Shown: in pieces, positions 1 to 64,000 of the stretch
How positions within the stretch are numbered: the first letter of the stretch is position 1
How the letters are laid out: every line of letters starts with the position of its first letter
NCBI GenBank assembly: GCA_020438355.1
Contig: JAGQUT010000001.1
Location: forward strand, 124,001-188,000
Length of the DNA stretch: 64,000 nt
Direction: 5' to 3'
DNA from: Solirubrobacterales bacterium
GTDB lineage: Bacteria; Actinomycetota; Thermoleophilia; Solirubrobacterales; 70-9
Translations under genes and position numbers: made by a program
Notes under the pieces: generated by a model
The model's input: only the letters and a program-made list of their open reading frames with translations
Database searches by the model: none
What the model was told of the DNA's origin: nothing

Positions 1-176
1 CCCGCCCAGATCGGTTTTCGGTACGAAGACGGTCTAGAATTCCTTGCCAGGCACGGTGTAACCGAGATAGCTACCTTCGAAGGTCGGGAAAGGACATCCC
101 GGCCGATTGGTGTTCTCGGGACCCCGAACACGCAACGAAAATCCATTTTTGGGGCCGGTGAGGCTCCGGGGGAACA

Positions 177-3100
177 ATGAATCAGGATGCGCTGCCCGAC
201 CGGACGTCGGGAAAGTACGGGGGCAATTGGTCCGATCGTTCGAAGGGCATGACGAGCAGGACTCTTGGTGGCCTGATCCTGGCTCTCCTCATGGTCCTTG
301 CCGTACCTTCATGGGCTGGAGCGGCTGGCGTGCCAGACATTTCGCTAGACAAGTCAACCTCCGGGACCGTGCTGCTCGGCGGCAACTCGACGGTGACCCT
401 CAGTGCGGCCAACCCGTCGGGTGAACCGACCGGATACAACCTGAGCTTTCGCGACGTGCTGCCGGCCGGCGTCAGTTACGTGTCGGGTTCGTCTCCCACC
501 GCCACTGGCGAACCACAAGTAATCGCCAACGCACCTTCAGCGGGCCAGACAACCCTGATCTGGTCGAACGTCGCGGATCTCACACCCAACTCGACCTTCG
601 AGTTCAGCTTCCAGGTTGCCAACGACCCGGGCCAGTTCAGCATCGGGGACAGCTACACCAATAACGCCGGGGCGTACCTGAACTGTGACCCCCGGTACGT
701 ACCCAAATTCAACGCCCAGGGTCAGCCCGTTCAGAGCGGCGGCAACCCGAACTGCTCCGGGATCCCACCCGAGACTTCCTACACCGGTTCTGCCACTGAC
801 AGCGCGAACACACAGATCAAGGCGATCGACATCGCCAAGTCGGAGCCTTCCCCGGAAGGGCAGCTGCTCCGCGGACTTCACGAGAACCAGACCGTCTACA
901 CCCTGACCGTGACCAACAATGAAGTCGATCCGGACGACAACGTCATGGTCGAGGATTACCTGCCGGCGGGTCTCGAGTTCCTCGGTTGCGGAACCCTCGA
1001 CAACACGACGGATGCCCCCACCAATCCCGGAAGCAGCGAGGAGTATCCGGGGTCGGGTCCGATCAACCCGGGTAACGCTCCAGCCGCACCGTTCTGCGTG
1101 AATCCGGATGTCGTCGAAACCGTCCTTGACCCGCCGGGCCTGCCCGCAGGCGTCTACACCCACGTGGTCTGGAACAACCTCGGCAACCTCGCGCCGTCCT
1201 CCCAGCTGCAGATCCAGTACGTCGCGGCGATCCCGATCAGGGAGAACACGATGAGCTGGTCCGGCCCTGTTCCGGCGACCAACGGTCCGCAGGGCTCCAA
1301 TCTCGACAACAACTCTGGCGCGGAAACCACCCACGGGCAGGGCCTGACCAATCACGCAACGGTAAGCGCCGACTACCAGGGTCCCGGCGGTCCAACCGCC
1401 GTCACCGATACGGAGAGCCACACCGTTGAGGGGGTTGACCTTCGAATCGTCAAGTCGGTCAGCCCCGGCAATCTTTCGGTCGGGCAGATCAGCACCTGGT
1501 CGCTCGACATCTCGACCAGCGAATACCGCTACTTCGAGGATGTCGTGGTCACCGACACTCTCGGCAACGGATACTGCCCGCTCGGTCCTGTCAATTACGA
1601 GCACACACCGCCTCCGGCAAGTATCGACTGCGACCCGGTTTCGGGTCAGAACCCGTCGGCACCTTACACGTCGGCGGAGGAGCAGGTAAACGGCACCTGG
1701 GAAATCAGCTGGGATTCCAGTACTGCGCCGGCTCTTGGAACCATCGAGCCGAACTCGGACCTGACGATCACATTTCCGACCCGGACCCGCGAGTACTACC
1801 AGCAGAACTTTCAGCCCTCGGCACCTGTGCTGGCCAATGACGACGGCGAGAACGCCGTAAACATCGAAGGTGCCGCATCGGTCATCTGTTCGCCGGGGCC
1901 GCCATCTCCCTGTCCTCCCCTTGACCCCGACCGCATCGACAGTGACTTCATCAACGGTACGGTTCTCCAAGACGATTCGAGCGCGACCCAGGTCGGCTCG
2001 GGGCCGACCATCAACAAGCAGGTCAGCCCGACCGTCAACGGCAACTGCGGCTCGCTGAACAACTACGCGAGCGGGGTGGTTCCGGTGGCCTCGCCCGGAG
2101 ACACCATCTGCTGGCGGCTGACCATGACCTTCCCGGCGACCCTGACGACAAAGGAGGTCCGGGTCGCCGACTTTTTCCCGCCCGGAACTTCGTACGTAAC
2201 AGGCAGCACGGTTGCCCTGCCGACCAACACGGTCACCATCGCCAATCCGTCGCCACCACAGCCGGAACTGATCGGCGACGTCGGACTGCGCTGGACCCTC
2301 GCCGACACCGGTGACGAGGTGTCGCCCGGAAAGGTCTTTGACGTGGTCTTCTCGACACAGGTCGAACGGACCGTCACCTCTTTCGACGGGGAGATCACGG
2401 CGAACCTGATGAAGGGCGTCTACAAAAACACGGACGGGGTCTCGTTCCCGCTGCGTGACGATGAGAACTTCGAACGCTCGCAGCCCGAGATCAGCCTGCT
2501 GAAGGGAGTTTTCAAGGTGGACGGCCAGCCGCCGGCAGGCAACCCGCCGAATACCGACGGCGTCGTGGTCGACGGAGGCCAGGACGTCACTTACCGCGTG
2601 GACATCACGAATGACGGATCGGTCAACTCAATCAACACACAGGTATGGGACATCCTCCCTCCGGAGGTCAGCTGTGCCGATCTGGTGCCTGCCTCCATTT
2701 CGAACGGAGGCACCTGCAACGTGTTGCAGGACAGGATCGAGTGGTCTGGTCTGACCGTGCCGGCCCCGGGTTCATTGACCCTCACGTACACGGTCGAGAT
2801 CCCGGACGAACTCAGCGGAGGCGACGTGCTCGTGAACAACGCCGGTGTGCGTCAGTTCGCGTCGAGCAGCGGCTCGGGTCCTTACGTCCAGATCCCGGAG
2901 GAGAACATCGATCCGACCCAGGATCCGAGCGCGAACGCGCCGGCTGCCGATGACCCTTCGAACGTCGTGATCGAGAGCTCAGTGCTGGTCAAGACCCGCT
3001 CCACCCAGATAACCCAGCCCGGCAACAACGCGGGAACCCAGGCCACGATCGGTGAACAGATCAATTACACGGTCACGGCGACGATCCCCGAGGGCACCAG

Positions 3101-6100
3101 TCTCTACGGTTCCAACACTGCTCTAGTCGACAATGTGAGCCCCCGCCTCGCCGTGGTTCCGGCCTCGGCTGCCGCGACGCTGAATACCGGTAGTGGCCCG
3201 GTTTCCCTCCCGACCGGGGGGCTGGCCCTGACCCAGACCGGCAACAGCATTCGCATCACCTTCCCCAATCCGTACAGAAACCCGGAGGGTAGCGGCGACG
3301 ACACGATCATCCTGACCTTCGCGGCGGTCGTCAGGGATCTCTCCACTCTGAACTACGCCCACGGGACCTCGACTCAGTACACGGTCCCGAATACGGCGAC
3401 CCTCAACTGGCAAAACGCGGCCGGTGCGAATCGAAGCGCATCCGGTTCGATCAGCACGACTCTGGTCGAACCCCGGATTTCGATCAACAAGACTGGTGAC
3501 ACCCCCGGGCCGGTCTCCCCGAATGACCAGATCCAGTACACGCTCCAGGTCTCTAATGCGTCGGGAACCAGGTTCTCGACCGCGAATGACACTGTGGTGA
3601 CCGACGTGGTGCCGGTCGGACTTTCTCCCTCAAATGGTGGTGTTCCGGTGCCGGACGGAGGCACTGTGAACCCCGACGGAGGCGTCTGGAACCTTTCCAC
3701 TCGCACTATCACCTGGCCTTCGATTTCGACCATCTCGCCCGGGGCCAGCACCACGCTGACCTATCAGGCGGTGGTTGACGACCCCGCTGTCGGGTCGGAC
3801 ATCCTCGTCAACGAGGCCGTGGCAGAGACGACGTCGATGCCGGGGACACCGGACGTCGAGAGGACCGCGGCGAGCGACGTGCCCGGTTACCGTGCCCAGG
3901 ATTCCTATCCTCTCGAGGTCGCCTCACCCTCGATCGTGAAGACCGGGCTGCCGCTTCAGGCCACGATCGGCGAGCACATCGAGGTCACTATCTACGCCTC
4001 GATCAGTGCCAACCTTACGAACTACGACGGTGTGGTCGAAGACGATCTTCCCAACGGGCTCATTTTCGACGAATACGTGAGTGCCGAGTGCGTGACGGGC
4101 TGTCCGGGCCCGGTGACCTTTCAGACTCTCACCCCCGTGCCGAACGGCAACGGCCAGCGGATCGGCTGGTGGATAGGGGACGTTCTCGCCGCTTCGGAGA
4201 ACCGGATGGTTGCCCTCACCTATCGGGCATATGTGGCCGACGAATATCTGCCGAGCGGACCGAAGGTGGTTCAAGGCGACAGCCTGGTCAACGAGGCAAC
4301 CCTGCTCTACAACCTCACCGACAAGATCGTCGTACCTCCGACCACTCCACCGGATCCAGCGGACTTCGACCGGGAACTCTCGGACACTCACACCACGACG
4401 GTGATCGAACCTGAACTGGTGCTGGACAAGAGCGTCTCCGGTGACAACGACAACGACGACGTTCGCAACACGGAGCCGGGCGACAGCTACACGTACTCCG
4501 TTTCGATCACCAATAACGGGGACTCGCCTGCCTTCGATGTCTCGGTCCACGACGAGCCGGACGTAGAACTCACCAACGTCCAGGTCGCACTCGACCCGGA
4601 CTGGGAGGTCACCAAGGAATGGTCCGAAGCTGACCGGACGATCCGGTGGTTCATTCCCGGGCCGATCCAGCCCGGAGAAACAGTAACCCTGACCTACACC
4701 GCCGACCTGGTGCCTTCGGCCCAGCTCTCCAACCTCCAGCAGGTCGAGAACACGGCTGACCTGCCCTCATACTGGGGCGTAACGGCCGGCGAACGAGAGG
4801 ACCCCGCAAACGCCGACGTGGTCTACCGCGAGTATCAGGGGAACAGCGACTCGGTCACCCTGATCGTGCTGATTCCGCAGCTCGATCTCGTCAAGACGAC
4901 GGGCTTGTCCGGGTTCCCGGATACCGGTCCGGCCCAGACGGAGACACCCTTCCCGTGGCGGGTCGTGATCACCAACCCGAACACCGGCAGTCATCTCCTC
5001 GATGTTGATCTTGAGGACACCCTGCCGCCAAACTGGACCTACGTTCCGGGCAGCGCGCAGATAACTGGCACGGGCACCCTCACTCCGGGCGGCCAGGTCG
5101 AGCCGGTCGTCACCTCGTCACCGACCGGAGACCTGCTCAGCTGGACTGACATCGCTGACCTCCAGGGCGTCCAGAACGCGGTGGTGAGCTTCAACGCCAT
5201 TCCCGAGCCGGAAGCCGCAGTCAATCCCGGTTTGTCCAACCCTCACGTCAATTCGGCTTCCGGGACCGGTGAGGACACTTCCGGGGCCACGGCATCCGCG
5301 AGCGGCCCCTACAACGGCTCGGATGACGCGACTGCGAGCCTCGAGACCCCTGTCACCGACCTTCAGATCACCAAGGTCGCTGATGACCCGACTCCGACAG
5401 CAGGCACCGACACCACCTGGACCCTGGTGGTCAGGAACAACGGCCCAAAGGTTTCCCCGACCGTTCAGGTGAGTGATGTCATCCCGCCAGGCCTGACCTA
5501 CGTGAATGCGGTCACCGAACAGGGAACCTGTCAGGAAAGCCCGGTCAGCACGATGTTCTGCGAGATCGGCCTGATGAACGTCGGGGAGGAAGTCGAGATC
5601 AACTTGACCACGACGGTCGGTCCGGGAATGCAGGGCCAGACGATCATCAACGGTGCGACAGTCTCGGATCCGAACATCATCGATTCGGATCCGCTCAACA
5701 ACTACTCCGAAGATCAGATCATCCCGGCCGAAAGCGCCGACGTCGCGATCGAGAAGACCGTCGGTACTCCGCTCGTGGCGGGCCAGACTGGCACCTACGA
5801 GTTGCTGATCACCAATGCCGGACCCAGTGTCGCTCGTGACGTGACTGTCTCCGACACCCTGCCGGACGGACTGACCTTTGTTGATGCGGTGGTGCCGGAT
5901 GCGACGTGCAGCGGTTCCGGCCAGGAATTCAGCTGCAGCCTCGGTGACATCGGACCCGGTGGGCAGGTCACGATCCTGGTGACCGTGAACGTCATCGAGG
6001 GCGGCGAGTACACGAACTGCGCAACGGCCGGCAGTCCGACACCCGACCCCGATCCGTCGAACAACGAATCCTGCGTCACGACAGACGCCTCCAACACCGA

Positions 6101-7055
6101 CCTGGCGATCCAGAAGACGGGCCCCGACTTCTTCCCCGAAGGCAAGAACCGGAACTACACCCTGCTGGTAACCAACGTCGGCTCGCAGCCATCAGGGGGA
6201 ACGGTCACCGTGACCGACAGGATCCCGGGCGTGCTCGAGCCTCTGGCGGCTTTCGGCGAGGGGTGGGGCTGCGGGATCAGTGGCCAGGACGTGACCTGTG
6301 TGAGAACTGATTCCCTTGCTCCGGGTGATTCCTTCCCGCTGATAACCATCCGGGTCCGCGCTCGGGAGAACCTGCTGTTCCGTTCGATCTCGAACACCGG
6401 GCGGGTCCACATGCCGGGCGATCCGAACCCGGACAATGACTTCGACACTGTGACGACCAAGAAGGGCGCGGTCTGCCTCAACGGTTCGATCAGCCTCAAG
6501 CCCGGGTTCGTCTGGGTGGGCGACCGCACGACGGTAACCCTGACCCTGCGTTCAAAGGGCGGTGCCCCGGCCACCGGCCTGCCGGTCCGGCTGAAAGGCA
6601 ACGGCAAGGGTGGAGCTTCGAAGCAGACGAGAACCCTTACGACCGATTCGAAGGGAACGGCGAAGTTCACCATCCGGGCTGTGACGCCGGAAGCCCGCTG
6701 GACGCTCAGCGTGCCCCAGTGCAACCTGAAGAAGAAGATCGGTCCGAAGCGCCAGGAGACATGCCGCGAGATGATCGTGAACCCCAGGACAGTCGAAAGC
6801 GGCAAGTTCGGCCTGATCACCGCGAGGCTGCGGGTGCCGACCGGCCGTCCGGCGATCGGTGTGACGGTGATCGCCAAGGGTCAGGGCACCGGGGATTCGG
6901 ACCGGACCGATAACAAGGGCGTAGCCAGGCTCAGAGTCAAGCCCGTCTCGGGAGGGTTCATCTCCGTCACAGCACCTAACGCAACGAAGTGTCGCCTCCG
7001 GGTTGGCGTCCTTGACAGTGACGCCGCAGCTACCGGTAACCAGCTGACGGGCTGA
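177..7055 (+). CDS. Giant secreted DUF11-repeat surface protein
   Basis: This 2292-residue protein is probably an exported adhesin-like or S-layer-like surface protein. A hydrophobic segment (about residues 31-50, ending near AGAAG) acts as a signal peptide. I count about 13 DUF11-type beta-sandwich units, each opening with a pattern such as LxIxKTV..P, then YTLxVTNxG, V.DxLPxGLxFV and NTA.V. The last about 200 residues look like two Big-1/invasin-like Ig domains, each with Cys residues (for example QETCREMIVNP). No LPXTG motif or C-terminal membrane helix is visible, so the mode of anchoring is unknown. The ATG at 177 has GGGGGA just upstream. An ATG at 249 would give a more compact signal peptide but has GAAGGG only 1 nt away. 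The 176 bases upstream hold no gene I can support. An L,D-transpeptidase follows 7 bp downstream, so wall attachment or co-function is possible. The family assignment is firm; the function is inferred. Confidence 0.85.
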   Translation: MNQDALPDRTSGKYGGNWSDRSKGMTSRTLGGLILALLMVLAVPSWAGAAGVPDISLDKSTSGTVLLGGNSTVTLSAANPSGEPTGYNLSFRDVLPAGVSYVSGSSPTATGEPQVIANAPSAGQTTLIWSNVADLTPNSTFEFSFQVANDPGQFSIGDSYTNNAGAYLNCDPRYVPKFNAQGQPVQSGGNPNCSGIPPETSYTGSATDSANTQIKAIDIAKSEPSPEGQLLRGLHENQTVYTLTVTNNEVDPDDNVMVEDYLPAGLEFLGCGTLDNTTDAPTNPGSSEEYPGSGPINPGNAPAAPFCVNPDVVETVLDPPGLPAGVYTHVVWNNLGNLAPSSQLQIQYVAAIPIRENTMSWSGPVPATNGPQGSNLDNNSGAETTHGQGLTNHATVSADYQGPGGPTAVTDTESHTVEGVDLRIVKSVSPGNLSVGQISTWSLDISTSEYRYFEDVVVTDTLGNGYCPLGPVNYEHTPPPASIDCDPVSGQNPSAPYTSAEEQVNGTWEISWDSSTAPALGTIEPNSDLTITFPTRTREYYQQNFQPSAPVLANDDGENAVNIEGAASVICSPGPPSPCPPLDPDRIDSDFINGTVLQDDSSATQVGSGPTINKQVSPTVNGNCGSLNNYASGVVPVASPGDTICWRLTMTFPATLTTKEVRVADFFPPGTSYVTGSTVALPTNTVTIANPSPPQPELIGDVGLRWTLADTGDEVSPGKVFDVVFSTQVERTVTSFDGEITANLMKGVYKNTDGVSFPLRDDENFERSQPEISLLKGVFKVDGQPPAGNPPNTDGVVVDGGQDVTYRVDITNDGSVNSINTQVWDILPPEVSCADLVPASISNGGTCNVLQDRIEWSGLTVPAPGSLTLTYTVEIPDELSGGDVLVNNAGVRQFASSSGSGPYVQIPEENIDPTQDPSANAPAADDPSNVVIESSVLVKTRSTQITQPGNNAGTQATIGEQINYTVTATIPEGTSLYGSNTALVDNVSPRLAVVPASAAATLNTGSGPVSLPTGGLALTQTGNSIRITFPNPYRNPEGSGDDTIILTFAAVVRDLSTLNYAHGTSTQYTVPNTATLNWQNAAGANRSASGSISTTLVEPRISINKTGDTPGPVSPNDQIQYTLQVSNASGTRFSTANDTVVTDVVPVGLSPSNGGVPVPDGGTVNPDGGVWNLSTRTITWPSISTISPGASTTLTYQAVVDDPAVGSDILVNEAVAETTSMPGTPDVERTAASDVPGYRAQDSYPLEVASPSIVKTGLPLQATIGEHIEVTIYASISANLTNYDGVVEDDLPNGLIFDEYVSAECVTGCPGPVTFQTLTPVPNGNGQRIGWWIGDVLAASENRMVALTYRAYVADEYLPSGPKVVQGDSLVNEATLLYNLTDKIVVPPTTPPDPADFDRELSDTHTTTVIEPELVLDKSVSGDNDNDDVRNTEPGDSYTYSVSITNNGDSPAFDVSVHDEPDVELTNVQVALDPDWEVTKEWSEADRTIRWFIPGPIQPGETVTLTYTADLVPSAQLSNLQQVENTADLPSYWGVTAGEREDPANADVVYREYQGNSDSVTLIVLIPQLDLVKTTGLSGFPDTGPAQTETPFPWRVVITNPNTGSHLLDVDLEDTLPPNWTYVPGSAQITGTGTLTPGGQVEPVVTSSPTGDLLSWTDIADLQGVQNAVVSFNAIPEPEAAVNPGLSNPHVNSASGTGEDTSGATASASGPYNGSDDATASLETPVTDLQITKVADDPTPTAGTDTTWTLVVRNNGPKVSPTVQVSDVIPPGLTYVNAVTEQGTCQESPVSTMFCEIGLMNVGEEVEINLTTTVGPGMQGQTIINGATVSDPNIIDSDPLNNYSEDQIIPAESADVAIEKTVGTPLVAGQTGTYELLITNAGPSVARDVTVSDTLPDGLTFVDAVVPDATCSGSGQEFSCSLGDIGPGGQVTILVTVNVIEGGEYTNCATAGSPTPDPDPSNNESCVTTDASNTDLAIQKTGPDFFPEGKNRNYTLLVTNVGSQPSGGTVTVTDRIPGVLEPLAAFGEGWGCGISGQDVTCVRTDSLAPGDSFPLITIRVRARENLLFRSISNTGRVHMPGDPNPDNDFDTVTTKKGAVCLNGSISLKPGFVWVGDRTTVTLTLRSKGGAPATGLPVRLKGNGKGGASKQTRTLTTDSKGTAKFTIRAVTPEARWTLSVPQCNLKKKIGPKRQETCREMIVNPRTVESGKFGLITARLRVPTGRPAIGVTVIAKGQGTGDSDRTDNKGVARLRVKPVSGGFISVTAPNATKCRLRVGVLDSDAAATGNQLTG

Positions 7056-7062
7056 TCACGGG

Positions 7063-7779
7063 GTGATTCGGGTGACCAGAGTTCTCAGGCTGGCCCTGGT
7101 GCCCTTGTTGGTTCTGGTTGGCGGCATCTCGCCAGGAATCGCTTCTGGCGCACCGGATCGTGAACGCATGGCGTTGCCCGCCGTCGGCGAGGCCCTTGCC
7201 CCGAGGATCGCCGTCCGGGAGAGACCAAAACCGGAGGCGCCCGTACGGGCAGTGATGAAGGCATTCCGGTGGGACTTCCGGCCCACCGTCTTCTTCGCGA
7301 TTGACCGCCACGGGTCCGGCTCCCGGGAGTGGCTCAAGGTTCGGATACCTGGGCGACCCAACGGAAGGACCGGGTGGGTCAGGGGTTCACGGGTCAGGCT
7401 CCTCAGGTCGGCTGGACCACTTCACATACTCGTCGACCGGAGCGAGCGGCGCCTGACTCTCTTCCGCAGCGGCAGAGTCGTGATGAAGGCTCGAGTGGCG
7501 GTTGGCACCGCGGACGCACCGACCCCGCTGGGTCAGTTCTATCTGACCGCATCCTTCCGGCCCAATGACGACTTCCTCGGACCGTGGGCGTTCGAGACGA
7601 GTGCATACGCGGCGATCACCGACTGGCCTCGAGGAGGCATCGTCGGTCTGCACGGCACCAGTGAGGGCTGGTCGGTCGGTAAGGCTGCCAGCCACGGATG
7701 CCTGCGCGTACACAACCGGGTGATCATCGCTCTCAGGGAGCGGGTCCGGCCCGGTACACCCCTGCGCATCCGGGCATGA
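7063..7779 (+). CDS. L,D-transpeptidase (YkuD family), secreted
   Basis: This is a 238-residue peptidoglycan cross-linking enzyme that forms 3-3 (mDAP-mDAP) bridges or attaches proteins to the wall outside the membrane. It has an N-terminal signal segment (LRLALVPLLVLVGG), then an SH3-like stretch at about residues 45-110 (RERPKPEAPVRAV ... TGWVRGSRVRLL). The C-terminal YkuD catalytic domain has the HGT...SHGCLRVHN signature with the catalytic Cys in SHGC. The GTG at 7063 lies 7 bp after the giant surface protein, which suggests one transcription unit; a second in-frame GTG at 7072 is possible. The length is normal for single-domain YkuD enzymes. Confidence 0.9.
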   Translation: MIRVTRVLRLALVPLLVLVGGISPGIASGAPDRERMALPAVGEALAPRIAVRERPKPEAPVRAVMKAFRWDFRPTVFFAIDRHGSGSREWLKVRIPGRPNGRTGWVRGSRVRLLRSAGPLHILVDRSERRLTLFRSGRVVMKARVAVGTADAPTPLGQFYLTASFRPNDDFLGPWAFETSAYAAITDWPRGGIVGLHGTSEGWSVGKAASHGCLRVHNRVIIALRERVRPGTPLRIRA

Positions 7780-7819
7780 GCCATCATCGGGCGCACCGAT
7801 CCTGCGACTATCAGGGTCC

Positions 7820-8281
7820 ATGTCAATAAGCGTCGGAATCGGATATGACAGTCACCGCTTCGCCGAGGGCAGGAAACTGATCCTGGGCGGGGTCGAGGTT
7901 CCCTACGAAAAGGGTTTGAGCGGCCATTCGGACGCCGACGTCCTGACCCATGCCGTGATCGACGCGATACTGGGCGCGGCCGGCCTGGGGGACATCGGAG
8001 AGGTGTTTCCAGACACCGACCCGGCCTGGGAGGGCGCGGACTCGATCGGGCTCCTGAGCACTGTTATCGGGATGCTTCGCGGTCCGGTACTGAATGTCGA
8101 CGCAACCCTGATCTGCGAGCAGCCGAAGCTCGGACCTTTCCGTCCGTCGATGGTCTCCCGCCTCGGAGAGGCAACCGGCGGAAGGATCAGCGTCAAGGCC
8201 ACCACCAACGAGCAGATGGGGTGGATCGGCCGCGGCGAGGGCATCGCCTGCATGGCTGTTGCCACGGTTGATCTCGACTAG
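7820..8281 (+). CDS. ispF: 2-C-methyl-D-erythritol 2,4-cyclodiphosphate synthase
   Basis: IspF cyclises CDP-ME 2-phosphate to MEcPP with release of CMP in the cytosolic MEP isoprenoid pathway. The 153 residues are the usual full length. The metal ligands are visible as D10 and H12 (GYDSHRF) and H44 (in ADVLTHAVIDAILGAAGLGD). The FPDTDP motif and a C-terminal KATTNEQMGWIGRGEGIA segment are also typical. IspD is not in the window. It begins the block ispF - ligase - coiled coil - cysS - rlmB - sigma factor, which parallels the Firmicute ispF..cysS-rlmB-sigH order. Confidence 0.96.
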   Translation: MSISVGIGYDSHRFAEGRKLILGGVEVPYEKGLSGHSDADVLTHAVIDAILGAAGLGDIGEVFPDTDPAWEGADSIGLLSTVIGMLRGPVLNVDATLICEQPKLGPFRPSMVSRLGEATGGRISVKATTNEQMGWIGRGEGIACMAVATVDLD

Positions 8282-8293
8282 AGTCTGGCCGCA

Positions 8294-9913
8294 ATGAATC
8301 CAGTCAAGACCGTCGTTGAATCAGTTTCGAACAAGGGATTCGAGCTGAGGACCCTTCACAAGGCCGGAGTGATCGGCGGCCTCGGCCCCACAGCCATTCC
8401 GGTTGCCGCTTCGGCACTTCTCCGGGGCGGCACCACGCCGGCTACGGCGATCCGGGTGGCTGCCGCAAAGCACGGTGACCGCACATATCTGGTCGACGAA
8501 AAGGGTTCGCTGACCTTCTCGGAAGTGCACCGGCGAAGCAACGCGCTGGCCCACGCCTTTAAGGGTCTCGGGATCGGCGCAGGCGACGGCCTGGCGATCA
8601 TGTGCCGTAACCACCGCGGCTTCGTCGAGAGCAATCTCGCCGGCTGGAAGCTGGGTGCGAACGTGATCCTGCTCAACACGATGTTTTCCGGGCCCCAGCT
8701 TGCGGACGTGATCGAGCGGGAAGGCGCGAAGGTCGTGGTCCTCGACCAGGAATTCGAAGACCTTCTTTCAGGCATTCCGGAAGGGGTCGGCCATGTCTGC
8801 GGGTTTGAGGACGAGCCGGGAACATCCGGAATCCCCAGCCTCGATGACCTGATCGCCTCGAACGACGATTCCGAGCTTCCCTGGCCAAGCGAGAAGGGCC
8901 GGAACATCATTCTCACCTCGGGAACGACTGGCACCCCGAAGGGGGCGCAGAGGCCGGCACCGAGCGGCCTGTCCGTGATGGTGGGCCTGCTTGACCGCAT
9001 CCCGCACTTCTCGGGAGAGACGATCGTCGTGGCCGCGCCGCTCTTTCACTCCTGGGGATACCTGAACTCGATCATCGGCACCTCCGTAGGCGCGAGACTC
9101 GTCCTCCAGCGACGGTTCAAGCCCGCCCAGACGATGGAACTCGTCGACGAGTTCGACGCAGACGTACTGGTTGCGGTTCCGGTCATGCTGCAGCGGATCC
9201 TCGAGCTCGACGAGGAAACCAGCCGCGATTTCCGGGCCGACCATCTGAAGATCGTGACCCTCTCGGGCTCGGCGCTCCCCGGCGGGCTCGCCACGGAATG
9301 GATGGACCGGTACGGCGACAACATCTACAACTTCTACGGGTCGACCGAGGTAGCAATGGGATCGATCGCAACCCCTGAAGACCTTCGCTTCGACCCCTCT
9401 ACGGCGGGCCGGCCGCCCTACGGAACGAGCGTGCGGCTGGTCGACGATTTCGGCGAGGACGTGCCGCAGGGCCAGACCGGCCGCATCTTCATCCGCAACG
9501 AAATGACTTTCGACGGGTACACCGGGGGTGGCAACAAGGAAAACCTGGATGGCTACCTGTCCAGCGGTGACGTCGGCCATTTCGACGCCGGGGGCCGCCT
9601 GTACATAGACGGCCGGGATGACGAAATGATCATCTCTGGCGGCGAGAACGTGTTTCCGGCCGAAGTCGAAGACCTGATCTCTGGCCACGAAAAGGTAGTC
9701 GAGGCGGCAGTGATCGGCGTCGAGGACGAGAAGTTCGGCCAGGCCCTCCGCGCGTATGTCGTGACCCGCACCGAGGTCTCGATGGATGAGGAGACTGTCC
9801 GGTCGTTCGTCAAGGCCAACCTTGCTTCGTACAAGGCTCCTCGTGACGTGATCTTCCTGCCGGAATTGCCTCGCAACGCGACCGGCAAGATTCTCAAGCG
9901 CGAACTTCAGTAG
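8294..9913 (+). CDS. AMP-binding acyl-CoA ligase (FadD-like)
   Basis: This 539-residue adenylate-forming enzyme probably activates a carboxylic acid, likely a fatty acid, to its CoA thioester through an acyl-AMP. The P-loop-like A3 motif is TSGTTGTPKG, followed by YNFYGSTE (A5), a GD-containing A7/A8 region (SSGDVGHFDAGG, DGRDDEMIISGGENVFP) and the C-terminal catalytic Lys in PRNATGKILKREL. The N-terminal region (GGLGPTAIPVAASALLRGG) resembles FadD2/FadD12-like actinobacterial members. It starts 12 bp after ispF, so it is probably co-transcribed, although the pathways are unrelated. The substrate cannot be read from sequence. Confidence 0.88.
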   Translation: MNPVKTVVESVSNKGFELRTLHKAGVIGGLGPTAIPVAASALLRGGTTPATAIRVAAAKHGDRTYLVDEKGSLTFSEVHRRSNALAHAFKGLGIGAGDGLAIMCRNHRGFVESNLAGWKLGANVILLNTMFSGPQLADVIEREGAKVVVLDQEFEDLLSGIPEGVGHVCGFEDEPGTSGIPSLDDLIASNDDSELPWPSEKGRNIILTSGTTGTPKGAQRPAPSGLSVMVGLLDRIPHFSGETIVVAAPLFHSWGYLNSIIGTSVGARLVLQRRFKPAQTMELVDEFDADVLVAVPVMLQRILELDEETSRDFRADHLKIVTLSGSALPGGLATEWMDRYGDNIYNFYGSTEVAMGSIATPEDLRFDPSTAGRPPYGTSVRLVDDFGEDVPQGQTGRIFIRNEMTFDGYTGGGNKENLDGYLSSGDVGHFDAGGRLYIDGRDDEMIISGGENVFPAEVEDLISGHEKVVEAAVIGVEDEKFGQALRAYVVTRTEVSMDEETVRSFVKANLASYKAPRDVIFLPELPRNATGKILKRELQ

Positions 9914-9959
9914 CTGGAATCAGCGATCTTGCCGCACTAGTAGTAGTTTTCAGGCGACG

Positions 9960-11120
9960 ATGAGTGATTCCACTCCAGCCGCGCCAAAGGAACAGGCGGC
10001 ATCCGGAAACGGACTGCCCCCCGAGCTTCGCCAGGTAGGCGAAACCTCGAGCAAACTCACCTCGCGAGTCGAGGCACTCGCCAAGGAACTGACGGCCAGT
10101 GAAGCGCGTGCGCGTGAGGCCGAACTCGCCGCCCGTGAGGCCGAGCTGAAGGCGCTTGCGACGGCACGGGATTCGGTGACGCAGGCGCGGAAGGATCGCG
10201 AGGCAGCCGAGCAGGCCAGGGCCTCGGCGGCCACGGCCGATCAGCGGGTGGAGGCGGCAAAGGCGCAGGCTGCCCGAGAGGTCGCGGAGGCCCGTGAAGA
10301 AATCAAGACGAAGGCCCGGGAGACCCTTCGCAAGCTGAGCGCAGAGGCCCGGGAGAAGATCGAAGCCTCCCGCAAAGCCCGCCTCGAAGCCGAAGAGAAA
10401 GTCAAGGAGCTGGAGCAGAAGGACGCCGACCAGCGTGAAGCCCAGGCCAAGGTCGAGGCCGAGCTGAAGCGCATCGAGGGGACTCTCAAGCAGGAGCGCG
10501 AAACCCGGGAGGAAGCCATGGCCAAGGTCGCGGCGGACGGCGAGGAGCGTCTCGCGGCGCGGACCCGTCACCTCGAAGAAGTCGCCGAGCGCCTTGCAAA
10601 GGAAGCGCGACAGGCTGCCGAGCGCGAAGCCAAGGGCCGCATCGAGGCTTTCGAAGAGAAGGCGCGCAAGGCACAGGACCGGGCCGCCCAGGCAGAAGCT
10701 CACGCCAACGAATTTGAATCGCTTGCCCGCCAGAAGATCGCCGAGATCGAAGCCGATGTCGACCGCAGGGTCATGGAAGGCACGGAGCAGGTCCGCCGCG
10801 AGGCGGCCGAGCGGGTCGAGCAGTTGATCGAACGGTTCGGCCGCGAGGCAGAGGAGGATGCCCGCCGCCGGGCCGAACAGCGCCTCCAGGAGGAAGACGA
10901 GCGGATTCAGCGAGAAGCCGAACGCCGCGCGGAAATTGCCCGCAAGTCGGCCGAGGACGATGTGCAGGCCGCCGCCGACCGGGCCCGCCAGGAAGCCATC
11001 TCCGCTGCCACCAGCACTGCCCCCGAATGGGAGCGTCAGGAGTCCCGCGAGGGCGGCGATGGACCCACACCGCGCCGCCGCCGCGGCGGCCCCGGTGCAG
11101 GCGGTTACCGAACCTTCTGA
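9960..11120 (+). CDS. Large Ala/Glu/Arg-rich coiled-coil protein
   Basis: This 386-residue protein is almost entirely predicted coiled coil (residues about 20-350). It is rich in A, E, R and K with heptad-like periodicity (for example KEARQAAEREAKGRIEAFEE). No signal peptide or membrane helix is visible. The C-terminus is Gly/Arg-rich (PRRRRGGPGAGG), which could bind nucleic acid or acidic partners. I do not recognise a named family; a DivIVA-like, SMC-like or other cytoskeletal scaffold role would be speculation. It lies 46 bp after the acyl-CoA ligase and 17 bp before cysS. The heptad codon bias makes it hard to infer homology by eye. Confidence 0.75.
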   Translation: MSDSTPAAPKEQAASGNGLPPELRQVGETSSKLTSRVEALAKELTASEARAREAELAAREAELKALATARDSVTQARKDREAAEQARASAATADQRVEAAKAQAAREVAEAREEIKTKARETLRKLSAEAREKIEASRKARLEAEEKVKELEQKDADQREAQAKVEAELKRIEGTLKQERETREEAMAKVAADGEERLAARTRHLEEVAERLAKEARQAAEREAKGRIEAFEEKARKAQDRAAQAEAHANEFESLARQKIAEIEADVDRRVMEGTEQVRREAAERVEQLIERFGREAEEDARRRAEQRLQEEDERIQREAERRAEIARKSAEDDVQAAADRARQEAISAATSTAPEWERQESREGGDGPTPRRRRGGPGAGGYRTF

Positions 11121-11137
11121 GTAGTGTCCCCCGCGGC

Positions 11138-12499
11138 ATGCGCGAGGTAAGAATCAGGGACACGATGAGCGGGGAACTGCTCGCTCTCCCGACCGACGGC
11201 CAGATCGGCATTTACGCCTGCGGCCCGACCGTCTACAGCCGTATCCACATCGGAAACGCGCGGCCTTTCGTCGTTTTCACTCTGCTGGCCAGGTTTCTCC
11301 GCAGTGAGGGATACGAGACCCGTCTCGCCATCAACGTCACCGACATAAACGACAAGATCTACACGGCTGCTTCCGAACGGGAAATGCCATCAGGGGAACT
11401 GGCTGACGAAATGACAGCCGCGTATTTTGAGGATACGGGCAGGTTGGAAATCGGCCGCCCCGACGTCGAACCCCTCGCAACCGAGACCGTGGGGCCGATC
11501 GTCGACCTGATCGCAACCCTGGTCGATGAAGGTCATGCATACGAGTCCGGCGGCGACGTCTATTTCTCGGTCCGGAGCTTCGACGGCTACGGCAAGCTGT
11601 CTCACCGGCCCACCGAGGACATGGAACAGGGGGAGGGTGACGATGCCGGTTCCCTGAAACGCGACCCACTGGACTTCGCCCTGTGGAAGTCCCACAAGGA
11701 GGGTGAGGACACGAGCTGGGAATCACCCTGGGGTTCCGGACGGCCAGGCTGGCATATCGAATGCTCGGCGATGGCCGAGGCCGAGCTCGGCCAGCCATTC
11801 ACGATTCACGGGGGCGGTTCCGACCTGGTCTTTCCACATCACGAGAACGAGATCGCGCAGTCCGAAGCCGCCCGGGGCAAGCCCCTCGCGAAGGTTTGGA
11901 TGCACAACGGAATGATCGAGACCGGTGCGGAGAAGATGTCGAAGTCGGTCGGGAACATTTTCCAGCTCTCCGAGGCACTGGACGTTTACGGACCCCAGAC
12001 CGTTGTCGCCTATCTGATGTCAGGTCACTATCGCCAGCCCCTTGCCTTCGGCGAGGGTCCGCTGGAGCAGGCCGCAGCCGGAAACGAGCGGATCCGGAAC
12101 TTCCTGCGCGAAAACCCGCCCGGTGAACAGCCCGGAAGTGAGGCTGAGGCGGCGAGGGAACGCTTCAGGGATGCCCTGGCTGACGACTACAACTCCCCAC
12201 GGGCCATGAGAGAGGCTTTTGATCTGATCCGAAGCGCAAACCAGCGGCCAGACGCGCCAGAGCTGGCAGGCGCCGGAACGGTGCTTCTGGGGATGTTGGA
12301 ACTGCTCGGCCTGGAAGCTCTGGCGAGCGGGGGAGGGGAAGGGCCCGATCAGGCTGCCCTCGACCTGCTTGAAGCCAGAAATGCTGCGCGTGAGGACAAG
12401 GACTGGTCGCGTGCCGACGAGATCCGTGACCAGCTCGCAGACCTCGGTTGGGAAGTCCGCGACGGTGCCGACGGTGCCCGTCTGGTTCCCAGAAGCTGA
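11138..12499 (+). CDS. cysS: Cysteinyl-tRNA synthetase
   Basis: This class I aminoacyl-tRNA synthetase charges tRNA-Cys in the cytosol. The HIGH-like motif is HIGN (residues 37-40), and KMSKS is at 266-270. Zinc ligands are visible as C28 (YACGPTVY), the Cys in HIECSAMAE and the His/Glu pair in HHENEIAQSE. The start at 11138 (MREVRIRD) is chosen because upstream in-frame codons would overlap the coiled-coil gene and encode low-complexity Arg/Pro sequence. At 453 residues the length is normal. rlmB follows 12 bp downstream, as in the classical cysS-rlmB arrangement; no MrnC-type RNase III is present between them. Confidence 0.97.
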   Translation: MREVRIRDTMSGELLALPTDGQIGIYACGPTVYSRIHIGNARPFVVFTLLARFLRSEGYETRLAINVTDINDKIYTAASEREMPSGELADEMTAAYFEDTGRLEIGRPDVEPLATETVGPIVDLIATLVDEGHAYESGGDVYFSVRSFDGYGKLSHRPTEDMEQGEGDDAGSLKRDPLDFALWKSHKEGEDTSWESPWGSGRPGWHIECSAMAEAELGQPFTIHGGGSDLVFPHHENEIAQSEAARGKPLAKVWMHNGMIETGAEKMSKSVGNIFQLSEALDVYGPQTVVAYLMSGHYRQPLAFGEGPLEQAAAGNERIRNFLRENPPGEQPGSEAEAARERFRDALADDYNSPRAMREAFDLIRSANQRPDAPELAGAGTVLLGMLELLGLEALASGGGEGPDQAALDLLEARNAAREDKDWSRADEIRDQLADLGWEVRDGADGARLVPRS

Positions 12500-12511
12500 G
12501 GCTGGCAGATA

Positions 12512-13171
12512 ATGCCCACCACTGAATTCATTTACGGCCGGAATCCGGTCGAGGAAGCTGAACGCGGCCGACGGCGGGTTCTGAGGGTGTGGAAGGCCCC
12601 CGACACTCCCGAGGCGAAGCTGTTCGAACTCTGTGGTTCACACGATCACCAGGGAATCGTCGCCGAGGTCGAACCGTTCCCCTACGTTGGTGGAAGCGAT
12701 CTTCTCGGAATCGAAGATGCACTGGTGGTCGTTCTAGATCAGGTGCAGGACCCGAGGAACCTCGGAGCTGTCTGCCGTTCCGTTGAAGCTGCGGGCGCTA
12801 CCGGGGTGGTAATCCCCGACCGACGCTCGGCTGCCGTTACGGCCGCCACTGCCAAGGCTTCTGCCGGCGCAGTGGAGCACCTGAAAATCGCCCGCGTTCG
12901 AAACGTCAGCGACTGGATCACCGAAGCCAAGGATGCTGGCTTCTGGGTGTGGGGAGCCGACGGGCGGGCGGAACAGGCTCCCTGGCAGGTCGACCTGACC
13001 GGCAAGACGGCCCTGGTGCTCGGCACGGAGGAGAAGGGCCTGAGGCCTCGTGTAGCCGAGAGCTGCGACGGCCTGATCGCCATTCCCCAGAGCGGCAAGG
13101 TCGATTCGCTCAACGTCTCGGTCGCCGCCGGCGTGATGATCTTCGAAGCGATCCGTCAGCGCAGCACCTGA
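12512..13171 (+). CDS. rlmB: 23S rRNA 2'-O-ribose methyltransferase, RlmB/SpoU family
   Basis: This 219-residue SPOUT-class enzyme probably methylates the 2'-OH of the conserved 23S rRNA guanosine (Gm2251 in E. coli), using SAM. The N-terminal substrate-binding part opens with YGRNPVEEAERG. The trefoil-knot motifs are LDQVQDPRNLGAVCRS (motif 1), LVLGTEEKGLRP (motif 2) and IPQSGKVDSLNVSVAAGV (motif 3). It is slightly shorter than the roughly 245-residue E. coli enzyme. It sits between cysS and a SigH-like factor, the same order as in Bacillus. Other SpoU 2'-O-methyltransferase targets remain possible. Confidence 0.93.
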   Translation: MPTTEFIYGRNPVEEAERGRRRVLRVWKAPDTPEAKLFELCGSHDHQGIVAEVEPFPYVGGSDLLGIEDALVVVLDQVQDPRNLGAVCRSVEAAGATGVVIPDRRSAAVTAATAKASAGAVEHLKIARVRNVSDWITEAKDAGFWVWGADGRAEQAPWQVDLTGKTALVLGTEEKGLRPRVAESCDGLIAIPQSGKVDSLNVSVAAGVMIFEAIRQRST

Positions 13172-13246
13172 GCTCGGCGCCCCCTCCCTGAGACTCCTTC
13201 CCGGCTTGAAATCTGCAAGCAGGATTTCACCTGTCCGGGGGCGAAG

Positions 13247-13274
13247 TTGACAGAACTCTGCTGATGTGTAAACT
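13247..13274 (+). promoter_or_regulatory. Probable sigma-A promoter for the SigH-like gene
   Basis: A perfect -35 hexamer TTGACA (13247-13252) is followed after 16 bp by TAAACT (13269-13274), which matches 4 of 6 of TATAAT. It lies about 110 bp upstream of the GTG start at 13386 and implies a leader of about 100 nt. A small stem (GAAATC/GATTTC, 13208-13228) lies upstream and may end rlmB transcription. This promoter would uncouple the sigma factor from the cysS-rlmB operon. Confidence 0.6.
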
Positions 13275-13385
13275 AAGCGGCGTATAAAGGGTGAACCTCA
13301 ACTTGAGTGTGAGTCTCACCTGTCAGCAAGGGCGTCCAGGGGAGGTAAGTGGCGCCACAGGCCTTCTTCCTAAGGAGAATGTGCG

Positions 13386-14084
13386 GTGGCTACCCCAACC
13401 TCAATTACCCATAACCAAGCCGTTTCCGACGCCAGTGCCAGATCGACCCGTGCCGGATCTAACGCTCGACTAGAGCCTGATGATGAGACGCTCGTTGCGT
13501 TCGCCAAGCGTGGCCGCAAGGAAGCTGCGGATCAGCTGATCCGTCGTTATCACTCGTTCGTCCGGCTCAAGGCGTCTTCCTACTTCCTGGTCGGCGGCGA
13601 CTCGGATGACCTGATCCAGGAGGGGCTGCTCGGTCTCCACAAGGCGATCCGCGACTACCGGACCGACCGTGAGTCGAGCTTTCGCAACTTCGCGGAGCTC
13701 TGCATAACCCGCCAGATCATCACGGCCGTCAAGACCGCGACCAGGAACAAGCACGCACCTCTGAACCAGTACGTCTCGTTCGGTCAGACCCCTGCGTCGA
13801 ACAGCGAGTCGGAAACCACCATGGAAGAGATCCTTCCCGGCCCGACCGCCCTCGACCCGGTCAATCAGGCGATCTCCTCCGAGGAACTGGCGTCGCTGGT
13901 CTCATGCCTTCAGTCGACACTCTCCGAGATGGAGAGCAGCGTCCTGGGCTACTACCTCGAAGACCGTTCTTATGAGGATGTCGCCGCGCTACTCGGCTGC
14001 GAAACCAAGACCGTGGACAACGCTCTGCAGCGGGTGAAGAGGAAGGTCAGCAAGCATCTCGAGTCTCGCGACGTCGCTGTCTGA
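13386..14084 (+). CDS. sigH: SigH/Spo0H-like sigma-70 family factor
   Basis: This RNA polymerase sigma factor of 232 residues carries regions 2 and 4. Region 2 contains DSDDLIQEGLLGLHKAIRDY and SSFRNFAELCITRQIITAVK. Region 4 contains LEDRSYEDVAALLGCETKTV and DNALQRVKRK. These blocks closely resemble Bacillus SigH (stationary phase/competence), including ELCITRQIITA-KTATR and DNALQRVKRK, rather than ECF or SigB-type factors. The N-terminal about 40 residues are extra. The GTG start at 13386 is supported by AAGGAG at 13372-13377. A strong promoter lies upstream, and rlmB/cysS precede it in Firmicute-like order. The regulon is unknown. Confidence 0.9.
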   Translation: MATPTSITHNQAVSDASARSTRAGSNARLEPDDETLVAFAKRGRKEAADQLIRRYHSFVRLKASSYFLVGGDSDDLIQEGLLGLHKAIRDYRTDRESSFRNFAELCITRQIITAVKTATRNKHAPLNQYVSFGQTPASNSESETTMEEILPGPTALDPVNQAISSEELASLVSCLQSTLSEMESSVLGYYLEDRSYEDVAALLGCETKTVDNALQRVKRKVSKHLESRDVAV

Positions 14085-14109
14085 GTCCGCTTGACACAAT
14101 CCGCCTCCT

Positions 14110-14183
14110 GCCCGGCTAGCTCAATTGGCTAGAGCACCTGTCTTGTAAACAGGAGGTTTCCGGTTCGAGCCCGGAGCCGGGCT
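14110..14183 (+). tRNA. tRNA-Thr (anticodon TGT)
   Basis: The acceptor stem GCCCGGC (14110-14116) pairs with GCCGGGC (14176-14182). The D arm contains TAGCTCAATTGGCTAGAGCA, the anticodon arm is CCTGT-CTTGTAA-ACAGG with anticodon TGT, and the T arm contains GGTTCGAGCC. The discriminator base is T, and CCA is not encoded. It reads ACA codons and, by wobble, other Thr codons. It lies 25 bp after the sigma factor gene. Confidence 0.97.
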
Positions 14184-14241
14184 TCAGTCGTCCGGTGTTC
14201 ATCCGGGATTGCCGGGTTCCGGCGGCCAATATGGTGAGCCG

Positions 14242-15399
14242 GTGCCCGTTGGCTATCTGATCCTGATCCTGCTGATCGCCGGTTTTGCGCTGCTCCAGCT
14301 GATTCCGGTGCCCCGCAACCCTCTGGTGAGGGTGGCCTCGTTCTGGACCAGCATGGTCGTCAACGAGCAGCCTCACTGGTTTGCGATGTTGCTTCTCGCA
14401 TCGACTGGACTCGCGATCGCCTCAGGTGACATCGACTCCCCGGCCGGTTGGCTCCTGGTCGGAGCCGCGGCAATAGCCGTCATCGGACTGATCGCCATCG
14501 CCTGGCGAATGTTCCCGGCTCGAGGCGCTCTGAGGGGCGCAATCTCGGATCTGGATCCGGCCGCATTGCAGAATCTCGAGGGCCGGGGGCCGGGCCTCGC
14601 TGCCCTGGCTGCTCCCTTTGGCTTCGGTCGTCGAAGAGTCGAGTTCACGGCCGGTATCCCTTACGGCCCGGCCGGGGAGCGAAACCTGCTCGACGTGTAT
14701 CGCCCCAGGAAGGGCCCGGTAACCGGCCCAACCCTCATCTACCTTCACGGGGGCGGCTTCAAGGGCGGCTCGAGAAAGAGGGAGGGGCAGCTGGCCCTTT
14801 ACCGGCTTGCGGCGCGGGGCTGGGCCTGCGTCAGCGCGAGTTATCGCGTGAGTCCCGATGCCCAGTTTCCGGACTACCCGATCGATCTCAAGAGGGTCAT
14901 TGCCTGGGCCAGGGAGGATGGTGCCCGGTTCGGTGTTGACCCCGACCGGATCTTTCTCGCCGGCAGCTCCGCCGGCGGACACATCGCTGCCACCGTGGCA
15001 CTGACGGCAAACGAACCACTGCTCCAGCCCGGTTTCGAATCGGTGGACACATCAGTAGCCGGAACGATCGGTCTCTACGGCTACTACGGAGGTCTCGAGT
15101 ACGGGTCGCTCCGGCCCCGGGGTCCGCTGCCTTCCAGCCCGCGTGATCTGATCCGCCCGGGTGCGCCGCCCTTCCTGATCGTCCACGGGGACCGGGACAC
15201 CATCGTTTCGGTCGGTATCGCCAGATCGTTCGTGAAGCGCCTTCGGGAGGCAGGGATCGAGGCGGCCTACGCCGAACTGCCCGGCGCCCAGCACACATTC
15301 GACCTCCTTCGCTCGGTCAGGAACCAGAATGTGACCGACGCAATAGAGGATTTCGCCGCCTGGGTGCTTTCGGATCGCTCTGTAACCGGGTCCGATTGA
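14242..15399 (+). CDS. Membrane-anchored alpha/beta hydrolase (esterase/lipase, HSL-like)
   Basis: This is a probable carboxylesterase or lipase attached to the membrane. The N-terminus has about three hydrophobic helices (VGYLILILLIAGFALLQLIP; FAMLLLASTGLAIASG; LLVGAAAIAVIGLIAIAW). The hydrolase domain follows with an oxyanion HGGGFKGGS motif, nucleophile elbow AGSSAGG, acid region HGDRDTIV and catalytic His in AQHTFDLL. The HGGG motif places it near the hormone-sensitive lipase/BD-FAE group. I prefer GTG 14242, which has GGTGAG just upstream; an in-frame TTG at 14209 would add 11 residues. It starts about 60 bp after tRNA-Thr. The substrate is unknown. Confidence 0.82.
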   Translation: MPVGYLILILLIAGFALLQLIPVPRNPLVRVASFWTSMVVNEQPHWFAMLLLASTGLAIASGDIDSPAGWLLVGAAAIAVIGLIAIAWRMFPARGALRGAISDLDPAALQNLEGRGPGLAALAAPFGFGRRRVEFTAGIPYGPAGERNLLDVYRPRKGPVTGPTLIYLHGGGFKGGSRKREGQLALYRLAARGWACVSASYRVSPDAQFPDYPIDLKRVIAWAREDGARFGVDPDRIFLAGSSAGGHIAATVALTANEPLLQPGFESVDTSVAGTIGLYGYYGGLEYGSLRPRGPLPSSPRDLIRPGAPPFLIVHGDRDTIVSVGIARSFVKRLREAGIEAAYAELPGAQHTFDLLRSVRNQNVTDAIEDFAAWVLSDRSVTGSD

Positions 15400-15416
15400 G
15401 CGTGTAGGAATCTCTT

Positions 15417-17081
15417 GTGACGCAAGAGCAACTCGAGGCCTACCACGAGTACACGCGCAAGTACGGGGTGAACCGCGGTCTTTACCTCGTCGCGCGGATC
15501 ATTCTGCAGCCGTTTTTCCTCGTCTATTTCAGGCTTTCCCGGCAGGGTCGACAGAACTCGCACATCAAGGGCGCGACCATCGTCGCCGCCAACCACCGGA
15601 GCTTCCTCGACCCTTTCGTGATCGGTTCGTGCCTGCCCTGGGGCAAGCCGATGAACTACGTCGCCAAGGTCGAGCTTTTCGAGAAACGCTGGCAGGGATA
15701 TCTCCTCTGCCGCGTAGGTGCCTTTCCGATCCGGCGCGGAGAAGCTGACGAGCTGGCAATAGAAACCGCCGAGAAGGTCCTGGAGCGCGGCGGGTCCATC
15801 TGCATCTTTCCCGAGGGAACCAGGATTCGCCGGGGCTCCCTGGGTAAACCGAAGCGTGGCGTCGGGCGTCTGGCTTTGCGGAGCGGCGCCCCGGTCCTCC
15901 CGGTTGCCGTTACCGGGACAGAGCATGTCCGGCGTGGCTGGCGGATACGCCCGCGCAAGGTTGACATCAGGGTTGGCAGGCCGATGTCCTTTCCGCAGTC
16001 AGAGAACCCCTCGCCAGCGCTCGCAGCCTCGGTGACGGACCGCATCTGGCCGAACGTCGAACTTCAGTGGGAGGACATCGGCGGTCTGCCCCCGATGCGT
16101 CGCGCGGCCGTCATCGGCGCCGGCAGCTGGGGCACAGCCGTCGCCGTGCTGCTCGCGCGAGGCGGCCTGGATGTCCAGTTGGGAACCCGGACCGCTGCCC
16201 AGGCGGAGGAGATGGCACTCGCCCGCGAGAACGCCAGGTACCTGCCGGGGGTGCGGCTGCCGGACGGCATCGAGGTCCGGGCCTCCAGCCAGATTGAACT
16301 CGGCGGAGTCGACCTGCTCTGTATCGCCGTGCCGTCAGCTTCTTACCCCCAGGCCGTCGGTGCGGTGGCCGACCGGGTTGGTCGCCGGGCCGGAGTGCTC
16401 CTGCTCGCCAAGGGGCTGATCGCCCCCAAAGGCCAGCTTCCCTCGGAGTATGTGAGCGAACGCATCCGCTCCCGGGGCGTCTCTTGCCTGGGTGGCCCCG
16501 CGCACGCGAGGGAAGCGGTCTCCGGTTCCGCCGCCCTGGTGCTCGGCAGCGGCAACGCCGATCTGCGGGCCCAGTTGGGAGACGTTTTTGATCGGGCCGG
16601 TCTCGTCTGCGAACGATCTCGAGACGTAGTCGGGGTCGAGATGGCCGGAGCCGCAAAGAACGCGGCCGTGCTCGCCGCGGCCGCGGCAGAGCCTCATGGA
16701 CTGAACGCCGCCGGGATTGCCGCCGCAGCCGTCTGGGACGAATGCGTCGGCTATGCGGTGAGAAACGGAGCCGACCTCGAGACTTTCAACGGGCTGGCCG
16801 GCGTCGGTGACTTGCTGGCGACCGTTATGGCTTCCGGAAGCCGCAACCGCAGAGCCGGGGAATTGCTCGGCAAGGGCAACGCCCCGGAACAGATTCGAGA
16901 GACGATCGGCCAGGCTTCCGAGGCTCTCGACTCGGTACCCCAGATTGCCGCGACTGTGGCCGCCGCTGGATGCCCGGCCGACGCTCTGACCGGGCTGGCA
17001 GACCTGGCCACCGGCAGGATCAGTTCAGACGAGTGGGTCGCCGCGCTTCGGCGCTCCGGTCATTCGAGGAGGGCAGCATGA
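15417..17081 (+). CDS. PlsC-GpsA fusion: acyltransferase plus glycerol-3-phosphate dehydrogenase
   Basis: One 554-residue reading frame joins two phospholipid-synthesis enzymes. Residues about 20-225 form a lysophosphatidic-acid-type acyltransferase, with the NHxxxxD box at N59-D65 (NHRSFLD) and FPEGTR at 131-136. Residues 227-554 form a complete NAD(P)-dependent glycerol-3-phosphate dehydrogenase, with GAGSWG at 234-239, CLGGPAHAREA and the catalytic Lys in EMAGAAKNAA. The join (LPPMRRAAVIG) has no stop or frameshift. The internal ATG at 16095 has no clear ribosome site, so a single polypeptide is likely. The two parts act at the first and third steps of phosphatidate synthesis; PlsX/PlsY-type enzymes are not in the window. 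The start at 15417 is a GTG, 17 bp after the esterase. Confidence 0.93.
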   Translation: MTQEQLEAYHEYTRKYGVNRGLYLVARIILQPFFLVYFRLSRQGRQNSHIKGATIVAANHRSFLDPFVIGSCLPWGKPMNYVAKVELFEKRWQGYLLCRVGAFPIRRGEADELAIETAEKVLERGGSICIFPEGTRIRRGSLGKPKRGVGRLALRSGAPVLPVAVTGTEHVRRGWRIRPRKVDIRVGRPMSFPQSENPSPALAASVTDRIWPNVELQWEDIGGLPPMRRAAVIGAGSWGTAVAVLLARGGLDVQLGTRTAAQAEEMALARENARYLPGVRLPDGIEVRASSQIELGGVDLLCIAVPSASYPQAVGAVADRVGRRAGVLLLAKGLIAPKGQLPSEYVSERIRSRGVSCLGGPAHAREAVSGSAALVLGSGNADLRAQLGDVFDRAGLVCERSRDVVGVEMAGAAKNAAVLAAAAAEPHGLNAAGIAAAAVWDECVGYAVRNGADLETFNGLAGVGDLLATVMASGSRNRRAGELLGKGNAPEQIRETIGQASEALDSVPQIAATVAAAGCPADALTGLADLATGRISSDEWVAALRRSGHSRRAA

Positions 17082-17126
17082 ACCGGCCTGGATCGGATGG
17101 GGTCCGTTTCGGGATAAGGTGCGTTC

Positions 17127-17693
17127 GTGTCCGGCCCCGACGCCACACCCACCCCGGAGTCGAAGGCCGAGATCGATCGGGCCTTCGAGCAGCTGTACCG
17201 CGATCACCTCAAGGACGTCTATTCGTACTCGTACTACCGGATCGGCAACCACCACGACGCCGAGGACCTGACCGAGCAGACCTTTCTCCAGGCGTACCGG
17301 CACTTCGCGCGAGCAAGGCAGGAGTCGGACGGAAGGCCGCTGCGGCCCTGGCTGATCAGGATCGCCCACAATCTCGCTGCGAACTATCACCGCGACCGCT
17401 CCCGCAAGCCGCAGACGCCACTGGACAGCATCGAACCACCGGCCGCGAGGCACTCGACCGAGGATCTGGTGGAAGGCCGGGAAGAACTCCGGGCGGTCAT
17501 CGAGAACCTTCAGGAACTGCCAGACGATCGTCGCGAAGCCCTGGTAATGAGATTCGCGCTAGGCATGGACAATCGGGAAATCGCCCGGGCCATGGGCAAA
17601 TCGGACGGAGCCACAAAGGTGTTGATCCATCGCGCGATCAAGCAACTTCAGGAACTGCTCGAAGCGGAAGGAGCGCCCGTTGAGCATGGATGA
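17127..17693 (+). CDS. ECF-type RNA polymerase sigma factor
   Basis: This 188-residue sigma factor has region 2 (FEQLYRDHLKDVYSYSYYRI ... DAEDLTEQTFLQAYRHF, then RPWLIRIAHNLAANYHRDR) and region 4 (LPDDRREALVMRFALGMDNR then EIARAMGKSDGATKVLIHRA). It lacks regions 1.2 and 3, as in ECF factors. The linker at about residues 105-120 is rich in Pro and Ser. GTG 17127 gives a normal length. The next gene overlaps its last 8 bases and encodes a small membrane protein, the usual position of an anti-sigma factor. The signal it responds to is unknown. Confidence 0.9.
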   Translation: MSGPDATPTPESKAEIDRAFEQLYRDHLKDVYSYSYYRIGNHHDAEDLTEQTFLQAYRHFARARQESDGRPLRPWLIRIAHNLAANYHRDRSRKPQTPLDSIEPPAARHSTEDLVEGREELRAVIENLQELPDDRREALVMRFALGMDNREIARAMGKSDGATKVLIHRAIKQLQELLEAEGAPVEHG

Positions 17694-17967
17694 AATCCGC
17701 ATCGAAAGCCTGCTCGCTGATGCCCTGAAGCCGGTTGATCCTCCGCAGAGAATGTCGGACCGCCTTCACGACACTTTCTCCGCCATCTCCGATGCGGCGG
17801 CGACCGATCTCTCCGACTGGGCCGAAGAGCTGACCGAAAGCGAGCTTGAATCGCTTCGCGATCCCCGAAACTGGATCCGGCCAGTTACCGCTCTGGCGGC
17901 CGGCGGCGTCGCCACCGGTGCCCTGATTCTCGTCGGCTTCCGCCGGCGAGGCCGCTTTCGCCCCTAG
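17686..17967 (+). CDS. Small single-helix membrane protein, candidate anti-sigma factor
   Basis: This 93-residue protein has an acidic N-terminal cytoplasmic part (ATDLSDWAEELTESELESL), one predicted membrane helix near the C-terminus (ALAAGGVATGALILVGF) and a short RRRGRFRP tail. It overlaps the ECF sigma gene by 8 bp (ATG 17686), so translation is probably coupled. It lacks the HxxxCxxC zinc anti-sigma motif and any periplasmic domain. If it is an anti-sigma factor, it is of an unrecognised type. No named family is apparent. Confidence 0.7.
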   Translation: MDEIRIESLLADALKPVDPPQRMSDRLHDTFSAISDAAATDLSDWAEELTESELESLRDPRNWIRPVTALAAGGVATGALILVGFRRRGRFRP

Positions 17968-17990
17968 CCCCGCGCAAGCGCTCCCGCGAC

Positions 17991-18575
17991 CTACCTGATG
18001 ATGCTCCCGTCAGGAGCCACGAGGACATCGACCTCGCTGCCGTCGGGCTTGGTCACTTCCACTTCCCAGGCAGCTCCCATGTCGTCCTCAGGGTAAATGT
18101 AGGTGACCCGCCCGGAACCGATGTGATCAAGGGCCGCGCGCGAGGCCTGTCGACGATTGATCGCGTTTCCGCTTGTAGCTGTCCCGGCGTTGCCTCCCGA
18201 TTGCGTAGCGGCATCGTCGCTCTGGCCCTTGTTGACTTTCCCGACTACCGAACCGTCACTGGCGACGAGTACGTCGACTTCGACTCCGTCTGCCCGGGTC
18301 ACTTCGATCTCCCAGGCGGCTCCTTTGTCATCCTCGGCTTGCGAGTAAGTGACGCTCCCGCCGCCTACGGCCGCGAGAGCTATCTTCGCCGCGGTCTCCT
18401 TGTCAACGCTTCCCTGGCTCGTCCCGGAGCTGGACGATGTCGGACTACTGGACTCCGGCTGGGTTTCTGCATCTTCCGAGCCTCCGCAACCGGAGAGAAT
18501 CACGGCAGAAGAGGTGATGAAGAGCAGCAATGCCAGAACAACGCTTCGCTGTTTCGTCGCCGTCGGGGGTCTCAT
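17991..18575 (-). CDS. Lipoprotein with two PepSY domains
   Basis: The 194-residue protein starts at ATG 18575 (MRPPTATKQ), with a hydrophobic h-region and a lipobox ending in SGC, so it is probably tethered to the outer face of the membrane. A Ser/Thr-rich linker follows. Two tandem PepSY-like units (about residues 60-120 and 135-194) share the pattern Y..EDD.GAAWE(I/V)EVT..DG.EVDVLV..DGS. PepSY domains are known in propeptides and envelope proteins, where they inhibit proteases or have unknown roles. The gene lies 70 bp downstream of the DUF4383 gene on the same strand. The longer in-frame extension upstream of 18575 is rejected because it has no ribosome site and would overlap that gene. 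Confidence 0.85.
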   Translation of the reverse strand: MRPPTATKQRSVVLALLLFITSSAVILSGCGGSEDAETQPESSSPTSSSSGTSQGSVDKETAAKIALAAVGGGSVTYSQAEDDKGAAWEIEVTRADGVEVDVLVASDGSVVGKVNKGQSDDAATQSGGNAGTATSGNAINRRQASRAALDHIGSGRVTYIYPEDDMGAAWEVEVTKPDGSEVDVLVAPDGSIIR

Positions 18576-18645
18576 GCCCGAAATATATGCCGCTGACGGG
18601 GTGCGGGACAGTTGAATCGAAAAGGGGGAAGTCGGGGAGAAGCGG

Positions 18646-19164
18646 TTAGCGGCGCCCGGAAGCAGCGCGGCGTTCGCGAACCTTGCGTCGTCGCTTCTTC
18701 TGGCGCCTCGTCTCCGCCATCGATTCGAAGCGGGCGCCGAGGCCACCGAACCACTCGGTGATCCGGTCCCAGCGGCTGGCTGCATAGGCACCGAGCCCGG
18801 CAAAGCCGATCAAGAGGTTCAGGAGGTTCACCCAACGGGTCGCCGGCAGGCCATCGAGGAGCAGCGTGCCGTTGGAAGCGACGAGTCCCCAGAGTCCCAG
18901 CACGGTAAAGACCACACCGGCGAGGATCGCGAAGAGGCGGGGCAGGGGCCGGGCGAGAAAGAGTCCGAGCAATCCGACGGCTACGTGAAGGACGTTCGCC
19001 CAGCCGTTCACCGTGTAGAACCCGAGCAGGTCGCTGGTCAGGGCCGGGACCTTGAACTCGGAGTTGACGAGCAGCCCGGCGAAGCCGAGAAGCACCAGAA
19101 AGGATCCGGCGACAGTCGCGTAAAGGCGGGCGTAGGCAGTCCTCTCCATCGGGGTCATTCTCAC
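18646..19164 (-). CDS. DUF4383 four-helix membrane protein
   Basis: The 172-residue protein has four predicted transmembrane helices: near LYATVAGSFLVLLGFAGLLV, VLHVAVGLLGLFLARPL, LFAILAGVVFTVLGLWGLV and LLIGFAGLGAYAA. The pattern FYTVNGWANVLHVAVGLLGL is typical of the DUF4383 family. The C-terminal tail is very basic (RRQKKRRRKVRERR). The function is unknown. A second start two codons later (MTPMERTAY) is equally possible. It runs divergently from the rhomboid gene, whose start is 35 bp away. Confidence 0.82.
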   Translation of the reverse strand: MRMTPMERTAYARLYATVAGSFLVLLGFAGLLVNSEFKVPALTSDLLGFYTVNGWANVLHVAVGLLGLFLARPLPRLFAILAGVVFTVLGLWGLVASNGTLLLDGLPATRWVNLLNLLIGFAGLGAYAASRWDRITEWFGGLGARFESMAETRRQKKRRRKVRERRAASGRR

Positions 19165-19199
19165 ACGAACGTCGGAGACCGGTGCCTCGGTAGGGTTCA

Positions 19200-20066
19200 G
19201 TGCCCTTGGCCTACTGTTATCGACACCCGAATGTCGAGACGGGCGTTTCCTGCTCCAGCTGTGACCGCCCTATCTGCCCCGACTGCATGACGCCGACCCC
19301 GGTCGGAATGCGCTGCCCGGAGTGCTCGAGGGAGAAGACCCGTGTTCGGACCGGCCCGGCCGCCACGTCGCAGGTCGGGGGTTACCCGGCGACGATCACG
19401 CTGATCGCCATCAACGTCGTGGTTTTCCTGGCCGAAATGGGGACCGGTTCGGGTGGATTCAGTTCGACCACATCCCCACTCATCCAGGACTACGGTCTGA
19501 TCGGCGCGATGGTCGCCGACGGTGAGCCCTACAGGCTCCTCACGGCCGGATTCCTCCATGCGGGCTTCATGCACGTGGCCTTCAACATGATTGCCCTGTA
19601 CTTCCTCGGACGGATCCTGGAACCTTCGATCGGTACCGCCCGCTTCCTGATGATCTATTTCGTCTCGATGCTCGCCGGCTCTTTCGGAGCGATCCTGCTC
19701 AGCTCGAATGTGGCGATCACGGTGGGCGCCTCGGGCGCCGTTTTCGGACTTTTCGCGGCCACCTTCATCATCGCCTATGGCCGTGGACTCGGTCACATTG
19801 CCAGCGAGATCGGCGTGATCATAGGCATCAACCTGCTGCTCACATTCACGATCAGCGGCATCAGCATCGGTGGTCACCTGGGCGGCCTGATCGGGGGTGG
19901 CATCTGCGGATTGCTCGTGATCGCAGGCGAACGTGGCTACCTCGGCTCGAACGCCCGCTTCCTCGAGTACGGCGGGATGATCCTGATCGGCGTTCTCTCG
20001 GTGGTGTTCGCGATTTCCGCGTCGGAACCCGTGCCGAATCTGGTCTTTGCCGCTCTGACTCCCTGA
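19200..20066 (+). CDS. Rhomboid intramembrane serine protease with N-terminal zinc finger
   Basis: This membrane protease cleaves substrates within the bilayer. Residues 1-45 form a B-box-like zinc-binding module with C6, H9, C18, C21, C26, C29, C39 and C42. The rhomboid core of about six helices follows. The catalytic Ser is S178 in GASGAVFG and the His is H226 in GGHLGGLIGG; the HVAFNM segment (H125) matches the conserved helix-2 His-Asn region. GTG 19200 is the only start that keeps the zinc finger. The same zinc-finger/rhomboid layout is widespread in actinobacteria. The substrate is unknown. Confidence 0.93.
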   Translation: MPLAYCYRHPNVETGVSCSSCDRPICPDCMTPTPVGMRCPECSREKTRVRTGPAATSQVGGYPATITLIAINVVVFLAEMGTGSGGFSSTTSPLIQDYGLIGAMVADGEPYRLLTAGFLHAGFMHVAFNMIALYFLGRILEPSIGTARFLMIYFVSMLAGSFGAILLSSNVAITVGASGAVFGLFAATFIIAYGRGLGHIASEIGVIIGINLLLTFTISGISIGGHLGGLIGGGICGLLVIAGERGYLGSNARFLEYGGMILIGVLSVVFAISASEPVPNLVFAALTP

Positions 20067-20146
20067 CCGGCGACGTTCCAGCCAGCCTGGTGGGACCCAG
20101 GCCGAAATCGCTGTGTGTGCCGTCCGGATCGGGGTACCCTCAGGAA

Positions 20147-20425
20147 ATGGCGCTACTCGATGACAAACAGATTCAGGACAACCTCGCGGAACTCGACGGC
20201 TGGAAGCTCGAAGGCCGGATGATCGTCCGGGTGTTCGAGTTCGAGGACTTCGTCGGCTCGATCAACTTCGTCGACTCCCTGGTCGCTCCAGCCGAGGAAA
20301 TGAACCACCATCCGGACCTCGCGATCTCCTGGAACAAGGTGACTGTTGCGGTGACCAACCACGCCGAAGGCGGCCTTACCGAAAAAGACTTCGAACTCGC
20401 CAGGCGAATCCAGAAACCGGCCTGA
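20147..20425 (+). CDS. Pterin-4a-carbinolamine dehydratase
   Basis: This small 92-residue enzyme (PCD/DCoH family) dehydrates 4a-hydroxytetrahydropterins, recycling the cofactor of aromatic amino acid hydroxylases. The signature EMNHHPDL provides the catalytic His pair, and the later VTVAVTNHAEGGLTEKDFEL matches the family. The start at ATG 20147 (MALLDDKQI) is chosen over upstream codons because the intervening sequence is not family-like. No pterin-dependent hydroxylase is nearby, so a moonlighting or other pterin role is possible. Confidence 0.92.
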   Translation: MALLDDKQIQDNLAELDGWKLEGRMIVRVFEFEDFVGSINFVDSLVAPAEEMNHHPDLAISWNKVTVAVTNHAEGGLTEKDFELARRIQKPA

Positions 20426-20447
20426 ACTGAACCGCCCCCGGACGGAG

Positions 20448-20480
20448 CCAGCCCAACCGTTCTGTGGTTCTTTGGGCTGG
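20448..20480. terminator. Hairpin between convergent genes
   Basis: CCAGCCCAA (20448-20456) and TTGGGCTGG (20472-20480) form a perfect 9-bp stem around a 15-nt loop. It lies between the pterin dehydratase and the convergent hydroxyacyl-CoA dehydrogenase. No strong T-tract follows on the plus strand, so it may act as a weak bidirectional terminator or 3'-end barrier. Confidence 0.6.
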
Positions 20481-20522
20481 CGGGTTGAGTCGGGAGGGCG
20501 GGTCGGACCCCGCTCGACTTGC

Positions 20523-21350
20523 TTATGAATAGTCGTAGAAACCGCGACCGGTCTTGCGACCGAGGTTGCCCTGGGCTACGAAGCCTTCGACCGTAGCCGG
20601 GGCGAGGTGATCGGGGTTTCCCGATTCGGCGTTGAGCGCCTGGCCGATCGCCACGGCCACGTCGAGTCCGACCAGGTCAAGCAGCGCCAGGGGGCCCATG
20701 GGGTGGGCGACACCCAGCGTCATGCACTCGTCGACCGCGGCTGCTTCCAGGCCGGTCCGCTCCTGGTAGCGGACTGCATCAAACAGGTAGGGGAAAAGCA
20801 GGCGGTTGACCGCAAAACCTGCCGTGTCGGGAACTTCGACTGCCGTTTTCTCGAGAATGTGGCACCAGTCTCTGGCCCGCTCTGCGACCTCATCACCGAG
20901 GCCGTCGGGGAAGATCAGCTCGACCAGCTGCATCGCTGGAACCGGATTGAAGACATGGAGCCCGTAAAGGCGGTCGGGGCGCCCGCAACCGGTGCCCAGC
21001 GAGGTGATCGAAAGGGAGGATGTGGTTGTTGCGAGGTCGGCACTGGGCGCGGCTTCGGCGGCCCTTGCGAGCAGGTCCGTCTTCACGTCGGCATCTTCGA
21101 TCACGGCCTCGACCAGCAGGTCCGCTTCGGTCAGGCTTTCGAGATCCATCGTGGTGGAAACCCGTTCCGGATCGGCGCCGGCGATTCGGCGACTTGCCTT
21201 CTCTACGGCGGCCAGGGCTCGCTCCCCTGATTCCGGTGACCTGACGAGCAGCACGACCCTGGAGCTGGACCTGGACGCGACGGCCGCCAGCCCGGTTGCG
21301 ATGGTCCCGCTTCCCGCTATGGCGACGAATTCGTAGGGCGTTGCTGTCAT
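20523..21350 (-). CDS. 3-hydroxyacyl-CoA dehydrogenase (3-hydroxybutyryl-CoA type)
   Basis: This 275-residue NAD(P)-dependent enzyme oxidises 3-hydroxyacyl-CoA or reduces acetoacetyl-CoA. The Rossmann motif is AGSGTIATG near residue 13. The middle carries EAVIEDADVKTDLLARA, SSLSITSLGTG and GLHVFNPVPAMQLVELI, where the HVFNP His is the catalytic base. The C-terminal helical domain begins near GFAVNRLLFPY, with GVAHPMGPLALLDLVGLD. The thiolase gene starts 121 bp away on the opposite strand, so the two may share a control region and act in the same fatty acid or butanoate route. The N-terminal FVAIAGSG is slightly diverged from GxGxxG. Confidence 0.92.
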   Translation of the reverse strand: MTATPYEFVAIAGSGTIATGLAAVASRSSSRVVLLVRSPESGERALAAVEKASRRIAGADPERVSTTMDLESLTEADLLVEAVIEDADVKTDLLARAAEAAPSADLATTTSSLSITSLGTGCGRPDRLYGLHVFNPVPAMQLVELIFPDGLGDEVAERARDWCHILEKTAVEVPDTAGFAVNRLLFPYLFDAVRYQERTGLEAAAVDECMTLGVAHPMGPLALLDLVGLDVAVAIGQALNAESGNPDHLAPATVEGFVAQGNLGRKTGRGFYDYS

Positions 21351-21471
21351 CGCAGGAGACCCTATTGGGATCGAGCGTGAACCGGCATTGACTGACGAGT
21401 CAATCAGCTACGATGGCGAGAGGTTTTCGATCCGAACAGCCACCTGACTGGAATACCGAGAAAGGCAGAAG

Positions 21472-22644
21472 ATGAGCAAGTTTGGCGGACGTGAAGTAGT
21501 AATCGTGGAGGCGGTCCGAACCCCGGTCGGCCGCGGTCACAAGGAGAAGGGTTACTACAAGGACGTCCATCCCTCGACCCTCCTGGCCCACGCCTACAAG
21601 AACGTTGTGGAGCGCGCCGGAATCGATCCCGCCGAGGTCGAGGACGTTGTAGCCGGCTGCGTCCAGCAGTTCGGTGAGCAGAGCCTGAACATCGGCCGCA
21701 ATGCCTGGCTCGAAGCCGGCTTCCCGATCGAGACCCCGGCAACGACCATCGATCGTCAGTGCGGCTCGGCCCAGCAGGCAATCAACTACGCCGCGGCGAT
21801 GATCGCCTCGGGTGTCCACGACGTGATGATCGGCGGCGGCGTCGAGCACATGGGTCACATCTCCTTCGGAGACGCGGCGAAGGTCATGGGCGAGTACGGC
21901 TTCGGTTACTCACCCCAGCTGCTCGAGAAGTACGACCTGGTCAACCAGGGCATTTCGGCGGAGATGATTGCCGACCAGTGGGAGATCCCCAAGGTGGACC
22001 TCGACGAGATCGCCGTCCGCTCCCATGAGCGTGCCCATCGGGCCACAGAAGAGGGTCGCTTCGAGCGTGAGATCGCGCCGTTCTCGGTCAACGGTGACAC
22101 CTACACGACCGACCAGGGCATCCGGCCCGGCACCAACCTTGAAGCCCTCGCCGGTCTCAAGCCCGCCTTCAAGGAAGACGGCAAGATCACGGCCGGCAAC
22201 TCTTCACAGGTCTCGGACGGTGCTGCCGCCGTCCTCCTGATGACCAGGGAGAAGGCCGACGAACTCGGGCTCAAGCCTCGTGCCCGCATCGTTGACCAGA
22301 CCGCGGTCGGCGTTGACCCGGTGATCATGCTCACCGGTCCGATTCCCGCGACCAGGAAGATCCTGGAGCGCAACAACATGACGATGGATGACATCGACCT
22401 GGTCGAGATCAACGAGGCCTTCGCTTCAGTTGTCAAGGCCTGGGAAATCGAGCTTCAGCCGGACATGGAGAAGGTCAACGTCAATGGCGGCGCGATCGCC
22501 CTCGGTCACCCGCTCGGCTCCACGGGAGCCCGTCTCATGACCACCCTGCTGCATGAGCTGGAGCGCACCGATGGCCAGTACGGACTGGTCACCATGTGCT
22601 GCGGCGGCGGCATCGGAACCGGCACCCTGATCGAACGCATCTGA
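21472..22644 (+). CDS. Acetyl-CoA acyltransferase (thiolase)
   Basis: The 390-residue thiolase cleaves 3-ketoacyl-CoA or condenses two acyl-CoA units. The acyl-accepting Cys is C97 in DRQCGSAQQ, the His base lies in GGAIALGHPLGSTGAR (about H346), and the second Cys is in CCGGGIGTG (376/377). The length matches the FadA/PhaA group. ATG 21472 follows GAAAGGCAGAAG. It is divergent from the hydroxyacyl-CoA dehydrogenase and ends in a strong terminator, so it is probably a single-gene unit. I cannot separate degradative from biosynthetic function by eye. Confidence 0.93.
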   Translation: MSKFGGREVVIVEAVRTPVGRGHKEKGYYKDVHPSTLLAHAYKNVVERAGIDPAEVEDVVAGCVQQFGEQSLNIGRNAWLEAGFPIETPATTIDRQCGSAQQAINYAAAMIASGVHDVMIGGGVEHMGHISFGDAAKVMGEYGFGYSPQLLEKYDLVNQGISAEMIADQWEIPKVDLDEIAVRSHERAHRATEEGRFEREIAPFSVNGDTYTTDQGIRPGTNLEALAGLKPAFKEDGKITAGNSSQVSDGAAAVLLMTREKADELGLKPRARIVDQTAVGVDPVIMLTGPIPATRKILERNNMTMDDIDLVEINEAFASVVKAWEIELQPDMEKVNVNGGAIALGHPLGSTGARLMTTLLHELERTDGQYGLVTMCCGGGIGTGTLIERI

Positions 22645-22675
22645 TTCATCGCTGACGGCTGAGGCCGTTCGGCAA

Positions 22676-22716
22676 GGGCCCGCGCTCCCCCCGGGGAGCG
22701 CGGGCCCTTTCTTTTT
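22676..22716 (+). terminator. Rho-independent terminator of the thiolase gene
   Basis: A perfect 15-bp inverted repeat (22676-22690 with 22693-22707; arms GGGCCCGCGCTCCCC / GGGGAGCGCGGGCCC) is followed immediately by a T-rich run TTTCTTTTT. This is a textbook intrinsic terminator about 30 bp after the thiolase stop. Confidence 0.92.
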
Positions 22717-22768
22717 CCGGCGCTGTCGGGATGTATCGCCCGGATTTCAAACAGGTACGCTGGCGCGC

Positions 22769-23806
22769 ATGACGGCAATGGAGCGGGTTTCGATCGGGAT
22801 CATGGGGGACACGCCACAGGACATGGCGGCGATGGCCCGAAAGGCGGAGGAGGCCGGATTCGATTGCGGCTGGGCGATCGAGCTCTTCCGCAATGCCTTT
22901 ACCCAGACCACCTATCTGGGTGCCGAGACCGAAAGCATGGACGTCGGAACCGCAATCGCCTGGGGGTTCGTCCGCAGCCCGATGACCATGGCGATGAGCG
23001 CGATGGACATCGACGAGATTTCCGGCGGACGCTTCCGTCTCGGCCTCGGCCCGGGAGTCAAGCGGTTGATCGAGACCTGGCACAACGCGGAGTACGGTCG
23101 GCCCGCCCCGCATCTGCGCGAGACGATCGAAGCCGTCCGGGCAATCATCCACGCGGCCTCGGCCGGCGAGTCGGTCGCCTTCAAGGGCGAGTACTACGAC
23201 CTGGACATCAAGGGCTGGTACCGCGCAACGCCGCCTCTCAGGGCCGAAATACCGATCTATACGGCTGCCGTCCAGAAGGGCATGTCAAGGATGGCCGGAG
23301 ACGTCGCGGACGGTCTTATCGGGCACATAATCTGCTCGGCCCAATGGATCGAGCAGGAGATCGTGCCGGCGTTCGAACTGGGCCTGTCCCGTTCCGGCCG
23401 CGAGCGCTCGTCCTTCACGTACCTGCCAAGCATCTGCGTTGCGATCGACGACGATTACGAGCGCGGTCTCGATGCCGCGCGTCGCACTCTCGCCTTCTAC
23501 TCGACGGTCAAGACCTACCTTCCGCTCTTTGAACTCCACGATTTCGGCCAGAACGCAACCGACGCGGCTGCCGCTTTCCGTCGCGGAGACATCGAAGGTG
23601 TTGCCGCTGCGATATCCGACGAGATGGTCGAGACCTACTGCGCGGTCGGCACACCGGACAAGGTCCGGGAAAAGGTCGCCGAGGTTGCCCAGTTCGGTGA
23701 CGCCATCCTGCCCGGTGCCCCGACCTACTTCATCCCCAACGAACAGATCGGCGAATACAACGACCGGATCATCGAGGTCTTCGGCACCACTGAAGCCGCC
23801 GGATAG
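22769..23806 (+). CDS. LLM-class (F420-type) flavin-dependent oxidoreductase
   Basis: This 345-residue protein of the bacterial luciferase-like monooxygenase fold resembles actinobacterial F420-dependent oxidoreductases. Typical segments are VSIGIMGDTPQDMAAMARKA, GTAIAWGFVRSP, ISGGRFRLGLGPG with a WHN motif, and ETIEAVRAI. Coenzyme F420 use is known for many relatives but is inferred here; an FMN-dependent enzyme is the alternative. A second start at 22778 (MERVSIG) is possible. The gene stands alone between two terminators. The substrate is unknown. Confidence 0.86.
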   Translation: MTAMERVSIGIMGDTPQDMAAMARKAEEAGFDCGWAIELFRNAFTQTTYLGAETESMDVGTAIAWGFVRSPMTMAMSAMDIDEISGGRFRLGLGPGVKRLIETWHNAEYGRPAPHLRETIEAVRAIIHAASAGESVAFKGEYYDLDIKGWYRATPPLRAEIPIYTAAVQKGMSRMAGDVADGLIGHIICSAQWIEQEIVPAFELGLSRSGRERSSFTYLPSICVAIDDDYERGLDAARRTLAFYSTVKTYLPLFELHDFGQNATDAAAAFRRGDIEGVAAAISDEMVETYCAVGTPDKVREKVAEVAQFGDAILPGAPTYFIPNEQIGEYNDRIIEVFGTTEAAG

Positions 23807-23852
23807 CGGCCTTCCTCCCGGCCCGTACCGTCGATCACCATGGCCGTTGCAG

Positions 23853-23901
23853 GTCGAGATCGACCTTTTGATTCTTAAAGTGCGAAAAAGTCGATCTCGA
23901 C
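23853..23901. terminator. Long hairpin between convergent genes, probable bidirectional terminator
   Basis: GTCGAGATCGA (23853-23863) pairs with TCGATCTCGAC (23891-23901). The pairing continues inward through C/G and a TTTT/AAAA segment. The A/T tracts flanking the loop could serve as U-tracts in either direction. It lies between the LLM oxidoreductase and the convergent metallo-hydrolase. Confidence 0.65.
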
Positions 23902-23943
23902 TGACCGACCAGCATGACCTGGGGAGTCGGTGCCGGCGTCGGG

Positions 23944-24618
23944 CTACTCAGGGAGTGATGCGGCCCAGGACTGGAAGTGGTCCATGTCGGTCAGGGCGGG
24001 GCCGTGGCCGGGGAGCAGCACCGAAGGGTTCAGGGCGGCGAGCTTCCGAATCGAACGGCGGTTCTCGGCCGGGTCGTAGGTGAACATCTCCGGAGGCTCA
24101 TCAAGTCCGGAGAGACCCGTCGCGTAATTCATGTTGCGGATCACGTCGCCGCAGATCGTCACACCGTCCGACTCCCGGAAGTAAACGACATGACCCCGGG
24201 CGTGCCCGGGGGTATGGACCACGCGGAATCCGGCGACTTCGTCGCCCTCTTCAAGCACTCGTGAAACCTTGTGAGGCGGACCCTCCCAGGAGGCCTGAAC
24301 CTTCTTCACGATCGGATTGGTGAGCTGCTCACCCGAAACCGGGCGGCGGCCCTCCATCGCGTCAACGTCATCGGCGTGACAGGCGAGGGGGATGTCACGG
24401 TCTCTGCAGATGTCCCGCGCCATTCCCTGATGATCCGGGTGGACGTGGGTGAGCGTGACTAGCGAAAGCTCCCGGGTCTTGACCTGCCTCGGAATCCGGA
24501 AGCGGTCCCAGGTCGTGCCCGCATCGAACAGAACGTCGCCGACCAGATAGACGTTCACCATCGGCCGCGGGAACTGCCCGAGACGCTCGACTCCCGGGGC
24601 AACTTCCTTCAGCGCCAA
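23944..24618 (-). CDS. MBL-fold metallo-hydrolase
   Basis: This 224-residue protein of the metallo-beta-lactamase fold is probably a hydrolase of a thioester, lactone or phosphoester. The metal-binding motif is THVHPDH (H58, H60, D62, H63). It is followed by HTPGHARGHVVYF (third His), CGDVIRNMNY (bridging Asp) and LLPGHGPAL (last His). It is the third gene of an operon after the CWB2 wall-binding protein and an 80-residue protein (14 bp gap). Its substrate cannot be inferred. Confidence 0.88.
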   Translation of the reverse strand: MALKEVAPGVERLGQFPRPMVNVYLVGDVLFDAGTTWDRFRIPRQVKTRELSLVTLTHVHPDHQGMARDICRDRDIPLACHADDVDAMEGRRPVSGEQLTNPIVKKVQASWEGPPHKVSRVLEEGDEVAGFRVVHTPGHARGHVVYFRESDGVTICGDVIRNMNYATGLSGLDEPPEMFTYDPAENRRSIRKLAALNPSVLLPGHGPALTDMDHFQSWAASLPE

Positions 24619-24632
24619 CGTCGAGTTCCTTC

Positions 24633-24875
24633 TCAGTGGGCCTGTTCGGGACCCGGCTGGCCGCTGTGATGGGCGAGACCTTCAAGACGGGCCATCTCCC
24701 GCTCGCCGAAGATGCGGGCGGGATCCGAGGGGTCGAGATCGGCGATCAGGCGGCCGACCCGCACCCGAACCTGCTGGGCGAAGTGGGGGGTTACGGCACC
24801 GGTCAACTCCCGGATGTCTTCCGGAGTGACCTTCTGTCCGGAATCGAGGACTCCGATGTGTTCAGTTTCGCTCAT
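24633..24875 (-). CDS. Conserved-looking small protein of unknown function
   Basis: This 80-residue soluble, acidic protein has no visible family signature. The N-terminal half reads VLDSGQKVTPEDIRELTG and the middle QVRVRVGRLIADLDPSDP; the last 20 residues are His/Gly/Pro-rich. Its ATG overlaps the stop of the CWB2 gene (ATGA), so translation is probably coupled, and the MBL hydrolase follows. Coding is supported by this tight spacing and by length between two clear genes, not by homology. Confidence 0.65.
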   Translation of the reverse strand: MSETEHIGVLDSGQKVTPEDIRELTGAVTPHFAQQVRVRVGRLIADLDPSDPARIFGEREMARLEGLAHHSGQPGPEQAH

Positions 24876-26158
24876 CCTGAACTCGCAGTCTCCACGATTT
24901 CGAGTTCCAGCGCATCGTCGAACCGGGCCTGCTCGTCAACCGAGATGATCGAGTCGTCGCCGATCACCCAGGCGTGGTTGACGATCGCCCTGGTCGGATC
25001 GGTTTCGTACCCGGGCTTGACATCAAGCAGATAGTCCTCGACCACCTGGGGTAGCTTCTCGCTCGAGTCGGTCAGGAGCAGGGCCGGCCAGGTGCCTCCT
25101 GTGGACAGCGCGGTGACCGCCACCACATCCATCGGGCGATCGGTCCGGGCCAGAACGTAACCGTGACCGGGATCGTTGAGGTTCCAGCCGAACAGCCCGC
25201 TCGAGAACCTGACCAGCTCTACCGCGGCAGTCTCGGGGTCCTCGCCGCCGACCCTTTCGACCGTAGCCCCTGCCTTGTCAAGCTGCTTCAGGACATTGCT
25301 CGAGACCACATCGGAAGGACCGAGCACAAAGATCGGAACGTCCCGGTTCTCCTTCTTCCTGATCAGTTCCAGCGTCGCTTTGGGGACCTCGTCCTTGCCG
25401 GTGAAGAGGACGACATCACCGGACCTCGCTGACCATGTGGCGGCCGGCGTTGCGTACTCGGGCGCCTCGGACGAAACAACGACGAAAGCGGCGGGCGGAC
25501 TGTCGATCAACTCGGCCCTGGTCTCGGCTACTCCGACGGCGACCGAAGCCGGGTCCGGACCATCGATCCGGCGAACCTCGTATCCGGACGGGGGTGCGAC
25601 CCTGCCGACCGTGAAGACCTTGTTCTCACCCGTATCGGGAGAGCCGAGAGGATTGAGCTGGGCAAGCGTGTTGGTGCCTGTCTCGGAAAGAGTTCCTGAG
25701 GGAGCAAGCAGGATCGGAGCGCCGACCGGAAGCGCGGCGAGGCTGGCCGCGGCGACCCCTGACTGCCAGTCCGTCGAGTCAACGATCGTCACGGCGGCGG
25801 GCGGCGCGCCCGGACCGGTGGTCGGATAGGCGGCCAGCGCGGCGGCCATCGACATGTCGACCGGGTCACTGCCGCTGATCCTGGTCGTGTTGCGAGTGGC
25901 GACCGACGGGAACCCGAGCGGACCGGTCGAGTGACCGCCAATGACGTTCTGCCCGCCGGTCGTGCCACCGTCGATTTCTGTAACCACGGTGGAGGACGAG
26001 CCACCATCGTCGTCCCCGACCCCGAAGAAGAAGTAGGCGACGAAAGCAGCCAGAATCAGAATCAGGACAAGCAGAATCGAGAGCCCGAGCCACGGCACGC
26101 CGGCGGCTTGCGGGCTCCCGGGCGGTGCGTTGATCGGCCGTCGTCCGGAACTTGCCAC
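24872..26158 (-). CDS. Membrane-anchored protein with cell-wall-binding (CWB2) repeats
   Basis: The 428-residue protein has an N-terminal membrane anchor (LGLSILLVLILILAAFVAYF) and a Ser/Thr/Gly-rich linker. The rest consists of three CWB2-like (PF04122-type) units, each opening with an R-(I/V)-x-G-x-DP motif (RISGSDPVD, RIDGPDPASV, RVGGEDPETA) and followed by hydrophobic strands such as VGAPILLAPSGTL and VPIFVLGPSDVV. In Clostridia such repeats bind wall polymers; here the protein is probably tethered to the membrane and faces the wall. The start is GTG 26158, and the lysA gene diverges 35 bp away. It heads a three-gene operon. Confidence 0.82.
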   Translation of the reverse strand: MASSGRRPINAPPGSPQAAGVPWLGLSILLVLILILAAFVAYFFFGVGDDDGGSSSTVVTEIDGGTTGGQNVIGGHSTGPLGFPSVATRNTTRISGSDPVDMSMAAALAAYPTTGPGAPPAAVTIVDSTDWQSGVAAASLAALPVGAPILLAPSGTLSETGTNTLAQLNPLGSPDTGENKVFTVGRVAPPSGYEVRRIDGPDPASVAVGVAETRAELIDSPPAAFVVVSSEAPEYATPAATWSARSGDVVLFTGKDEVPKATLELIRKKENRDVPIFVLGPSDVVSSNVLKQLDKAGATVERVGGEDPETAAVELVRFSSGLFGWNLNDPGHGYVLARTDRPMDVVAVTALSTGGTWPALLLTDSSEKLPQVVEDYLLDVKPGYETDPTRAIVNHAWVIGDDSIISVDEQARFDDALELEIVETASSG

Positions 26159-26193
26159 GGGCTGAACCGTATCTCAGGCCGGAACTCGTAAGA

Positions 26194-27456
26194 ATGGCGG
26201 CGATGCCTTACCCGACCGGAACAATCGTCAACGACGGCGGCCACCTCGAAATCGGTGGCTGCGACGTGATTGAGCTCGCGCGTGAGTTCGGGACCCCTGC
26301 TTACCTGTTCGCGGTCGACGAGATGCGGGATCGGGCACGGGCCTACCAGCGTTCCTTCGCTGCCCACACGGACCGCTTCGAGGTTCTCTTCGCGAGCAAG
26401 GCGCTGCCAGTCACAGCCGCTTACCGGCTATTTGCCGAGGAAGGCCTCTCCGTCGACGTTGCCTCGGGTGGCGAGTTGACCATGGCGCTCAAGGCCGGGT
26501 TCGACCCCGCGAAGATCTACATGCACGGCAACAACAAGACCGACGCCGAACTTGCCCTAGCCGGCGCATCCGGGGTGGGTCACCTGATCGTCGATTCCTT
26601 TGACGAGATCGAGAGGTGCGAGCGGGTTCTGGCCAAGGACCAGGACGTGCTGATCAGGGTCACTCCGGGGATCAAGCCTTCCACCCACTCGTTCATCCAG
26701 ACCGGCCAGCTCGACTCGAAGTTCGGGTTCGGCCTCGAAGACGGCACGGCCGCGCGAGCGATCGAACGTGTTCTCGAATCGGACCGGCTCAACCTGGTCG
26801 GTCTCCACTTTCACATCGGTTCCCAGATTTTCGAGATCGAGCCCTTTCGCCTGGCGGTCGAGGCACTCGGTGAACTCCGCGGCGAGTGGTGCGAGATTCT
26901 CGACTTGGGTGGAGGCCTTGGCATCTCCTACGGCGAAGGTGATTCGCCTCCCGAGATCGAGGAATACGTGAACCTGAAAGTTCAGGCGGTCCGTGACGTT
27001 TTCGGGGACGGGGTGAAGATCCTGATTGAACCTGGCCGTTCCCTGGTCGGAACCGCCGGCGTAACCATCTACACGATCGGCACGATCAAGGAGATACCCG
27101 GGGTTCGTACCTATGTGGCGGTCGATGGCGGCATGTCGGACAACCTGCGTCCGATGCTCTACGACGCCAAGTACACCGCCGTGATCGCCGATCGGGCCAA
27201 CGACCCAGCCGACACCCGGGTCACGGTTGCCGGTTCACATTGCGAGTCCGGGGATATCCTGATCCGAGATGTCGATCTTGCCGACCCCCGGGTGGGGGAC
27301 ATCCTGCTTACTCCTGCGACCGGCGCATACGGTCACTCGATGGCCAACAACTACAACGGCATGCCGCGACCCCCGGTGATCTTCTGCGAGAACGGCGAGG
27401 CCCGCGTGGTCGTGCGTCGTGAGAGCTGGGACGACCTGCTGACGAGGGACATGTGA
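26194..27456 (+). CDS. lysA: Diaminopimelate decarboxylase
   Basis: This PLP enzyme makes L-lysine from meso-diaminopimelate, the last step of lysine synthesis. The PLP Lys is in FASKALPV (about residue 69). Other motifs are HFHIGSQI, the glycine-rich phosphate site LDLGGGLGISY, EPGRSLVG and the Cys of GSHCESGDIL that acts at the partner active site. At about 420 residues the length is normal. ATG 26194 is chosen; ATG 26203 (MPYPTGT) is also plausible. The stop overlaps the GTG of hom (GTGA), so lysA-hom-thrC form an aspartate-family operon. Confidence 0.95.
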   Translation: MAAMPYPTGTIVNDGGHLEIGGCDVIELAREFGTPAYLFAVDEMRDRARAYQRSFAAHTDRFEVLFASKALPVTAAYRLFAEEGLSVDVASGGELTMALKAGFDPAKIYMHGNNKTDAELALAGASGVGHLIVDSFDEIERCERVLAKDQDVLIRVTPGIKPSTHSFIQTGQLDSKFGFGLEDGTAARAIERVLESDRLNLVGLHFHIGSQIFEIEPFRLAVEALGELRGEWCEILDLGGGLGISYGEGDSPPEIEEYVNLKVQAVRDVFGDGVKILIEPGRSLVGTAGVTIYTIGTIKEIPGVRTYVAVDGGMSDNLRPMLYDAKYTAVIADRANDPADTRVTVAGSHCESGDILIRDVDLADPRVGDILLTPATGAYGHSMANNYNGMPRPPVIFCENGEARVVVRRESWDDLLTRDM

Positions 27457-28679
27457 GCGAAACACTGAGAATCGGCCTGCTGGGCCGGGGCACCGTCGGG
27501 TCGGCCTTCGACGAACTTGTCACCGAGAGGGCGGAACAGGTTGAGGCAGCCACCGGCCGGCGACCCGAAATCACTGGCGTCCTCACCACCAGCCAGGGCG
27601 ATTTCGGCGAGATCCTGGCTGACGCGGACGTGATCGTGGAATTGATGGGCGGCACCGATACCGCCCGCGAACATGTTCTTGCCTCTCTCGGGGCGGGAGT
27701 TCCCGTGGTTACCGCCAACAAGCAGTTGCTGGCCCAGCACGGCCAGGAACTCTTCGAGGCAGCCGAAGAGGCTGGCGTCCAGCTCCGCTTCGAAGCCGCA
27801 GTCGCTGCCGTTGTCCCGGTGATCAGGGTAGTCCAGGAGAGCTTTGGTGCGGTCGAGTTCAACAAGGTCTTCGGCATCGTCAACGGCACAACAAACTTCA
27901 TCCTTTCCGAGATGGCCGCGACCGGCGCTTCTTACGCCGAAGTTCTGAAGCGCGCACAGGAACTCGGCTACGCAGAGGCAGACCCGACCGAGGATGTGAA
28001 CGGAGCCGATGCGGCAGCCAAGATGGCGATCCTCGCCCGGCTCGCTTTCCACACGCCGGTCACTCTTGACCAGGTCGACTTCGAGGGGATCGAGGACATC
28101 CAGCCGGACGACCTCGCGTACGCCAAGGAACTCGGCCTCTCCCTGAAGCTTCTGGGTGTTGCAGAGAAGTTCGAGAACGGAATAGCCGTCAGCGTCTATC
28201 CCTGCTTCCTGTACCCGGGCCATCCTCTCGCTCCGATCGAGGGTCCGTTCAACGCCGTGATGGTCGAGGCGCCCGAGATCACCGAGGTAACCATGTCCGG
28301 TCCCGGCGCGGGCGGCCTGCAGACCGCGGCGGCGGTGCTCGGCGACGTCGTCTCCGTCGCTGCCGGCAATGCACGCACCCACACCGCCGACCGGGACCTG
28401 CCCGTCCTTGACGATGTCGCTTCTTCCTTCTATCTCCACCTGGAAGTCGCCGATGAGCCTGGCGTGCTGGCGGAAGTCGCGAAGGTGCTTTCGGATGGTG
28501 GAGTCTCGGTGAAGAGCGTCGTGCAGCGCGGCCTGGGGGATGACGCCAGACTGGTGATGGTCATCCACCGCTGCCTGGAATCCGATTTCAAGGCAGCGGT
28601 CGCCGAGATCGCCCGACTCGACTCATTGAAGTCGGCACCCCGCTTCATCCGTGTAATCGAAGAAGAATTTGTCGCCTAG
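27453..28679 (+). CDS. hom: Homoserine dehydrogenase
   Basis: This 408-residue enzyme reduces aspartate semialdehyde to homoserine. It shows the NAD(P) motif GLLGRGTVGSA, the substrate region VNGTTNFILSEM, the catalytic KMAILARLAF region, and an ACT domain in the last about 80 residues (ADEPGVLAEVAKVLSDGGVS), which is the usual site of threonine feedback. GTG 27453 overlaps the lysA stop. thrC begins 7 bp later. Confidence 0.96.
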   Translation: MSETLRIGLLGRGTVGSAFDELVTERAEQVEAATGRRPEITGVLTTSQGDFGEILADADVIVELMGGTDTAREHVLASLGAGVPVVTANKQLLAQHGQELFEAAEEAGVQLRFEAAVAAVVPVIRVVQESFGAVEFNKVFGIVNGTTNFILSEMAATGASYAEVLKRAQELGYAEADPTEDVNGADAAAKMAILARLAFHTPVTLDQVDFEGIEDIQPDDLAYAKELGLSLKLLGVAEKFENGIAVSVYPCFLYPGHPLAPIEGPFNAVMVEAPEITEVTMSGPGAGGLQTAAAVLGDVVSVAAGNARTHTADRDLPVLDDVASSFYLHLEVADEPGVLAEVAKVLSDGGVSVKSVVQRGLGDDARLVMVIHRCLESDFKAAVAEIARLDSLKSAPRFIRVIEEEFVA

Positions 28680-28685
28680 GGAGTC

Positions 28686-29720
28686 ATGCCACAGCCACTG
28701 ATCGAGAGATACCGCGACAGCCTGCCCCTTGAGCCAGGCGACCCGGTCGTGAGCCTGAACGAAGGTTCGACTCCGCTCGTCGAGGCCCCGCGGCTCTCCG
28801 AGCGGGTAGGGGCCAGGGTGTGGCTCAAGGTCGAGGGCGCCAATCCGACCGGTTCATTCAAGGACCGCGGAATGACGGTAGCCGTCTCCCGCGCCGCCGG
28901 TCGCGGAGCCAAGGCGGTCATCTGTGCTTCGACCGGCAACACGGCCGCCTCGGCCTCGGCATACGCGGTGCGCGCCGGCTTGCGGGGTGCGGTGATCGTG
29001 CCGGAAGGCAAGATCGCGATCGGCAAGCTCGCGCAGTCGCTGATGCACGGCGCGAGGGTCGTCGCTCTCGAAGGCAACTTCGATGATGCCCTGACCATCG
29101 TTCGCCAGCTGGCCGAACGCAATCCGATCGAACTGGTCAATTCCGTGAACCCTTACCGGATCGAGGGCCAGAAGACCGCCGCCTTTGAACTGATCGACGA
29201 GCTGGGCTACGCGCCGGACGCCCTCGCCATCCCGGTAGGAAACGCCGGCAACGTGACCGCCTACTGGAAGGGTTTCCAGGAGAGGGGCACGGCCCCGATC
29301 TGTTACGGCTTCCAGGCTGCCGGGTCGGCACCTCTGGTCGACGGGGCGCCGGTTGCCAAACCTGAAACAGTCGCCTCGGCGATCAGGATCGGCAACCCGG
29401 CTCGCTGGGAGGAAGCGATGAATGCCTTCAACACCTCCCGGGGCAGGGTCGCGGCCGTCTCAGACGAGCAGATACTCGACGCCTACCACTGGCTCGCTTC
29501 GAACGAGGGCGTGTTCTGCGAACCCGCATCCGCGGCTTCGGTCGCCGGCATCCTGAACCACGGGCTGCCCACGGTAGAGGGAGTGGAGAAGCCCGAGACG
29601 GTCGTCTGTGTATTGACCGGCCACGGCCTGAAAGATCCCGACACGGCCCTCAGCACAGCGCCGTCGGTCATGAACTGCCCGAATGACATCGGAGCGGTCG
29701 AAGAAGCAGTCTTCGGCTGA
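28686..29720 (+). CDS. thrC: Threonine synthase
   Basis: This PLP-dependent enzyme converts O-phosphohomoserine to threonine. The PLP Lys is K59 in [25 protein letters not shown] (substrate phosphate loop) and the [12 protein letters not shown] phosphate-binding loop follow. At 344 residues it belongs to the short class-II type found in actinobacteria and Bacillus. It lies 7 bp after hom; homoserine kinase (thrB) is about 5 kb away instead of adjacent. Confidence 0.95.
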
Positions 29721-29839
29721 GTTCCGCCTGCTCACCGAGCGAAAAGTTTCGCCGACTTCACCGCACCGGTACTGTTCCTGAGGTGTTTCGAATGTAGCTT
29801 CCGGCTGCTTCGGAAGGGAACCAGGGAAAAGGAGAGTTG

Positions 29840-31855
29840 ATGGGCGCGTTGAGGAGTCTTCGAATTCTTGTTGCGGTAATGGTCACGATGGCCGCGGGGC
29901 TGGTCGCTTCCGCTCCGGCATCTGCCGCCTTTGGCGATATTCCGACTTCCAATGTGACCGGACCGATCGCCGTCACGGCTGACTCCTACCCGTTCCTCGC
30001 CACCGATATCGATCTTGACCAGTACGGCTACGTCGAGCAGGAGTTCTTCCTGGAAGGCCTGGCGTACCGCTACGACACCTCGGTGGCGTTCAACCAGAAC
30101 GCTCCCCGTTACGAGACTGACGGACCGAACCTGGACGGGACCTATCCCTTCAAGACCAGGATCGTCGTTCGCAGGCCGGCCAATCCGGCCGACGCGAACG
30201 GTGTCGTCGTGGCCGAATGGAACAACGTGACTTCCACTCAGGATGTCGAGTTCAACTGGTTCGGAGATCCCTACTTCCTCCTCAAGAACGGCTACACCTT
30301 CGTCGGTGTCACCGCCCAGACTGTCGGCGTGACCGCGTTGAAGGCATTCGACAACGCCCGGTACGGCTCCCTTTCGGTGGGGCTGAGCGGAAACGCTCCG
30401 TCGGGCGCACCCACCGACAACGACGCGCTCTCGTACGACATCTACTCCTCCGTGGTGAAGGCTCTGAAGGGCGGACGCACCGGCGTCGACCCGCTGGGAG
30501 GGATTGCTGCGACCAAGGTGATCGCCTCGGGCGAGTCACAGTCCTGCAGCAGGCTTTCCTCCCACTACAACCGGATCGAACCGACCCACGACATCGTGGA
30601 CGGCTACCTGCTCACGGTCTGTAGTTCGCAGCTTCGCACCGACACACCCGGCCAGAAGGCGATCCGGATCATCAGCGAGTCGGAGAATCGCGTTCCCAGA
30701 ACCGAGGCTACCCTGCCGGACACTGACGGAATCCGTCACTGGGAAGTGGCTGGCGGCTCGCATCTGCCCCGCGTGGCCTGGGACAACCTCGACAACCTGC
30801 TGACCCGCGACTTCATCGAGGGGACGGCGAGTTGCCAGAAGTTCCCGCTTTCGCTGGTCAAGTGGCCTTACACCCAGAATGCGGCGATTGACGCTCTGGT
30901 CAGTTGGTCCGGTGGCGGGGCCGCCCCGCCGATCGCACCCCGAGGCGTCTACCAGGACACTCCGGCTGACCCGACCAATCAGCTGGTCAGGGACGAGTAC
31001 GGAATCGCCGAAGGCGGCATCAGGTACCCGGACATGACCGTCCCGACCGCCGTCAACGACGGCGTCAACACGATAGGCACCGGAGGCGGGTTGTTCTCCG
31101 CCTTCTGCCAGCTCTTCGGATCGTCGACCCCGTTCAGCTCCGAGGTCCTTCACACCTTGTACACCGATCACGCCGACTATCTGGCCCGCTACTCGCAGGC
31201 CGCCGACGATTTCGTCGGAACGGGCTTCATCCTCGCCGAGGATGCCGAGCGGCTGAAGCAGGACGCCCGCGAGTTCGCCCGTTTGCGTCCGTCGCTTCCG
31301 AGCGTGATCGGCAAGGTCAGCAACAAGGGCAGCTTCCAGTTGAACTGGATCGGAACAGAAGCGCCCGACGCCACCTTCCAGGTGCAGAAGACCAGCGTCA
31401 AGGGCAGCCCCAACTGGAAGAACCTTTCGGTGAAGAGCATCGCCGACGGTACGGCGACTCTTCAGAACGCCCCTCAGGGGACGAGCTACTTCCGGGTGAA
31501 CAGCACGACCGTTCTCCCGGGCACGAACATCTCCGCTCCGGAGACAGTCGTCACACCTTTCTCCGAGGCAAGCGTCGCCGTCAAGGTGGACCGCACCGGA
31601 CCGGCGAAGCCGAAGATCGTGCTCAAGGGCCGCAAGGTCAAGGGCTCCTACCGCGGGGCCGTCCGGGTCAAGGTGATCGGCAAGCCGGACCGCAAGCTGC
31701 CTGACGGCACCGCCGGAGTCGGCTTGAACCAGAAGTCTGTTCCGAAAACGCGCAAGGTGACCCGCAAGGGCAAGACGGTGATCAAGGTCCGGACCCGGGA
31801 CAAGCTCGGCAACCTCTCACCGGTCGCCAAGGTAGTAATCCGGATCGCCCGCTAG
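29840..31855 (+). CDS. Secreted alpha/beta-hydrolase-domain protein with basic C-terminal tail
   Basis: The 671-residue exported protein has a signal peptide (LVAVMVTMAAGLVASAPASA region) and a large domain resembling the Abhydrolase_10-type proteins annotated as 'alpha/beta hydrolase domain-containing protein'. Cues are VVVAEWNNVT, the nucleophile-like ASGESQSCSRL (about residue 231) and a His-containing WEVAGGSHLPR. The C-terminal about 170 residues form Fn3-like strands ending in a Lys/Arg-rich segment (KGRKVKGSYRGAVRVKV) that may bind anionic wall polymers. ATG 29840 has AAGGAG 5 bp upstream. Enzymatic activity is inferred. It appears to be a single gene. Confidence 0.8.
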   Translation: MGALRSLRILVAVMVTMAAGLVASAPASAAFGDIPTSNVTGPIAVTADSYPFLATDIDLDQYGYVEQEFFLEGLAYRYDTSVAFNQNAPRYETDGPNLDGTYPFKTRIVVRRPANPADANGVVVAEWNNVTSTQDVEFNWFGDPYFLLKNGYTFVGVTAQTVGVTALKAFDNARYGSLSVGLSGNAPSGAPTDNDALSYDIYSSVVKALKGGRTGVDPLGGIAATKVIASGESQSCSRLSSHYNRIEPTHDIVDGYLLTVCSSQLRTDTPGQKAIRIISESENRVPRTEATLPDTDGIRHWEVAGGSHLPRVAWDNLDNLLTRDFIEGTASCQKFPLSLVKWPYTQNAAIDALVSWSGGGAAPPIAPRGVYQDTPADPTNQLVRDEYGIAEGGIRYPDMTVPTAVNDGVNTIGTGGGLFSAFCQLFGSSTPFSSEVLHTLYTDHADYLARYSQAADDFVGTGFILAEDAERLKQDAREFARLRPSLPSVIGKVSNKGSFQLNWIGTEAPDATFQVQKTSVKGSPNWKNLSVKSIADGTATLQNAPQGTSYFRVNSTTVLPGTNISAPETVVTPFSEASVAVKVDRTGPAKPKIVLKGRKVKGSYRGAVRVKVIGKPDRKLPDGTAGVGLNQKSVPKTRKVTRKGKTVIKVRTRDKLGNLSPVAKVVIRIAR

Positions 31856-31890
31856 ATGTTGATAGGCAAGCGCCGAGGAGGCTGACCAAT

Positions 31891-32364
31891 ATGTCCAGTA
31901 GGACTCGAAGCATCGGTCTGGCCACGCTGTTGCTCGGGCTGCTGGTCTTGATGCCCGCTGGAACCTCGGGGGCGGCAACGGCCGGGGCGGACCGTTTTTC
32001 CCCCGGGCAGAATCAGCGCATCGCTGTCTTCGGGTCTCCCTTCGGCAAGATGATCTACAACTCCTCGAGGCAAGCCATCTACCAGTTTGACCGGGACAGC
32101 AAAGGCAAGAGCCGCTGTTACGGGTCGTGCGCAAAGCTCTGGCCCCCGGTTCTTACTCGCGGAAAGCCGAAGGCGATCAAGGGGGCCCGTGCGAATCTGC
32201 TGGGCACTTTCAAACGAAGGGGTGGAGCGAGGCAGGTCACCTACAACGGCTGGCCGCTGTACTACTACGCGCACGAACAGCCCGGTCAGGTCTTCTGTCA
32301 CAACGTTTTCCTGAACGGTGGCCTATGGAAGGTAGTGAGGCCGAATGGGAGTCTCGCCGAGTGA
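31891..32364 (+). CDS. Secreted Lipoprotein_15 (COG4315)-type protein, copy 1
   Basis: The 157-residue exported protein has a signal segment (IGLATLLLGLLVLMPAGTSG) and two secreted-repeat units of unknown function (PF03640-like). Typical parts are YQFDRDSKGKSRCYGSC, AKLWPPVLTRG, TFKRRGGARQVTYNGWPLYY and the final CHNVFLNGGLWKVV. The conserved Cys residues (CYGSC and CHNV) could form disulfides or bind a ligand. Its stop overlaps the start of a paralogue (GTGA), so the two are made together. Confidence 0.85.
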   Translation: MSSRTRSIGLATLLLGLLVLMPAGTSGAATAGADRFSPGQNQRIAVFGSPFGKMIYNSSRQAIYQFDRDSKGKSRCYGSCAKLWPPVLTRGKPKAIKGARANLLGTFKRRGGARQVTYNGWPLYYYAHEQPGQVFCHNVFLNGGLWKVVRPNGSLAE

Positions 32365-32909
32365 GTCGCACCTTCCTCAAGGCAGGGCTGGCATGTGGGT
32401 GTGTGGCTGCTGGCCTTCTTGTCACTTCGTGTGGCGGTTCCTCGAGTGATTCCGGCGAGCAACCTGGCTCAGACGCAACCGCGGCCGATGAGACAACGGT
32501 TACCGGGAAGGACCAACCCCAACCTTCGCCGAACACCGCGCCTCCGGCAAAGATGGGGATCGGAATAACTGTCGGTGAATCTCAGTTTGGCGACGTCCTC
32601 TTCGATGTCGACGAGAGGGCGCTCTACTACTTCGACAAGGAGAAGACAAGTCGTCCCGAGTGCTATGGGGACTGTGCCGTGGCATGGCCACCGGTTTTCA
32701 CTGACGGCATGCCAGTTGGTCAGGGCAACGTCGACGACGCTCTGCTCGGAACGACGAAGCGCCGCGACGGCAGGCTTCAGGCGAGGTACGACGGCAGGCC
32801 CCTCTACTACTATGTGGACGAACCCCCCGGACAGGTGCTCTGCCACAACGTCGACGAGTTCGGCGGACTATGGCTGGCGATCCAGCCCGACGGCCAGCCC
32901 GTTCCCTGA
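32361..32909 (+). CDS. Lipoprotein_15 (COG4315)-type lipoprotein, copy 2
   Basis: The 182-residue lipoprotein starts at GTG 32361, which overlaps the preceding stop. The N-terminus VSRTFLKAGLACGCVAAGLL leads to a lipobox VTSC, then a Ser/Asp-rich linker. The mature part shares with copy 1 the pattern YYFDKEKTSRPECYGDCAVA, WPPVFTDG, TTKRRDGRLQARYDGRPLYY, CHNVDEFGGLW. This copy is lipid-anchored while copy 1 is secreted, which suggests a tandem duplication followed by a change of location. Longer starts upstream overlap copy 1 and are rejected. Function unknown. Confidence 0.87.
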   Translation: MSRTFLKAGLACGCVAAGLLVTSCGGSSSDSGEQPGSDATAADETTVTGKDQPQPSPNTAPPAKMGIGITVGESQFGDVLFDVDERALYYFDKEKTSRPECYGDCAVAWPPVFTDGMPVGQGNVDDALLGTTKRRDGRLQARYDGRPLYYYVDEPPGQVLCHNVDEFGGLWLAIQPDGQPVP

Positions 32910-32945
32910 CCTTTCCGGTCGTCTGGCCTCTCGACGGCAACTCAT

Positions 32946-32990
32946 CGAGATTGAGTTCAACCGCAAATAGAGCGATTGAACTCAATCTCG
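32946..32990. terminator. Perfect 15-bp hairpin between convergent genes
   Basis: CGAGATTGAGTTCAA (32946-32960) and TTGAACTCAATCTCG (32976-32990) are exact reverse complements with a 15-nt loop. It sits between the lipoprotein gene and the convergent ABC permease. No long T-tract follows, so it is called a likely bidirectional terminator or mRNA 3'-end stabiliser. Confidence 0.7.
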
Positions 32991-33009
32991 GAGATTCGGC
33001 TAGCCCCGG

Positions 33010-33777
33010 CTAGCTCCGGAGCTTGTATCCGGATTTGAACATCCGGTAGTTGACCAGGGTCAGGGCCCCGGCTGCCGCGGTCAGTGCCGCGAGGCAGAGC
33101 CAGACGCTGATGTCGGCGATCCCCAGGAAGCCGTAACGAACCAGGGAGATCATGTAGTAGACCGGATTGAACTGGGTCAGTGTCTGGTAGGGCTCAGGCA
33201 GGAGCGACGCCGAATAGAACACGCCTCCGAGAAAGATCAGCGGCTGGAGGATGAAGGTCTGGGCGAAGGAGACATCGTCGAACTGTTCGGCCCTGACTCC
33301 CACGAAAACGCCGAGCTGGGCGAAGAACCAGCCGACCAGGAAAAGTGCCGGGAAAAGGATGTAAAGGTGCTTGACCGGCAGGTCGACCAGCAGGCTCGCG
33401 ACCGCGAACGTGATCATCGAGATCAGCAGGCCCCTGAAGAAACCACCCAGGGTGAACGCAAGCAGCAGCTGGCCGGGTGACGCGGGCGAAGAGAGCTGGT
33501 CATCGATCGCCCGCTGGAACTTTTGCTGGAGGATTGATGAAGCATTGTTCGTGAACGCGTTGATTGCGAAGGCCATCATGATCAGGCCGGGAATCACGAA
33601 CACCACGTACGAGTAGCCGTCGAGATCTCCGACCCTTGAGCCGAGGGCCGCGCCGAAGACCGAGATGTAGAGAAACGTCTCGAGCAGGGGCGCCCCGAGC
33701 GTCTGGCGCGGGATCTTCATGAAGCGGCTGACTTCTCGCCTGGTAAGCGAGACGAGACGAACCATTGTCGGACTCAC
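33010..33777 (-). CDS. ABC-2 type exporter permease
   Basis: This 255-residue membrane protein has about six helices (for example VVFVIPGLIMMAFAINAF, LLISMITFAVASLLVD, LYILFPALFLVGWFFAQLGV). The family motif near FNPVYYMISLVRYGFLG is typical of DrrB/NodJ-like ABC-2 permeases that export drugs, polysaccharides or lipids. GTG 33777 overlaps the stop of the ATPase gene by 4 bp (GTGA), so the two subunits are translated together. The substrate is unknown. Confidence 0.9.
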   Translation of the reverse strand: MSPTMVRLVSLTRREVSRFMKIPRQTLGAPLLETFLYISVFGAALGSRVGDLDGYSYVVFVIPGLIMMAFAINAFTNNASSILQQKFQRAIDDQLSSPASPGQLLLAFTLGGFFRGLLISMITFAVASLLVDLPVKHLYILFPALFLVGWFFAQLGVFVGVRAEQFDDVSFAQTFILQPLIFLGGVFYSASLLPEPYQTLTQFNPVYYMISLVRYGFLGIADISVWLCLAALTAAAGALTLVNYRMFKSGYKLRS

Positions 33778-34574
33778 TGTGCGTCCTCCAGATCGCCCCC
33801 GACATGGGCCCGTGAAAGCTCCTTGCGACCGACCAGTTCCAGGTAGGCATCCTCGAGGCTTCCGACACCAAACCTTTCGGCCAGCTCGTCACTCGAGCCG
33901 TGGTCGACGATCTCACCCCCGTTGATGAAGGCGATCCGGCTGCATAGCTGTTCGGCTTCCTCCAGGTAATGGGTGGTCAGCAGGATCGTCGTCCCTTCCG
34001 TGTTCACCTGCTGGACGTAATGCCAGAGCTCCAGCCTCAGCTCCACATCCACGCCGGCGGTCGGCTCATCGAGAATCAGCAGGCGCGGCTTGTGCATGAG
34101 GGCACGCGCGAGGATCACCCGGCGTTTCATTCCCCCGGAGAGCTCCCTTGTCCGGTCGTTTCGCTTCTCCGTGAGGGAGAACGACTCGAGGAGCTCATCA
34201 ACCCGCTCGCGGCGCTCCCGTTTACCCATGCCGAAATACCCGCCGTGAAGGTCAAGGGTCTCCTCAACCGTCAGGAACCAGTCCAGATTGATGTCCTGAG
34301 GGGCTAGGCCAACTGCCTCCCGGGCCTCCCGGTAGTCGTTCACCGCGTCGTTACCGAAGATCCGGATCGAACCGGAAGTCGGATTGGCCAGCCCGGTCGA
34401 GCAGTGGATCAGGGTCGACTTGCCTGCTCCGTTTGGTCCGAGCAGACCAAAGAATTCGCCGTCGGCGATCTCCAGCGAGACACCCTTCAGGGCTTCGGTG
34501 CCGGTCGGGTAGCGCTTGACCAGGTCGGTGATCTGGAGGGCAGGGGCGGGGGGAGAAGAGGGGGACGATTGCAC
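33774..34574 (-). CDS. ABC exporter ATP-binding protein
   Basis: This 266-residue ATPase pairs with the downstream ABC-2 permease. Walker A is GPNGAGKST, the signature is LSGGMKRR, Walker B is LLILDEPTAGVD and the switch His is in LLTTHYLEEAE. The DrrA/NodI-like organisation and the EPTAGVD block fit drug, polysaccharide or lipid export. GTG 34574 starts a slightly Ser/Pro-rich N-terminus. It is transcribed divergently from thrB. Confidence 0.93.
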   Translation of the reverse strand: MQSSPSSPPAPALQITDLVKRYPTGTEALKGVSLEIADGEFFGLLGPNGAGKSTLIHCSTGLANPTSGSIRIFGNDAVNDYREAREAVGLAPQDINLDWFLTVEETLDLHGGYFGMGKRERRERVDELLESFSLTEKRNDRTRELSGGMKRRVILARALMHKPRLLILDEPTAGVDVELRLELWHYVQQVNTEGTTILLTTHYLEEAEQLCSRIAFINGGEIVDHGSSDELAERFGVGSLEDAYLELVGRKELSRAHVGGDLEDAQ

Positions 34575-34641
34575 CCGTCAATCTTTAGCAGGGAGAAAAG
34601 GCCGGGTCCCGGTCCGGCTGCGGGTCAGTTAGGTTTCCCGG

Positions 34642-35517
34642 GTGACTGAAAGGCATCGCCTAGTGAGGGTCCCCGCCTCGTCGGCCAATCTCGGGCCCGG
34701 TTACGACGTGATGGCGGTCGCCCTCGACGTTCACCTTGAACTCGAAGTGAAGGAGACCGGCCAGTTCTCGGTTTCCTGCGACGGCATCGACGTGCCGACT
34801 GACCGCAGCAACCTGCTGGTCCAGGCTTTCGAGACGCTGCAGCCGGCCGATGGGATCTCTTTCCGTATCGGGGGCGACATACCCCTGGCCCGAGGGATGG
34901 GCTCAAGCGCCGCCGCGATTGTCGCCGGACTCGTCGCCGCAGACCACATGTTCGAACTTGGTCTCGAGAGGCAGGACCTCCTGGAGCGTGCCACAGCCCT
35001 CGAAGGCCATCCCGACAACGTGGCAGCAGCGATCTGTGGTGGCTTCGTGGTCTGCACCGCGGGCCCCCGACTCACCGCAACCGTAATCAACGCTCCCGAA
35101 GGTCTCGAGGGAATCCTGGTGATTCCTCACGAGGAAGTCTCCACCCGGCTCGCCCGGGAGGCGATTCCCGACCAGATCCCGATCACCGACGCGGTTGCGA
35201 ACGCGGCCTCAGCTGCCCATCTCGCGCTTGGCCTGAGCCGGGCTGACTTCGACCTGATCGGGATGGGCCTCCACGACAGGCTCCATCAGGAAAGGCGCCG
35301 ACACCTGTTTCCGAAGTCGATGGAGATCGTCGAGGAGGCCGGTGAGATGGGTGCGATCGGTGCGACCATCTCGGGGGCTGGACCGACCGTGCTGGTCTGG
35401 ACTGGCTGGCAGGAGACCGGCGGGGTGGTTGAAAAGCTCCGAGAGCGCTGCGAAGGATGGGCGAGTGTGAAGCGGGTCGGGTTCAGTCCGCTGGGAGCCG
35501 ACGTACCCGAGCTCTGA
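34642..35517 (+). CDS. thrB: Homoserine kinase
   Basis: This 291-residue GHMP-family kinase phosphorylates homoserine for threonine synthesis. Its motifs are VPASSANLGPGYDVMAVAL (motif 1), the ATP loop PLARGMGSSAAAIVAGLVA (motif 2) and AIGATISGAGPTVLVW (motif 3). It is separated from hom-thrC by about 5 kb of secreted-protein and transporter genes. A membrane-protein gene starts within its stop codon (TGATG). The start is GTG 34642. Confidence 0.95.
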   Translation: MTERHRLVRVPASSANLGPGYDVMAVALDVHLELEVKETGQFSVSCDGIDVPTDRSNLLVQAFETLQPADGISFRIGGDIPLARGMGSSAAAIVAGLVAADHMFELGLERQDLLERATALEGHPDNVAAAICGGFVVCTAGPRLTATVINAPEGLEGILVIPHEEVSTRLAREAIPDQIPITDAVANAASAAHLALGLSRADFDLIGMGLHDRLHQERRRHLFPKSMEIVEEAGEMGAIGATISGAGPTVLVWTGWQETGGVVEKLRERCEGWASVKRVGFSPLGADVPEL

Positions 35518-35894
35518 TGGATCTGCTCGTCCAGATCGGTCTGGTCGAACTCGCGGTGGGCGGGTTGCTGGGCTGGGCTGTGGTGCTGCGGAGCGAAAAG
35601 CCGGAAGTTCTCCATCGGATCGGGCTGAAACAGCCCCGGGCAGTGCTCCAGATTCACCTGGACTACATCCTGATGGGGCTGATCATGATTGCCATCGGTT
35701 CCGTGATCGACGACCCGCCGGCGTTGCTGGCGGGGCTGCTGATCTTCGGCACGGTCGTGAACCCGTTGCTCTTCCTTCCGGGGGCGTTCGACAAGGCGAA
35801 CGAGAAGAAGCCTGTTTACCGGCTGATCGCGATCGCATCATTCCTGGCGATCTCGGTTGCCCTGGTCTGGGCGGCGATTCTGGGGCCGGCCTGA
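35517..35894 (+). CDS. Small four-helix membrane protein, possible HabA/styrene-oxide-isomerase relative
   Basis: The 125-residue protein has four predicted membrane helices near VQIGLVELAVGGLLGWAVVL, LDYILMGLIMIAIGSVI, LLAGLLIFGTVVNPLLFLPG and LIAIASFLAISVALVWAAIL. The pattern H-L-x2-I-L-M-G then F-G-T-V-x-N-P resembles the hydroxylaminobenzene mutase/styrene oxide isomerase group of small membrane isomerases, but this is a by-eye resemblance. ATG 35517 shares a base with the thrB stop, so translation may be coupled. The longer in-frame extension into thrB is rejected. Alternative: an unrelated small membrane protein of unknown function. Confidence 0.6.
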   Translation: MDLLVQIGLVELAVGGLLGWAVVLRSEKPEVLHRIGLKQPRAVLQIHLDYILMGLIMIAIGSVIDDPPALLAGLLIFGTVVNPLLFLPGAFDKANEKKPVYRLIAIASFLAISVALVWAAILGPA

Positions 35895-35931
35895 GTCGCC
35901 ACCAGGCGGCGCCGGTACAAGGAGACTCCGG

Positions 35932-36747
35932 TCAGGCTTTCGGTTCGACCTCGGCCAGGTGATGCCGCGCCCGTTGCAGAGCGGCCGGAAAGTCAAGTCG
36001 TTCCAGAACCTCAACGGTAAGGCGCGAATAGTCCACGGACTTCCGCTTCCGGTAGTCGAAGATCGGTTTGGCGGCCCGCGCTGACTCCGGGTAGACGATA
36101 GACCGGCGAATCACCGTGTCGAAGACGAGATCCCCGAACTGTTCACGCATCGTCTCCAGGGTGCTGCGTGCATGGTTGGTGCGCATGTCGGCGATGTTGA
36201 GCAGAAGCCCCAGCAGCTCGAGGTCGGGATTCAGGTTCTCTTTGGCAAGGCCGATCACTTCCATTGCCTGCTCGGCGCCCTGCTCGGAGAAATGCTCTGC
36301 CTGGGTCGAAAGGATGGCTTTGTCGGCCGCCACCAGCGCGTTCACCGTCAGGAGACCGAGCGTGGGAGGGCAGTCGACCAGAATTACGTCATAGCGTCGC
36401 TTCGGTTCGCGCAAGGCGTTGCGGAGGGTCAGCTCACGGCCGATCTTTCCGGCGAGCATCAGCTCGGCTTCGGCGAGGCCAAGGTTGGCCGGGATCACCT
36501 CGCCGCCGCCAGGGCCGGTGTGGATCGCGTCCACGGCCCTTTCCTGGCCGGCCAGCACCTCGCCCAGGGTCGGGAACGCGTCAGCCGGGATGCCGAAGTA
36601 CTCGGAAAGGTTGCCCTGCGGGTCCGCGTCGATGGCAAGTACCGACAGCCCGGAGCGGCTCAGGCCCTCCGAGAGTGATCGGGTCAGGGTCGTCTTGCCG
36701 GTGCCGCCCTTCTGGGAGAGGATCGCGATCGTCGTGGACACCGGCAC
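35932..36747 (-). CDS. ParA/Soj-family ATPase (orphan)
   Basis: This 271-residue deviant Walker-type ATPase has P-loop KGGTGKTT near residue 14, IDADPQGNLSEYFG (switch) and LVDCPPTLGLLTVNAL. Such ATPases position DNA or protein cargo through nucleotide-driven dimerisation. No parB or parS is nearby, so this is probably not the chromosomal ParA but an orphan positioning ATPase. It lies divergent from the SRPBCC gene 35 bp away. Confidence 0.88.
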   Translation of the reverse strand: MPVSTTIAILSQKGGTGKTTLTRSLSEGLSRSGLSVLAIDADPQGNLSEYFGIPADAFPTLGEVLAGQERAVDAIHTGPGGGEVIPANLGLAEAELMLAGKIGRELTLRNALREPKRRYDVILVDCPPTLGLLTVNALVAADKAILSTQAEHFSEQGAEQAMEVIGLAKENLNPDLELLGLLLNIADMRTNHARSTLETMREQFGDLVFDTVIRRSIVYPESARAAKPIFDYRKRKSVDYSRLTVEVLERLDFPAALQRARHHLAEVEPKA

Positions 36748-36782
36748 ACCCTATCGCCGCCTACGCCTTAGAATCCGCGTCG

Positions 36783-37292
36783 ATGGGTCCCGTTTTCGCC
36801 GAAGTCGACATTGACGCTCCCCGAGAGGAGATCTTCGAGTACCTGATGGACTTCGATTCCAGGCCGTATCTCTACGGGGACTCGGTCAGGAATTTCAGGC
36901 TGTTGCGCCTCGACTCGAAGGGGATTGGCGCCGGAGCCCGCTGGCAGTTCAAGAAGAAGAAAAAGTGGGCCGATTCGTCGATTACTGCCGCTGAGCCACC
37001 CCGGCGAATATCCGAGCGGGGGGTCACGGGCAACTACAACAAGACTGCGACCGGAACCGAATGGGAATTCGAGGAGACGTCCACGGGGGTGACCAGGGTT
37101 CGGATCAGCTACTGGACCACCCCGACCGGGATGGCCCGCACTTTCGACCGGATGACTGGCCATGCGGGCTGGCACCGGCGGCGCCTGGAGAAGGCCGGCC
37201 AGCGGCTTCGTGACGCGGTGGAGACAGCGCGCAAGGAGAAGGTTGAGGTGCCTGTGGCCGGAGGAAACCGTCACGCGACCGGGATAGCCTAG
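36783..37292 (+). CDS. SRPBCC (polyketide-cyclase/START-like) ligand-binding protein
   Basis: The 169-residue protein of the SRPBCC helix-grip fold probably binds a hydrophobic ligand. It opens FAEVDIDAPREEIFEYLMDF (family N-terminal strand and helix) and later shows GARWQFKKKKKW, EPPRRISERGVTGN and VTRVRISYWTTPTGMARTFD. It has a very basic patch (KKKKK). ATG 36783 is chosen because the long in-frame extension upstream lies on the antisense of parA and is not family-like. The ligand is unknown. Confidence 0.8.
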   Translation: MGPVFAEVDIDAPREEIFEYLMDFDSRPYLYGDSVRNFRLLRLDSKGIGAGARWQFKKKKKWADSSITAAEPPRRISERGVTGNYNKTATGTEWEFEETSTGVTRVRISYWTTPTGMARTFDRMTGHAGWHRRRLEKAGQRLRDAVETARKEKVEVPVAGGNRHATGIA

Positions 37293-37339
37293 GACCTCTC
37301 ACAGCACGTCCCGATAAGGCCGAATAGACTCCCGCAGCG

Positions 37340-37897
37340 ATGGAAAGAATTTCGAAGAGCAACCTGTTCCGTGGCCTCGTCCTGGCCCTCGTAGTCGCTA
37401 TCTCCGGTCTTGCCCTTGCCGCCTGCGGTGGCGGGCATGAGGAGAAGGAAGGTCTCGCCGAAGGCGAGATCGTGGAACTGGGCCCGCTCCAGTACCAGGT
37501 GCTTTTCACCAGGCCTCTCAACATCAACGACATTGAGGACTCCGAGTACCTCGTTGACAAGGATCCGCCGCCCCCGGACAAGATGTACATCGGGGTCTTC
37601 GTGAACATTCACAACGACGGTGACGAAGCGGTTCAGGTCCCGGAGGAATTCGAAATCGAGACGACCAGTGGTCGCCGGTACACGAACCTGCCGAGCGAAA
37701 GCATCTATGCGCTTGAGCCGGGAGCGACGATCGAACCGGACAACAACCTTCCGCAGATCGATTCGACCGCCCAGGTGGGCCCGATCGGCGCGGCGATGCT
37801 TCTCTACCTGATCGACCGCGAATCGGCCGAAGAGCGGCCAGTCCAGCTGATCATTCCGGGTGAAGACGGACCCGCAAGCTTCGACCTCGACCTCTAG
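37340..37897 (+). CDS. Lipoprotein with a DUF4352-like domain
   Basis: The 185-residue lipoprotein has a signal peptide (LFRGLVLALVVAISGLALA) and lipobox LAAC followed by GGGHEEKE. The mature domain is a beta-rich immunoglobulin-like fold suggested by YIGVFVNIHNDGDEAVQVP, FEIETTSGRRYTN and LEPGATIEPDNNLP, the usual pattern of DUF4352/TelA-like extracellular domains. It likely binds ligands or supports the wall outside the cell. Its last 38 bases overlap the next gene in another frame. Confidence 0.75.
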   Translation: MERISKSNLFRGLVLALVVAISGLALAACGGGHEEKEGLAEGEIVELGPLQYQVLFTRPLNINDIEDSEYLVDKDPPPPDKMYIGVFVNIHNDGDEAVQVPEEFEIETTSGRRYTNLPSESIYALEPGATIEPDNNLPQIDSTAQVGPIGAAMLLYLIDRESAEERPVQLIIPGEDGPASFDLDL

Positions 37898-38234
37898 CCG
37901 CCTGCGGCAGGAGGATTTCGGGCCGACTCTTGTCGGCCAGGTGATTTCGGGGCTCGGTGCGTCCCTCGCCCTGCTGGGACCGTTCTCCGAGGTGGTAGCT
38001 GGAGTAGGAGTCTTCGTGCTTATCGCCGGGGTGGTGCTTTCTGCGCCGGCCGGGGGTCAGCCGGGGCCGGTCCTGACCGACTGGTGGTCGGTCCTCGCAT
38101 TGGCGGCGCTCGCAACCCTGATCGGCTTCGGCCTTTCGTTCTGGCTGACGGCGCCGGGTGGGGTGATTCTGAGTGCCGGGGCGATCGTCTCGCTTGTAGC
38201 TGTGTTCTTCGGCACACCAGCTCGCCGCGGTTGA
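37860..38234 (+). CDS. Small membrane protein of unknown function
   Basis: The 124-residue protein has three or four hydrophobic segments (LVGQVISGLGASLALLGPF, VVAGVGVFVLIAGVVLSA, VLALAALATLIGFGLSFWL, LSAGAIVSLVAVFFG) and no recognised family. GTG 37860 overlaps the preceding lipoprotein gene by 38 bp. Coding is supported by the hydrophobic pattern and position, less so by homology. A later start is possible. Confidence 0.55.
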   Translation: MKTDPQASTSTSSRLRQEDFGPTLVGQVISGLGASLALLGPFSEVVAGVGVFVLIAGVVLSAPAGGQPGPVLTDWWSVLALAALATLIGFGLSFWLTAPGGVILSAGAIVSLVAVFFGTPARRG

Positions 38235-38248
38235 AACTCGGCAGCTGA

Positions 38249-39985
38249 TCAGAGCCCGTCGGAGAGCACCGCGCCCGCAATAGGCGCGGCGACCGTGCCG
38301 CCGTCACCGGAGGCGTCGATGATCATGACCGCGACCGCGAGCTTCGGTTTGTCGGAGGGAGCGAACCCTGCGAACCAGGCGTCCTCGATCAGGATGTCGT
38401 TGCCTTCAGCGTCGACTTCCCCGCTCGGACCGACCTCGGCGGTGCCCGTCTTGCCCGCCACCTGACCTTCGGAAATCGCGGCTGCCGGCCCGGTGCCGGA
38501 AGTGACCACTGCGACCATCAGGTCCGCAACTGTGGCGGCAATTTTCTGGCTGGTCACCCGGACCGGTCCGGAATCGGGCTGGAGCTCGGCCTCGCGGGTG
38601 ATCGGGGTTGGCAGGGAGACACCCCGGTTGGCGATGGCCTGGGCCACGCTCGCCATCAGGAGCGGCGTCGCCTGGACCCGTCCCTGACCAATTCCGGAGA
38701 CGCCAAGGTCACTTTCGTACTCGTCGGCTTCAGGGATCGTCGGGGTCGGAGGGTTGACCCTGGCGAGACCTTCCGGATCCCATACCTGCGGTGGCCGGTT
38801 GAACCCGAACAACTCTGCGGTCTCGGTGAACTGTTCCGGGCCTATCTGCTCGGCCAGCGGTGCGAAGACGGAGTTACATGAGTTGGCGAAGGTTTCGGTG
38901 AAGGTGCCACCGCAGATCTCGCCGTGGGCGTTCTGGATCATTCGTCCGTCGGCGGCGGCCTCGGTCACGTAATCGTATGAGGACTCGAGTGTGGCCGCGC
39001 CAGTTTCCAGGGCCGCGGTCGCGGTGACGATCTTCATCGTCGAACCGGGAGGTTGAAGCACCGAGTAGGCGGAACCCGCCAGCGCCTTGACGAAACCGCG
39101 GCGTGCGTCGAGAACAGCGACCCCGCCGGAGACGCCGCCAAGATTGGCAACAGCCGAGTTCTGAAGGTCCGGATCAATCGTGGTCTTCAGGGGTTTGGCC
39201 GGAGCCGGTTCACCACTCCCCAGCTCTCGTCCTTCACCTTCGCTTCCGCCCTCGATCGGTTTGGCAAAGAGGGTTCCCCCGGGCGTGCCGGTCAGGCGCG
39301 GGTTGAAGGCCAGTTCGAGCCCGCTGATTCCGGTGGTCGCTCCCGGTTCGTAGCCCAGGGCGAGGCTGTCGAGATCGGGCCCGCCACCTTCGGTCTCCGG
39401 GGTTCCGGTAACGCCCGTCACGTCAATCATCGAGTCACCGAGCGGGTACTCGCGAGCGTCGGCGGGTCCTTCGACCATCACCTGGCCGTCGTCGGCCAGG
39501 ATCTTCGCCCGGTTGGGCATCTCGGTAGTTCTCGTCAACTCCTCGCCGAGTTCAAGGCCCGGGAAAAGGAGGCTGTTCTGCCAGGCGATGCCGTCGGAGC
39601 CAAAGGTGAACTTGAGCGGCTGCTCGATCGTGCCGAAAGCGAGGGTGTCAGCCGTGACGGGCACCTCGGCATTGGTCTCGTCACCCTCCGCATCCGAAGA
39701 TTCGATCGACTCGAGCGTTGCCTCGGCTTCGGCCAGTTCGTACCTTTCGGTGAACCTCTCCAGCGAAATTGCCTCCTGGGACTTCGTGCTGAGGAGGCTG
39801 TGCATCTCGGTGTAGTCACCTTCCTGCCAGGCCTTCACGTAGTTCTCGGCTGCGTCGCGGTTCGGACTGCCGGGACAGCCCTTGATAGCCCCGAGGATGA
39901 ATGCAACCAGCGCAACTCCGACCAGAGGCAACGCCCTCGTCTTGAGTCTTTTCTGCCGTTCCTGGCGTGATGGCGGATGCCCCAT
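38249..39985 (-). CDS. Class B penicillin-binding protein
   Basis: This 578-residue transpeptidase cross-links peptidoglycan outside the membrane. One N-terminal membrane anchor (LPLVGVALVAFILGAIKG) is followed by an NTF2-like (MecA_N) domain at about residues 40-110 (AAENYVKAWQEGDYTEMHSL), a dimerisation region and the transpeptidase domain. S315 of STMK is the acylated Ser; SCN begins at 369 and KTG at 512. ATG 39985 (MGHPPSRQ) is chosen over an upstream in-frame extension lacking family character. It is divergent from marP. Confidence 0.92.
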   Translation of the reverse strand: MGHPPSRQERQKRLKTRALPLVGVALVAFILGAIKGCPGSPNRDAAENYVKAWQEGDYTEMHSLLSTKSQEAISLERFTERYELAEAEATLESIESSDAEGDETNAEVPVTADTLAFGTIEQPLKFTFGSDGIAWQNSLLFPGLELGEELTRTTEMPNRAKILADDGQVMVEGPADAREYPLGDSMIDVTGVTGTPETEGGGPDLDSLALGYEPGATTGISGLELAFNPRLTGTPGGTLFAKPIEGGSEGEGRELGSGEPAPAKPLKTTIDPDLQNSAVANLGGVSGGVAVLDARRGFVKALAGSAYSVLQPPGSTMKIVTATAALETGAATLESSYDYVTEAAADGRMIQNAHGEICGGTFTETFANSCNSVFAPLAEQIGPEQFTETAELFGFNRPPQVWDPEGLARVNPPTPTIPEADEYESDLGVSGIGQGRVQATPLLMASVAQAIANRGVSLPTPITREAELQPDSGPVRVTSQKIAATVADLMVAVVTSGTGPAAAISEGQVAGKTGTAEVGPSGEVDAEGNDILIEDAWFAGFAPSDKPKLAVAVMIIDASGDGGTVAAPIAGAVLSDGL

Positions 39986-40066
39986 CAGACCTGAAAAATA
40001 CCGGGGCGACCGGTGGACGGAGCCCGTCGTCTGTCGCCGGGGTGGCGCGAAGGCTAAATTTGCCGG

Positions 40067-41209
40067 GTGACACCGCTCGATTGGGGCATAGCCGCATTCA
40101 CGTTTTTTCTCGCCCTCTGGGGCTTCAGACAGGGCCTGATCGTCGGTGCTCTGGGCCTTGCCGGACTCGCCGGCGGAGCCATTCTGGGCTCCCGTCTCGC
40201 GCCTGTTTTTCTTGATCACGGAGCCAATTCTCCGTACGCTCCCCTGGCGGCCCTGGTCGGTGCGATCGTGGTCGGATCGTTCACCCTGGCGCTTGCCGTG
40301 ACCCTTGGCGAGCGGGTCCGTGACTCAGCGGTACGCCACCCATTCTGGGAGGTAATCGACGGCGTCGGAGGCGCGCTGCTGATCGCAGCGGTCGGGCTGG
40401 GAATCATCTGGGTGCTGGCAGCGGTCACCGTCTATTACCCGAGCTCCGACGGACTGAGGAGGGATGTTCAGCGCTCGCTCCTGGTCGGGGCGGTCAATGA
40501 CGTGATGCCCCCCTCAGGGCCCCTGATGCAGGCCCTTCACCGGATTGATCCTGTTCCGCGCTTCGCGACGTCGCCGGGCGAGATTGCCCGACCGGATAAC
40601 GGGACGGGCAGCGAGTCTGCGGTCCGGGAAGCGGCCAACTCGGTAGTGAAGGTATCCGGGACATGTCAGGGGTACGGGGTGATGGGATCCGGATGGGCAG
40701 TGGGTCCGGACACCTTCGTCACGAACGCACATGTCGTGGCGGGCCAGGACGACACGAGGGTCGAGTCGAACGACGGCCAGAGCGCACCCGCGACCGTTAT
40801 CGCCTACAACCCCCGAAATGACATTGCAATCCTGAGAGCCGAGGTCGACGTGCCGGCCCTGCCTGCCCTGGCCAGGGCGCGCCGCGGAACAGCCGCGGCA
40901 GTGATCGGGTATCCGAACGATGGTCCTCTCACGATCACCCCGGCCCGGGCGGGTCAGACCCGGCTCCTTCTGGGTGACGATGCCTACGGCTCTGGTCCAT
41001 TCGAGCGATTGATGCTCGGGCTCAGGGGACTGGTCAGACATGGCAACTCGGGTGGCCCGCTGGTCGATGCAGAGGGCAGGGTCCTGGGCACGGTGTTCGC
41101 CGCTACCACCGAGGGTCCGGTCGGCGGGCTTGCCATACCGAACCGGGTGTTGGCCCGGATCAGCGACAGGGCGAGCGGCGAGGAAGTCGACACGGGTCCC
41201 TGCGCATGA
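40067..41209 (+). CDS. marP: MarP-type protein: CvpA membrane domain plus trypsin-like protease
   Basis: The 380-residue protein has an N-terminal CvpA/colicin V production-like domain of about four helices (residues 1-120) and a periplasmic trypsin-like serine protease with triad H222 (TNAHVVAG), D252 (NDIAIL) and S328 (GNSGGPLV). Mycobacterial MarP (Rv3671c) has this layout, protects against acid and oxidative stress, and is activated by disulfide formation and autocleavage; the C200 and C379 residues might form a comparable disulfide. GTG 40067 is the start. It is divergent from the class B PBP, which fits a shared role in wall homeostasis. Confidence 0.92.
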   Translation: MTPLDWGIAAFTFFLALWGFRQGLIVGALGLAGLAGGAILGSRLAPVFLDHGANSPYAPLAALVGAIVVGSFTLALAVTLGERVRDSAVRHPFWEVIDGVGGALLIAAVGLGIIWVLAAVTVYYPSSDGLRRDVQRSLLVGAVNDVMPPSGPLMQALHRIDPVPRFATSPGEIARPDNGTGSESAVREAANSVVKVSGTCQGYGVMGSGWAVGPDTFVTNAHVVAGQDDTRVESNDGQSAPATVIAYNPRNDIAILRAEVDVPALPALARARRGTAAAVIGYPNDGPLTITPARAGQTRLLLGDDAYGSGPFERLMLGLRGLVRHGNSGGPLVDAEGRVLGTVFAATTEGPVGGLAIPNRVLARISDRASGEEVDTGPCA

Positions 41210-41272
41210 CCCTGACCGCACCTCCTGAATTCCCGCTTTCCCACATGCCCGCTCCGCTAAAGTGAAAATACG

Positions 41273-41644
41273 GTGACCGGTTCAACCGCCAACTGGCAAA
41301 CGGCCCAGGCCCGCACGACCCCACCGGCTCTGACGGAGGTCTGCCCCCACTTCCATGGGGCGATCGAGTTGATCGGAAAGCGTTGGAGCGGCGCAATCAT
41401 CTGGGCGCTTGCCGACGGACCCCTCCGCTTCGCCGAACTCAAGCGGTCGATCCCGGGGCTTTCGGACAGGCTGCTCTCCCAACGCCTCAGGGAGCTGGAG
41501 GAGGCGGGACTGATGACCCGGGAAGTCGAAGACGGTCCCCAGGTGAAAGTGATTTACAGCCTGACCGAGATGGGGGAGGGCCTCAGACCGGCAGTCCTGG
41601 CATTGAGGGAGTGGGCTTGTCAGTGGCAGGACTCTCTGCCGTAA
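41273..41644 (+). CDS. HxlR-family transcriptional regulator
   Basis: This 123-residue winged-helix regulator has the HxlR core [60 protein letters not shown] and [14 protein letters not shown]. HxlR proteins respond to redox or aldehyde stress through the N-terminal Cys, present here as C in EVCPHFHG. Its last 62 bases overlap the end of cysA on the other strand, so antisense interference is possible. The start is GTG 41273. Confidence 0.9.
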
Positions 41645-42659
41645 CCGCTGCTTCCAGCGCCCCCGTGTCCTCTCGGGTAACCGCGTCTGGAGCGGGCTTG
41701 ACCCAGGCGGGACTTCCCGGCTCCAGGTTCAGCGTCTCGAGTTCCGAACGGGTCAGCTGAGCCCAGATTTCCCGCTTGTCCGGATCGGTGAGCATCTCGA
41801 TCCGGCCGGAGAACCCGAGTCGGACTATTCGATCCACTTCGACCCTGGTTGAGTCTTCTACCTCGTTCGGGAACACCTGGGTGTCGTGGGGTCGAACGAG
41901 CCTGCCCCCGATGCTGTTTACCTCGCCGACGAAGCCCATCACGAAATCGTTGACCGGCTCGTCGTAGAGCTCGGTGGCGCTTCCGGTCTGCTCGATCTGG
42001 CCTTCATTCATGACCACGATCTGCTCCGCGATGTCCATCGCTTCCTCCTGGTCGTGGGTGACGAAAATAGTGGTGACGTGAACCTCGTCGTGGAGGCGCC
42101 GGAGCCACGTCCGCAGGTCCTTGCGCACCTTTGCATCAAGGGCTCCGAACGGCTCATCCAGGAGCAGCACAGTTGGCTCCACGGCGAGAGCCCTGGCCAG
42201 GGCCATGCGCTGACGTTGGCCACCCGAGAGCTGCGACGGGTAGCGCTTGCCGAGTCCGTTCAGCTGCACCAGTTCGATCAGCTCGTTCACCCGATCCTTG
42301 ATCTTCTGTTTCGGCCACTTCCGTACTTTCGGGCCGAACGCGATGTTCTCGAACACGGTCATGTGCTTGAAAGCGGCGTAATGCTGGAAGACGAAACCGA
42401 CGTTGCGACTTCGCACCGGCTTGCCGGTCTGGTCTTCGCCCGAGATGAAGATCTTCCCCTGGCTCGGGTTCTCGAGGCCCGCGATGGCCCGCAGGAGCGT
42501 CGACTTTCCGGAGCCGCTCGGGCCGAGCAGTGCGGTCATGGATCCGTCCGGAACGCTCAGATTGACATCTTTCAGGGCCTCGAAATCACCGAACTGCTTC
42601 GAGACATCAATGACCTCGATGCCGTTCTCGACCTCGGTGTGGTTTTTGGCAGCGGTCAT
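41583..42659 (-). CDS. cysA: Sulfate/thiosulfate ABC importer ATP-binding protein
   Basis: This 358-residue ATPase energises sulfate import. Walker A is GPSGSGKST, the signature is LSGGQRQRM, Walker B is [11 protein letters not shown], and the switch His is in [13 protein letters not shown]-terminal TOBE-like region ([20 protein letters not shown] and on) fits CysA. The last about 50 residues are extra and Ala/Pro/Thr-rich; their coding end overlaps the convergent HxlR gene by 62 bp. Its start abuts the cysW stop. Confidence 0.95.
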
Positions 42660-43465
42660 TACTCGTGGTTCTCCTTGCGTCGCATCAGGTTCATTGCCAG
42701 CAGGGTGGCCAGGGCAAGCACCGCCAGGATCAGCGATGACGTATAGGCCCCGACCGACTGGAAGGTCTCGAACTGCTTCTGTACGTAGAGGGGCAACGTT
42801 TCGGTCTGGCCGGAGATCTTCCCCGAGACCACGCTGACCGCTCCAAATTCACCCAGTGCCCGGGCCGTGGTCAGTACCACTCCGTATGAAACGCCCCAGC
42901 GAATAGCCGGCAGGGTGATTCTCCAGAAGGTGTTCCACGGCCCGCTGCCCAGGGTCTCGGCAGCTTTTTCCTGGTCATCTCCGACTTCCTGGAGGACGGG
43001 CACAACCTCCCGGGCCACGAAGGGCAGCGAGACGAAGATCACTGCGAGGACGATCCCCGGCGTCGAGAAAATGACCTGGATGCCCATCGCCGCCAGGTCC
43101 TGGCCGAACCAGCCGTTCTGGCCGTAAACGAGGACCAGCGAAAGGCCGACCACGATCGGAGAGATCGCGAACGGCATGTCGATGAGAGCGTTGATGATGC
43201 TCTTTCCCCGCATGTTGCTGCGGACGAGCAGAAGTGCGCAGGCTATGCCGAAGATCGTGTTGAGCGGGACGGCAATGACCACGGTCAGCAGGGTCAGCTT
43301 GAGCGCGGCAATCGAGTCGGGCTCGGTGATCGAGTCGAGGACCGGCTGGATCCCGTCCTTGAAGGTCTCGATCATCATGTATCCGAGCGGGATGATCAAC
43401 AGCAGGGCAAGGTAGGCGAGCGCGAAATACCGAAGGCCCCACCTCGTGAGTCGTTCACCTGTCAT
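42659..43465 (-). CDS. cysW: Sulfate ABC importer permease
   Basis: This 268-residue permease has about six helices and the cytoplasmic EAA-type loop [20 protein letters not shown] that contacts CysA. The C-terminal [20 protein letters not shown] block is characteristic of CysW. Start and stop overlap neighbouring cysT and cysA genes by a few bases, so the operon is tightly coupled. Confidence 0.94.
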
Positions 43466-44300
43466 GTCGGAGCCCCCAACGCTGAGCGAGCGTCACGCAG
43501 AAGAGAAGGGCGAGCGAGACGGCCAGCAGAACGACGGATACCGCCGAGGCCGAAGCGAGGCGGTCGAACTCGATCTGCCCGCGGATGTAGACCGAGGCCA
43601 CCTCGGTCTGGAAAGGGATGTTCCCCGACACCAGGACCAGCGAGCCGAACTCGCCAAGGGCGCGGGCGAACGCGAGCGCAATTCCGGTGGCGATGCCGGG
43701 CGCGAGGTTCGGGAAGATGATGCGCCGGAAGATCAGCCACTTGCGGGCGCCCAGCGACTCCGCGGCCGCTTCCATGTCCCGGTCCAGCGAGAGCAGGAGC
43801 GGCTGTACGGCCCGCACCACGAAGGGGAGGGTCACGAAGAGCAGTGCGACCACGATGGCCGGCTTGGTGAAGGCGAGGTGAATCCCGAGGGGGCTGTCCG
43901 CGCCGTAGATGGTGAGGAGGATCAGCGAGGCAACGATGGTTGGGAGGGCGAATGGAAGATCGATCACCGAGTTGACGATCTTCTGGCCGGGGAACTTGTC
44001 CCTGACCAGCACCCAGGCGATCATCGTTCCCATGATCGCGTTGATCACGACGACGATCAGGGAGCAGATGACGGTCAGCTCGAGGGCCGCGACTGCCTGG
44101 GGGGCGGTCACGGCGTCGATGAAGCCACTGATCCCGTTCTCGAATGCCTTGCTGGTGATCGCCACGATCGGAAGCAGGACCATGAGTCCCAGATACATGA
44201 CGACCAGGCCCTTGTTGAGAGCCTGGCCGGCCCCGGGAAGCCTGAAGAAGGCTTTCCGGGGCCGAGGTTCACCGGCATCGATTGCCGTTACTTCACTCAA
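43455..44300 (-). CDS. cysT: Sulfate ABC importer permease
   Basis: This 281-residue permease (CysT/CysU) forms the channel with CysW. It has about six helices, the EAA-type loop AAESLGARKWLIFRRIIFPN, and [20 protein letters not shown]. It begins 28 bp after sbp and overlaps cysW by 11 bp. Confidence 0.94.
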   Translation of the reverse strand: MSEVTAIDAGEPRPRKAFFRLPGAGQALNKGLVVMYLGLMVLLPIVAITSKAFENGISGFIDAVTAPQAVAALELTVICSLIVVVINAIMGTMIAWVLVRDKFPGQKIVNSVIDLPFALPTIVASLILLTIYGADSPLGIHLAFTKPAIVVALLFVTLPFVVRAVQPLLLSLDRDMEAAAESLGARKWLIFRRIIFPNLAPGIATGIALAFARALGEFGSLVLVSGNIPFQTEVASVYIRGQIEFDRLASASAVSVVLLAVSLALLFCVTLAQRWGLRHDR

Positions 44301-44328
44301 TTGAACTTCTCCAGGTCAACCGGGTCGG

Positions 44329-45363
44329 TTACTCGGTGGAGTAGCCGAGTTCCTGGACGATCTTGAAGATCGAACCGGTGCCATCACCGAAGAATTCGTC
44401 GGCGACCTTGTCCCAGCCACCGAACTCGGCGATGGTGAAGAGGCCTGCCGGAACCGGGAACTTCTCCCTGTCGAGCAGCTGCGGGTTTACAGAGCGGTAG
44501 CCCTGCTCCTGCCAGATCTGCTGCGCCTCGTCGGTCCAGTTCCAGTCAAGGAAGTCGGTCGCGGCCTGTGACGCACCCTCGATCACGGCAGCGGGCTGTT
44601 CGATCAGGATGGTGGACTCGGGGACCACGTAGTCGACGTCCTCGCCAGCGAGCTGGGCGGCGATCGCCTCGTTCTCGTAGGAGAGCAGAACGTCACCGGT
44701 GCCGCCGAGGAACGCCTGGAGGGCGACCCGGGCTGATTCTGACTGGGTCGGGGTCTTCGAAAGTACGTTCTTGACGTCATCGAGGGCCTGCTGCGGAGTC
44801 TTGCCGGAGTTGATGGCCGACCCGTAGACCGCCATGATGTTCCAGCGGGCGCCACCGGAAGTGAACGGGTTCGGCGTCACCACTTCGATGTCGTCGTTGT
44901 TGACGATGTCGTCGAAGTTCTCGATTCCGAGCGGGTTGCCCGGACGGACCACCATCGCTACGACCGAGTTGGTGACGATGCCCTTGTACTTGTTCTTGTT
45001 CCAGTTCGGGGATACCTGACCGGAATCGACCAGACGGGTGATGTCGGTCTCGAGGGCGAAGTTCACGTAGTCGGCGTCCTGGCCGGCCTCGACGGCGCGG
45101 CTCTGGTCTCCGGAGGCTCCGAACGAGTTGGTGAACTCGACGCCACTGCCGTTGGCGCTCTCCGTGAAGGCGGGCTCGAGATGCTCCTCGTACGCCTGCT
45201 GGGGGGTGGAGTAGGCGACCAGGTTGATGGTGCCGCCACTGCCGTCACCGCTGCTGTCGTCGCTGCCGCCGCAGCCGACGATGATCGCGCCGAAGGCGAC
45301 CAGGGCGAGGACGAGCAGAGACTGGATGCTGCGTCGGGTTCTGGTGGAACTGCTGAGACTCAT
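44329..45363 (-). CDS. sbp: Sulfate-binding lipoprotein
   Basis: The 344-residue substrate-binding protein of the importer has an N-terminal signal and a lipobox IIVGC followed by GGSDDSSG, so it is a membrane-tethered lipoprotein. Family features include VAYSTPQQAYEEHLEPAF, FGASGDQSRAVEAGQDAD, VVRPGNPLGIENFDD and NPFTSGGARWNIM, which form the sulfate pocket. ATG 45363 (MSLSSSTRT) is chosen over an in-frame upstream extension lacking a signal. An inverted repeat lies upstream. The set sbp-cysT-cysW-cysA is complete for sulfate uptake, but the sulfate-reducing enzymes are not in the window. Confidence 0.94.
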   Translation of the reverse strand: MSLSSSTRTRRSIQSLLVLALVAFGAIIVGCGGSDDSSGDGSGGTINLVAYSTPQQAYEEHLEPAFTESANGSGVEFTNSFGASGDQSRAVEAGQDADYVNFALETDITRLVDSGQVSPNWNKNKYKGIVTNSVVAMVVRPGNPLGIENFDDIVNNDDIEVVTPNPFTSGGARWNIMAVYGSAINSGKTPQQALDDVKNVLSKTPTQSESARVALQAFLGGTGDVLLSYENEAIAAQLAGEDVDYVVPESTILIEQPAAVIEGASQAATDFLDWNWTDEAQQIWQEQGYRSVNPQLLDREKFPVPAGLFTIAEFGGWDKVADEFFGDGTGSIFKIVQELGYSTE

Positions 45364-45394
45364 TCGTAATATCCCTCTTGTTGATGAAGTTACT

Positions 45395-45408
45395 TTGTTG
45401 AGCAACAA
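45395..45408. promoter_or_regulatory. Candidate operator upstream of the sulfate operon
   Basis: TTGTTG-AG-CAACAA is a perfect 6-bp inverted repeat with a 2-bp spacer, 32 bp upstream of the sbp start. The flanking sequence contains plausible promoter hexamers on the minus strand (TTGAGC, then TAACTT after 16 bp). It may bind a sulfur-status regulator. It lies in the about 210-bp divergent region shared with xseA. Confidence 0.4.
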
Positions 45409-45573
45409 GCTCAATAAACGAGACGGGCAAGGTAGCACGGAGCCGGGCAGAATGTCGAGCCAAGTGGTCAGAAAGGTCATATTTCTGATCCAGGATCCCC
45501 GGCTTCTCCCTTTGTGATGGGAAATGGCCGACTTCTGCCGGTTGGTCACACAAGCCCGTCAACGGCCGCTGTC

Positions 45574-47064
45574 ATGCTGGCCGGTGTGAATGAGGAGCAC
45601 CCAGACCCCTTCGGCTCGGCCGGGGGAGAAGGCACCCCGGCGAGCCCGAAGGCCGACGCGCCGACCCCGGTCGGTGAGTACGCGCAGCAGCTGAAGCGTG
45701 ACCTGCGGCGCCTGCCCGCCGCCACGATCACCGGCGAGGTGACCAACCTCAGCCAGTCCCGGGTCCAGATCTACTTCGAGCTCCGTGATGAACGGGGTGG
45801 CGTGCAGGGCACGATGTGGAAGCGGGAGTTCGACGCGCTGAACCTCCCCGAAGGTGCCGTCAAGGTCGGTGCGCAGATCGTCGCCACCGGAGCGCCCGAC
45901 TACTACGAGGGGGGCAGGAACGCCTCGCCCTCGTTCAGCTTCCGCGCCGCCGACATTCGCCCCTCCGGCGAAGGAGACCTGATCGCCCGGCTCGCCCAGC
46001 TGCGAAAGCAGTTCAAGGCCGAGGGGCTGACCCGTCGGCAGAAGGACCTTTATCTGCCGGTGCTGCCTCGCAGGATCGGAGTCATCACGGCCGAGGGAGG
46101 TGCAGCGAGGCAGGATCTCCTGGTCGGGCTTGAGCGTCGCGGCTGGAAGGGGGAGATCGTCTGGGGTTTCGCCCCGGTCCAGGACCGCAAGGCTGCTCCG
46201 CTGATCACCAGGACCCTGGGTGACATGGCTGCCTTTGGCGAAGTCGAGGCGATCGTCGTCTGCCGGGGTGGCGGCAGCCTGACCGATCTCTGGGCCTTCT
46301 GTGACGAAGACCTCTGCCGCCGGGTGGCGACCCTCGCGATTCCGGTGGTGTCAGCGGTCGGTCATGAGCGTGACGTGACCTTGCTCGATGACGTTGCCGC
46401 GGTCCGCGCTTCGACTCCGACCCATGCCGCCGATGCCGTGATCCGGATTGACGTCACCGAGGCGAAGAACCAGATGGCCCGGGCGGCCGGCCTCCTCGGT
46501 CGCGCCGGGAGGGGAGCCGTCACAAGCCGGGTTGGCCCCCTTGCGGCGATGGCCGCGGGGCCCGGGAGGGCCATCCGGGCCGAGCGGGTCAGGCTGAACC
46601 AGAAGACCAGGGAGGTGCGTGCATCGGCCGACCGTGGGATCGAGAACCGGACCCTGGCCACGAAGGGGACGCTCGAGAAGGGGGTGCTCCCGGCCTCGTC
46701 CCGGGCCCTGCTGAGGATCGGTGAAGACATGCGGCTGAACGTGGCGCGACCGCGCGATCTCGCCGCGAAGGTCACGAGCCGGCTGGAAACGGCCCAGCGG
46801 AAGCTTCAGGGCGAACAGGTGGCGCTCCGGGCCCATGATCCGCAGAGGACCTTGGAGCGCGGTTACGCCCGGGTGGAGGACCTTGCCGGAGAGCCACTCG
46901 TCACGGCCAGGGCGGCGCGGGGGGCGGGTGACGTTCGGATCCGGTTTGCCGACGATTCTGTCGACGCGGTGGTCGGCGGATCCAGACGCCGACGACGACG
47001 CAAGAATGACGAGGGTCAGGAGTTCGAGCAGATCAGCATGGAAGGCCTTGAAGACAGTGAGTGA
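45574..47064 (+). CDS. xseA: Exodeoxyribonuclease VII large subunit
   Basis: XseA degrades single-stranded DNA together with XseB. It has an N-terminal OB-fold (TITGEVTNLSQSRVQIYFEL ... GGVQGTMWKREF), the catalytic core with PRRIGVITAEGGAARQDLL and VCRGGGSLTDLWAFCDEDLC, VSAVGHERDVTLLDDVAAVR, and a C-terminal coiled-coil region. The 496-residue length is slightly above normal because of an N-terminal Gly/Pro-rich lead (about 30 residues). ATG 45574 is chosen; GTG 45586 is also possible. The stop overlaps the xseB start. Confidence 0.94.
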   Translation: MLAGVNEEHPDPFGSAGGEGTPASPKADAPTPVGEYAQQLKRDLRRLPAATITGEVTNLSQSRVQIYFELRDERGGVQGTMWKREFDALNLPEGAVKVGAQIVATGAPDYYEGGRNASPSFSFRAADIRPSGEGDLIARLAQLRKQFKAEGLTRRQKDLYLPVLPRRIGVITAEGGAARQDLLVGLERRGWKGEIVWGFAPVQDRKAAPLITRTLGDMAAFGEVEAIVVCRGGGSLTDLWAFCDEDLCRRVATLAIPVVSAVGHERDVTLLDDVAAVRASTPTHAADAVIRIDVTEAKNQMARAAGLLGRAGRGAVTSRVGPLAAMAAGPGRAIRAERVRLNQKTREVRASADRGIENRTLATKGTLEKGVLPASSRALLRIGEDMRLNVARPRDLAAKVTSRLETAQRKLQGEQVALRAHDPQRTLERGYARVEDLAGEPLVTARAARGAGDVRIRFADDSVDAVVGGSRRRRRRKNDEGQEFEQISMEGLEDSE

Positions 47065-47335
47065 AGAAGCACCCGAAACCACCCAGACATACGAGTCCGC
47101 CACCTCCCGCCTTGACGAGATCATCCGGCGTCTCGATTCGGGAGAGGCTCAGCTTCGCGAGACTCTCGACCTCTGCGAGGAAGCAAAGGGCCTTATCGAG
47201 TTCTGCGCCGGCGAACTTGCCGCCGTGGATCAGGGCCTGAAGGAACTGAAGCTCGAAGAGCTCGCCGGCTCCCTGACCGGAGGGACGGCCTCGCCTGCCC
47301 CCGAGGACCCTTCCCTACCCGGAGATTCCGCCTGA
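47057..47335 (+). CDS. xseB: Exodeoxyribonuclease VII small subunit
   Basis: The 92-residue XseB partner shows YESATSRLDEIIRRLDSGEA and LRETLDLCEEAKGLIEFCAG, the two helices of the family, and a short Pro-rich tail. GTG 47057 overlaps xseA by 8 bp; the longer in-frame extension is out of family. Its last 21 bases overlap the convergent addA-like gene. Confidence 0.9.
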   Translation: MSEEAPETTQTYESATSRLDEIIRRLDSGEAQLRETLDLCEEAKGLIEFCAGELAAVDQGLKELKLEELAGSLTGGTASPAPEDPSLPGDSA

Positions 47336-50300
47336 CAGAAGTTCACAGGCCCAGCAGTCCCCGCAGGGCTGGTGGGTCGCGGAGCTCCCGCCGAGGTAGC
47401 GGCCTCGGGCGATGTCGCCGACCAGGGCCGCGACCGAGTTCCGGGCCTGATCCAGCCGGTCCCGGTCGAACCGGTCGATTACCGGGGTACCGGGACTGCG
47501 CAGGAAAACGAAGGCCGTATCGACCTCATCGGTATTGAGTGCCTGGCTCACGGCCAGGGCGTAGAGGTCACGCTGCAGGTCGTACTTCTCCATGAGGGCT
47601 TCGATGGAAGTACCTTCGAGCTGGTTCGACTTGTAGTCGAGAACCATGGGCCGGTCGGAGTCACGCAGCAGCAGGTCGGCGTAGCCACGGACCATCACAC
47701 CGTCTATCTCGACCAGGAGGCTCGCCTCCACATCCGCCCGCCGCGAGCTCACCTGCTTGCCGAGATCGGACTCGATGAAGCCGCTCAGCATCTCCCGCGC
47801 AAGGTCGAGATCCCCTACTGAACCGACACCGAACCCGGCGAGGACCTTCTCAATGGCCGGATCACCGGGCATCCGCCACTTCTGCGCTGGCAGCGCTTCC
47901 AGCAGTTCATGAACGGCGAGGCCGAAAGCGGTTGCGTCTGCCGCGCTCCGCTGGCCCATCTCCGGGTCGAGCGGCTCGGCCGCGAAGCCTCCTGATACGC
48001 CTGCCGCTGCTTCTGGCGGGTCGAGCTTGAGCACCCGGGTCGCGAAGAACCGGGCCGGGCAATCCCGATATGCCGCGAGGGCCGAGTAGGAGAGTGGAAC
48101 CCGCGGGAAAGCGGCGGCAGGTGGTCGTTCGATCGGTGGTGTCCCCGCACCACTGGTTTCAGTCGCCGGAGGCGTGATCTTCATGACCTGGTCAAGGCCC
48201 TCGGCGTCCTCTGGCCGGACCAGGGTCACCTCGATCATGCTGTCGGGCAACTCGAAGTCAGCCCCGTCGATTGCCTCGGGGGCCGGCACCGGAATGCCAT
48301 TTTCGATCTCCTGGACGTCGAATGCCTGGGTGAGCCTGGTCGCGGCCGACCGGGACTCGGTCAGGCTCGGCACCTTTTCGAGAGAAGCAACGCCGCTGAG
48401 AACGAGTCGTTTCTCGGCCCTCGTCAGGGCCACGTGAAGGATCCTCAGTTCCTCGTCGGTCGTCTCTTCCTTGCTCTGAACCTGGATCGTCGGCCAGTCG
48501 TAAAGATCGAGGCTCTTTCCCCCCGCTTCTGGCAAGCGGAGTCCGATGTCAAACCGTCCGGGTTCATCTATTCGTGGCGAGACCCAGATCACGCTTTCCG
48601 AATTCGACTTCGACTCCCTCCCGAGGTCGGCCACACAAACCATCGGGAACTCGAGACCCTTGGACTTGTGGATAGTCATCAGCCGGACGACGTCGGAATC
48701 CTCATCTTCGGTCGCGACTGCCTGTTCTGAATCAATCCTGGAGCTGTCGTCGATCCAGGAGGCAAGGCCTCTCAGGTCACGACCCTCGGTGGCTTCGTAC
48801 TCACCGGCGATCTCGGCGACTCTCCTGATGTTGGCCAGCCCCGCGCCTGACGGGTCCCGGACAGCGCTGACCAGGTCGTACCCGGTCCCGGCGACGACTG
48901 CCTTGACGAGTTCGGCGAGGGAAAGGCCGGCCCGCCTCGCCTGGAGATCGCGAATCGTGTCGACGAATCTCCTGGCCAGTTCGCGGTCCGGCTCCTCGAT
49001 TCCAGTGATGCCCTTGTCGGCCAGCTGTTCAAGCCGCGACCAGAGCGGCTGGCGCTGGTCCTCTTCCCCCTTTTGCGCGAGCAGCCAAAGGGCCGACGGA
49101 CTGATTCCGCAGGCCGGACCAGCGAGAGTGCCGCTCAGAGATTCATCGTCGAGCGGATTCGCGACCGTGGCGAGCAGCGACCTGAGGTCAACGCCCTCCC
49201 GGGTCTCCCAGAAGCCTGTGCCACCGACGACATAAGGACGGACGCCCACCTGCTTCAAGGCCTCCTCGAACATCCACATGCGGGTCTTGGTGCGGAGCAG
49301 CACCACGATGTCTCCCGGGGGCACACCGTCCTCGATCGCAGTCCGAATGTGCCAGGCAAGGACCAGGGCCTCGGCTTCGTGCTGTCCACGACTCTTCGTC
49401 ACATTCTGGGTCTCACCGGGGCGCGGAGCCAGCGGACCAAGCTCAGCTTGCTGCCACACTTCCGCCTCGGTCAGCAGGAGCTCCACCTTGGGGGCGAGGG
49501 CGCCCTTCCCGTCGGCCCCGGGGGCCACACCGACTCTGAGCTCCTCGAACTCGTGCCTGGTGCCGCCGGTCTTCCCGCCGGGCTCGCTGCTCGTCCGGGC
49601 GCTCGAGATCAGCTCCTCGAACTGGCGGCCGATCTCGTTGACTGCTCCGATCACCGGTGCCTCCGAGCGGAAGTTCGCGCTGAGAGACAGCGCTTCCACC
49701 TCGTATCTGTGCTCGTCCCGTTCGCCGGCCTTCCGACGCTCCTCTTCGGAAGGCAGCCGGTGGGACAGGCCCGCCCGGCGCTGGCGGAACAACTCGACGT
49801 CGGCGTAACGGAAACCGTAGATGGCCTGCATCTCGTCACCGACGGTGAAGAGTGTCGTTTCGTCACCGCGGAGCTGGTCGATCAGATCCATCTGGAGGCG
49901 ATTAGTGTCCTGGAACTCGTCGACCATGATCTCGACGAACTGTTCGCGGTAGAGGGCCGCGATGTCGGGCCGGCGCAGAAGCAGGTCGAGAGTCTTCAAC
50001 TGCAGATCCTCGAAATCCAGGCCACCTCTCCGGGTCTTGGCCGCTTCGTACTGCTCCCCGTAGTTGACCAGCAGCGCGGAGAGAGCCGCGTGATAGGGCG
50101 GGCCGATTTCACGGCTCATCAACTCGACCTTGGCGTTGCGCATTAGGTCGCAAAGGCGAGGTATCTGGCCGGAGTTCGCGTAGATGTCGATTCCGTTGAG
50201 AACCTCAAGGGTGAGATCATCCGGATCCAGATCCTCGAGCGCCGCGATCACGTTGTTGGCACGCTGGGTCGGCGCCGGTTTGACTGACTCGTCACTGCGG

Positions 50301-50902
50301 ACCGCAAGGGCTTCCCGCAGCAATTCGCGCTGGATCTCCTCAAGGGGCCGGAGTCTCGGTTCAGGCAGCAGGGGCTCGAACTCACCGGCGGCTCGCAGCC
50401 TCTCGTAGGCCGACTGGATCCCCTCTTTCAGGGTGCTGGCGTTGAACCGGGACAGCAGGGAAACGGCCTGGTCCGTTTCGCAACTCCGCTCCAATGCTGC
50501 CGCATAGGCTGCTTCCTTGAGCCTGCTGGCGACCACGTCATCGATCACCTCGAAGGCAGGGTCCACCGTCGCGGCCACCGGGTGACCGCGGAGTATCCGG
50601 GCGCAGATCGAGTGGAAGGTTCCGACCCACAGGCTTCCCATCGAGAAGGTCATGTCCCGCTCGTCCCTCAGGCTGCGAATCCGCTCCCGGAGCTCACCCG
50701 CTGCCTTGTCGGTGAAGGTGAAGACGAGGATTGACGAAGGCTCGACGGGTTCACCCTTCCGGCTGTCGGTGTACTCACCGGTGAGGAGGCGCTCATAGCG
50801 GTGGACTGTGGTGCTCGTCTTTCCCGAGCCGGCGCCGGCGCTGAGCAGGATGTCGGGTGAGTCGCTGTCGATCGCTGCTCTCTGCTCGGAGGTCAGGTTC
50901 AT
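47315..50902 (-). CDS. addA: AddA-like helicase-nuclease
   Basis: The 1195-residue protein combines a UvrD-like helicase with a C-terminal PD-(D/E)XK nuclease, as in AddA/RecB/AdnB-type recombination enzymes that resect double-strand breaks. Walker A is AGAGSGKTS (about residues 22-30). Other helicase motifs are VDEFQDTNRLQ, FTVGDEMQAIYGFRYAD and LMTIHKSKGLEFP. The nuclease motif is VLDYKSNQ with a downstream Q..LYALA. A possible Fe-S cluster is suggested by DCPARFFATRVL and the C-terminal CGDCWAC. ATG 50902 overlaps the addB-like stop (ATGA). The family is certain; AddA versus AdnB cannot be settled by eye. Confidence 0.92.
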   Translation of the reverse strand: MNLTSEQRAAIDSDSPDILLSAGAGSGKTSTTVHRYERLLTGEYTDSRKGEPVEPSSILVFTFTDKAAGELRERIRSLRDERDMTFSMGSLWVGTFHSICARILRGHPVAATVDPAFEVIDDVVASRLKEAAYAAALERSCETDQAVSLLSRFNASTLKEGIQSAYERLRAAGEFEPLLPEPRLRPLEEIQRELLREALAVRSDESVKPAPTQRANNVIAALEDLDPDDLTLEVLNGIDIYANSGQIPRLCDLMRNAKVELMSREIGPPYHAALSALLVNYGEQYEAAKTRRGGLDFEDLQLKTLDLLLRRPDIAALYREQFVEIMVDEFQDTNRLQMDLIDQLRGDETTLFTVGDEMQAIYGFRYADVELFRQRRAGLSHRLPSEEERRKAGERDEHRYEVEALSLSANFRSEAPVIGAVNEIGRQFEELISSARTSSEPGGKTGGTRHEFEELRVGVAPGADGKGALAPKVELLLTEAEVWQQAELGPLAPRPGETQNVTKSRGQHEAEALVLAWHIRTAIEDGVPPGDIVVLLRTKTRMWMFEEALKQVGVRPYVVGGTGFWETREGVDLRSLLATVANPLDDESLSGTLAGPACGISPSALWLLAQKGEEDQRQPLWSRLEQLADKGITGIEEPDRELARRFVDTIRDLQARRAGLSLAELVKAVVAGTGYDLVSAVRDPSGAGLANIRRVAEIAGEYEATEGRDLRGLASWIDDSSRIDSEQAVATEDEDSDVVRLMTIHKSKGLEFPMVCVADLGRESKSNSESVIWVSPRIDEPGRFDIGLRLPEAGGKSLDLYDWPTIQVQSKEETTDEELRILHVALTRAEKRLVLSGVASLEKVPSLTESRSAATRLTQAFDVQEIENGIPVPAPEAIDGADFELPDSMIEVTLVRPEDAEGLDQVMKITPPATETSGAGTPPIERPPAAAFPRVPLSYSALAAYRDCPARFFATRVLKLDPPEAAAGVSGGFAAEPLDPEMGQRSAADATAFGLAVHELLEALPAQKWRMPGDPAIEKVLAGFGVGSVGDLDLAREMLSGFIESDLGKQVSSRRADVEASLLVEIDGVMVRGYADLLLRDSDRPMVLDYKSNQLEGTSIEALMEKYDLQRDLYALAVSQALNTDEVDTAFVFLRSPGTPVIDRFDRDRLDQARNSVAALVGDIARGRYLGGSSATHQPCGDCWACELLSGGISG

Positions 50903-53826
50903 TCCGGGCCCCCTTCGCCGTTCCCCGGAACCCAGTCCGGAACGCCGGCGTGATGAAAATGGTTCAGGCACTCGGAGGGGTCGTGGGTGATCTCTCCGCG
51001 GAGGATCTTCCGGGCGGCCGTGCCGGCCTTCTCGAAACCTTCTTCTATCTCTGCGGCAAGGTCGTCAGTGACGTCGTTGTCGACCAGCCCGATGTCGGCC
51101 AGCGCGGCTTCCTGCTCCCTGGCGATCAGACCCCTCGACTTGTGCTGGGCGGCGAATACGGGCACGTATAGACCGGCGGCCGGTTTCAGCCCCCAGAGCT
51201 CCTCCAGGGCCTTGAGGTAAAGCGTGAGCTGGACCTTCCCTTCACGCTTTATCTCGGCCAGGCTTCGATAGGCACTGCGGCCCGACTTGTAGTCAAGGAC
51301 TGCCCCGTTTCCGTCCTCGTCCTGGTCGATCCGGTCGATTGCGCCCCTTAGTGTCCAGCCATTGCCTTCAAGCGGCGGCTTCGAACCGTCCTCGTCGAAG
51401 CCGAACTTCTGCTCCAGCCCGACCGGCTTGTAAGCGGCTCCCGTCCGGTCAGCCTCGCGACGCAGAAAGCGGGCGAGTTCGGTCTCCACCTGATGACGCT
51501 GGATGCGGTGGCTGGCGGTGTCATCCCCGAGACCACACTGCCCGGCCTTCTCCTTGACCAGCGAAGCCATTTCGGCAATCCACTCCGCTCCGTCGCCTGA
51601 AGGCAGCTCTCCGGGGTGGTTTTCGTAGAGCTCCGCCAGAACGGCGTGGATGAGGTTTCCCTTCGCCATCGCGTCCGGGTCCGGTCCGAACCGGGCCGGT
51701 CGCAGGGCCCTCTCGAAGAACCATCTGTACGGGCACTCGATGAAGGCTTCGAGTGCGGTGGCCGAGAACATGTTCGCTCCGGCCAGTGACTCCATCGCGG
51801 CGGGGGAGTCGATGTTCCGGAAATCGCCGGTCAGGTCCTTGACCCGGTTCGCCCGGTCAACCGCGACGAAGGCATCGTCCAGCGCGCCGCCGGCAGGGGG
51901 GTCGGTGATTCCCTGCGATGCCGCGGCCAGCGCCCACTCGTGCTCACTCGGTGCCTCGGCCGGATCGAACAGGATGTCCGAACTGTTCCGGCGTATCCGC
52001 CTCAGGTCGGCCCCACCGTCGACGAACAGGCGGGTGATCTCTCCGACCAGGGGAGAGGGGAACTCGGCCTTGCCGTGGACGTCGGCGACCCGGTAGGAGA
52101 GCCAGATCCTCTTGGTCGGAACGGCGAGGCAGGAGTAGAAGAGATAGGTCTCCTGTTCCTCCTGGTCAGTCAGGTCGGGCATTCCCAGCACGGATCTTCC
52201 GTCCCTTGACATGAGCGGACTGCCTTCACCCCGGCCGAGGTCCTTCTCCTGGAGTGAGGCCACAAACAGGTAGCCGGAGCGCTTGGCGCGCATCGAGTAG
52301 GGACTGGAGATCTGAACCGTGTGGGCGGTGGGTACGGCCCAGGTCTTGACGGCGCCGCTGCTTATCGCCTCGATCAGATCGAGCGAACCCAGGCGGCCTG
52401 GAGTGGATTCCTCGAGTTCCGCGATGGCCCGCCGGATGGCCGTCGACATCTGGGTCTCCGTGGCGATCGCCGATCCCGGCAGGCCGTCCGGCCCGGACTT
52501 CACCAGGTTCACCGCGGCAGCCTCCGCCACTTCCCTGGCGGCAGTGGCCGGGTCCCCGGACTTGAGGGCCTGCCATCCGGGAATCTCGAAGCTCCCCCGG
52601 ATCCGGTCGGCCACCTTTCCGGCGTCGGTCTCGCCTGCGCGGCGTGACTCGAACTCGATCCGGTCAACCTCCCCCTGATCCAGTCCGAGCGGACCCCTGA
52701 TCAGGGCGATGAACCGTTCGGCGGTCCCGTTCTCTGAACCGGCTCGAAGCAGGTTCAGAACGGCCTGCCCGGTTGCCGTCTCCGGCGCTTTCGTTTCCGC
52801 TTCGAGGGTGGCCGGGATCCCGTACTCGCTCAGCACTTCGAGGATCGGCCCTCCGTTGACCGCAGGGGCATCGATCGCGATCGCGATCTCACCCGGATCG
52901 ACGCCGGACTGGACCAGCAAGGCGATCTCGGCACCGATGGCCTCGGCTTCACCGCGTCGGCCCGAGGCCTCGACTATCGAAACGGCATCGCCGGGTTCGA
53001 GGCTTCCGTCCCGGTCCCGGTCGAGAAAGGCTCGCTCGAGATCGACCAGCAGGGGATCGTGATCGGGCGAAGCCGCGGGCCTGCTGGTCTCGGCTTCGAC
53101 CTTGCCGCCGATCGATTCGAGGCGGCCCAGAAGACTCTCGGTTATCGCCATGGCCCGGTTGCCGCGCTCGTGCGTCATCGCGACCGTCACCTCAGTTTCG
53201 GCGGCCAGTCGCCTGAGGAGATCGAGCTGACGCTGCGTCATGTCATCGAAGCCGGCCACGAACACCGGCCGCCCCTGCCAGTCCTCGAATGAACGCGCTG
53301 ATGCGAGTTCGGCTCGCGCCGGAAGGTCTGTCAGGCCCTGCTCGTCCAGCAGCTCGAGGTACCGGCGGTGGACATCGGCAACGGGGCCGACAGCTTCCGC
53401 TAACGCCGCGTCGTCGAAAGCCTCCGGCCTGACCAGGTTCTCCCGGAACTCGTCTATCGCCTGGAGTGCTGCGTCGATCAAGCCGGGCTGATCGTCAAGG
53501 TGAACGGCCAGGGCGGGCCAGCCGGACTCGATTGCGGCGGCGGCAAGGGAGCGACGACGGAGGGGCGAGGCGATACCGGTCCCACCCCCGTAATTCCTGG
53601 CCGTCGACTCGTCACCGAGGATCTCGTCGACCAGGTCCTTGAAGTGAACGACTCTGCCGCCGATGAAGGCGCCGTTGCTTCTTGTCAGGCGTCGCTCCCA
53701 GCCGAAAATGTCGTCGGTAGAGGGAACGACGAGGACCGGATCATCGGCCAGACGCGCCTCGAAACGCTCCCGGACCAGTTCGGTCCGGCCGGAGTTCGGG
53801 GGGCCTTTGATGATCGTCAGGGGCAC
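50899..53826 (-). CDS. addB: AddB-like nuclease subunit with degenerate Walker A
   Basis: The 975-residue protein starts at GTG 53826 (PLTIIKGPPN). The N-terminus has the P-loop-like GPPNSGRTELV, in which Arg replaces the usual Lys. The middle helicase-like part is diverged. The C-terminus carries a PD-(D/E)XK nuclease motif AVLDYKSGRS with the GAIDRIDQDEDG strand before it. Only a single Cys is seen at the N-side Fe-S position (ECPYRWFFERAL) and only one at the C-terminus (SECLNHFHHAG), so a four-Cys cluster is not complete. It precedes and overlaps the addA-like gene and is probably its structural/nuclease partner. Confidence 0.88.
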   Translation of the reverse strand: MPLTIIKGPPNSGRTELVRERFEARLADDPVLVVPSTDDIFGWERRLTRSNGAFIGGRVVHFKDLVDEILGDESTARNYGGGTGIASPLRRRSLAAAAIESGWPALAVHLDDQPGLIDAALQAIDEFRENLVRPEAFDDAALAEAVGPVADVHRRYLELLDEQGLTDLPARAELASARSFEDWQGRPVFVAGFDDMTQRQLDLLRRLAAETEVTVAMTHERGNRAMAITESLLGRLESIGGKVEAETSRPAASPDHDPLLVDLERAFLDRDRDGSLEPGDAVSIVEASGRRGEAEAIGAEIALLVQSGVDPGEIAIAIDAPAVNGGPILEVLSEYGIPATLEAETKAPETATGQAVLNLLRAGSENGTAERFIALIRGPLGLDQGEVDRIEFESRRAGETDAGKVADRIRGSFEIPGWQALKSGDPATAAREVAEAAAVNLVKSGPDGLPGSAIATETQMSTAIRRAIAELEESTPGRLGSLDLIEAISSGAVKTWAVPTAHTVQISSPYSMRAKRSGYLFVASLQEKDLGRGEGSPLMSRDGRSVLGMPDLTDQEEQETYLFYSCLAVPTKRIWLSYRVADVHGKAEFPSPLVGEITRLFVDGGADLRRIRRNSSDILFDPAEAPSEHEWALAAASQGITDPPAGGALDDAFVAVDRANRVKDLTGDFRNIDSPAAMESLAGANMFSATALEAFIECPYRWFFERALRPARFGPDPDAMAKGNLIHAVLAELYENHPGELPSGDGAEWIAEMASLVKEKAGQCGLGDDTASHRIQRHQVETELARFLRREADRTGAAYKPVGLEQKFGFDEDGSKPPLEGNGWTLRGAIDRIDQDEDGNGAVLDYKSGRSAYRSLAEIKREGKVQLTLYLKALEELWGLKPAAGLYVPVFAAQHKSRGLIAREQEAALADIGLVDNDVTDDLAAEIEEGFEKAGTAARKILRGEITHDPSECLNHFHHAGVPDWVPGNGEGGPE

Positions 53827-54001
53827 GGTCGCAACTCTAGGGTCGGAGGCGGCGGTGATCTTCTGACACCTGGCGGCTGCCCGCCCGGGTGTTTTCGGGC
53901 TTCCAGATCCGCAAAATGCGGCGTTCTGCAACATTTTTTGCGTCCTGTGGCATCTCTATCTTCACGGTTGTCCGATCAACCAACCCCGAGGACGGCCCTT
54001 C

Positions 54002-54457
54002 ATGTCACTCTGTTTCGTCGATCCGGCTGATGCGATTCACGTCATTTCCGAATCGGTCGGTCGCGAGGCCCGTCGCCAGATCCTCGGGGAAGCCCTCCGT
54101 GCCTGGGTTGACGAGATCCCCGAAGAGGAACTCGAAGCGCAGTACGCCCGGGCCCTTGCCGATCTCGATCAGGACGACCTTTCCCTTCTCGCCGCCTGGC
54201 ACGGGTCGATGGACCTGGGACAGCCGGTGCCGAACCGTGACTTCCTGATGGGTGCCTTCAGCTCACTCGGTGAACATCGCCGGGAGGCCCTGAAGCTGGC
54301 TGCCGGTTTCCGGGGGGAAGAGGTCCTTGAAGACGGCCTGACCGAGGAACTGGCCCTTGAGACCGTGGTCGGCTGGCTCTCGCCGGAACGCCTGCTCGAC
54401 CTGGCCAACGAGGCGGTCGAACTCTACGTCTGGGACCGCATCGGCTCGGACAACTAG
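54002..54457 (+). CDS. Unknown soluble protein
   Basis: This 151-residue acidic protein is mostly helical by eye (VISESVGREARRQILGEALR, LEAQYARALADLDQDDLSLL, SPERLLDLANEAVELYVWDR). I do not recognise a family. Its coding character is supported by normal codon use, an ATG start and a following gene 17 bp later on the same strand. It may be co-transcribed with the DJ-1/PfpI protein. Confidence 0.7.
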   Translation: MSLCFVDPADAIHVISESVGREARRQILGEALRAWVDEIPEEELEAQYARALADLDQDDLSLLAAWHGSMDLGQPVPNRDFLMGAFSSLGEHRREALKLAAGFRGEEVLEDGLTEELALETVVGWLSPERLLDLANEAVELYVWDRIGSDN

Positions 54458-54474
54458 TCGAAGGGAGTCCGGAC

Positions 54475-55128
54475 GTGAGCGACGGGCCCGGTATGCAGGT
54501 CGCCTACCTCCTCTACGACCGCTTCACCGCCCTTGACATCACGGGGCCGCATGAGGTGCTCAACTCGGTCCCCGGATTCGAGTCGGTCTTCGTCGGGGAG
54601 GTGGTGGGGCCCTATCGGAATGAGTCGGACACCCTGTCGCTGGTTGCCGACCTTTCCCTGGAAGAGGTGCCGGAGCCAGACGTCCTGGTCGTGCCCGGCG
54701 GCTTTGGGACCCGGGCGCTGCTCGACCACCAGCCCCTCCTCGGATGGATCCGGAAGGTTGACCGGACGACGACGTGGACGACCTCCGTTTGCACTGGCTC
54801 GCTCCTTCTGGCCGCGGCGGGACTGCTCGACGGCCGCCCGGCGACAACCCACTGGCTCGCCCGTGAGACCCTTGCCGGTCTTGGCGCGGAACCGGTCCCG
54901 GACCGCGTCGTTTTCGACGGTAAGTATGTGACAGGGGCCGGGGTGTCGGCGGGGATCGACATGGCCTTTGCCCTGATCGAGGAGATCCACGGTCCCGAGC
55001 TGGCCCAGGCGGTGCAGCTCGGCATCGAGTACGACCCGCAGCCGAGGCACGATGCCGGCGCACCGGAAAAGGCGCCACCGGAGATAGTCGACGCGGTAAC
55101 CGCCGCGTTCGCGCAGAACCGCCTTTAG
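54475..55128 (+). CDS. DJ-1/PfpI family protein (isonitrile hydratase-like)
   Basis: The 217-residue class I glutamine amidotransferase-like fold has the nucleophile elbow SVCTGSLLLAAAGLLDG (C106) and GRPATTHW, typical of isonitrile hydratase/AraC-regulator N-terminal domains. A conserved Glu/Asp region near LTALDITGPHEVL-like sequence and PDVLVVPGGFGTR precedes it. Members hydrate isonitriles, act on glyoxals or serve as stress chaperones, so the substrate is open. It starts with GTG 54475. Confidence 0.85.
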   Translation: MSDGPGMQVAYLLYDRFTALDITGPHEVLNSVPGFESVFVGEVVGPYRNESDTLSLVADLSLEEVPEPDVLVVPGGFGTRALLDHQPLLGWIRKVDRTTTWTTSVCTGSLLLAAAGLLDGRPATTHWLARETLAGLGAEPVPDRVVFDGKYVTGAGVSAGIDMAFALIEEIHGPELAQAVQLGIEYDPQPRHDAGAPEKAPPEIVDAVTAAFAQNRL

Positions 55129-55204
55129 GGGGAATGCCGCCTTGGACACCGTCTCTTCGTGAGTCGGGCACAGGCAGATTCGCGAAGTCTGCGGATAACT
55201 ACTG

Positions 55205-55233
55205 TTTTACATAGCCGTTGTGGGAAATATGGT
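55205..55233 (+). promoter_or_regulatory. narG promoter and candidate operator for the SufR-like regulator
   Basis: The 23-bp segment 55205-55227 reads TTTTACA-T-A-G-C-C-GT-T-GTG-G-GAAA and matches the site 63963-63985, upstream of the regulator gene, at 18 of 23 positions. The -35-like TTTACA (55206-55211) and -10-like TATGGT (55228-55233), spaced 16 bp apart, frame it. The start codon of narG is only 6 bp after the -10, so the transcript may be leaderless. The promoter call and regulator binding are inferences. Confidence 0.6.
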
Positions 55234-55239
55234 CCCGGC

Positions 55240-58200
55240 ATGGCGGATAACCAAGACTCGCGTCGCGGAAGGCAGTTCTTCAAAGGCAACCTGAAGTCCG
55301 AGGACGGATGGAACGAGATCTCCCTTCGTGGGCGCGACTGGGAGCAGTCGTACAGGGAGCGCTGGCAGCACGACCGCGTGGTGAGGTCTACGCACGGAGT
55401 CAACTGCACCGGATCGTGTTCCTGGAAGATTCACGTGAAGGACGGTCTCGTCACCTGGGAAACCCAGCAGACGGACTACCCGAGCAACGGACCCGAGACT
55501 CCCGACTACGAACCCCGGGGATGCCCGCGCGGGGCCTCCTTCTCCTGGTACGTCTACTCGCCGCTTCGGCCCAAGTTCCCGTATGTGCGAGGCGAACTGC
55601 TCGGCATGTACAGAGAGGCGCGGGAGAGGCTGGGCGATCCGGTCGAAGCCTGGGCTTCGATCGTCGAGGACCCGGAGAAGGCCCGTGCCTACAAGTCCCG
55701 GCGAGGCAAGGGAGGCTTTCTGCGCAGCAGCTGGGACGAGGTCACCGAACTGATCGCCGCAGCCCACGTCCACACGATCAGGAAGTACGGCCCGGATCGG
55801 ATCATCGGATTCAGTCCGATCCCCGCGATGTCACAGGTCTCCTACGCCGCGGGAAGCCGGTTCCTCTCACTGATCGGAGGGGTGCCCCTCAGTTTCTATG
55901 ACTGGTACGCCGACCTTCCGCCGGCGTCACCCCAGATCTGGGGCGACCAGACGGACGTGCCGGAATCGGCCGACTGGTGGGATGCGTCCTACCTGATTCT
56001 CTGGGGGTCGAACATCCCCCAGACGAGGACCCCGGATGCCCACTTCATGACCGAGGCGCGCTACCGCGGCCAGAAGGTCATCGTCGTCTCACCGGACTAC
56101 GCGGGCAACACCAAGTTCGCTGACCAGTGGCTGCCGGCCACGGCCGGAACCGACGGGGCGCTGGCAATGGCGATGGGCCATGTGATCCTCAAGGAGTTCT
56201 TCGTCGACCGGGAAACGCCCTACTTCGGCGAGTACGCCCGCCGGTTCACCGACCTGCCGTTCCTCGTCGAACTCGAGGACCGCGGTGACGGCACCTGGAG
56301 GGGCGGGAGCATGCTTCGGGCCGAAGCCGTGGGTGACACGGGCGAGCACGCCGAGTGGAAGACGGTCCTGATCGATTCCCGCAATGGCCAGCCAGTGGTT
56401 CCCAACGGAACCATCGGCGACCGCTGGGGCAAGGAAGGCGAGGGCAAGTGGAACCTCGACCTCGGCGAGGTGGAACCGGAACTGAGCCTGCTGGGCAGCC
56501 ACGACGAACTGGTCGAGGTGACCCTGCCGAGGTTCGACGGCGGCGAAACCGAGGGCGGCACGACAATGGTCCGCGGGGTGCCCGCCCGCCGGATCGGTGA
56601 CCGGCTGGTCACGACGGTCTTCGACCTCGCACTGGCCCAGTACGGAGTAAGCCGCGAAGGGCTGCCGGGTGAGTGGCCGAGCGGCTACGACGACCCCTCG
56701 CAGCCGTACACACCCGCCTGGCAGGCGGGACAGACCGGGGTGGACGCGGCGGTCTGTGAGCAGGTCGCGCGTGAGTTCGCCGAGAATGCCGAGCAGACCC
56801 GGGGTCGCTCGATGATCGTCATGGGGGCCGGCACCAACCACTGGTTCCACTCCGACCAGACATATCGGTCGATGCTCTCGCTGCTCCTGTTCTGCGGCTG
56901 CCAGGGAGTGAACGGCGGCGGCTGGGCGCATTACGTCGGCCAGGAGAAGGTGCGGCCGATCACCGGCTGGCAGACCCTTGCTTTCGCCCTCGACTGGAAC
57001 CGCCCGCCGCGGCATCAGGCGGGAACCCCCTTCTGGTACCTCGCGAGTGACCAGTGGCGATACGAGAAGTACGGAGCCGACGAGTTCACCTCGCCCGCCG
57101 GCCCGGGAAAGACAGAGCTTCAGCACACCGCCGACTGTTACGCGCAGGCGGTTCGGCTCGGCTGGACGCCGGCCGCCCCGGCGCTCGATCGGAACCCGCT
57201 CGAGCTGGCCGACGAAGCAGCTGAGGCAGGCGTGAAGCCGGCTGACTATGTGGTCGAGGAGCTGAAGGCTGGTCGTCTCGGTTTCGCGTGTGAGGACCCG
57301 GACGATCCGGCGAATTTCCCCCGAATCCTCAACCTCTGGAGAGCCAATCTCCTGGGCTCGTCAAGCAAGGGCCACGAGTACTTCCTCAAGCATCTGCTCG
57401 GCACGGACTCCGGGATCCGCTCGGCTGAATCCGACCCCGAGCACCGGCCACGGGATGTCAAGTGGCGTGACGAGGCACCCGAGGGGAAGCTCGATCTCTT
57501 CATGACGATCGACTTCCGTATGAACGGCTCCTGCCTTTATTCGGATGTGGTCCTGCCGGCGGCGACCTGGTACGAGAAGCACGACATTTCGAGCACCGAC
57601 CTCCATCCCTTCGTCCATCCCTTCAACGAGGCGGTTCCCCCACCGTGGGAGGCGAAGACGGACTGGACCACCTTCAACCTGATCGCCCGGAAGTTCTCCG
57701 AGCTGGCCGGGAAGCATCTCGGAACCAGGACGGACATCGTCACCGCCCCGCTACTCCACGACACGCCGGAAGAGCTGGCCCAGCCCGGCGGAATCGTCCG
57801 GGACTGGCGCAAGGGCGAGTGCGAGCCGATCCCGGGCAGGACGATGCCGAAACTGATCCCGGTCGAGCGCGACTACACGCAGGTTGGAGCGAAGATGAAC
57901 GCGCTGGGACCGCTGGTCGAGAAGCTCGGCATCGGTGCCAAGGGCGTGACCTGGAAACCTGAAGTAGAGGTCGGGGAACTAGGCAGGCGAAACGGAATCC
58001 AGCGGGAAGGCCCGGGAGAGGGTCGGCCGAAGATCGAAACCGACATCGACGCCTGCGAGGTGATCCTCTCGCTCTCCGGAACTACCAACGGGCGGCTCGC
58101 GGTCGAGTCCTTCAAAGTGCTCGGGGCGAGGACCGGCAAGGAACTCGCTTCGATTTCGGAGGAGCGGATCGACGAGCGGATCAACTTCCGCGAACTAGCC

Positions 58201-58908
58201 GTCCAGCCCCGCAAGGTGATTGCCTCGGCCGAGTGGTCCGGGGTTGAGTCGCGGGAACGGCGCTACTCGCCGTTCACCTCGAACATCGAGCACCTGATCC
58301 CGTTCCGGACCCTGACCGGAAGGCAGAGCTTCTACGTCGATCACCAGTGGATGCTCGAGATGGGGGAAGGGCTCCCGGCCTACAGGCCACCGGTGGCCGC
58401 CGGCCAGATGACCGGACTTGGAGGTTCTCCCGAGCCGGCTGAGGCCGTCGAGGTGACCGTGCGCTACCTGACGCCTCATTCCAAGTGGTCCATTCACTCG
58501 GAGTTCCAGGACAACCTCCACATGCTGACCCTGTTCCGTGGCGGGCCCGCCATGTGGATCTCCGAGAACGATGCGGAGAAGGCGGGGGTGAGGGACAACG
58601 ACTGGCTGGAGGTCTACAACCAGCACGGCGCGGTCTCCTGCAGGGCCGTCGTCTCCCGCCGGATTCCTGACGGAGCGGCCTTCTTCTACCACTCGCAGGA
58701 CCGCCACGTGAACGTGCCGATATCTGAGATCACCGGCCATCGGGGCGGCACCGACAACTCGCTGACCCGGATCACGATGAAGCCGACCCACATGATCGGC
58801 GGCTACGCCCAGTTCTCCTACGCCTTCAATTACTACGGGCCTTGCGGAACCCAGCGTGACCAGTTGATCCTCATACGCAAGCGCCAGGGGGAGGTGAGTT
58901 ACCAGTGA
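55240..58908 (+). CDS. narG: Respiratory nitrate reductase alpha subunit
   Basis: The 1222-residue NarG reduces nitrate to nitrite at a molybdenum bis-MGD site using electrons from NarH/NarI. The FS0 [4Fe-4S] ligands are in STHGVNCTGSCSW (His, Cys, Cys) and the later RGCPRG; the Mo-coordinating Asp is in YADLPPASPQIWG. Family-wide blocks such as SPIPAMSQVSYAAGSRFLSL, QTDVPESADWW, FCGCQGVNGGGWAHYVGQEK and KPTHMIGGYAQFSYAFNYYG are intact. No Tat signal is seen, so the site faces the cytoplasm as in E. coli NarG. ATG 55240 is chosen; upstream in-frame codons lack a ribosome site. It heads narGHJI. Confidence 0.97.
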   Translation: MADNQDSRRGRQFFKGNLKSEDGWNEISLRGRDWEQSYRERWQHDRVVRSTHGVNCTGSCSWKIHVKDGLVTWETQQTDYPSNGPETPDYEPRGCPRGASFSWYVYSPLRPKFPYVRGELLGMYREARERLGDPVEAWASIVEDPEKARAYKSRRGKGGFLRSSWDEVTELIAAAHVHTIRKYGPDRIIGFSPIPAMSQVSYAAGSRFLSLIGGVPLSFYDWYADLPPASPQIWGDQTDVPESADWWDASYLILWGSNIPQTRTPDAHFMTEARYRGQKVIVVSPDYAGNTKFADQWLPATAGTDGALAMAMGHVILKEFFVDRETPYFGEYARRFTDLPFLVELEDRGDGTWRGGSMLRAEAVGDTGEHAEWKTVLIDSRNGQPVVPNGTIGDRWGKEGEGKWNLDLGEVEPELSLLGSHDELVEVTLPRFDGGETEGGTTMVRGVPARRIGDRLVTTVFDLALAQYGVSREGLPGEWPSGYDDPSQPYTPAWQAGQTGVDAAVCEQVAREFAENAEQTRGRSMIVMGAGTNHWFHSDQTYRSMLSLLLFCGCQGVNGGGWAHYVGQEKVRPITGWQTLAFALDWNRPPRHQAGTPFWYLASDQWRYEKYGADEFTSPAGPGKTELQHTADCYAQAVRLGWTPAAPALDRNPLELADEAAEAGVKPADYVVEELKAGRLGFACEDPDDPANFPRILNLWRANLLGSSSKGHEYFLKHLLGTDSGIRSAESDPEHRPRDVKWRDEAPEGKLDLFMTIDFRMNGSCLYSDVVLPAATWYEKHDISSTDLHPFVHPFNEAVPPPWEAKTDWTTFNLIARKFSELAGKHLGTRTDIVTAPLLHDTPEELAQPGGIVRDWRKGECEPIPGRTMPKLIPVERDYTQVGAKMNALGPLVEKLGIGAKGVTWKPEVEVGELGRRNGIQREGPGEGRPKIETDIDACEVILSLSGTTNGRLAVESFKVLGARTGKELASISEERIDERINFRELAVQPRKVIASAEWSGVESRERRYSPFTSNIEHLIPFRTLTGRQSFYVDHQWMLEMGEGLPAYRPPVAAGQMTGLGGSPEPAEAVEVTVRYLTPHSKWSIHSEFQDNLHMLTLFRGGPAMWISENDAEKAGVRDNDWLEVYNQHGAVSCRAVVSRRIPDGAAFFYHSQDRHVNVPISEITGHRGGTDNSLTRITMKPTHMIGGYAQFSYAFNYYGPCGTQRDQLILIRKRQGEVSYQ

Positions 58909-60557
58909 AGGTCAGGGCCCAGATGGGCATGGTCATGAACCTCGACAAGTGCATCGGCTGCCACACCTGTTCGGTCACCTGCAAGAACGTGTGGACCAAC
59001 CGGCGAGGCACCGAGTACGTCTGGTTCAACAACGTGGAAACGAAACCGGGGCGCGGCTACCCCGTCGATTACGAGGACCAGGCGAAGTGGAAGGGTGGCT
59101 GGGAGCTGGACCGGAGGGGCAAGCTCAAGCTGAAGGCGGGCGGACCGCTGAGGAAGCTGGCCAGCATCTTCTACAACCCCGACCTCCCCGAGCTCGATGC
59201 CTACTACGACCCTTGGACCTACGATTACGACAAGCTGATCTCCTCTCCGGCCAGCGACCAGCAGCCGGTAGCGCGTCCTAAGTCACAGGTCACGGGCGAC
59301 TCGCTTGACCTTAACTGGGGGCCTAACTGGGAAGACGACCTCGCCGGTTCGGCCGAGCACGCGGTCCACGACCCGAACTTCCGCAACATCCAGGAGGAGG
59401 TCAGGCAGGGCTTCGAGGAGACCTTCATGGTCTACCTGCCGCGGATCTGCGAACACTGCGTGAATCCGGCCTGTGTCGCGTCCTGTCCGTCTGGTGCCAT
59501 GTACAAGCGGGAAGAGGATGGGATTGTCCTCGTCGACCAGGAAGCCTGCCGTTCCTGGCGGTTCTGCGTCTCCGGCTGCCCCTACAAGAAGGTCTACTTC
59601 AACTGGAACACGGGCAAAGCCGAGAAGTGCAACTTCTGCTTCCCCCGGATCGAGGCCGGCATGCCGACGGTTTGCTCGGAGACCTGCGTAGGCAGGCTCC
59701 GGCACCTCGGTGTGGTTCTGATTGACACCGACCGGGTCGAGGCGGCAGCCTCGGTTGCAGACGATAAGGACCTGCTGGATGCGCAGCTCGACCTGATGCT
59801 CGATCCCGATGATCCCGAGGTCCGGGAGCAGGCTCTGCGTGACGGGATCCCGGCGGACTGGCTCGACGCCGCCTCAAACTCCCCGGTTTACGCGATGGCC
59901 AAGAAGTGGCGCATCGCGCTGCCCCTGCATCCCGAGTACCGGACGCTGCCGATGGTCTGGTACGTGCCGCCACTCTCTCCGATCGAATCGGTCGGGGCGG
60001 AACTGATCAGGGACGGGGGAGACGAGGAGAACATCTTCGCGGCGATCGACCAGATGCGGATTCCGATCGGCTACCTGGCCAGCATCCTCGCCGCCGGGGA
60101 CCCTGAACCAGTCCGGCTTTCGCTCGAGCGGCTGGTGGCGATGCGCAGGTACATGAGGGACGTGAACCTCGGCAACGAGGTCCGGCCCTCGATCGCGACC
60201 GAGGCGGGCATGGAGCCGCATGAACTCGAGGAGATGTTCCGCATGGTCGCGATCGGCGACTACGACGACCGCTATGTGATTCCCCGCCGGCACGGTGAGG
60301 TCTCGCCTGACGCCTTCACGGCACAGGGCTCCTGCGGGATCGACTTCGCCAACGGTGCTCCTGTCCCCGGAGTCGGCGCGATGACCGGAGTGGACGCGCC
60401 GGATCCCTACGGCGGCGCCCTGGCTTCGGCCAGTAGCGGTGAAGTGACAGAGCGTGGGGCACTGGCCCAGGAAGCGCCGGATCCCGAGTTCGACATCCGC
60501 GACCTGCTGGTGAAGAGACATCCGGCGGAGACGGCCGGGGAGGGTGACCATGCCTGA
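58905..60557 (+). CDS. narH: Respiratory nitrate reductase beta subunit
   Basis: NarH relays electrons through [4Fe-4S]/[3Fe-4S] clusters from NarI heme to NarG. The Cys clusters are visible in CIGCHTCSVTC, CEHCVNPACVASCPSG, CRSWRFCVSGCPYKK and CNFCFPRIEAG. In CRSWRFC a Trp occupies a ligand position, as in E. coli NarH where that cluster is [3Fe-4S]. The 550-residue length has a C-terminal extension with an Ala/Ser/Gly-rich end. GTG 58905 overlaps the narG stop (GTGA). Confidence 0.97.
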   Translation: MKVRAQMGMVMNLDKCIGCHTCSVTCKNVWTNRRGTEYVWFNNVETKPGRGYPVDYEDQAKWKGGWELDRRGKLKLKAGGPLRKLASIFYNPDLPELDAYYDPWTYDYDKLISSPASDQQPVARPKSQVTGDSLDLNWGPNWEDDLAGSAEHAVHDPNFRNIQEEVRQGFEETFMVYLPRICEHCVNPACVASCPSGAMYKREEDGIVLVDQEACRSWRFCVSGCPYKKVYFNWNTGKAEKCNFCFPRIEAGMPTVCSETCVGRLRHLGVVLIDTDRVEAAASVADDKDLLDAQLDLMLDPDDPEVREQALRDGIPADWLDAASNSPVYAMAKKWRIALPLHPEYRTLPMVWYVPPLSPIESVGAELIRDGGDEENIFAAIDQMRIPIGYLASILAAGDPEPVRLSLERLVAMRRYMRDVNLGNEVRPSIATEAGMEPHELEEMFRMVAIGDYDDRYVIPRRHGEVSPDAFTAQGSCGIDFANGAPVPGVGAMTGVDAPDPYGGALASASSGEVTERGALAQEAPDPEFDIRDLLVKRHPAETAGEGDHA

Positions 60558-61203
60558 CCTGAGCTCACCGCTGAAGGTCGTCTCGCTCCTGCTCCAGTAT
60601 CCCGATGACGCCTTGCTCCGCGACGTGGCGACCATTCGCATCGAAGAGGTCGGGCCCGCGAACCGCAGGCAGATCCAGTTGCTGGGCCGTTTCCTCGATT
60701 GGTATCGCGCCGAGGATCCGGCGCAGTTGCGCCAGGGGTACGTCGACGCCTTCGACTTCGACCGCAGGAGAAGCCTTCACCTCACCTACCAGCTGCACGG
60801 CGACAGCCGTCAGCGGGGGCTGGCACTGCTGAAGATCAAGACGGCATATCGCGAACTCGGTCTCGAACCGGATGAAACGGAACTGCCTGACTACCTGCCA
60901 CTGATGCTCGAGTTCGCAGCCCTGGCTCCCGGTGGCCGCGGCATCAAGCTGCTCGACCGCCATCGCGAGTCGATCGAACTGATCCGGGGCAGCCTGAAGA
61001 AGGACGGCAGCCAGTGGGCGGAGCCCATCGAAGTCGTGGTCGAGGCGCTGCCCGGCCTGACCTCCCGGCAGGTAAACCGGATCCGACGCCTTGCCGAAGA
61101 GGGACCGCCCACGGAAGAGGTGGGTCTGGAACCGTTCGCACCTCCTGAGGTGATGCCTAGCCGACCCGGAGACATGCCGATGCCACTGATCGGAGGAAGA
61201 TGA
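60550..61203 (+). CDS. narJ: Nitrate reductase assembly chaperone
   Basis: NarJ is a cytosolic chaperone (TorD-like helical fold) that helps insert the molybdenum cofactor into NarG. The 217 residues show LKVVSLLLQYPDDALLRDV, LTYQLHGDSRQRGLALLKI, and PDYLPLMLEFAAL, all typical of NarJ. ATG 60550 has GGGGAGGG upstream and overlaps the narH end by 8 bp; GTG 60544 is the alternative. The C-terminal tail is Pro-rich. Confidence 0.94.
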   Translation: MPDLSSPLKVVSLLLQYPDDALLRDVATIRIEEVGPANRRQIQLLGRFLDWYRAEDPAQLRQGYVDAFDFDRRRSLHLTYQLHGDSRQRGLALLKIKTAYRELGLEPDETELPDYLPLMLEFAALAPGGRGIKLLDRHRESIELIRGSLKKDGSQWAEPIEVVVEALPGLTSRQVNRIRRLAEEGPPTEEVGLEPFAPPEVMPSRPGDMPMPLIGGR

Positions 61204-62006
61204 TGATCGCCCTGGCGACCAGCACCCTGTCGGTAGCCGCCTACTCGATCTTGCCCTATGTGGCTCTCTCGATCGGGATCGGCGGGCTGATCTGGCGTAG
61301 AAAGACCGATCGCTTCGGCTGGACAGCCCGCTCGACCGAGCTGCTGGAGAACAAGGTGCTCCGCTTTGCCTCGGTGCTCTTTCACTTGGGTGTCCTGGCG
61401 GCAATCGGTGGCCACGTACTGGGCATCCTGATTCCGCAGTCGTTCACGGAGGCCGTGGGCCTCTCGGACGAGGCGTACCACGTGCTTGCCGTGGTAGGGG
61501 GGATCACCGCCGGCGCGGCCGTCGTGATCGGCTTCGCGGCCCTGATGTACCGGCGCATCAAGTTCCCGAGGGTGAGGGTGACCACCACCCGGATGGACGT
61601 AGTCACCTTCGTGGTTCTGGGAGTCGCCATCGCCTCCGGGATGCTGGCGACCCTGATCAACATCCCGGACTCGGTCCACTACCGCGAGTCGGTGGCGCCG
61701 TACTTCCGGCAGATCTTCGTCCTCAACCCGGATCCGGAACTTATGGAAGGCGTCAACTGGATCTTCCAGTTCCACGTCACCTTCGTCTGGTTCCTGTACG
61801 CGCTCTGGCCGTTCAGCCGTCTCATCCATGCTTTCACCGTCCCGGTTGGCTACCCCTTGCGCAGTCCGATCGTCTATCGCCCGCGCAAGGCGGGAAGGCC
61901 GCAGACCGGCAAGTTCGGGGGAGGGTCTCCCGACTACTCACCAAGCATCCCAGCCGTCACGAAAGCAACGCCGGAGGGATCCGGCGGACCCGATCAAGGG
62001 TCCTGA
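61203..62006 (+). CDS. narI: Respiratory nitrate reductase gamma subunit (cytochrome b)
   Basis: NarI anchors the enzyme to the membrane and passes quinol electrons via two b-type hemes. About five helices are visible. Heme ligand His residues lie in FHLGVLAAIGGHVLG and HVTFVWFLYALWPFSRLIHA. The 267-residue length is slightly longer than E. coli NarI because of a basic Gly/Ser-rich C-terminal tail. ATG 61203 is preferred for its spacing from GGAGG; ATG 61200 is also in frame. It shares its first base with the narJ stop. Confidence 0.95.
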   Translation: MIALATSTLSVAAYSILPYVALSIGIGGLIWRRKTDRFGWTARSTELLENKVLRFASVLFHLGVLAAIGGHVLGILIPQSFTEAVGLSDEAYHVLAVVGGITAGAAVVIGFAALMYRRIKFPRVRVTTTRMDVVTFVVLGVAIASGMLATLINIPDSVHYRESVAPYFRQIFVLNPDPELMEGVNWIFQFHVTFVWFLYALWPFSRLIHAFTVPVGYPLRSPIVYRPRKAGRPQTGKFGGGSPDYSPSIPAVTKATPEGSGGPDQGS

Positions 62007-62035
62007 ACCAGGCACCAACCAGTCAGGAGAAACTG

Positions 62036-63214
62036 ATGAATCAAGAGAACACAGCCGGCTCGGGCCGGAACCTGATTCTCGCCACGCTCGCCTTCGCCCT
62101 CTGCTTTTCGGCTTGGGGAATGCTTGCGCCGATCGCACCGGGAATCCAGGATGACCTCGGCCTGAGTGACACTCAGACCGCGATCATGATCTCGATCCCG
62201 GTGATTCTGGGGTCGCTCCTGCGGATCCCGCTCGGTCTGATCACCGACCGGGTCGGCGGCCGGATCGTATTCACCGGAATGCTCTTCTACTCGGCCGGGG
62301 CTGCGGTTCTGGTCGGTTTCGCGAGTTCCTACGCGACCCTGATCGGCGCTGGCTTTTTGCTGGGTGCGGCAGGGGCCTCGTTCGCGGTCGGTGTTCCGTT
62401 CGTGGCCCAGTGGTACCCGCCGAGCCGCCAGGGAATGGCGATTGGTATTTACGGCATGGGCAACATCGGTACCGCTGTTGCGGCCTTCTCGGTGCCGGCG
62501 ATTCGTGACTCCGCAGGCCAGGAAGTGGCGGGTCTCGTCTTCGCCGCGGTGATCGCCGTCTACGGGCTGATCTGGATGTCACTGGCCCGTCAGGCTCCCG
62601 GGGTCAAACCCTCGCCGACCCGTTACGGCGAAGTGCTTGGTGCGGGCTGGCGGCTCTGGCGGCTCGCCCTCTTCTACTTCGTCAGCTTCGGTGGTTTCGT
62701 CGCGATGGCTCTCTTCCTGCCGAAGCTGCTCTCCGACTGGTTCGACTACTCGCTGACCGACGCCGGACTGCGTGCGGCCGGCTTCACCCTTCTGGCAACC
62801 CTCGCCCGGCCGATTGGTGGCACCCTCTCCGACCGGATCGGTGGCGACAAGGTGCTTACATTCGCCTTCCTGGGAGTGGGAGTCGATGCGATCGGGCTCT
62901 CCTGGCAGGCTCACGATCCGCAGATAGTTCCGGTCACGATCTTTTGCCTGACCATGGCCGCGTTCCTGGGGCTCGGGAGTGGTGCCGTGTTCAAGCTGGT
63001 TCCCGTCCACTTCCCGAAATCAACCGGAGCGGCAACCGGAATCGTCGGCGCTGCCGGTGGGCTCGGCGGATTCTTCCCGCCGCTGGTCCTCGGGATAGTC
63101 AAGGATGCGACAGGGGAGTTCGTGCTCGCCTTCGTTTTCCTGGTTGCCTTTGCCTGGCTCTGCGCGGGACTCGCGTCAGGCGGCATGCCCGCCCCCGAAG
63201 AGGACGGTGGCTAG
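62036..63214 (+). CDS. narK: Nitrate/nitrite transporter (MFS)
   Basis: This 392-residue major-facilitator transporter has about 12 helices. Family cues are FALCFSAWGMLAPIAPGI at the start, GLSDTQTAIMISIPVILGSL, RIPLGLITDRVGGR (the MFS loop) and the glycine-rich VGAAGGLGGFFPPLVLG near the C-terminus, typical of NarK. A good ribosome site (CAGGAGAAACTG) precedes ATG 62036. It lies 29 bp after narI, so it is probably part of the same transcript and supplies nitrate or exports nitrite. Confidence 0.94.
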   Translation: MNQENTAGSGRNLILATLAFALCFSAWGMLAPIAPGIQDDLGLSDTQTAIMISIPVILGSLLRIPLGLITDRVGGRIVFTGMLFYSAGAAVLVGFASSYATLIGAGFLLGAAGASFAVGVPFVAQWYPPSRQGMAIGIYGMGNIGTAVAAFSVPAIRDSAGQEVAGLVFAAVIAVYGLIWMSLARQAPGVKPSPTRYGEVLGAGWRLWRLALFYFVSFGGFVAMALFLPKLLSDWFDYSLTDAGLRAAGFTLLATLARPIGGTLSDRIGGDKVLTFAFLGVGVDAIGLSWQAHDPQIVPVTIFCLTMAAFLGLGSGAVFKLVPVHFPKSTGAATGIVGAAGGLGGFFPPLVLGIVKDATGEFVLAFVFLVAFAWLCAGLASGGMPAPEEDGG

Positions 63215-63239
63215 GGCGGCAGAGGACGGCTGCCAGGGT

Positions 63240-63266
63240 AGCGGCCTGCGGTCAGCGCAGGCCGCT
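63240..63266. terminator. Perfect 11-bp hairpin between narK and the convergent regulator
   Basis: AGCGGCCTGCG (63240-63250) and CGCAGGCCGCT (63256-63266) pair perfectly around a 5-nt loop. It overlaps the last codons of the convergent regulator gene. No T-tract is seen, so a bidirectional terminator or 3'-end stabiliser is likely. Confidence 0.6.
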
Positions 63267-63911
63267 GGCGGTGACCAGGCAGCCGGCCCGGTCGGGATCC
63301 TTGATCTCGAATCCCGTGAGGGTCGCCCCCGGCTTCAGAGACTCGATCAGCCCGGCCGTTATGCCGCGGTGCAGTCCGCAGATCAGCGCCTGGCCGTTCC
63401 GTGCCGTCTCGCGGTAAGGGCAGTTCGTGAGGCAGTAGGTGACCTCGTAGCCACTCGTGCCAGCGGGCCGGGGCTGGAATCCCATCGCCGCCAGCGCGTC
63501 GCGGAGCCTCGACTCCGGGTCCCCGTTCACTTCCTGGCCGTCGGTCAGCTTCATACCGATGCTGCGCCCGAGCTCCTCAATTCCCCGCGGATCGGCGACC
63601 CCGCGATCGACCGCCTCGACCAGCCACTCACTCAGGTCGTCGTATGCGGTCGGGGCCTCGCCGCCCGGACGCGCGGCCGGGTCGATCGCCCAGAGATCGC
63701 GGGGCCGGCCCCTGCCCTGGCGTTCGCGCTCCCTAAGTACGACCCCGGCCCGGGCCATCGCCTCGAGATGGTTCCGGACTCCGTTCGGGTGAAGTCCGAG
63801 CCGCTCCGACAGCTCGACCGTGGGGGCCGGACGCTTCAGCTCCCGGAGCAGCTCAAAGAGGCTTGCCCTGGTGGGCTGGGAGAGCACGTTTGCAGCTGTC
63901 TCGTTCGACAT
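63252..63911 (-). CDS. SufR-like winged-helix regulator with four-Cys Fe-S motif
   Basis: The 219-residue ArsR/DeoR-like regulator has an N-terminal winged helix (SQPTRASLFELLRELKRPAP; HPNGVRNHLEAMARAGVV) and a C-terminal sensor domain with C160, C164 (YCLTNCPY), C178 (LICGLHRG) and C211 (DRAGCLV). The C-x3-C-x13-C-x32-C arrangement and the NCPY and GC motifs resemble the Fe-S repressor SufR family. ATG 63911 (MSNETAAN) is chosen over a TTG 21 bp upstream. It is convergent with narK, and its upstream region carries the same 23-bp site found before narG. Role in nitrate-respiration control is inferred. Confidence 0.85.
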   Translation of the reverse strand: MSNETAANVLSQPTRASLFELLRELKRPAPTVELSERLGLHPNGVRNHLEAMARAGVVLRERERQGRGRPRDLWAIDPAARPGGEAPTAYDDLSEWLVEAVDRGVADPRGIEELGRSIGMKLTDGQEVNGDPESRLRDALAAMGFQPRPAGTSGYEVTYCLTNCPYRETARNGQALICGLHRGITAGLIESLKPGATLTGFEIKDPDRAGCLVTASGLR

Positions 63912-63962
63912 CCTGGTTCGACATTCTCCCAAACGACGGGTTACGAACGCTTTGCTCTAGAC

Positions 63963-63985
63963 TTTTACACAACAGTGGTGTGAAA
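63963..63985. promoter_or_regulatory. Candidate operator for the SufR-like regulator (own promoter)
   Basis: The segment reads TTTTACA-C-A-A-C-A-GT-G-GTG-T-GAAA on the plus strand. On the minus strand a -35-like TTGTTT and a -10-like TAAAAG flank it, spaced 17 bp apart, so a bound regulator would sit between the promoter boxes. The TTTTACAC and GTGTGAAAA ends are nearly inverted. Its match to the narG site (18/23) supports autoregulation. Confidence 0.6.
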
Positions 63986-64000
63986 AACAAGTATCCGGGA

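What the first reader, a model, noticed from the sequence alone, without database searches (positions are those of the whole stretch)
15417..17081. PlsC-GpsA fusion joins two phosphatidate-synthesis enzymes
One uninterrupted frame carries an intact acyltransferase (NHRSFLD, FPEGTR) and a complete glycerol-3-phosphate dehydrogenase (GAGSWG, catalytic Lys). The dehydrogenase makes glycerol-3-phosphate and the acyltransferase domain acts two steps later, skipping the first acylation. The N-terminal domain might therefore perform the first acylation, or the fusion may channel or co-regulate the pathway.
Basis: partly seen in the sequence, partly recalled or inferred. Interest (0 to 1): 0.7.

Follow-up and report, generated by a model that had tools for sequence, protein, structure and literature searches.

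The report
PlsC–GpsA fusion of Solirubrobacterales bacteria
One order of bacteria fuses the enzyme that makes glycerol-3-phosphate to a membrane-lipid acyltransferase and appears to have lost the standard enzyme for the first acylation step, which makes that step's replacement a well-defined thing to test.

Summary
In detail: one 554-codon frame (15417-17081, +) joins a complete PlsC-type acyltransferase to a complete GpsA. It is no artefact: 35 of 53 sampled genomes of its order (Solirubrobacterales by the titles of related records) carry both halves in one match; I saw it nowhere else in class and phylum samples. The order lacks canonical PlsY (5 of 53, weak hits; 137 of 146 elsewhere in the class) and nearly all PlsB (1 of 53) but keeps PlsX (53 of 53), so its first acylation is non-standard. 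The fused domain is not the best candidate for that step: it has the LPAAT motif FPEGTR. A second PlsC-like paralog, in 52 of 53 order genomes, mostly has a PlsB-like EGGRSR motif and lies beside glycerol kinase in 28 of 30 loci. The GpsA half is decayed or gone in several lineages that have a standalone sister GpsA, while the acyltransferase persists; obligatory channelling is therefore unlikely, co-localisation or co-regulation more plausible (an ECF sigma gene follows in 77 of 80 testable loci). A dual, PlsM-like activity is not excluded. All activities are inferred.

The parts
15417..17081 (+). plsC-gpsA fusion CDS, 554 aa, GTG start
   Evidence: AlphaFold2 model pLDDT 91.0, pTM 0.86
15417..16094 (+). 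acyltransferase half (aa 1-226), PlsC fold, N-terminal helices 3-16 and 20-37
   Evidence: PF01553; VIA-align Z 20.3, 2.9 A, 193 residues to T. maritima PlsC 5kym, model 19..224
15591..15611 (+). block I NHRSFLD (aa 59-65)
   Evidence: sequence; H60 and D65 invariant in 29 fusions
15807..15824 (+). block III FPEGTR (aa 131-136), LPAAT-type
   Evidence: sequence; in the 80 loci, 70 have FPEGTRxR after block I, 1 has FPEGRRIR, 9 gave no pattern match
16095..17078 (+). GpsA half (aa 227-554)
   Evidence: PF01210 and PF07479; VIA-align Z 40.6, 2.0 A, 323 residues to Coxiella GpsA 3k96
16656..16661 (+). Lys414-Asn415 of GpsA (AAKNAAV)
16842..16847 (+). Arg476-Asn477 of GpsA (SRNRR)
   Evidence: invariant in 20 and in 29 aligned fusions
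17127..17693 (+). ECF sigma factor (best model BldN family, below its cut-off), conserved neighbour of the acyltransferase gene
17686..17967 (+). 93-aa protein with one hydrophobic stretch, overlapping the sigma gene; anti-sigma-like by position only (conjecture)

Best explanation
It is a bifunctional, probably membrane-peripheral protein. The C-terminal GpsA reduces dihydroxyacetone phosphate to G3P. The N-terminal PlsC domain acylates lysophosphatidate (second acylation) and holds the dehydrogenase at the membrane, where G3P is used. In this order the PlsX/PlsY route to LPA has been remodelled: canonical PlsY is gone, and the first acylation is most likely done by a GlpK-linked second PlsC-family enzyme (family B, outside the window). 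Shown: sequence, distribution in the samples, PlsY loss at detectable similarity, decay of the GpsA half; folds by prediction; single origin by a quick tree. Inferred: all activities, membrane tethering, and who acylates G3P.
For: Both domains complete. The fused GpsA is the only PF07479 match in the own genome; no order-type standalone GpsA is listed for f1, f4, G115 or G145. PlsY: none in own genome, 5 of 53 in the order at 94-104 bits against 137 of 146 outside. PlsB domain: 1 of 53 (G081). PlsX: 53 of 53. Family B: 52 of 53 order genomes at 342 bits or more, best match in the 146 others 163.2 bits (9 of the 52 supplied the profile). G175 has only the fusion and B as PF01553 proteins. Block III of B: EGGRSR in 25, EAGRSR in 3, EGTRSR in 2 of 30 loci; GlpK beside it on the same strand in 28 of 30; 3 of 3 GlpK scanned pass the equivalog cut-off. 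B's profile reaches 9vuq, named glycerol-3-phosphate acyltransferase, at 3.3e-5; the fused domain's reaches it at 0.29 but PlsC 5kym at 1.2e-19. NCBIfam plsB TIGR03703: 6 of 9 B (best 2.4e-8), 4 of 12 A (best 2.6e-4); AGP_acyltrn best 7.9e-33 for A, 1.9e-23 for B. Fused GpsA forms one clade (28 rows, SH-aLRT 97) beside the standalone clade (11 rows, 94).
Against: No activity was measured. FPEGTR versus EGGRSR is a weak guide: mitochondrial GPAT1 (8e4y, EGTRSR) matches family A (0.0097) better than B (0.59), and squash GPAT (1k30, 1iuq) appears for A only (0.61); two B members have EGTRSR. Both A and B match PlsC best. Four of 53 order genomes show no A-level match (G124, G139, G180, G194) and one (G005) no B. 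GpsA's product is not the LPAAT substrate, so the benefit of the fusion is unexplained. PlsX kept without PlsY is unexplained.
Confidence: 0.55

Rival explanations
1. The fused PlsC domain is PlsM-like: it acylates both G3P (perhaps at sn-2 first) and LPA, so G3P made by the GpsA half is handed to the acyltransferase half.
For: Precedent: PlsM of Mycobacterium smegmatis, PlsC-type, uses G3P and 1-acyl-G3P (PMC10593935, passages). Known GPATs are missing in most of the order. Fusion to a G3P-making enzyme.
Against: The GpsA half is lost or broken in lineages that keep the acyltransferase. A separate PlsB-like, mostly GlpK-linked paralog exists in 52 of 53 genomes. PlsM itself shows an apparent preference for LPA.
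Confidence: 0.22
2. Roles are swapped: the fused domain is the GPAT and family B the LPAAT.
For: Fusion to the G3P-making enzyme; G175 has only these two PF01553 proteins. Mitochondrial and squash GPATs match family A slightly better than B.
Against: Block III and the plsB, AGP_acyltrn, 9vuq and 5kym scores point the other way. G139, a single-contig genome, has B but no A-level match.
Confidence: 0.13
3. A very divergent PlsY remains; the fusion is a plain LPAAT plus GpsA and the first step is unchanged.
For: PlsX is kept in 53 of 53. Five order genomes have a weak PlsY-like protein; three of them compared (G017, G184, G157) match a canonical PlsY at 35-40% over 100-136 residues, as second PlsY-like copies outside the order do (41-44%).
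Against: At E up to 10 there is none in 7 of 10 order genomes searched, own included; G093 and G198 have only sub-cut-off hits (0.016, 0.096), G017 the weak protein.
Confidence: 0.08
4. A sequencing or assembly error joined two genes.
For: None found; the own genome is a draft in 133 contigs.
Against: Same fused frame in 35 of 53 order genomes and in named isolates such as Paraconexibacter antarcticus, complete genome. The old start position holds a start codon in only 18 of 51 resolved junctions.
Confidence: 0.01

Closest known systems
[quoted passage not shown] maritima PlsC, 5kym)
   Same: Fold (Z 20.3, 193 residues), NHX4D and FPEGTR motifs, N-terminal helices
   Different: Fused to GpsA; 23% identical
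GpsA, G3P dehydrogenase (Coxiella GpsA, 3k96)
   Same: Full fold (Z 40.6, 323 residues) and conserved Lys, Asp, Arg-Asn residues
   Different: C-terminal half of a fusion; 28% identical; below the cut-offs of the NCBIfam GpsA models
PlsM of mycobacteria (PMC10593935, passages read)
   Same: PlsC-type enzyme in actinobacteria without PlsY; accepts G3P and LPA
   Different: Standalone; its sequence was not compared here; by the paper M. tuberculosis also lacks PlsX, this order keeps it
Dunaliella salina GPDH (6iuy)
   Same: A GPDH domain within a longer chain (585 residues)
   Different: The extra domain is, from recall, phosphatase-like, not an acyltransferase
PRK08633 / PRK08043 acyl-ACP-phospholipid O-acyltransferases (NCBIfam)
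   Same: A PlsC-like domain inside a larger lipid enzyme; partial match
   Different: The other part is an acyl-ACP ligase by the name of PRK08043 (for PRK08633 recall), not GpsA

Membership tests
PlsC / LPAAT | PF01553 over cut-off, NHX4D, FPEGTR | tested here: met
PlsC / LPAAT | NCBIfam AGP_acyltrn TIGR00530 cut-off of 102.95 bits | tested here: not met
   95.1 bits for the isolated half, 92.7 for the whole protein; best model for the half, yet under the cut-off
PlsC / LPAAT | Acylates LPA | not testable with these tools
   needs an assay
GpsA | PF01210 and PF07479 over cut-off; conserved Lys, Asp and Arg-Asn | tested here: met
GpsA | NCBIfam PRK00094.1-4 cut-off of 257 bits | tested here: not met
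   183.2 bits
PlsB-type GPAT | GPAT_C PF19277 | tested here: not met
   not in the fusion, not in own genome
PlsY-type GPAT | PF02660 | tested here: not met
   not in the fusion, not in own genome
PlsM | sn-2 acylation of both G3P and LPA | not testable with these tools
   needs an assay; sequence not compared

The most novel reading that the evidence does not exclude
Solirubrobacterales have replaced PlsY by a PlsC-family G3P acyltransferase, a bacterial route to LPA that is neither PlsB nor PlsX/PlsY. Two PlsC-family enzymes are each tied to a different G3P source (GpsA by fusion, GlpK by neighbourhood), and one of them may still take acyl-phosphate from the retained PlsX.
Probability: 0.45. 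Interest if true: 0.72.

Novelty: new variant of a known kind. Interest (0 to 1): 0.52.

Why it matters
Acylation of G3P is the entry to membrane phospholipids, and in bacteria it is assigned to PlsB or PlsX/PlsY, with mycobacterial PlsM as an addition. Here a whole order keeps PlsX but shows no canonical PlsY and has two PlsC-family enzymes, each linked to a G3P-producing enzyme. That turns 'who acylates G3P' into a two-gene complementation test. The fusion and its later decay also give a clear case of gene duplication, fusion and reciprocal loss.

Tried and rejected
Rejected: assembly error. Separate translation of GpsA from its old start: a start codon in 18 of 51 resolved junctions (5 of 56 rows unresolved); GGAGG upstream in 3 and GGAG in 2 more of the 51, three of these five with a start codon. 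Fusion elsewhere: of the listed matches outside the order that begin before the GpsA half, the six with G537, G469, G409, G514, G466 and G080 were fetched with two others, G544 and G227, for comparison. In G469 and G409 plsC and gpsA are neighbouring separate genes; in the other six no acyltransferase is joined to GpsA. Further such rows (for example G042, G051) were not fetched. PlsY hidden by the threshold: none in own genome at E up to 10.

Led nowhere: the promoter/terminator scan (0 promoters; 2 terminator-like sites, 2.3 expected). Paper searches for the fusion or the pathway (listings, open-access PMC text only) showed no report of it; 'EGGRSR' gave no paper. VIA-align rows are mostly GpsA relatives. 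Family B was not folded: its proteins come from whole-genome loci, which the fold tool's description does not admit; I did not submit it.

Against my reading: the exceptions G124, G139, G180, G194 (no A-level match), G005 (no B), G081 (PlsB present), two B proteins with EGTRSR, G093 and G151 without GlpK in the flank held. GPATs of mitochondria and squash match A better than B. A is not clearly closer than B to PlsC outside the order: mean 107 against 103 bits to 7 outside PlsC. Six further dN/dS pairs were computed (PlsC/GpsA half): window with L210 and L211, 0.24/0.17 and 0.21/0.23; L022-L025 0.17/0.10; L030-L226 0.29/0.38 and L030-L028 0.58/0.72, where GpsA is not the more constrained half; L072-L073 0.09/0.37. 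Counts come from a row list cut at about E 3e-36. Of the 95 loci L067-L081 and L207-L286, six distant rows (L280-L284, L286) were not given.

Full report
Observation. The frame 15417-17081 (+) is open for 554 codons and holds PF01553 (aa 43-165), PF01210 (231-375) and PF07479 (403-538), all over cut-off. An AlphaFold2 model from 29 aligned sequences has mean pLDDT 91.0 and pTM 0.86. The N-terminal half aligns with T. maritima PlsC 5kym (Z 20.3, 2.9 A, 193 residues), the C-terminal half with Coxiella GpsA 3k96 (Z 40.6, 2.0 A, 323 residues). Helix 200-220 leads almost directly into the first Rossmann strand at 229. The old gpsA start position holds ATG, GTG or TTG in only 18 of 51 resolved junctions, with a GGAGG or GGAG upstream in 5 of 51, so one polypeptide is the simplest reading.

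Distribution. In a sample of 199 genomes of the class, 53 belong to the window's order (families f1-f4). Read by eye from the rows: 35 have one match covering both halves, 3 a partial GpsA half (G160, G071, and G169 at a contig end), 11 the acyltransferase half alone (G053 near a contig end), and 4 no match at that level (G124, G139, G180, G194). In the window's family f1 it is 14 of 15. Among the other 146 class genomes no listed match starts before query residue 171 and runs into GpsA. In 396 genomes of the phylum the listed matches that cover both halves without a stop are from the order; of 8 outside regions fetched, 2 have neighbouring separate genes and 6 nothing joined. A scan of the named collection kept the best 80 loci of more than it could list: full fusions in Paraconexibacter antarcticus, Solirubrobacter deserti, S. 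taibaiensis and Ca. S. pratensis, a shortened one in Conexibacter sp. DBS9H8, the acyltransferase alone in Patulibacter minatonensis. The name Solirubrobacterales rests on these record titles.

History of the GpsA half. In a quick tree, fused GpsA sequences form one clade (28 rows, SH-aLRT 97) beside the order's standalone GpsA (11 rows, 94); both together (100) are apart from 16 outside sequences (no bootstrap, and two long fused branches were flagged). One duplication and one fusion explain this. No order-type standalone GpsA is listed for f1, f4, G115 or G145, and the own genome has a single GpsA, the fused one. In G118 and G103 the fused GpsA has lost Lys414 and Arg-Asn; in G160 it is cut short; in G053 a poor remnant runs to the contig end; in G184, G081, G142, G186 and G121 it is gone. 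Of the 11 genomes with the acyltransferase half alone, 10 show a standalone GpsA (not G163), and so do G118, G103, G160, G071 and G169. Between the two genomes with a decayed GpsA half dN/dS is 0.09 for the acyltransferase and 0.37 for GpsA; between the window and four relatives 0.05-0.12 and 0.03-0.10; other pairs are less clear (see Tried and rejected). The acyltransferase therefore does not need the attached dehydrogenase.

The missing first acylation. Own genome: no PlsY even at E up to 10, no PlsB C-terminal domain, one PlsX. Class sample: PlsY in 5 of 53 order genomes, all weak (94-104 bits), and in 137 of 146 others; PlsB domain in 1 of 53 order genomes; PlsX in 53 of 53. In 14 genomes searched for PF01553, the seven of the order have 2 to 7 proteins and the seven others 1 to 3; G036, G018 and G004 have one each and also PlsY. 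G175 of the order has two: the fusion and one more.

Family B. A tree of the 49 PF01553 proteins puts the A domain in one clade (99/99; 7 of 7 order genomes) and has a second clade B (100/100; 7 of 7). A profile of 9 B proteins finds B at 342 bits or more in 52 of 53 order genomes, 9 of which supplied it; the best match in the 146 others is 163.2 bits. G005 is the exception. Block III is EGGRSR in 25, EAGRSR in 3 and EGTRSR in 2 of 30 loci. GlpK lies beside B on the same strand in 28 of 30; 3 of 3 scanned pass the NCBIfam equivalog cut-off. B's profile reaches 9vuq (named glycerol-3-phosphate acyltransferase; PlsB by my reading), whose aligned motif is EGGRSRTG, at 3.3e-5; the fused domain's reaches it at 0.29. 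NCBIfam plsB TIGR03703 is matched by 6 of 9 B members (best 2.4e-8) and 4 of 12 A members (best 2.6e-4); AGP_acyltrn best is 7.9e-33 for A and 1.9e-23 for B. Against this, mitochondrial GPAT1 is matched better by A (0.0097) than by B (0.59), and squash GPAT only by A (0.61). That EGGRSR marks PlsB and FPEGTR marks PlsC is recalled, supported here only by the PDB alignments.

How it works. Best reading (0.55): GpsA plus LPAAT on one chain, the PlsC N-terminal helices holding the dehydrogenase near the membrane, and B doing the first acylation with G3P from GlpK or from the fused GpsA. GpsA's product is not the substrate of an LPAAT, so direct hand-over would need a dual-activity acyltransferase. 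Such an enzyme exists: PlsM uses G3P and 1-acyl-G3P with an apparent preference for the latter (PMC10593935; passages). I give that rival 0.22.

Regulatory neighbour. The acyltransferase gene is followed on the same strand by an ECF sigma gene 68-96% identical to the window's in 77 of 80 loci with room downstream; 9 more end too early, and some genomes occur twice. The three without it are L081 (a different acyltransferase, 42%), L243 and L244. It is there whether or not the GpsA half is kept. In the window the sigma gene (17127-17693; best model BldN family, 122.8 bits against a cut-off of 206.45) overlaps a 93-aa protein with one hydrophobic stretch. Co-transcription is a guess; it was not tested.

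Ancestral setting. In G036, outside the order, the cluster reads prephenate dehydrogenase, EPSP synthase, plsC, LytB, a DUF512 protein, EngA/der, plsY, gpsA, polA. Loss of the stretch between plsC and gpsA could have removed plsY and produced the fusion at once. This is conjecture: the gene now lies beside an ECF sigma gene, and the GpsA duplication has to be fitted in.

Literature. Nine searches (listings only) found no report of the fusion in the open-access PMC library. PMC6431249, PMC13400652 and PMC10593935 were read as passages. [quoted passage not shown]

Verdict. A real, conserved, lineage-specific fusion of two known enzymes, in an order whose first acylation step is not carried by a known GPAT at detectable similarity in nearly all genomes sampled.

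Noticed in passing
window 17127-17693 and related loci: ECF sigma gene directly downstream of the acyltransferase gene in 77 of 80 testable loci, in most of them more conserved than the acyltransferase; a small protein with one hydrophobic stretch overlaps it in the window.
   Followed up: partly
G000 C67:110440-111363 (L038) and the 52 other order genomes sampled: PlsX is retained although canonical PlsY is not found, so the consumer of acyl-phosphate is unknown.
   Followed up: partly
L231, L235, L239, L241: Records titled Bifidobacterium breve MAG carry the fusion at 46-59% identity per half; the labels are probably wrong.
   Followed up: no
G120, G129, G156, G174, G183, G187 (family f10, genus g79): Only weak PlsY matches (7e-27 to 7e-22) outside the order too, a possible second case of a changed first step.
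   Followed up: no
G139 (single contig) and G194: Family B present, but the best match to the fusion is only about 1e-34 and 4e-32, so neither the fused acyltransferase nor an order-type GpsA is seen.
   Followed up: no
G000 C67:140438-140761 (L006): Weak PF01553 protein on the strand opposite cmk and near it.
   Followed up: no

What the first reader, a model, noticed from the sequence alone, without database searches (positions are those of the whole stretch)
63252..63985. SufR-like Fe-S regulator linked to nitrate respiration by a shared 23-bp operator
The regulator (four Cys, ArsR/SufR-like) is convergent with narK. A 23-bp motif, TTTTACA-N-A-N-C-N-GT-N-GTG-N-GAAA, occurs upstream of its own start and again upstream of narG (55205-55227), identical at 18 of 23 positions. 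In both places it overlaps plausible promoter boxes. SufR-family repressors are known for Fe-S biogenesis; control of narGHJI-narK by a SufR-like sensor would be a distinct nitrate-respiration switch sensing O2, NO or Fe-S status. The link between protein and site is inference.
Basis: partly seen in the sequence, partly recalled or inferred. Interest (0 to 1): 0.82.

Follow-up and report, generated by a model that had tools for sequence, protein, structure and literature searches.

The report
ArnR-like iron-sulfur switch for nitrate respiration
An uncultured actinobacterium carries a probable iron-sulfur repressor, a distant cousin of the nitric-oxide sensor ArnR of Corynebacterium, whose palindromic binding site sits in front of its own gene, a ferredoxin gene and the nitrate-respiration genes, so it probably switches nitrate respiration and nitric-oxide defence on together.

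Summary
The two 23-bp sites are real, identical at 18 of 23 positions and not chance. The site beside the regulator is a near-palindrome (family consensus TTTYACA-N9-TGTRAAA) between the regulator and a divergent ferredoxin-hemerythrin pair just past the window edge. A matrix trained on other genomes' regulator promoters, with the window's clade left out, ranks the narG site 1st (24.9) and the regulator site 2nd (24.2) in all 64 kb; the next separate site scores 11.3. Across Solirubrobacterales the operator marks regulator and ferredoxin promoters, plus RIC/ScdA, DUF2249 and some narG/narK promoters: a nitric-oxide/denitrification regulon. Regulator and NarG co-occur (p = 3e-7, not corrected for phylogeny). 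'SufR-like' needs correcting: three Cys plus a His are invariant, the fold is wHTH plus TRAPPC3-like, and nar-linked Corynebacterium ArnR is closer than SufR. ArnR, a [4Fe-4S] NO-sensing nar repressor, is the precedent (PMC12343034). This is a separate clade with a palindromic operator and a broader regulon. More than half of same-genus relatives with NarG lack a clear nar site; cluster, NO sensing and binding are inferred.

The parts
63252..63911 (-). wHTH regulator, ArnR-like (C171/C185/C218 and H188 invariant in TTG-start numbering; ORF open to TTG 63932)
   Evidence: ORF; Pfam HTH_20 3.3e-9; family alignment; AF2 model pLDDT 86 with TRAPPC3/Bet3-like C-terminal domain
63963..63985 (.). near-palindromic operator TTTTACACAACAGTGGTGTGAAA in the divergent promoter between the regulator and a ferredoxin gene (ferredoxin begins at window position 64011, outside the window)
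   Evidence: same palindrome upstream of most relatives' regulators and of 48 of 54 ferredoxin genes
55205..55227 (+). operator TTTTACATAGCCGTTGTGGGAAA at the narG promoter, 12 bp before ATG 55240
   Evidence: highest-scoring site in the whole window with a matrix trained without this clade; weaker sites at narG in G006, G002, G004 and G008
55206..55233 (+). sigma-70-like promoter TTTACA-N16-TATGGT overlapped by the operator; would give an almost leaderless narG mRNA
   Evidence: 1 found, 0.0 in shuffles; consensus match only
55240..58908 (+). narG, respiratory nitrate reductase alpha subunit
   Evidence: TIGR01580 1753 bits, cut-off 1084
58905..60557 (+). narH
   Evidence: ORF and position in the operon
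60544..61203 (+). narJ
   Evidence: PF02613 1.1e-12
61200..62006 (+). narI
   Evidence: PF02665 2.3e-75
62036..63214 (+). narK, nitrate/nitrite transporter, convergent with the regulator
   Evidence: MFS_1 1.9e-38; best NCBIfam match TIGR00886 NarK family, 234 bits, below its cut-off of 311.7

Best explanation
The gene encodes a (by homology dimeric) winged-helix repressor of the ArnR type. Its C-terminal TRAPPC3-like domain probably holds a [4Fe-4S] cluster through three invariant Cys and perhaps the invariant His. With an intact cluster it binds the palindrome TTTYACA-N9-TGTRAAA over promoters and blocks RNA polymerase. Its core targets are its own gene and a divergent FdxA-like ferredoxin-hemerythrin unit; in this genome it also controls narGHJI-narK through the site at 55205-55227. 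Nitric oxide, which builds up when nitrate is respired at low O2, or loss of Fe-S supply would damage the cluster, release the operator and switch on nitrate respiration together with Fe-S and NO protection. Shown by computation: sites, conservation, co-occurrence, predicted fold, homology to ArnR. Inferred: binding, the cluster, NO sensing, repression.
For: Leave-clade-out matrix ranks the two sites 1 and 2 in 64 kb; its information content is 16.8 bits versus 9.1-11.0 for 25 null trainings. Operator at 48 of 54 ferredoxin promoters versus 13 of 451 other genes. Other sites precede RIC/ScdA (PF04405/PF01814), DUF2249, a multicopper protein and a conserved membrane protein. narG/narK sites in the window, G006, G002, G004, G008, L085, L120. 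Regulator-NarG co-occurrence: 19 both, 6 and 4 single, 32 neither, p = 2.9e-7; own genus 12 of 13 versus 0 of 5. In several lineages the regulator directly follows narI or clusters with nar, membrane protein, hemerythrin and ferredoxin (L105, L109, L120). Homology to Corynebacterium nar-linked proteins with Cys 179/193/223, exactly the ArnR ligands of PMC12343034. wHTH + TRAPPC3-like fold, as reported for ArnR.
Against: Of 12 same-genus genomes with NarG only 5, window included, score 10 or more at narG, and the other four look like one inherited promoter, so they are not independent. The weaker narG sites overlap promoter hexamers and may owe part of their score to them. Genomes are not independent in the Fisher tests. 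No binding, cluster or NO data exist. A paralog is present (C133), so which protein binds which site is not proven. Three Rrf2 proteins are also present and could act on nar or NO genes.
Confidence: 0.78

Rival explanations
1. The regulator controls only itself and the ferredoxin unit; the narG similarity is a chance or promoter-derived resemblance, and nar is governed by another factor.
For: Most relatives with regulator and NarG lack a strong narG site; the narG site overlaps -35/-10 boxes.
Against: The narG site is the single best match in the window to an independently trained matrix (24.9, next separate non-regulator site 11.3); other nar sites in L085 (19.1) and at L120 narK (21.0); regulator and NarG co-occur.
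Confidence: 0.15
2. A true SufR that senses Fe-S status and mainly controls Fe-S biogenesis, with nar as a side target.
For: Weak SufR_cyano match (E 0.002); same wHTH superfamily; suf-linked SufR proteins of other Actinomycetota match the family model at 37-50 bits; DUF59-like genes at two operator sites (named by eye).
Against: SufR set apart by a long 100/100 branch; far below the TIGR02702 cut-off; own suf locus has no homolog; regulon dominated by ferredoxin, RIC, DUF2249 and nar.
Confidence: 0.08
3. The palindrome is the site of another factor, such as a CRP/FNR-type or Rrf2 regulator, or an inverted pair of DnaA-box-like sequences, and only happens to lie beside the regulator.
For: TTTTACACA resembles a DnaA box (own knowledge); three Rrf2 genes exist in the genome.
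Against: Motif presence tracks the regulator gene (16 of 25 regulator-positive genomes versus 2 of 36 others, p = 1e-6) and moves with it across genera and gene orders; the arms are in the opposite order to CRP (TGTGA-N6-TCACA, own knowledge); Rrf2 genes occur in all 18 same-genus genomes, with or without nar.
Confidence: 0.05

Closest known systems
ArnR of Corynebacterium glutamicum ([4Fe-4S], NO-responsive repressor of narKGHJI and hmp; PMC12343034)
   Same: wHTH plus TRAPPC3-like sensory domain; three conserved Cys (spacing 14 and about 30 residues) with a conserved His nearby; gene beside the nar operon; homologous along most of the length
   Different: Separate clade (97/97), Corynebacterium orthologs only 71-73 bits to the family model; palindromic TTTYACA-N9-TGTRAAA operator; core targets are the regulator itself and a ferredoxin, with hemerythrin, RIC, DUF2249 and a membrane protein added; autoregulation predicted
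SufR of Actinomycetota and cyanobacteria (repressor of suf operons; PMC8593673)
   Same: wHTH with C-terminal Cys cluster; autoregulation through a promoter palindrome
   Different: Different clade, Cys pattern, operator (CAAC-N6-GTTG in cyanobacteria) and genomic place; not at suf
NsrR/DNR/HcpR regulons for nitrogen oxides (PMC1274295)
   Same: Overlapping targets: dnrN (RIC), COG4309 (DUF2249, own knowledge), nirK and other NO genes
   Different: Unrelated regulator families (Rrf2, CRP/FNR) and different sites
Rv2621c of Mycobacterium tuberculosis (ArnR-like by fold, function unknown; PMC12343034)
   Same: Described as ArnR-like; in some Mycobacteriales genomes a homolog of the present family lies near a ferredoxin gene (L233, L232)
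   Different: Those homologs share only about 30% identity; whether they are Rv2621c orthologs was not tested; targets unknown

Membership tests
ArnR | wHTH DNA-binding domain plus TRAPPC3-like C-terminal sensory domain | tested here: met
   HTH_20; AF2 model pLDDT 86.4; Foldseek hits to ArsR-type and Bet3/TRAPPC3 chains, E about 1e-5 to 1e-3
ArnR | three conserved Cys (179/193/223) with a conserved His nearby | tested here: met
   C171, C185, C218, H188 invariant in 23 sequences; Corynebacterium orthologs have Cys 179/193/223
ArnR | gene linked to the respiratory nitrate reductase operon | tested here: met
   window; L038, L042, L050, L052, L056, L098, L105, L109, L113, L115, L120
ArnR | orthology with Corynebacterium ArnR | tested here: not met
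   separate clades in the tree; homologous but not the same group, so filed as ArnR-like, not as ArnR
ArnR | binds a [4Fe-4S] cluster and loses DNA binding on nitrosylation | not testable with these tools
   needs anaerobic purification and spectroscopy
ArnR | controls nar operon and hmp | tested here: inconclusive
   operator at narG; hmp was not searched for
SufR | matches the SufR equivalog model TIGR02702 above cut-off | tested here: not met
   17.7 bits versus cut-off 178.8
SufR | located at and controlling the suf operon | tested here: not met
   own suf locus L255: no homolog; only one weak 12.7 motif match there
SufR | member of the SufR clade | tested here: not met
   SufR rows on a separate 100/100 branch of length 2.99

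The most novel reading that the evidence does not exclude
ArnR of Corynebacterium is one branch of a phylum-wide class of Fe-S, NO-responsive wHTH/TRAPPC3-fold repressors. In Thermoleophilia this class does the work of FNR/NsrR: an autoregulated ferredoxin-hemerythrin feedback unit is its ancestral core, and narGHJI, RIC, DUF2249 and copper enzymes are recruited to it lineage by lineage by gaining the palindrome.
Probability: 0.45. Interest if true: 0.68.

Novelty: new variant of a known kind. Interest (0 to 1): 0.56.

Why it matters
How nitrate respiration and NO defence are switched in the deep-branching, mostly uncultured Thermoleophilia is not described in the papers I could search. This gives a concrete regulator, its operator and a predicted regulon that can be tested in cultured Conexibacter or Paraconexibacter. 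It would carry the ArnR mechanism, known only from Corynebacterium, to a second class of Actinomycetota and suggest that a ferredoxin rather than nar or hmp is the core target.

Tried and rejected
Counting sites scoring 10 or more after training is not a fair test: null trainings on random windows also reach 28-48 of 67 through overfitting (observed 50 of 67), so I rely on information content, on the leave-clade-out ranking and on genes outside the training set. The site on C71 (TTTTCCACACTATTCGTGGGAAA) was rejected as a target because it lies between two convergent genes. The site at C45 about 197390 (ATTCACACTAATATTGTGAATAT) has a shorter arm spacing and was not counted. Repeated TTTTSCACG...CGTGSAAAA sites in G034 and TTTTCCACA...TGTGGAAAA in G015 look like other factors' sites. 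The 9-gene cluster mixes DUF2249 and RIC proteins; one search separates them. The suf locus as a target was rejected. The membrane protein 'MEM2' matches no Pfam or NCBIfam family and I do not name it NnrS. The repeat finder did not list the operator as an inverted repeat because its arms have mismatches; the pairing was read by eye.

Full report
Observation. The 23-bp pattern is present exactly at 55205-55227 and 63963-63985; 3 matches with up to 3 mismatches against 0.01 expected. In the 2.6-Mb genome two more places match loosely. One, TATTACACAACTAGTGTGTAAAA on C133, lies between a paralog of the regulator (44% identity) and a cupin gene. The other lies between two convergent genes and is probably not functional. 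The two window sites are identical at 18 of 23 positions.

The window ends inside a divergent promoter. Past its edge (window position 64011) lies a 4Fe-4S ferredoxin (best NCBIfam matches FdxA_Actino and FdxA_Protbact, below cut-off) followed by a hemerythrin-domain protein (PF01814 6.5e-13; sequence). The 63963 site is therefore a shared operator of the regulator and this ferredoxin unit, and it is nearly palindromic (9 of 11 pairs).

The family. Regulator homologs occur in many Solirubrobacterales genomes. In 62 named loci and some 35 loci from relatives the regulator usually sits beside the ferredoxin, a hemerythrin or a polytopic membrane protein and, in many lineages, near narGHJI or narK. 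In L105, L109 and L120 it directly follows narI, and L120 has narK, narG, narH, narI, regulator, membrane protein, hemerythrin and ferredoxin in one run. Invariant residues in 23 aligned sequences include C171, C185, C218 and H188; the fourth Cys, C167, is not conserved.

The operator. Expectation-maximisation on upstream regions of 74 regulators gives a palindrome TTTYACA-N9-TGTRAAA. With the window's clade left out and a neutral seed the same motif returns with 16.8 bits of information; 25 trainings on random windows give 9.1-11.0 bits. That independent matrix ranks 55205 first (24.9) and 63963 second (24.2) in all 64,000 bases; the next non-overlapping site scores 11.3. It also scores narG of G006 (17.9), narG of G002 (16.8), narK of L120 (20.6), narG of L085 (20.0) and the cupin site (21.5). 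48 of 54 ferredoxin promoters score 10 or more, against 13 of 451 other genes; many of these ferredoxin sites are shared with the regulator and so are not independent of the training, but several are not adjacent to it (L045, L051, L082, L088, L125).

The nar link. Of 28 narG upstream regions in relatives and the window, excluding the window 7 of 27 score 10 or more versus 11 of 420 background genes (p = 2.7e-5). Four of the seven are same-genus promoters that look orthologous, and among 12 same-genus genomes with narG only 5 have a site, the window included. So the nar site is a real but lineage-dependent part of the regulon. Regulator and NarG co-occur: 19 genomes with both, 6 regulator only, 4 NarG only, 32 neither, p = 2.9e-7; outside the own genus p = 0.005; inside it 12 of 13 versus 0 of 5. 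Motif and regulator co-occur with p = 1e-6. These tests ignore phylogeny.

Wider regulon. Sites of 14 or more precede RIC/ScdA di-iron repair proteins (PF04405 + PF01814), DUF2249 proteins, the membrane protein, hemerythrin, a multicopper protein (G017), DUF59-like genes and others. dnrN (RIC), COG4309, nirK and nnrS are members of NO-responsive regulons in other bacteria (PMC1274295). The composition argues for NO or nitrogen-oxide stress rather than Fe-S biogenesis in general.

What it is. The protein matches HTH_20 and only weakly SufR. Suf-linked SufR proteins score 37-50 bits. A tree of 49 proteins puts the window family in its own clade (97/97), ArnR in another, and SufR on a long 100/100 branch; the root is only a midpoint. 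The AlphaFold model (pLDDT 86) matches ArsR-type wHTH chains and Bet3/TRAPPC3 chains, the combination reported for ArnR.

Mechanism. By homology the holo [4Fe-4S] dimer represses; nitrosylation of the cluster releases DNA (shown for ArnR, PMC12343034; inferred here). At narG the operator covers -35 TTTACA and the spacer up to -10 TATGGT, which fits repression. Binding, cluster and signal remain untested, and the paralog on C133 may share or divide the sites.

Verdict. The label should change from SufR-like to ArnR-like. The control of nar by such a protein has a precedent, while the palindromic operator, the ferredoxin core and the broader regulon appear to be undescribed in the papers I could search. 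It is a new variant of a known kind.

Noticed in passing
G000 C133:80821-81547 (L036 10322-11048): Paralog of the regulator (44% identity) with its own palindromic site upstream of a cupin gene, and a second FdxA-like ferredoxin plus membrane protein on the other side.
   Followed up: partly
window 55227-55240: narG operator and promoter end 7-12 bp before ATG 55240, suggesting a leaderless narG mRNA, whereas same-genus relatives with a site have about 95 bp between site and start.
   Followed up: no
L233 9825-10725 and L232 5109-7868 (genomes of the family of G340, probably Mycobacteriales): Homologs of the regulator near ferredoxin genes in another actinobacterial family, suggesting that the ferredoxin link is older than Thermoleophilia.
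   Followed up: no
G034 C22, C35, C88, C89: Several copies of another palindrome, TTTTSCACG-N5-CGTGSAAAA, probably the site of a different regulator.
   Followed up: no
L036 8964-10250 and homologs ('MEM2'): Conserved polytopic membrane protein with a GTLHTFxPSLT stretch, linked to regulator and operator but without any Pfam or NCBIfam match.
   Followed up: partly
G000 C45:235961 and C45:36403, C67:53264: Three Rrf2-family regulators occur in the genome, one about 19 kb from sufB; all 18 same-genus genomes have such genes whether or not they have narG.
   Followed up: no
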